DNA of 18,575 nt. It comes from Bacilli bacterium. GTDB taxonomy: Bacteria > Bacillota_I > Bacilli_A > Haloplasmatales > Haloplasmataceae. Shown here in pieces: positions 1-18,575 of this stretch. Location of the stretch: assembly GCA_012513195.1 (NCBI GenBank), contig JAAZCR010000054.1, positions 1-18,575 on the forward strand. The letters run 5' to 3'. A model generated the notes under the pieces. It searched no databases and was not told the origin of the DNA. It saw nothing but the letters and a program-made list of their open reading frames with translations. Positions within the stretch are counted from its first letter, which is position 1. Each line of letters starts with the position of its first letter. The translations under genes and the position numbers were made by a program.

Positions 1-2822
<2,822 letters not shown>

Positions 2823-2830
2823 TTAACCTC

Positions 2831-4102
2831 CTACTTAGTAGTTAATCTTAATAAACAAACGCCATGAGGATTAATTGTACGTTTAACAACATCATTTATA
2901 ATTCCTTGTTCTTTTGTCCAAATATCTAAATAATGACAAGTGTTAGGTAAATAAATTTTATGAAGTGGAAATGTTATTTCCCTCACTTCATCACTAATAT
3001 TGAACAAGGCTAAATAACGATCACCGTTAAGATGGGTGCTTGTCCACACTACTTCATGTGGTGTTCTTAATACTTGATGGCTTGAGTGTGTATTCTTAAG
3101 CATTTCAATAAGATCTTTATTAGTAAGTAGTGATAGTGTAAATTCATCATTATCGTTTAACTCACAACCAACCATAAGTGGTGATCTAAAAATACACCAT
3201 AATGATAGCATTGTTAATTGCTCATCTTTAGTAAAGTTAGTATACCGGTCGCCACCATTATCATAATTTCTAATTCCGATATGACCAATCGGCAACATAT
3301 CGCAATCAGGATAATGACCTGGTTGGACATAAGAACTCCATTTATGACATTGCTCAAACATATTTAGTAATGCTGGCCAATGATCCCAAAAATCATCAGT
3401 CATGCGCCACATATTCGCATTTTCTAGGAATACATGCGCTTTTTCTAGTGGCGCAGGACCAGGTGATAAACTAAGAACAATATCACGTCCACATTGCTCA
3501 ATAGCTTTACGAATCATTTTGATTTCCGCTTCGTGGAAGTAATATAGGCGACTTGCAGCGATATCATCAACTTTGACAAAATCTACTCCCCAACTTGCAT
3601 ATAAATCAAAGAGGGAGTTGTAGTAAATTTGTGAGCCAGGATGATTGGGATCTACGCCATACATATCCGTATTCCACGGACAAATGGAGTTAGGATGAGC
3701 AATGTCACTTTCTGTATAATCTGTACCTAAAATTTTGGTGTTCATATGTACAGCCTGACGTGGTATACCGCGCATAATGTGAATACCAAATTTTAAACCT
3801 AAACTATGGACGAAATCAGCAAGTTCTTTAAAGCCTTTCCCATCTTTGGCAGAAGGAAAACGATTTACAGCTGGCATTAAGCGTGAGTATTCATCCATTT
3901 CTAATCGAGCAAACTTATGATACCAGGAAGAGTTTGCGGTTGGTTCATACCATTGAATATCTACAACGACATATTCCCAACCATAATCTTTTAAATGTTT
4001 TGCCATGTATAGAGCGTTTTGTTTTACTTCTTCTTCAGTTACACTGGCACCGTAACAATCCCAACTATTCCACCCCATGGGTGGAGTACGCAATTCTATC
4101 AT
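2831..4102 (-). CDS. GH27-type alpha-galactosidase, cytoplasmic
   Basis: This 423-residue protein opens with the GH27 signature TPPMGWNSWDCYG (residues 7-18) and continues as a TIM barrel to about residue 340, followed by a short beta-sandwich. The nucleophile is predicted to be D179 in VDFVKVDD, with K177 in the position of the conserved active-site Lys. The acid/base is predicted to be D237 in WRMTDDFWD, four residues after R233, the spacing of characterised family members. There is no signal peptide. GH27 enzymes mostly release terminal alpha-galactose, but the family also includes alpha-N-acetylgalactosaminidases and beta-L-arabinopyranosidases, so specificity is inferred. The start is fixed by GAGGTG (4108-4113), which overlaps the TAG of the GH35 gene 10 bases upstream. 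Its own TAG is built into the SD of lacZ. It lies in the same transcript as two beta-galactosidases. Confidence 0.93.
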   Translation of the reverse strand: MIELRTPPMGWNSWDCYGASVTEEEVKQNALYMAKHLKDYGWEYVVVDIQWYEPTANSSWYHKFARLEMDEYSRLMPAVNRFPSAKDGKGFKELADFVHSLGLKFGIHIMRGIPRQAVHMNTKILGTDYTESDIAHPNSICPWNTDMYGVDPNHPGSQIYYNSLFDLYASWGVDFVKVDDIAASRLYYFHEAEIKMIRKAIEQCGRDIVLSLSPGPAPLEKAHVFLENANMWRMTDDFWDHWPALLNMFEQCHKWSSYVQPGHYPDCDMLPIGHIGIRNYDNGGDRYTNFTKDEQLTMLSLWCIFRSPLMVGCELNDNDEFTLSLLTNKDLIEMLKNTHSSHQVLRTPHEVVWTSTHLNGDRYLALFNISDEVREITFPLHKIYLPNTCHYLDIWTKEQGIINDVVKRTINPHGVCLLRLTTK

Positions 4103-4112
4103 TGCTTCACCT

Positions 4113-6716
4113 CTAGTTAAATACTATTTTCACTTGATAGAAGTTGAGTTTTACTAGTTCTGTTTGTTCTTCTGTTTCAATACCTTCAATTAAAAGTGTA
4201 AGGATATTATCTTTCTTACTGAATGATTTTGGCAGATAAATCATATGTGCATTACCGCCCGTCATTCTTGGACCATTCTTCGCATTAATCCATAAACGGC
4301 TTACAACTTGGTCATTATAAATTGCCGTAATTTTTAGATTGTTACCTTCAGGGATACAATATGCTTCTTTACCATATAAATCATTTAAATTAATTTTGAG
4401 TACCATTTGTTTGCCAGCTGGCACAACTACTGGTAAATTATCTAGATTACCTTGAACATTCTTTGTTAATTCAATGATATCTTTTTCCTTAACCATACTA
4501 ATTCCTTGCATAGTTGCCGGTCTGCCTTGGTATAATTTAACATTTTCTAATTTAAGGTCTTCTTTGCTTTCAAGTTCAATTATATTATTACCAGAACGTA
4601 CAAACTTGGTTATGTTGGCAATGTTATGCAAGTGATTTAAATATTCTACTTCTTGACCATTAACGGTAAGTTTAGTCCAATGTTCACTTTGGTTACCAAA
4701 GAAGTAATTAGCATTTTCTACTACTTCTAAATTAATGTTAATATATGCTTTTTGATTATTTACAAATTCAAATCCTAATTCTTTTATATCATAAATAATA
4801 GTAACACCTGTTAATCCTTTTAAAGCATTCATGTGTAATGATGGTAAAGCACGGTCATGGAAGTTGGTATGACCCCAAATTTCCGTTTTAACTATAAGTT
4901 CATTATTATCTTTTGCGTTACCATCATTTATAGGAATGTATAGATTATTGTTGAAGGTAACATAAGTGCCAAGGAAGTTTGAATTTAAGTAAACACTAGT
5001 TACATCGGATGTTTCTTGAATCATTATACCTTTTACATCTTTATTAGTTTGGAATTGGAAATGGTAATTACCAAAGCCACGTAATTGTCCATATTCTTCT
5101 AAATGTTTTACTTCATCAGTTTCTAATAGATTAGTCTTTACAAAATCAGAAATTGTAAGTTCACCAACTTGTGGTTCAACATTTACAGAAACGGCTTCAG
5201 CTCTATTAACAATGTCTAGTTCTTTATCATAAAGGGCTGCTTCTTTTCGATTAAATGCTTTGATTTCAAGTGTTTTTCCATTAACTAAAGTAATTGTGCA
5301 TGTTTCACCAGGTTTTAAATCGATGATTAAACGCTTAGCAACCCATTCGTGTGAACCATTTACGGTTTGAACATCATCCGCAAATTCGAGTTGGATTTCT
5401 CCTACTTCATTTGTATAACCGATTAATTGAATTAAATTATCTTTAACTTTGACATTAGCTACTTCTAAGGAAGTAAAATGGATTGTTCCATCTAAATTCA
5501 TAAATTGCATCGGAACTTGATATAAGAGAATAGGTGCTTCAAGATGGAAAAGCGAAATATCCGTATTCTTTGGATAAACTTCTTCATCAATACTAATTTT
5601 AACTTTGATATTTTCTCTTTGATAATTAGTTACGGTTGTTAGATACCCACCAGAAGCAAGTTCTAACATATAAGGATAACCTTCTTGATCAGCTTTACCA
5701 ATAAACTTAACTTGTTTATTTACTACCTTAGCTTTTCCTAAAGAGTCGCCTAATAACTTAATTAAATTACCTAATAGCACAGCTTCATAAAATTCAGGGC
5801 TTACTTCTCCTTGTCCATTGATAAAGCCACCAAAGTTATAGTCACTAGCAAGGAAAGTTAATGGTCTACCCCAGTTGTTGATCGCATTAGTATAACCGAA
5901 GCAACTACCACCAACTTGATTAAATGGACCTAACAATTTAGCACCATTTAACATCAAACGACGTAATTGATGATGACCACGACCAGTTTCAGTTACTAAT
6001 AAAGGATAGTTACGATCATATAAATAATTGTACCAATAGTAAGTAGTTTCTTCATATTTAGGATTATCGTAATTTGGATAGATGTTCATAGTTGGAACAA
6101 CATCTTCAGCATATCCTGTTGCTCCTTCTACTCCAAAGTTCCCTACGCAAGCTATAATTGGTACGGTAATACCATAACCACGAGCCATGTCACGCAAAGC
6201 ACTAATATAACCTTTAGGGTCACGACATAAATAATAGAAATCTAATTCATTTTCAACTTGTACCGCAATTACATTGCCTTCATTATCAACTTGATATTGT
6301 GCGATAATAGGGATAATCCGTTTATACCATTCATCTACATATTTCAAATAACCTGGTTCATTATCTCTAATTGTTATATCTTTCGTGTATAGGTAAGCTG
6401 GTAAGCCACCACCATCCCACTCACCGCAGATATATGGACCTGGACGGGCGATTACCCAAAATTGATATTTTTTCGCAAGTTCTAGGAATCGAACAACATC
6501 TTTTTCACCGGTAAAATCCCATTTACCTTCTTCGGTTTCATGGAAGTTCCATGGAAAGTAAACATCTAGGCAATTATATCCTGCCATCTTAAGTTTAATT
6601 AAACGATCCTCCCACATGTCACTAGGAATGCGGAAATAAAAGAGTGAGCTGCATAATAGAACTGTTGATTGACCATTAATGATTACACCGTTTTTGTTCA
6701 TTAATACTTTACTCAT
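4113..6716 (-). CDS. divergent GH35-type beta-galactosidase, cytoplasmic
   Basis: The 867-residue product has a GH35-like TIM barrel (about residues 5-330) with the family motifs RPGPYICGEWDGGGLPAYL (91-109) and QVENEL (153-158). By alignment with human GLB1 the acid/base is probably E157 and the nucleophile E243 in LLVTETGRG. The roughly 540 residues after the barrel look like beta-sandwich domains, as in other large GH35 enzymes. Several normally conserved positions differ. The usual GSIHYFR is SSLFYFR near residue 24, and the aromatic-rich segment after the nucleophile is replaced by GRGHHQLRR. The substrate may therefore not be simple beta-galactosides, and a sister clan-A family is an alternative. 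No signal peptide is seen, so it should act on imported sugar. The ATG has a moderate SD (AAAGGAAAG). It starts 42 bases after the membrane-protein gene and ends 10 bases before the GH27 gene. Confidence 0.88.
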   Translation of the reverse strand: MSKVLMNKNGVIINGQSTVLLCSSLFYFRIPSDMWEDRLIKLKMAGYNCLDVYFPWNFHETEEGKWDFTGEKDVVRFLELAKKYQFWVIARPGPYICGEWDGGGLPAYLYTKDITIRDNEPGYLKYVDEWYKRIIPIIAQYQVDNEGNVIAVQVENELDFYYLCRDPKGYISALRDMARGYGITVPIIACVGNFGVEGATGYAEDVVPTMNIYPNYDNPKYEETTYYWYNYLYDRNYPLLVTETGRGHHQLRRLMLNGAKLLGPFNQVGGSCFGYTNAINNWGRPLTFLASDYNFGGFINGQGEVSPEFYEAVLLGNLIKLLGDSLGKAKVVNKQVKFIGKADQEGYPYMLELASGGYLTTVTNYQRENIKVKISIDEEVYPKNTDISLFHLEAPILLYQVPMQFMNLDGTIHFTSLEVANVKVKDNLIQLIGYTNEVGEIQLEFADDVQTVNGSHEWVAKRLIIDLKPGETCTITLVNGKTLEIKAFNRKEAALYDKELDIVNRAEAVSVNVEPQVGELTISDFVKTNLLETDEVKHLEEYGQLRGFGNYHFQFQTNKDVKGIMIQETSDVTSVYLNSNFLGTYVTFNNNLYIPINDGNAKDNNELIVKTEIWGHTNFHDRALPSLHMNALKGLTGVTIIYDIKELGFEFVNNQKAYININLEVVENANYFFGNQSEHWTKLTVNGQEVEYLNHLHNIANITKFVRSGNNIIELESKEDLKLENVKLYQGRPATMQGISMVKEKDIIELTKNVQGNLDNLPVVVPAGKQMVLKINLNDLYGKEAYCIPEGNNLKITAIYNDQVVSRLWINAKNGPRMTGGNAHMIYLPKSFSKKDNILTLLIEGIETEEQTELVKLNFYQVKIVFN

Positions 6717-6758
6717 AATTTCTTTCCTTTCTCTACCTTCATTTATATCATCAACACA

Positions 6759-7505
6759 CTAGTTATCTTCTTTTTCTGTATTTTGACTTTTAAACTCATT
6801 ATCTATTAAATTTAATAAAGCCATACGATTAGCAATAGATTCTGTATGTGATAATGGTAATTGTTTTATTCGACCTGTATAATCTTCCATAATATTTTGA
6901 TCATGTAAATTTGTTAATGCAAGGAATGTTAATCTAAGGAGTTCTAGATTTTCCGATAAATTATTAATATCGGACAAAATAAGTTTTGCTTCATTATAAT
7001 TATTCGTATAGTAATGAACTATGCCATTTAGTAATTTTAGTCCATCATTATCAATTGTTAAACAATAAGGAATATTCTCTAAGTAAATATCATACTTTTC
7101 ATTAAAAAACAGTGCTACTTGATATAACACCATTGCTTCAGGATCATTGTAACGATTAGTATAATGTAGTAAAGAGTCATATGCTTTTTTATAGTTAGTT
7201 CTAAGAATAAAATTTTGGGCATCATTATAACAAAACACTTTTTGTAAATGTACTTTTTTATAACGCTTAGCGAAGATATTTAAATCACTATTTAAATACC
7301 AAACAATAAAAAGTAAAAACACAATAAAAGCAACTAATAAATTATATTGATAATAGAAAGCAATTGCGAGTATAAATACTGCGAAAATAACTAAACTAAA
7401 TACTTTATTAGGTTGTGGGCGGGATTTATATAGATAATCATAGAAAGGATTACCTTCTTTTTTGGTTAGTTCTGCTTCTATTATCGCTAACACTGTATCG
7501 TGCAT
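6759..7505 (-). CDS. two-helix membrane protein with TPR-like cytoplasmic tail, function unknown
   Basis: I do not recognise a named family for this 248-residue protein. It has a charged N-terminal stretch of about 34 residues, then two hydrophobic segments close together (about 34-51 and 54-72) forming a hairpin. The C-terminal region of about 175 residues is rich in amphipathic helices, with TPR-like spacing of Tyr, Ala and Leu (for example YKKAYDSLLHYTNRY, 105-119, and VHYYTNNYNEAKLIL, 163-177). The short loop between the helices suggests both ends are cytoplasmic, so the helical repeats would be an intracellular docking surface. The start is set by AGGAGG four bases before ATG. It is the first gene after the hairpin that follows the solute-binding protein and is co-directional with the three glycosidases. 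A role as scaffold or accessory subunit is inference only. Confidence 0.8.
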   Translation of the reverse strand: MHDTVLAIIEAELTKKEGNPFYDYLYKSRPQPNKVFSLVIFAVFILAIAFYYQYNLLVAFIVFLLFIVWYLNSDLNIFAKRYKKVHLQKVFCYNDAQNFILRTNYKKAYDSLLHYTNRYNDPEAMVLYQVALFFNEKYDIYLENIPYCLTIDNDGLKLLNGIVHYYTNNYNEAKLILSDINNLSENLELLRLTFLALTNLHDQNIMEDYTGRIKQLPLSHTESIANRMALLNLIDNEFKSQNTEKEDN

Positions 7506-7532
7506 AGTAACCTCCTGTTTTTATAAATAAGG

Positions 7533-7550
7533 AGAACTTACGGAAGTTCT
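7533..7550 (-). repeat. small perfect inverted repeat overlapping the palindrome
   Basis: AGAACTT and AAGTTCT form a perfect seven-base stem around a four-base loop. Four bases (7547-7550) are shared with the outer arm of the larger palindrome at 7547-7595, so the complete versions of the two structures cannot form together. It lies 28 bases upstream of the start of the two-helix membrane protein gene, just ahead of its ribosome binding site. Confidence 0.5.
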
Positions 7551-7595
7551 AGTAAAAACGGTCACCTAAAGTTAGGCGACCGTTTCCTACTAGAA
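7547..7595 (-). terminator. long palindrome after the solute-binding protein gene
   Basis: The 49-base interval is an imperfect inverted repeat starting four bases after the solute-binding protein stop. Outer arms TTCTAGTA and TACTAGAA pair exactly. Inner arms AAACGGTC and GACCGTTT enclose a G-T wobble and CCTA/TAGG closing a four-base loop. Read on the minus strand, the inner stem ends in a run of five T, as in an intrinsic terminator. The T-run is short and lies inside the outer stem, so partial termination or 3'-end protection of the binding-protein mRNA is as likely as complete stop. That would give more binding protein than glycosidase. Genes downstream have no obvious promoter of their own. 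Confidence 0.7.
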
Positions 7596-7598
7596 TTA

Positions 7599-9767
7599 TT
7601 ATTCTTCAGGAAGTACGATCTCAATTGTTAAATCAAATGATGTTTCATTTCCTGCATAATCTATAACAGTTAGAACTACTGTATATTGACCTGGTGTAGT
7701 AACGTCTACTGATTCGATATTAGCTTGTAATCTGCCAGCAAGATCAAATGTTAAATCTTTGCCTTCATTATCTTTTAGTACGTTTCCATCTGCATCTACG
7801 ATCTTATCATATACATTTACATAGTCGGTCCAGTTAACAACACCTAAGTTATAGTCAAGTTTAAATTTAATTGGAGTTGTTACATCAGACTTGAGTTCGA
7901 TAATTGGTGCTTCTTCATCTGATTCTTCATAGAAGATTACTGTAAAATCGTAAGTCTTTTCATTACCTTTATTGTCAACAGCCTTAGCCTTTAACTTACT
8001 ATTGTTGTTAGGTTTGCTGTTATCAATTGCATTGAAGTCAAATTCAACATCAGCAATTGAGAATCCTTTATCTTGACCAATATCGTATGCTTCGAGGTAT
8101 TCTGCTAAGTCAACATCTGATTGTAAGTTAGTACCCACTTTGAATACTAATTCCTTACCATCTTTAACTTTTACAACTGGTGGTTGGTTGTCAACGATTT
8201 CGCTACCTTGGAGAACTTGTCTCATTTCGTTAAGTATTTGTTCGAATTTAGCTTTATTTTCTGCAATAGTTGTACGAGCATCTAGTTTTTGAGCAACAAT
8301 CTTAGCAAAGACTTCATCAACACTACCAATGTTCATCATTTCGCGAGCATCGAAGTCCATTGCATTTACCCAGTCATTGTATGCTTTCTTGAGAGATTCG
8401 CCATAAACTTCATGAGTAATAGAGAAGTATTTTGCAGCTGTAGCAGCATTTTCAGATTCAATGTATTTCATTGTGTTTTCATGTCCTAAGTTTTTGAAAG
8501 TTTCAGACATGTACATTACCCATGCTTTAATAGCTAATTCAACTTTGTCTTTTGGAACTCCCTTTGGAATTGCGAAGGAGTTACCACCAGTGTATACAGT
8601 ATGGTAATTGTATAATTCAGGATTTTGTTTTACTTGTGGTCCTTTAGGCCATGGAACGATACCTAATTCTTCATCACGTTCTTTTAACGCATCAACAGCT
8701 GAACCGATTAACCAACCAGCAGCTGATGTGAATACAGCTTCACCACGGTTGAAGTTGTATGTGTTCCATAACCAACCTGGTGTAAAGCCATCGTCGTAAG
8801 TTTCTGTCCACATAATACCGCTATTGTATAAATCTTGAACAAATTCGATAGCTTCGATGAAGCCATCACTGTCAATTCCTAAAGTACCATCCTTGCGAAC
8901 AACATATTCACCGTTAGAAGCAGCTAAACTGTTAATAGCAAAACGATAATCTTCTTCATATGCATGAATAACTCTTTCACGGTCTGATACTCTTGTTTTA
9001 CCTTTGTCAGTATAGCAAGCTTTGATTTGGCTGAGATAATCCTTGAAAGTATCCCAATCCCAACGATCTTCAGCCCATAATTGTGCTGGAATAATAACAT
9101 TACCATCATCATCTGAATATTTTGCTACTAGTTCATCACAATCTTGTAACATAGTAATGTTATAAACTAATGGCCAATATTCAAAGCCAGCATTTGGTTG
9201 GAAAGAGAACCCCATTGTCTTGCCAAACATATCCATTGAACCTAACATCCAGAATGCTTCGTCACCAAATAAATGACGGAATTCAGTGATGTCTTGGAAT
9301 ACGTTTTGGCCGATTACTGTACCTTGTGAACCGCCCCACATTCCAACGATTTCAGCAATTGGGTCGTTAGCTAAAACTGATTGTAGCACTTCTTGGAATA
9401 CGTCTTGATATTGCACGAATTGAATTTCAACATTTAATTGTTCTTTTACTGTTTCAAGTGCTTGAAGTCTAGCTTCCCGGAGTGCTATTGGCATTGCATC
9501 AGGATATTCACCTGTAGCTGGATCTCTGTAAGTTGGGTCGTCACCAGCTTGCCACCAAATAGCTACTCTAATAACTGTTGGTTGAGAAGGTGTAGGTCTA
9601 GTAGTTGTTGTTTGCTGTTGGCCTGTTGTTGTAGTAGATTGTTGTGGTTGTGTTGTAGTTGTATCTGGTCCTTTTGTAGTTGTTGTTTTTTGGCCCTTTT
9701 TACAGCCCGCTAATACTAATATTAACGTTAGCGTTAATAATACAAGAACCAATTTACGTAGTTTCAC
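7599..9767 (-). CDS. lipoprotein sugar-binding protein of an ABC importer with two C-terminal Ig-like domains
   Basis: This 722-residue protein has a lipoprotein signal ending LVLAGC with the lipidated Cys at 22. A Thr/Gln/Pro linker follows (28-64), then a family-1 extracellular solute-binding fold (about 65-520) with typical features such as the RGEAVFTSAAGWLIG segment (341-355). Two Ig-like or DUF5011-like modules follow, about 527-612 and 618-718, each opening with a Pro-rich boundary (QPPVV, EAPII). Ordinary CUT1 binding proteins are about 420-550 residues and lack these modules. It should be tethered outside the membrane and deliver oligosaccharide to a permease pair. The start codon is GTG: no ATG lies between it and the upstream in-frame stop, and GGGAGG sits seven bases before it. 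It follows permease D after a 270-base regulatory gap and precedes a strong hairpin, an arrangement expected for a highly expressed binding protein. Confidence 0.93.
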   Translation of the reverse strand: MKLRKLVLVLLTLTLILVLAGCKKGQKTTTTKGPDTTTTQPQQSTTTTGQQQTTTTRPTPSQPTVIRVAIWWQAGDDPTYRDPATGEYPDAMPIALREARLQALETVKEQLNVEIQFVQYQDVFQEVLQSVLANDPIAEIVGMWGGSQGTVIGQNVFQDITEFRHLFGDEAFWMLGSMDMFGKTMGFSFQPNAGFEYWPLVYNITMLQDCDELVAKYSDDDGNVIIPAQLWAEDRWDWDTFKDYLSQIKACYTDKGKTRVSDRERVIHAYEEDYRFAINSLAASNGEYVVRKDGTLGIDSDGFIEAIEFVQDLYNSGIMWTETYDDGFTPGWLWNTYNFNRGEAVFTSAAGWLIGSAVDALKERDEELGIVPWPKGPQVKQNPELYNYHTVYTGGNSFAIPKGVPKDKVELAIKAWVMYMSETFKNLGHENTMKYIESENAATAAKYFSITHEVYGESLKKAYNDWVNAMDFDAREMMNIGSVDEVFAKIVAQKLDARTTIAENKAKFEQILNEMRQVLQGSEIVDNQPPVVKVKDGKELVFKVGTNLQSDVDLAEYLEAYDIGQDKGFSIADVEFDFNAIDNSKPNNNSKLKAKAVDNKGNEKTYDFTVIFYEESDEEAPIIELKSDVTTPIKFKLDYNLGVVNWTDYVNVYDKIVDADGNVLKDNEGKDLTFDLAGRLQANIESVDVTTPGQYTVVLTVIDYAGNETSFDLTIEIVLPEE
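9576..9686 (-). repeat. low-complexity Thr-rich linker coding region
   Basis: This stretch encodes residues 28-64 of the solute-binding lipoprotein. It has four blocks of four threonines separated by short Gly/Pro/Gln/Ser segments, mostly from ACA and ACT codons. The DNA is an irregular short-period repeat (TTGTAG/TTGTTG on the plus strand). It codes for a flexible spacer between the lipid anchor and the binding domain and is prone to length change by slippage. Confidence 0.8.
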
Positions 9768-9774
9768 ACTTAAA

Positions 9775-9780
9775 CCTCCC
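9775..9780 (-). promoter_or_regulatory. ribosome binding site fixing the GTG start
   Basis: GGGAGG lies seven bases before GTG at 9767-9765. There is no ATG in frame between this site and the upstream TAA, so the binding protein must start at GTG. Confidence 0.85.
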
Positions 9781-9800
9781 TTATTTTTTTATTATTTATC

Positions 9801-9829
9801 AATTAAATGAGATTTATTCCCATTTAATT
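9801..9829 (-). repeat. inverted repeat in the leader of the binding protein mRNA
   Basis: AATTAAATG and CATTTAATT are perfect nine-base arms around an 11-base loop. The structure would lie in the untranslated leader about 20 bases before the ribosome binding site. The stem is AT-rich and weak. It could stabilise the 5' end or be a regulator site, but no T-run follows it, so it is not a terminator. Confidence 0.35.
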
Positions 9830-9856
9830 TACAAATTGGTGTGAAATTATCAGCAA

Positions 9857-9870
9857 TGTTAGCGGATACA
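9857..9870. promoter_or_regulatory. cre-like operator (CcpA or LacI-family site)
   Basis: TGTTAGCGGATACA has the TGT...CG...ACA symmetry of LacI-family operators and matches the Bacillus cre consensus TGWNANCGNTNWCA at all but one defined position on either strand. It lies just downstream of the predicted start of transcription, where a bound repressor would block elongation. CcpA-type catabolite repression or a local LacI-family regulator are both possible. No regulator gene is in the window. Confidence 0.5.
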
Positions 9871-9881
9871 TTACTAATTTA

Positions 9882-9914
9882 ATTATAGTATATCAAATTT
9901 TACTGAAATTTCAA
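9882..9914 (-). promoter_or_regulatory. candidate sigma-A promoter of the binding protein gene
   Basis: On the minus strand, TTGAAA (9909-9914) is followed after 16 bases by TATACT (9887-9892), which overlaps a perfect TATAAT (9882-9887). The expected transcript would start near 9875-9880 and have a leader of about 110 bases. The match is good, but the surrounding DNA is very AT-rich, which lowers certainty. Its position just upstream of a cre-like operator supports the call. Confidence 0.5.
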
Positions 9915-10037
9915 CTATCCATAAGTAAAATTCTTTATATTTGTAACTAGTATGTATGTAAATTAATTACATTAATATGCAAATTTCTTTATATAATTGA
10001 CATTTATTGATTTTATTATCAAAAAATATTTAGTAAA

Positions 10038-11072
10038 TTATCCAACAATTCCTGCAGCTTCAAAGTTTTCAACGAAGCGTTTTTGAATAATAAAGTATAG
10101 TACTAATAGTGGTGCTAAGAAAATTAGTAAAGCTGCTTGCTTAACAGCATCGAAGGAGAATGTTGTAAATGTCATTACATCAAAACGATACCAAGCCAAA
10201 CTCTTGACGAAGTCAAATTGATTTTCTTGGAATGTTCTGTTTAGGACAATACTTAGATATGGGCCTTTAGGATGGAAATAATATGTATAGTAAGTATCTC
10301 CATAGTTCCATACAAAGGCAAATACCAATACTGTTAGAATAGCAGGAATCGCATTAGGTAACATAACCCGGAAATATGTTCTATAGAAACCACATCCGTC
10401 AATTACCGCTGCTTCTTCTAACTCGTGTGGAATACTTACGAAGAATTGTCTAAAGATGAAGATAAAGAGACTTTGCTTAACACCAAACCCGAATATAGCG
10501 AGTAAATATAGTGTTATTGGCTTGTTAATTAAATCGAGTTTATCTCCAGTAATTGCTTTAAATATACCAAAGATATCAAAATCTTTAAACCGTAAATATT
10601 GAGAAATAAGAGTTGCTTGTGGAGGAACGATGAAAGTTAAGATAACAATCGCAAAGATAATACCTTTACCTTTGAAATTAACTCTTGCTAGAGAGTAACC
10701 AGCCATCGCACTCACGAAGGTTTGAATTAGGGCAATTACTAAAGCGTATAACAATGATTTTAGAATTATTAGTTTATCAATGCTTGTTAATAAATAATAT
10801 GCAATTTGGAATGATTTGACAGACGGGTACTGTGGTATCCATACAGCATTTGGTCTACCAATTTCGTTTAAGCGGTTAAAAACAAGTGGGAATAGTTTTA
10901 GGAAGGGATAAAGGATAACGAAAGAGAGACCAATTACTAAACCCATGAAGAAAATATTAGTTAGCGTTTTAGAAATCTTTCGACGAACATTGTAAAGTCT
11001 AATATTACGATATGCTAAACTTTCTTTCTCTTTACGTAAACGATGGATATTTTCATTAAATTCATTCATCAT
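10038..11072 (-). CDS. permease D: MalG-like sugar ABC transporter permease
   Basis: This is a six-helix CUT1 permease of 344 residues. The EAA loop that docks the ATPase is at about 219-239 (EEAAVIDGCGFYRTYFRVML). I start it at 11072, not at the longer open frame reaching 11144. GGAAGGTG (11081-11088) is eight bases before this ATG, and the ATG overlaps the TGA of permease C as ATGA, implying coupled translation. It is longer than usual MalG-type proteins (about 275-300). The extra length is a hydrophilic N-terminus of about 38 residues, an insert near 160-186 between helices 3 and 4, and an extended outer loop near 257-308. The C-terminus ends AAGIVG. Together with permease C it should form one membrane channel. 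The ATPase must be encoded elsewhere. Confidence 0.95.
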   Translation of the reverse strand: MMNEFNENIHRLRKEKESLAYRNIRLYNVRRKISKTLTNIFFMGLVIGLSFVILYPFLKLFPLVFNRLNEIGRPNAVWIPQYPSVKSFQIAYYLLTSIDKLIILKSLLYALVIALIQTFVSAMAGYSLARVNFKGKGIIFAIVILTFIVPPQATLISQYLRFKDFDIFGIFKAITGDKLDLINKPITLYLLAIFGFGVKQSLFIFIFRQFFVSIPHELEEAAVIDGCGFYRTYFRVMLPNAIPAILTVLVFAFVWNYGDTYYTYYFHPKGPYLSIVLNRTFQENQFDFVKSLAWYRFDVMTFTTFSFDAVKQAALLIFLAPLLVLYFIIQKRFVENFEAAGIVG

Positions 11073-11974
11073 CGTTTCATCACCTTCCATTGCGCTAGCA
11101 ACCAAATTACCCCAACGATTAAGAGAACAAAGACGAGGTAACATACAGATAACGCTGCGCCAATACCAATTTTATTTTTAATAAATGTAAATGTATAGAT
11201 TTCATTTGTTAATGATGATGCTAAGAACATGTCAACAACAGTGTAGATAGCTACGAATACCATAAGCGGTGCAATGAGTGGTAACGTAATCTTCCAGAAT
11301 GTTTCGTATTGATTAGCACCTTCAATATCTGCTACTTCATAAAGTGAAGGGTTAATAGATTGTAAACCAGCTAAGTAAATGAGAATTTGCACCCCACTTT
11401 GAGCCATGATTGTGAAGATACGTGATACTGATGATGCAAGGAAGGTTACCATACCTTGCCCTAACCCTGCATTTAAAAACACGTTCTGTAACATATCACT
11501 TGAGAAAACTGTTACACCACTAGTCCGTGCATCAATGTAACTAGAACCTTGAGACATTGTCATAAGGTTAACAACGATATTTAACCCTAAGACAATTGGT
11601 AAGAAGAAGATTACGCGGACTATTCCTTGACCTTTAAACTTACGATTTAGTAAGATTGCTGCGAATAAACTAAAGATAACAATTAATGGTGTATTTATGA
11701 TAATATTTCTAAACTCTTCATAAAACATCCGATATATTTGGGTTTGATTATCGCTGGCTAGTTCAACAAAGAACAAGTCATAGTAGTTTTTAAAACCATT
11801 CCAAGTTAAACTACGTCCACCCTCATCAGCAACACCGACAATGTTAAGACTAAAGACAATTGTCGTAATAATAGGGATAAGGAAGAATAAGAGGAAACCA
11901 ATGAGGAAGGGCAAGAGGAAGATTATTCCGTTAATTTTTTTCTGTTGCTCATATGTTAATCTAATCTTTTTCAA
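11069..11974 (-). CDS. permease C: MalF-like sugar ABC transporter permease, TTG start
   Basis: This is a 301-residue CUT1 permease with six predicted helices, the first at about 17-42. The EAA loop is at about 211-231 (LYEVADIEGANQYETFWKI). The start codon is TTG, nine bases after AGGAGG (11984-11989), which lies in the Glu codons ending the DUF5696 gene. No in-frame ATG lies between that SD and the TTG. The gap to the DUF5696 stop is four bases, and the gene overlaps permease D by ATGA. The outer region between helices 3 and 4 (about 138-180) looks longer than in a standard MalF-type subunit. It is the natural partner of permease D. Substrate is not readable from the sequence; the downstream glycosidases point to galacto-oligosaccharides. 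Confidence 0.95.
   Translation of the reverse strand: MKKIRLTYEQQKKINGIIFLLPFLIGFLLFFLIPIITTIVFSLNIVGVADEGGRSLTWNGFKNYYDLFFVELASDNQTQIYRMFYEEFRNIIINTPLIVIFSLFAAILLNRKFKGQGIVRVIFFLPIVLGLNIVVNLMTMSQGSSYIDARTSGVTVFSSDMLQNVFLNAGLGQGMVTFLASSVSRIFTIMAQSGVQILIYLAGLQSINPSLYEVADIEGANQYETFWKITLPLIAPLMVFVAIYTVVDMFLASSLTNEIYTFTFIKNKIGIGAALSVCYLVFVLLIVGVIWLLAQWKVMKR
11081..11088 (-). promoter_or_regulatory. ribosome binding site fixing the permease D start
   Basis: GGAAGGTG lies inside the last codons of permease C, eight bases before ATG at 11072-11070. The ATG at 11090-11088 runs into this site and cannot use it. Confidence 0.8.
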
Positions 11975-11978
11975 TTTT

Positions 11979-14648
11979 TCATTCCTCCTCTATGATATAA
12001 CTTAGCCCAGCGATAATAAATTCATCGTTAATAGTGACATCGTATAGATTATAGTTCACAATTACTGATACACCTGAACTATAGGTTGTTTTGAAGACAT
12101 TATGTGCAAGCATTTCATGATTAACGATTTCATTTGTACCAATGATATTGAATGCTTCATCTAATTCTTGATAATTATTCTTGATATCTTCAATCCAAGT
12201 AGAATATTTTGTTGAATTGTAATAATTAAACTCTGTATCTTTTAATAAAGTGGAATCTTTATAACTTAAAGTATACTTCATATGTGAACCAAGTTCTAAA
12301 GCCTGTAAGAGATAGTAGCGACTATTATGATAAGTATTAAAGTTGACGTCATTAGTTGTATATTCAACTAAGCCATTAAGAACTAATTGTTTGAAAGGAA
12401 TGCTTGTAGTAAAGAAATAGTAGTTACTACTTTCACGGGATAAATCAGTAATGTAATCTGCATATTGATAATTTTCAGCATAAGGATCTCTTAAGATGAG
12501 ATTGTAATCTGTTAATTTTTGCAGATTTTCTTGCTCAATCATTTTTGCTGCTAATGGTGTGATGACATTCTTTTCATTATAATCAACTAAGTAAGTGCTA
12601 CCTAAATCATATAAACTAATACTATTAAAGTATTTATTACTCTTCATAAACTTGTTAACTACATCGGTTAAATAAGCTGGGCTTAAAATATGGTAAGGTT
12701 GGGTTTCAAAATTAAATTGCCCTGTCGCTAGATTAAACTTATATAACGTTAATTTAGAAGTATCTAATGGTTCAATAGCCATCTTTTTCTTAAAATCATT
12801 ATCTTTTCCATATACTTTGAGTAGGTTTACATTCACAAACAATTCATCATTTTGACTTGCTACATATTCTTGCAGTTTGACAAAGTCACGATAACCGCCA
12901 TTTTCTTTGACAAACTTTATCTTTGATGGCAGAGATTGATTAATTCCATTATTAATAGCTCCTAAATAGTTAACTACCTTGTCTACTCCTTCTAATTCTT
13001 CAAGTATTTTAATAGACTCGGTAAATGTAGTCATGGAAAGATCATCTATATAAGGAATTCCCGCAAAATAATTTTTAACAGTAACATTACCAATTAAGTC
13101 AATGAACATTTTGTGTTTGTAATTATGGGTGAGTTCTAGGTGGTATTTTTCAATTAAGTAATTTTGATAAACTTTAACTAAATCAAAGTAAGTAATTTCG
13201 CTTTCTTTCGTTAGTAGTTTATAACGTAACTTAATATTATAATCATATTTTTGCGATACCATTAAGTGTGAAGTGGTATCAGAAGCATAATATCCATATA
13301 GTAATACGTAAGATTTTTGTAATAAAGCAAAATCAGCATAAACTTGGTTAATAGTTTTAACACTAGTACGATTGGCAACTGCTGCTTTGAGAGTTGCTAA
13401 TTCAGCGCCATTTTCGATAATTGTAAAGAAACCATACCAGTTTTCATCGTTAGGTTTAGAGTTGTACATACCGAATACTGGCATGTACATTTCTTCAGTA
13501 TAATAATCACCTAACAAGTAATACTTATCATAGGCATCATTATTATACATAATTTTACTAAAACTAGCATAATCTGGATTGTAACTGTTTAATTGAACTA
13601 AAGCACCAGGGCCATCAGGAATAAACAAGTAGCCAGGGTTATCGCGATTAGTTTTCTCAACAGTTACATTGCCAAAATATGGGAAAACACTAATATTTTG
13701 AACTTGGTCAACATCATTGTTGCTTACTGCATAACCTGTAGGAACATTTACTAGTAAATCATCGCCATCCAATGTTACTTCAAGTATTACAGTATAAATA
13801 GTGTTAACGGTAAACTCCGTTTTTTCATCAAACATTGAGTTATCGTGGATGAGATCTTCAGCAGTATACCCAATGAGATTGATAATTTTAACTATTAATT
13901 GTGCAGACGACGTAATTGGTTGCGAAGCAGCACTATAAATATAGGCTTGCAAGTTATTATTCTTCGAATAAAAACTGTTCCAAAGCAATAAGAAGTTTTC
14001 ATACTCAATTGGTGTAATTAAGCCTTCTTCGTAGATTTCGTCGAGTGGCTTTTGAATTTTTTCTTCAAAACGTTCATAGCTTATCTTCTTTGGTATGTAT
14101 TCGAAAATTCTAATGGTTTTATCTTGCATGCGATAAGTTATTTGTACACCATTATTAATAGTATAAATATCATAATCACCATTTTTTACACTATAGGTGT
14201 AGCCATTCATCGTACCCGTAGTACCATCATCACGTAAATATGTGATTTCAAAGTTGGCAAGATACTTTTCTTGTGTTTGACTTACCCTGGCTGGATTATC
14301 AATAGTACCTAATCCAATGGATTCCCACCGATAGCCAGTTTTTTTATCGATAATAATGATGTTGGTATTTGTAGTATCAATATATAATTCTTTTGTATCA
14401 TTTTCTGCAACCTTAACTACACCAGCATCATTAGGTATTTGTTCAATAACTTCGCTAATGGTACTTTTAGGAGATTGAACATTTCGAACTGGATGATATT
14501 TAATTGAAAAGAGATAATTAATTCCAATAAATACTAATACAATCGCAATAATACCTAATAAAGATAAATATTTATGATCATATATCCATTCAAAACCTTT
14601 TTTAATATAGGTTGGCAGTTTATTAAAGAAATTTTTGATTTTTGTCAT
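11979..14648 (-). CDS. membrane-anchored DUF5696-type protein, glycosidase-like surface protein
   Basis: This 889-residue protein has a cytoplasmic N-terminus, one membrane helix (about 28-47) and a large outer part. It resembles DUF5696 proteins, with AENDTKELYIDTTNTN (81-96) and LFIPDGPGALVQLN (341-354) as the recognisable motifs. Residues about 80-470 look like a beta-supersandwich, about 510-790 like an alpha/beta barrel, and about 790-889 like a beta C-terminal domain (HNVFKTTYSSGVSVIVNYN). That order is seen in several glycosidase families, so an outer-surface glycan-processing or glycan-binding role is plausible; I cannot assign catalytic residues. I start it at ATG 14648, eight bases after AGGAGGT (14657-14663), and not at TTG 14657, which is part of that site. 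ATG overlaps the YIP1 stop as ATGA. It sits between the two permease pairs and runs into permease C. Confidence 0.8.
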   Translation of the reverse strand: MTKIKNFFNKLPTYIKKGFEWIYDHKYLSLLGIIAIVLVFIGINYLFSIKYHPVRNVQSPKSTISEVIEQIPNDAGVVKVAENDTKELYIDTTNTNIIIIDKKTGYRWESIGLGTIDNPARVSQTQEKYLANFEITYLRDDGTTGTMNGYTYSVKNGDYDIYTINNGVQITYRMQDKTIRIFEYIPKKISYERFEEKIQKPLDEIYEEGLITPIEYENFLLLWNSFYSKNNNLQAYIYSAASQPITSSAQLIVKIINLIGYTAEDLIHDNSMFDEKTEFTVNTIYTVILEVTLDGDDLLVNVPTGYAVSNNDVDQVQNISVFPYFGNVTVEKTNRDNPGYLFIPDGPGALVQLNSYNPDYASFSKIMYNNDAYDKYYLLGDYYTEEMYMPVFGMYNSKPNDENWYGFFTIIENGAELATLKAAVANRTSVKTINQVYADFALLQKSYVLLYGYYASDTTSHLMVSQKYDYNIKLRYKLLTKESEITYFDLVKVYQNYLIEKYHLELTHNYKHKMFIDLIGNVTVKNYFAGIPYIDDLSMTTFTESIKILEELEGVDKVVNYLGAINNGINQSLPSKIKFVKENGGYRDFVKLQEYVASQNDELFVNVNLLKVYGKDNDFKKKMAIEPLDTSKLTLYKFNLATGQFNFETQPYHILSPAYLTDVVNKFMKSNKYFNSISLYDLGSTYLVDYNEKNVITPLAAKMIEQENLQKLTDYNLILRDPYAENYQYADYITDLSRESSNYYFFTTSIPFKQLVLNGLVEYTTNDVNFNTYHNSRYYLLQALELGSHMKYTLSYKDSTLLKDTEFNYYNSTKYSTWIEDIKNNYQELDEAFNIIGTNEIVNHEMLAHNVFKTTYSSGVSVIVNYNLYDVTINDEFIIAGLSYIIEEE
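11984..11989 (-). promoter_or_regulatory. ribosome binding site supporting the permease C TTG start
   Basis: AGGAGG formed by the last Glu codons of the DUF5696 gene lies nine bases before TTG at 11974-11972. The only nearby ATG (11982-11980) is in another frame and stops after three codons. Confidence 0.75.
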
Positions 14649-15286
14649 GAAAACCAACCTCCTACACGGAAGACTATTTCTCTGTATAATACGACAACAA
14701 ATGAGATGAATTGTTGAATTAATGAATAGAATAGCAGCGCTAGGAACATAATGATGGCAATTGCCAAAGCAGTAAATAAAAGGGTAACGATGTTCTTAAA
14801 GAAACCATATTCATGAATTGTTACTAATCCAGAAAAGGCTAAGATGGCAAACCAAGCCATTCCTGCACCTAGCAAGATGTTATATAGCATGATTTCATCG
14901 CCAGTAATATAATGACTGAGTATTAGCGCAATAATTCTTGTCATGATTACTGGGATTAAGGAGTATCCTATAACAATATAGATTTCTCTCATTCTGCCCT
15001 TGCCATCGAAGAGGGTTGTTGTGGAATAATTAGCGATAACAAATAGCAGATAAGGGAAGATACTATAGAAGAAGGTGGTAAGACTATTGATTCGGGTGGG
15101 ATCGGTATAGTTTACCATAAATCCTGCATACTGAACTGTTAATACATCGATAATGCCAAGTATGACAATGAAAATCGTGGCAATAAGGGCGTTACCTTTG
15201 TCACGGATTTTTATTTCATAAAACCCATCAAAGGGATGGAATAGCACGTATTTTGAATAAGATAACATGTTTAGAAAATTCTTCAT
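14645..15286 (-). CDS. YIP1-family integral membrane protein
   Basis: The 213-residue protein starts with a short amphipathic segment and the motif HPFDGFYEIKIRDKG (about 17-31), typical of bacterial YIP1-family proteins. About five hydrophobic segments follow (roughly 33-56, 70-86, 100-125, 133-155 and 163-195). The family has no settled function in bacteria. It often sits beside sugar ABC permeases and DUF5696 genes in Paenibacillus-type loci, as far as I recall. Here it begins six bases after the NHL gene stop, with SD AGAGGGGG inside the end of that gene, and its TGA overlaps the DUF5696 ATG. Tight coupling to both suggests it belongs to the same complex, perhaps as a membrane scaffold. 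That role is inference. Confidence 0.82.
   Translation of the reverse strand: MKNFLNMLSYSKYVLFHPFDGFYEIKIRDKGNALIATIFIVILGIIDVLTVQYAGFMVNYTDPTRINSLTTFFYSIFPYLLFVIANYSTTTLFDGKGRMREIYIVIGYSLIPVIMTRIIALILSHYITGDEIMLYNILLGAGMAWFAILAFSGLVTIHEYGFFKNIVTLLFTALAIAIIMFLALLFYSLIQQFISFVVVLYREIVFRVGGWFS
14657..14663 (-). promoter_or_regulatory. ribosome binding site fixing the DUF5696 gene start
   Basis: AGGAGGT lies eight bases before ATG at 14648-14646. The longer alternative start (TTG, 14657-14655) touches this site and is unlikely. Confidence 0.85.
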
Positions 15287-15292
15287 TGCGTT

Positions 15293-16780
15293 TTACCCCC
15301 TCTTCCTATTGTACTGAACTTCGGAGTAGATTACTAATCCAGCTAATAATATCATCGGGGTTAAGAATAGTAAGAAATGCTCTTGCATATATTCAGCACG
15401 ATATTTTTTATAAGCTAATGAATAATAGTTCTTATTATTACCCAGTTTGAAGTATTCAGCAGCTTCTTTATAGTCGCCATTCATATAAAGCATTTTCCCA
15501 TATCCAACATAAGCTAACTCATAGTTTGCATTATATTCAATTGCCTTCTTCCATTGTTCACCTGCAGCATCCCATTTGCCTGCAAAGTAATCTTTTGTTG
15601 CTCCAATAACGAGCTTACCAAACTCAGTAGGTGTAAATACCAATACATAACCTGTGGTTTTATCAGTAACTAAGATTTTATCACCTAACCAAGATACATC
15701 TGCTGGTAAGATAGTTCGCCCTTCGATATTTCCCATTCCACTGATGATAAACAGGAGTTCTCCGTCAAAGTTATATAAGAATATTTTTCCTTTACTAGAA
15801 TCTAACACTAGATACATACCATAATCATTAACGGAGACAGCAATAAAGTTAGAACGTGATTCATCACGGGCAGTTGCGATATCACCAATTGGCAATGTAT
15901 AACCTTCTTGGCGAATAACGTTCACCCCGCTTGGATTTAAGCGAACAACTTTATAAATTGTTGATGAATCAGAGTTTGTTGCATAGATAAAACCGTTACG
16001 GTCTACATCAATATTGTTGAATGGTGGTGCGAATGTTAAGTTCATTTTTTGTTTTTGTTCTTTGGAAGCAAGTTTTTTCCAGAAATAATCAATAGGATTA
16101 ATTCTAATTTCATTGGTACCAAAGAAACGGCTAAATGAACCATCATTATTTAAGACAACAATTCCTTCATTACCACCTTGAACAATAACGTAAATACGAT
16201 AAGCATTATCGACAACAAGTTTTGATGGTAGGAAGTTGGTTTTACCCATGTAGTTTTCTGGTTTATATATAATATTCTTTACATAATAGAAGAATGAACC
16301 GTCTGTGTGAGTCTTTGGTGAGAAGACGATTATCCGTGAAGAACCATCTGGTCCACCACGATAACCCGTATCAGCTACATAGAGATCACCATTAGGAGCT
16401 TCGAAGACGCCTTCAGGGTTAGTAAGTGTCACTTGCACACCATTCTCACGGATAAAAACTTTATTTTCATCGATAAAGGTTCTAATACGGTATATGAAGT
16501 TAAAATCATGATCCGTTACTATTACTTGACTGCCAGCTGTATCGACAATGTATATTTTATCTTTACCGACGTGAATATCTGTACTTTCTTGATAATTGAA
16601 TACACCAGGTAAACTTGCAACATTAACAATTTTTTCTAACCGATACCCAGGCGTACTAGGAACAGGTTTTAACCAAAAGTTATAATTGTAATCACGTGTA
16701 CGATATTCGTTAGCCCTAACTTGTAATGGTATAAGGAGTAATATCGTTGTAACTAATATAAAACTTAGGACTTTTTTCAT
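15293..16780 (-). CDS. secreted NHL-type beta-propeller with TPR and C-terminal membrane anchor
   Basis: The 495-residue product has a signal peptide (1-23, likely cleaved after VRA), NHL-like propeller blades (about 45-385, for example GDLYVADTGYRGG at 131-143 and NGFIYATNS at 262-270) and a TPR-like pair of helices (about 399-446, AGEQWKKAIEYNANYELA and NGDYKEAAEYFKLG). A membrane helix follows (about 469-486), with a basic tail NRKRG. The propeller and TPR should face outside, fixed by the C-terminal helix. I start at ATG 16780, six bases after AGGAGG, rather than at the ATG of the longer frame at 16831, which overlaps permease B and would place 17 residues before the signal peptide. It lies between permease B and YIP1. 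A role in binding glycan or organising the transporter from outside is inferred from context. Confidence 0.85.
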   Translation of the reverse strand: MKKVLSFILVTTILLLIPLQVRANEYRTRDYNYNFWLKPVPSTPGYRLEKIVNVASLPGVFNYQESTDIHVGKDKIYIVDTAGSQVIVTDHDFNFIYRIRTFIDENKVFIRENGVQVTLTNPEGVFEAPNGDLYVADTGYRGGPDGSSRIIVFSPKTHTDGSFFYYVKNIIYKPENYMGKTNFLPSKLVVDNAYRIYVIVQGGNEGIVVLNNDGSFSRFFGTNEIRINPIDYFWKKLASKEQKQKMNLTFAPPFNNIDVDRNGFIYATNSDSSTIYKVVRLNPSGVNVIRQEGYTLPIGDIATARDESRSNFIAVSVNDYGMYLVLDSSKGKIFLYNFDGELLFIISGMGNIEGRTILPADVSWLGDKILVTDKTTGYVLVFTPTEFGKLVIGATKDYFAGKWDAAGEQWKKAIEYNANYELAYVGYGKMLYMNGDYKEAAEYFKLGNNKNYYSLAYKKYRAEYMQEHFLLFLTPMILLAGLVIYSEVQYNRKRG

Positions 16781-16786
16781 GAAAAT

Positions 16787-16792
16787 CCTCCT
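16787..16792 (-). promoter_or_regulatory. ribosome binding site fixing the NHL gene start
   Basis: AGGAGG overlaps the TAG stop of permease B (16791-16793) and lies six bases before ATG at 16780, the codon that begins the signal peptide. Confidence 0.88.
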
Positions 16793-17690
16793 ATTCCTTA
16801 ATACCAGATGTCGCCATTGTTTCGATAACATTACTTTGAGAAATGATGAAGACAGATAATGGTACGACTAACATCAGTAATGTTACCGCTGCTGCAACAC
16901 CTGTACGGGCTACCCCAGCATTCACGATTTGTGAGAGGGCGTAACTCAATGGTTTTAATTTTTCTTCGTAAATATATGTTCCACCAGTATTACCCCATAA
17001 GTTTTGGAATTGTAGGATAACTAAGGTTAACCAGGCAGGACGAGCTAAAGGCATAATGATTTTCCAATAGATCTTAAACTCACCCGCACCGTCCATTTTA
17101 GCTGATTCAATTAGATCGGTAGGAATTTGGCTCATAAAGTTTTGCATTAAATATAATCCTAATGTTGTACCAAATGTTGGTATTAAAATTGCCCAGAAAG
17201 TATCAAGCATTTGTAAACGTGAGATAATGATATAACTTGGAATACCAGTAACAGCTGAACTGAACATTAATGAGTAGACAATCATCTTTGACATTAATTT
17301 CGAACCAGGGAAGTTATATTTAGCAAGTGGAAATGCTGCCAAGGAACTGATAAATACACTTCCAACCGTTCCAACAATTGTGATGAAAAGCGTATTGAAG
17401 AGATATCTACTAAATGGTACCCACGAGTTATTCATCAATACAAACATATCTCTAAAGTTATCAAAGGTCGGGTTCTTAACAAACAATTTAGGTGGGAATA
17501 AGAGAATTTCGTTTAATGGTTTAAACGCATTATTGATAACGAAGATCATTGGCCAAGCACTAAAGAGACCAAAGATGAAAAGGAAAGTAAAGAGAATAAT
17601 ATCACCATACAGGCTACGATTTAGCCGTTTTCCTGACTTACCTTTCATTTTTTTCTCACGTTTTAGAAACTTTAAATTCAACTTTTTCAT
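16791..17690 (-). CDS. permease B: MalG-like sugar ABC transporter permease
   Basis: A 299-residue CUT1 permease with a basic N-terminus, a first helix at about 30-52 and six helices overall. The EAA loop is at about 195-214 (ESAKMDGAGEFKIYWKIIMP). Length and loops are standard for the family, in contrast with permease D. The C-terminus ends SGIKE. The ATG is one base after the stop of permease A, with a GGGTGG-type SD inside that gene, so the two are translationally coupled and should form a heterodimer. A later ATG at residue 15 has no clear SD. Its TAG is part of the SD of the NHL gene. Confidence 0.95.
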   Translation of the reverse strand: MKKLNLKFLKREKKMKGKSGKRLNRSLYGDIILFTFLFIFGLFSAWPMIFVINNAFKPLNEILLFPPKLFVKNPTFDNFRDMFVLMNNSWVPFSRYLFNTLFITIVGTVGSVFISSLAAFPLAKYNFPGSKLMSKMIVYSLMFSSAVTGIPSYIIISRLQMLDTFWAILIPTFGTTLGLYLMQNFMSQIPTDLIESAKMDGAGEFKIYWKIIMPLARPAWLTLVILQFQNLWGNTGGTYIYEEKLKPLSYALSQIVNAGVARTGVAAAVTLLMLVVPLSVFIISQSNVIETMATSGIKE

Positions 17691-17691
17691 G

Positions 17692-18575
17692 TTAGTTACC
17701 CACCCTTCTTAAGAGTTTTTGAACTACGAGGTTCGCAAAGATCATAGTTAGGAACAATACTGTAGCGATAGCAGATGCGTACCCCATTTCATACCGTGTT
17801 GAACCGTAGTCAATTAAGTGGGTTAGAATTGTGTGACCTGCATATTCGGTTGATGGTAAACCAGCCATTTCGATGGAGACACTACCAACCGCAAACGATG
17901 ATGTTATTTGCATAACAGCACCGAATAATAATTGTGGTTTCATCGATGGCAATGTGATATACCATAATTCTTGCCAACGGTTCCTAATACCATCAATTGC
18001 GCCTGCTTCATAAAGCGTTCTGTCAACATTTTGTAAACCAGCAATGAATGATAGAAAACTTACACCTAAACTCAACCATAATTGTACTAGTATTAATATC
18101 CAAATAATGTAATTAGCGTTAGCTAACCAGAGGATGGGCTCAGAGATAATACCCATATAAATTAAGATTGAGTTTGCATAACCATAAAGGTCACTTGAGA
18201 AGATCAATTTCCAAATCAAGTAAGCATTACCACTAATTGATGGAGCATAGAATACCACTGTTAAAAATACTCTTAAAGGTTTTTTCAATTCATTAATTAA
18301 CCATGCCAATACGAAACATAATAGATAACTTATTGGACCAGTTATGAATGCGATAATTAATGTATTCTTAATAGCGATGAGGAAAATATCATCTTTAAAT
18401 AAGAGATTAATGTAGTTTGTAAATCCAACGAAGTCTGGCCATTCTAGCATGTTAAAGTTTGTGAAACTTATAATCATCGCCAAAACAACTGGTAAGAAGG
18501 TAAAGAGGAAGAAACAAAGCATGAATGGTGCTACCATTAGATATTTCGTTTTATTCAGTTTAATGTTCTTCCATA
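17692..18575 (-). CDS. permease A: MalF-like sugar ABC transporter permease, N-terminus cut by window edge
   Basis: The frame stays open to the window edge. Upstream of the first Met in view (18537) it reads WKNIKLNKTKYL, a basic lead-in typical of these permeases, and that Met has no SD, so the true start is very probably beyond 18575. About 293 codons are visible. The first helix is near VAPFMLCFFLFTFLPVVLA, and the EAA loop is LYEAGAIDGIRNRWQELW. Six helices are present in the usual MalF-like pattern. It pairs with permease B, one base downstream. A cognate binding protein may lie upstream of the window, since the only one seen here follows permease D. Confidence 0.93.
   Translation of the reverse strand, partial: WKNIKLNKTKYLMVAPFMLCFFLFTFLPVVLAMIISFTNFNMLEWPDFVGFTNYINLLFKDDIFLIAIKNTLIIAFITGPISYLLCFVLAWLINELKKPLRVFLTVVFYAPSISGNAYLIWKLIFSSDLYGYANSILIYMGIISEPILWLANANYIIWILILVQLWLSLGVSFLSFIAGLQNVDRTLYEAGAIDGIRNRWQELWYITLPSMKPQLLFGAVMQITSSFAVGSVSIEMAGLPSTEYAGHTILTHLIDYGSTRYEMGYASAIATVLFLTMIFANLVVQKLLRRVGN

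What the first reader, a model, noticed from the sequence alone, without database searches (positions are those of the whole stretch)
10038..18575. Two complete permease pairs wrapped around NHL, YIP1 and DUF5696 proteins in one operon
A normal CUT1 importer needs one MalF-like and one MalG-like subunit. Here pair A/B and pair C/D are separated only by a secreted propeller-TPR protein, a YIP1 protein and a large anchored glycosidase-like protein. Junctions range from overlaps to about ten bases, so all seven would be made together. This suggests an enlarged surface complex that holds and processes a long glycan while importing it, or two importers sharing common outer parts. I recall similar neighbourhoods in Paenibacillus-type genomes but no mechanism for them.
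Basis: partly seen in the sequence, partly recalled or inferred. Interest (0 to 1): 0.82.

Follow-up and report, generated by a model that had tools for sequence, protein, structure and literature searches.

The report
Conserved double-permease sugar import module
The seven genes belong to a gene set, kept together in the same order in many relatives of Bacillus and of the mycoplasmas, that encodes two sugar-import channels plus shared outer and membrane parts, an unnamed variant of a common sugar importer.

The parts
17692..18573 (-).
   Evidence: Pfam BPD_transp_1 5e-11; own clade 100/99; 496 bits to the F1 model
16791..17690 (-).
   Evidence: Pfam BPD_transp_1 9e-16; own clade 97/87
15293..16780 (-). 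NHL beta-propeller + TPR protein with N-terminal signal-like helix and C-terminal membrane helix
   Evidence: TPR_16 in Pfam; family alignment A4; NHL Pfam hits in homologues; hydropathy; start by Shine-Dalgarno
14645..15286 (-). YIP1-family multi-span membrane protein
   Evidence: Pfam Yip1 1.4e-13; four hydrophobic segments
11979..14648 (-). DUF5696: N-terminally anchored GH129-like three-domain protein; one GH129 catalytic Asp position not conserved
11069..11974 (-).
   Evidence: Pfam 8.7e-7; own clade 100/98
10038..11072 (-).
   Evidence: Pfam 5.5e-14; own clade 100/99; start context
7599..9767 (-). lipoprotein, likely solute-binding protein, with Thr-rich linker and two look-alike C-terminal segments (both by inspection), 270 nt after G2
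   Evidence: similar protein in the same place in L051 (810 bits) and relatives, two of which hit Pfam SBP_bac_1; no Pfam SBP hit itself

Best explanation
It is one functional unit: a CUT1-derived carbohydrate import platform with two complete type I ABC channels (F1-G1 and F2-G2) instead of one. Shown here: the unit is inherited whole, in fixed order; each permease is a separate lineage; nearly all keep the loop that couples to an ATPase; no MalK-like ATPase gene was found between SBP1 and G2 in the loci scanned, while the genome holds two MalK-type matches elsewhere; a membrane-anchored SBP with a front half that has weak carbohydrate-binding-like matches sits before F1 in 99 of 101 loci with F1 (in the other two the contig ends), and usually a second SBP-sized gene is next to the unit. 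Inferred: SBP1 feeds F1-G1 and the second SBP feeds F2-G2; a shared MsmX/MalK-type ATPase drives both; the NHL propeller outside and YIP1 in the membrane form the hub that assembles the two channels side by side; DUF5696 is a tethered pseudo-glycosidase that grips the glycan near the channel mouths without cutting it. The substrate differs between copies; here the downstream beta-galactosidase-type (GH35, GH2) and alpha-galactosidase-type enzymes suggest a galactose-rich glycan.
For: Co-occurrence in the same 48 genomes and adjacency with one true exception. Order kept from the window's family to Paenibacillus and Butyrivibrio. Fusions NHL-YIP1 in 22 of 105 loci and F2-G2 in 7 of the 151 loci scanned. 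Separate clades for F1, F2, G1, G2. EAA loop in F1 101/101, G1 98/98 (E in 97), F2 95/96, G2 93/97. One ugpC ATPase gene directly upstream of a whole module on a P. cellulosilyticus plasmid. YknW, a Yip1-family protein, modulates assembly of the ABC transporter YknXYZ (PMC4887032, passages). GH129-like fold without one catalytic Asp. Window GH35 5.7e-59, Melibiase_2 1.4e-23, GH2 C-domain 1.5e-113.
Against: No direct evidence of contact between the two pairs. The coevolution test gave no excess for the expected pair F1-G1 either, so it neither supports nor denies. G049 keeps F2-G2 and a 339-aa C-terminal DUF5696 piece without F1, G1 or NHL, so pair 2 may work alone. High distance correlations between parts (0.88-0.99; no control with unrelated neighbours) are expected of any co-inherited operon. 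Against 'pseudo': DUF5696 has three almost always acidic columns, 348 (189 of 192), 374 (184) and 788 (192), and ZGAL_3152 takes one essential Asp from outside its own barrel (PMC5698469).
Confidence: 0.5

Rival explanations
1. Two ordinary, physically separate CUT1 importers with different SBPs that are only co-transcribed because they take up different pieces of one polysaccharide; NHL, YIP1 and DUF5696 serve the surface generally.
For: Each pair has its own F and G type and nearly all have coupling loops; a second SBP-sized gene accompanies 75 of 87 units and those tested hit SBP_bac_1; F2-G2 is less conserved than F1-G1 (mean identity 0.54/0.57 against 0.65/0.66), as if selected differently; G049 keeps pair 2 alone.
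Against: The same two lineages stay together in 48 of 49 genomes, with the same three proteins between them in the loci read in full; two merely convenient importers should be recombined or lost separately more often.
Confidence: 0.3
2. One pair imports and the other does other ATP-driven work, for example sensing the glycan or pulling it off the surface for hand-over; the more constant SBP1-F1-G1 would be the non-importing part.
For: F1-G1 is the more constant half while neighbouring hydrolases vary (GH43, GH95, GH38; GH35/GH2/Melibiase here); a histidine kinase, with a response regulator in L080 and L210, lies beside some units (L080, L087, L210).
Confidence: 0.12
3. As in the main reading, but DUF5696 is an active glycosidase with a catalytic pair different from that of GH129, trimming the glycan at the channel.
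For: The fold is that of GH129 enzymes; column 684 is Asp in 118 of 192 and could match GH129 Asp435/Asp486; columns 348, 374 and 788 are nearly always acidic; ZGAL_3152 keeps only one of NagBb's two catalytic residues and is active, using one Asp from a neighbouring monomer (PMC5698469, passages).
Against: The position aligned with NagBb's mutated Asp is acidic in 3 of 192; column 684 is Gly in 32; in the model 348 and 374 lie before the barrel and 788 at the end of a helix.
Confidence: 0.17

Closest known systems
CUT1 type I ABC importers (MalFGK2-MalE; MsmX-dependent importers of Bacillus)
   Same: MalF- and MalG-type subunits with EAA loops, SBP_bac_1 binding proteins, ATPase encoded elsewhere in the loci scanned
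   Different: two F-G pairs of separate lineages per unit instead of one, plus three constant accessory proteins and an SBP fused to beta-sandwich-like domains
YknWXYZ of Bacillus (Yip1-assisted ABC transporter)
   Same: a Yip1-family protein and an extracellular anchored partner beside an ABC transporter; reported to modulate assembly (PMC4887032, passages)
   Different: YknYZ is a MacB-like efflux transporter; here the channels are type I sugar-importer permeases and the partner is an NHL-TPR protein
GH129 / GH129-like glycosidases (NagBb, ZGAL_3152)
   Same: three-domain fold over about 570 residues, weak but significant sequence kinship (E 8.2e-7 and 1.7e-10)
   Different: membrane-anchored, beside permeases, one GH129 catalytic position not acidic in 189 of 192
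Maltodextrin operons with a DUF1189 protein beside the importer (recalled, not from a call)
   Same: a Yip1-clan-like membrane protein within a CUT1 operon
   Different: one permease pair, no NHL, no DUF5696

Membership tests
CUT1 type I ABC importer | BPD_transp_1 domains with EAA...G coupling loop | tested here: met
   pattern in F1 101/101, G1 98/98, F2 95/96, G2 93/97; misses L043 (F2), L037, L040, L042, L043 (G2)
CUT1 type I ABC importer | one F-G pair per system (two transmembrane domains) | tested here: inconclusive
   two pairs per locus; whether they form one system is not known
CUT1 type I ABC importer | oligosaccharide-type solute-binding protein | tested here: met
CUT1 type I ABC importer | MalK-type ATPase in the genome | tested here: met
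   OB_MalK at C155 and C70; which one serves the module is unknown
CUT1 type I ABC importer | ATP-driven sugar import | not testable with these tools
   needs transport assay
GH129 glycosidase | fold of NagBb / ZGAL_3152 | tested here: met
GH129 glycosidase | catalytic Asp of NagBb that is mutated in 5wzq (index 322 of the chain; the name Asp330 and the role of nucleophile are recalled) | tested here: not met
   window L565; D/E in 3 of 192
GH129 glycosidase | second catalytic Asp (NagBb Asp435 = ZGAL_3152 Asp486) | tested here: inconclusive
   column 684 Asp in 118 of 192; the equivalence was not aligned directly
Yip1-assisted ABC assembly (YknWXYZ type) | Yip1 protein contacting permease and extracellular partner | not testable with these tools
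   only NHL-YIP1 fusions and gene linkage hint at it

The most novel reading that the evidence does not exclude
A single ABC super-importer with four transmembrane subunits and two ATP-driven pores, held together by an NHL-YIP1 hub, in which a long glycan is gripped by a tethered pseudo-glycosidase and by binding domains on SBP1 and handed between two binding proteins and two pores. That would break the textbook rule of two transmembrane domains per ABC importer.
Probability: 0.28. Interest if true: 0.88.

Novelty: new variant of a known kind. Interest (0 to 1): 0.62.

Why it matters
Type I importers are described as two transmembrane domains, two ATPase domains and a binding protein (PMC7658222, start of abstract in a search listing). 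Here two such channels have been inherited as one unit with a propeller, a YIP1 protein and a catalytically doubtful glycosidase fold, in the window's Haloplasmataceae-like family, in Bacillales and on a Clostridia plasmid, while the two annotated records seen name the parts only as sugar permeases, YIP1, NHL and DUF5696 proteins. If they work together it is a new way for single-membrane bacteria to capture complex glycans, somewhat as SusCD does in Bacteroidetes (recalled). It also gives functions to test for DUF5696 and for bacterial YIP1 proteins.

Tried and rejected
Single-protein search for named DUF5696 relatives found none, and the 25-row alignment was not conserved enough to search with; seven Paenibacillus/Alkalihalobacillus proteins worked, which tilts the 80 named loci towards Bacillales.

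Recent duplication of one pair as the origin of the other: not favoured; F1, F2, G1 and G2 are separate clades and ordinary CUT1 permeases group with F1 (94/83, below the tree's own mark) and with G2 (97/91), not outside both pairs. The ordinary rows have long branches and the root is a midpoint, so their exact place is unsure.

SBP1-F1 fusion suggested by a 1277-aa open frame in G129: rejected, the two are separate ORFs.

Coevolution between the four permeases (mutual information with average-product correction): 120 loci, effective number 52. Enrichment among the top 300, 1000 and 3000 pairs: F2-G2 2.3, 2.1, 1.8; F1-G1 (expected to touch) 0.5, 0.7, 0.7; F1-F2 1.1 each; F1-G2 0.7-0.8; G1-F2 0.25-0.4; G1-G2 0.1-0.4. 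Variable columns confound this; inconclusive.

Promoter and terminator scans gave no more sites than shuffles (64 against 62.0; 6 against 5.0). tRNA and Rfam scans were empty.

Literature: DUF5696, 0 papers; 'YIP1 family protein' with 'carbohydrate ABC transporter permease', 0; NHL, YIP1 and permease combinations, nothing on this system among the titles and abstract starts listed. The library holds open-licence papers only.

N-terminal half of SBP1: the fold searches were filled by the SBP domain, so its carbohydrate-binding nature rests on weak Pfam hits (Golvesin_C, GH115_C, below their cut-offs) and on two blocks of strands in a model whose five versions differ (mean pLDDT 80.5, others 63.5-70.6).
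Full report
WHAT IS IN THE WINDOW. A close homologue on a contig of 78,248 bases, the length of G006:C64 in the same family, is named Haloplasmataceae bacterium. On the minus strand, 5' to 3', the window encodes F1 (cut by the contig end), G1, an NHL-TPR protein, a YIP1 protein, DUF5696, F2 and G2, then after 270 nt a lipoprotein likely to be a solute-binding protein, a small protein, a GH35 protein (Pfam 5.7e-59), an alpha-galactosidase-type protein (Melibiase_2 1.4e-23) and a GH2 beta-galactosidase-type protein (1.5e-113), the last cut by the other contig end. With starts chosen by ribosome-binding-site context the junctions are +1, +10, +6, -4, +4 and -4 nt. The finding's anatomy is right, except that F1 lacks its first residues.

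THE UNIT IS LARGER THAN THE WINDOW. I fetched 26 stretches around DUF5696 matches, 3 from the own genome and 23 from 6 relatives of the family; 7 of 8 genomes of the family hold DUF5696. Named loci are the best 80 of 482 relatives found in the genome collection: Paenibacillus, Cohnella, Evansella, Gracilibacillus, Lederbergia and others. In 105 loci (the window included) with a DUF5696 ORF, 71 show SBP1-F1-G1-NHL-YIP-DUF-F2-G2 as eight separate ORFs, 16 the same without a separate YIP ORF and 3 with F2 and G2 in one ORF; the other 15 lack one or more parts, through contig ends or through my ORF calling (not checked one by one); 2 of 107 loci gave no DUF5696 ORF. In 22 of 105 the NHL and YIP1 parts are one ORF. 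Median junctions are -17 to +17 nt. SBP1 (about 970 aa) precedes F1 in 99 of 101 loci with F1; in the other two, the window and L039, the contig ends. It has an N-terminal membrane helix, a front half with weak matches to carbohydrate-binding-like domains and a C-terminal oligosaccharide-binding domain. A second SBP-sized gene lies just upstream in 75 of 87 loci that have the seven other parts as separate ORFs; the one from this place tested in L072, and two related proteins in L031 and L044, hit SBP_bac_1.

LINKAGE TEST. In 392 genomes drawn from the phylum (those listed are of the same class), strong DUF5696 matches (E below 1e-50) are in 49 and NHL in 48, all 48 shared; of 99 DUF5696 places 95 have NHL just upstream on the same strand, and of 108 NHL places 95 have DUF5696. 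Of the 4 and 13 left over, all but one are contig ends or copies not listed because the search scores only a few candidates per genome. F1 is in 48 genomes and F2 in 49, 48 shared; 101 of 108 F1 places have F2 5.1-7.8 kb downstream; the 7 others lie at contig ends. Of 112 F2 places 101 have F1 upstream; of the 11 others 9 are at contig ends, one (G003:C138, L047) has F1 but was not listed, and one, G049, is real: F2-G2 with a 339-aa C-terminal DUF5696 piece and no F1, G1 or NHL. The thresholds for F1 and F2 (1e-55, 1e-50) were chosen by me to leave out ordinary permeases. Elsewhere, tblastn of one DUF5696 in plasmids found 2 records, both with the whole unit: Butyrivibrio fibrisolvens pNP243 (Clostridia) and Paenibacillus cellulosilyticus (NHL and YIP1 fused); in the latter a ugpC ATPase gene precedes SBP1.

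FOUR PERMEASE LINEAGES. In a tree of 105 permeases, 90 from 23 loci and 15 ordinary CUT1 permeases, F1, F2, G1 and G2 are each one clade (support 100/99, 100/98, 97/87, 100/99). The ordinary permeases group with F1 (94/83) and with G2 (97/91), so the two pairs do not look like a recent duplication. This fits a unit formed once from two different pairs. F1-G1 change more slowly than F2-G2 (mean identity 0.65/0.66 against 0.54/0.57 over 3491 pairs of loci with F1 identity under 85%; SBP1 0.53, NHL 0.45, DUF5696 0.40). The coupling loop is found in F1 101/101, G1 98/98, F2 95/96 and G2 93/97, so both pairs should be driven by an ATPase. With the genome's two MalK-type proteins as queries, 151 loci gave one close hit (L201, at the edge of the stretch) and eight weaker ABC hits (E 8e-25 to 6e-21) outside the SBP1-G2 block; the genome's own MalK-type matches are on C155 and C70. 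ATPases shared between importers are known in Bacillus (PMC7658222 and PMC5730181, titles and abstract starts only).

NHL AND YIP1. The NHL protein has an N-terminal hydrophobic segment and a C-terminal membrane helix; YIP1 follows with several spans. Fusions of the two exist both in the family of the window and in five Paenibacillus loci (L127, L128, L130-L132); those of the two groups that were put in the permease tree lie in different clades. YknW, a Yip1-family protein, is reported to modulate assembly of the ABC transporter YknXYZ by a composite interface with its extracellular and membrane partners (PMC4887032, passages). This is the ground for calling NHL-YIP1 an assembly hub; it is an inference.

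SUBSTRATE. Ten proteins from the flanks of five loci were scanned: GH43, GH95 and GH38 proteins, SBPs, histidine kinases and a response regulator were among them; a GH43 gene and a histidine kinase with response regulator lie beside the Butyrivibrio unit; GH35, GH2 and Melibiase here. The platform therefore probably serves different glycans in different copies.

VERDICT. Real, conserved and, as far as the searched open-licence papers go, undescribed. It is a variant of CUT1 importers. That the two channels form one machine is the bold reading; co-inheritance, constant accessory proteins and fusions favour cooperation, but nothing here shows contact. On checking, the odds of an active DUF5696 were raised slightly (0.15 to 0.17) because of the conserved acidic columns.

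Noticed in passing
G000 C203 (L028), C140 (L029), C39 (L030): The same genome carries at least two more copies of the unit; C140 ends within DUF5696 (profile 8-542) and C39 begins at 549-612, so they are probably two sides of one copy split between contigs.
   Followed up: partly
L030, L048, L050, L052, L207, L208, L209: F2 and G2 are one continuous ORF of 615-639 aa in these seven loci, evidence that F2 pairs with G2.
   Followed up: partly
L164 (G049:C3): Only locus with F2-G2 and a C-terminal DUF5696 piece but no F1, G1, NHL: a natural test of whether pair 2 works alone.
   Followed up: partly
L211, 1-23836: A P. cellulosilyticus plasmid module lies among several LLM-class flavin oxidoreductases, hinting at a substrate that needs oxidative attack.
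   Followed up: no
window 6759-7505: Small protein (248 aa) between the binding protein and GH35; no Pfam family at E 1e-3; role unknown.
   Followed up: no
L072 14529-17247 and similar loci (L073, L113, L114, L116): A protein of about 740 aa followed by a 165-aa ORF recurs downstream of the unit; in L072, the only one scanned, the pair is ABC_membrane+ABC_tran and DUF1854.
   Followed up: no
L167, L168, L169, L170: In some lineages DUF5696 (to 1317 aa), NHL (1002 aa fused to YIP1) or F2 (926 aa) carry long extra regions that were not identified.
   Followed up: no
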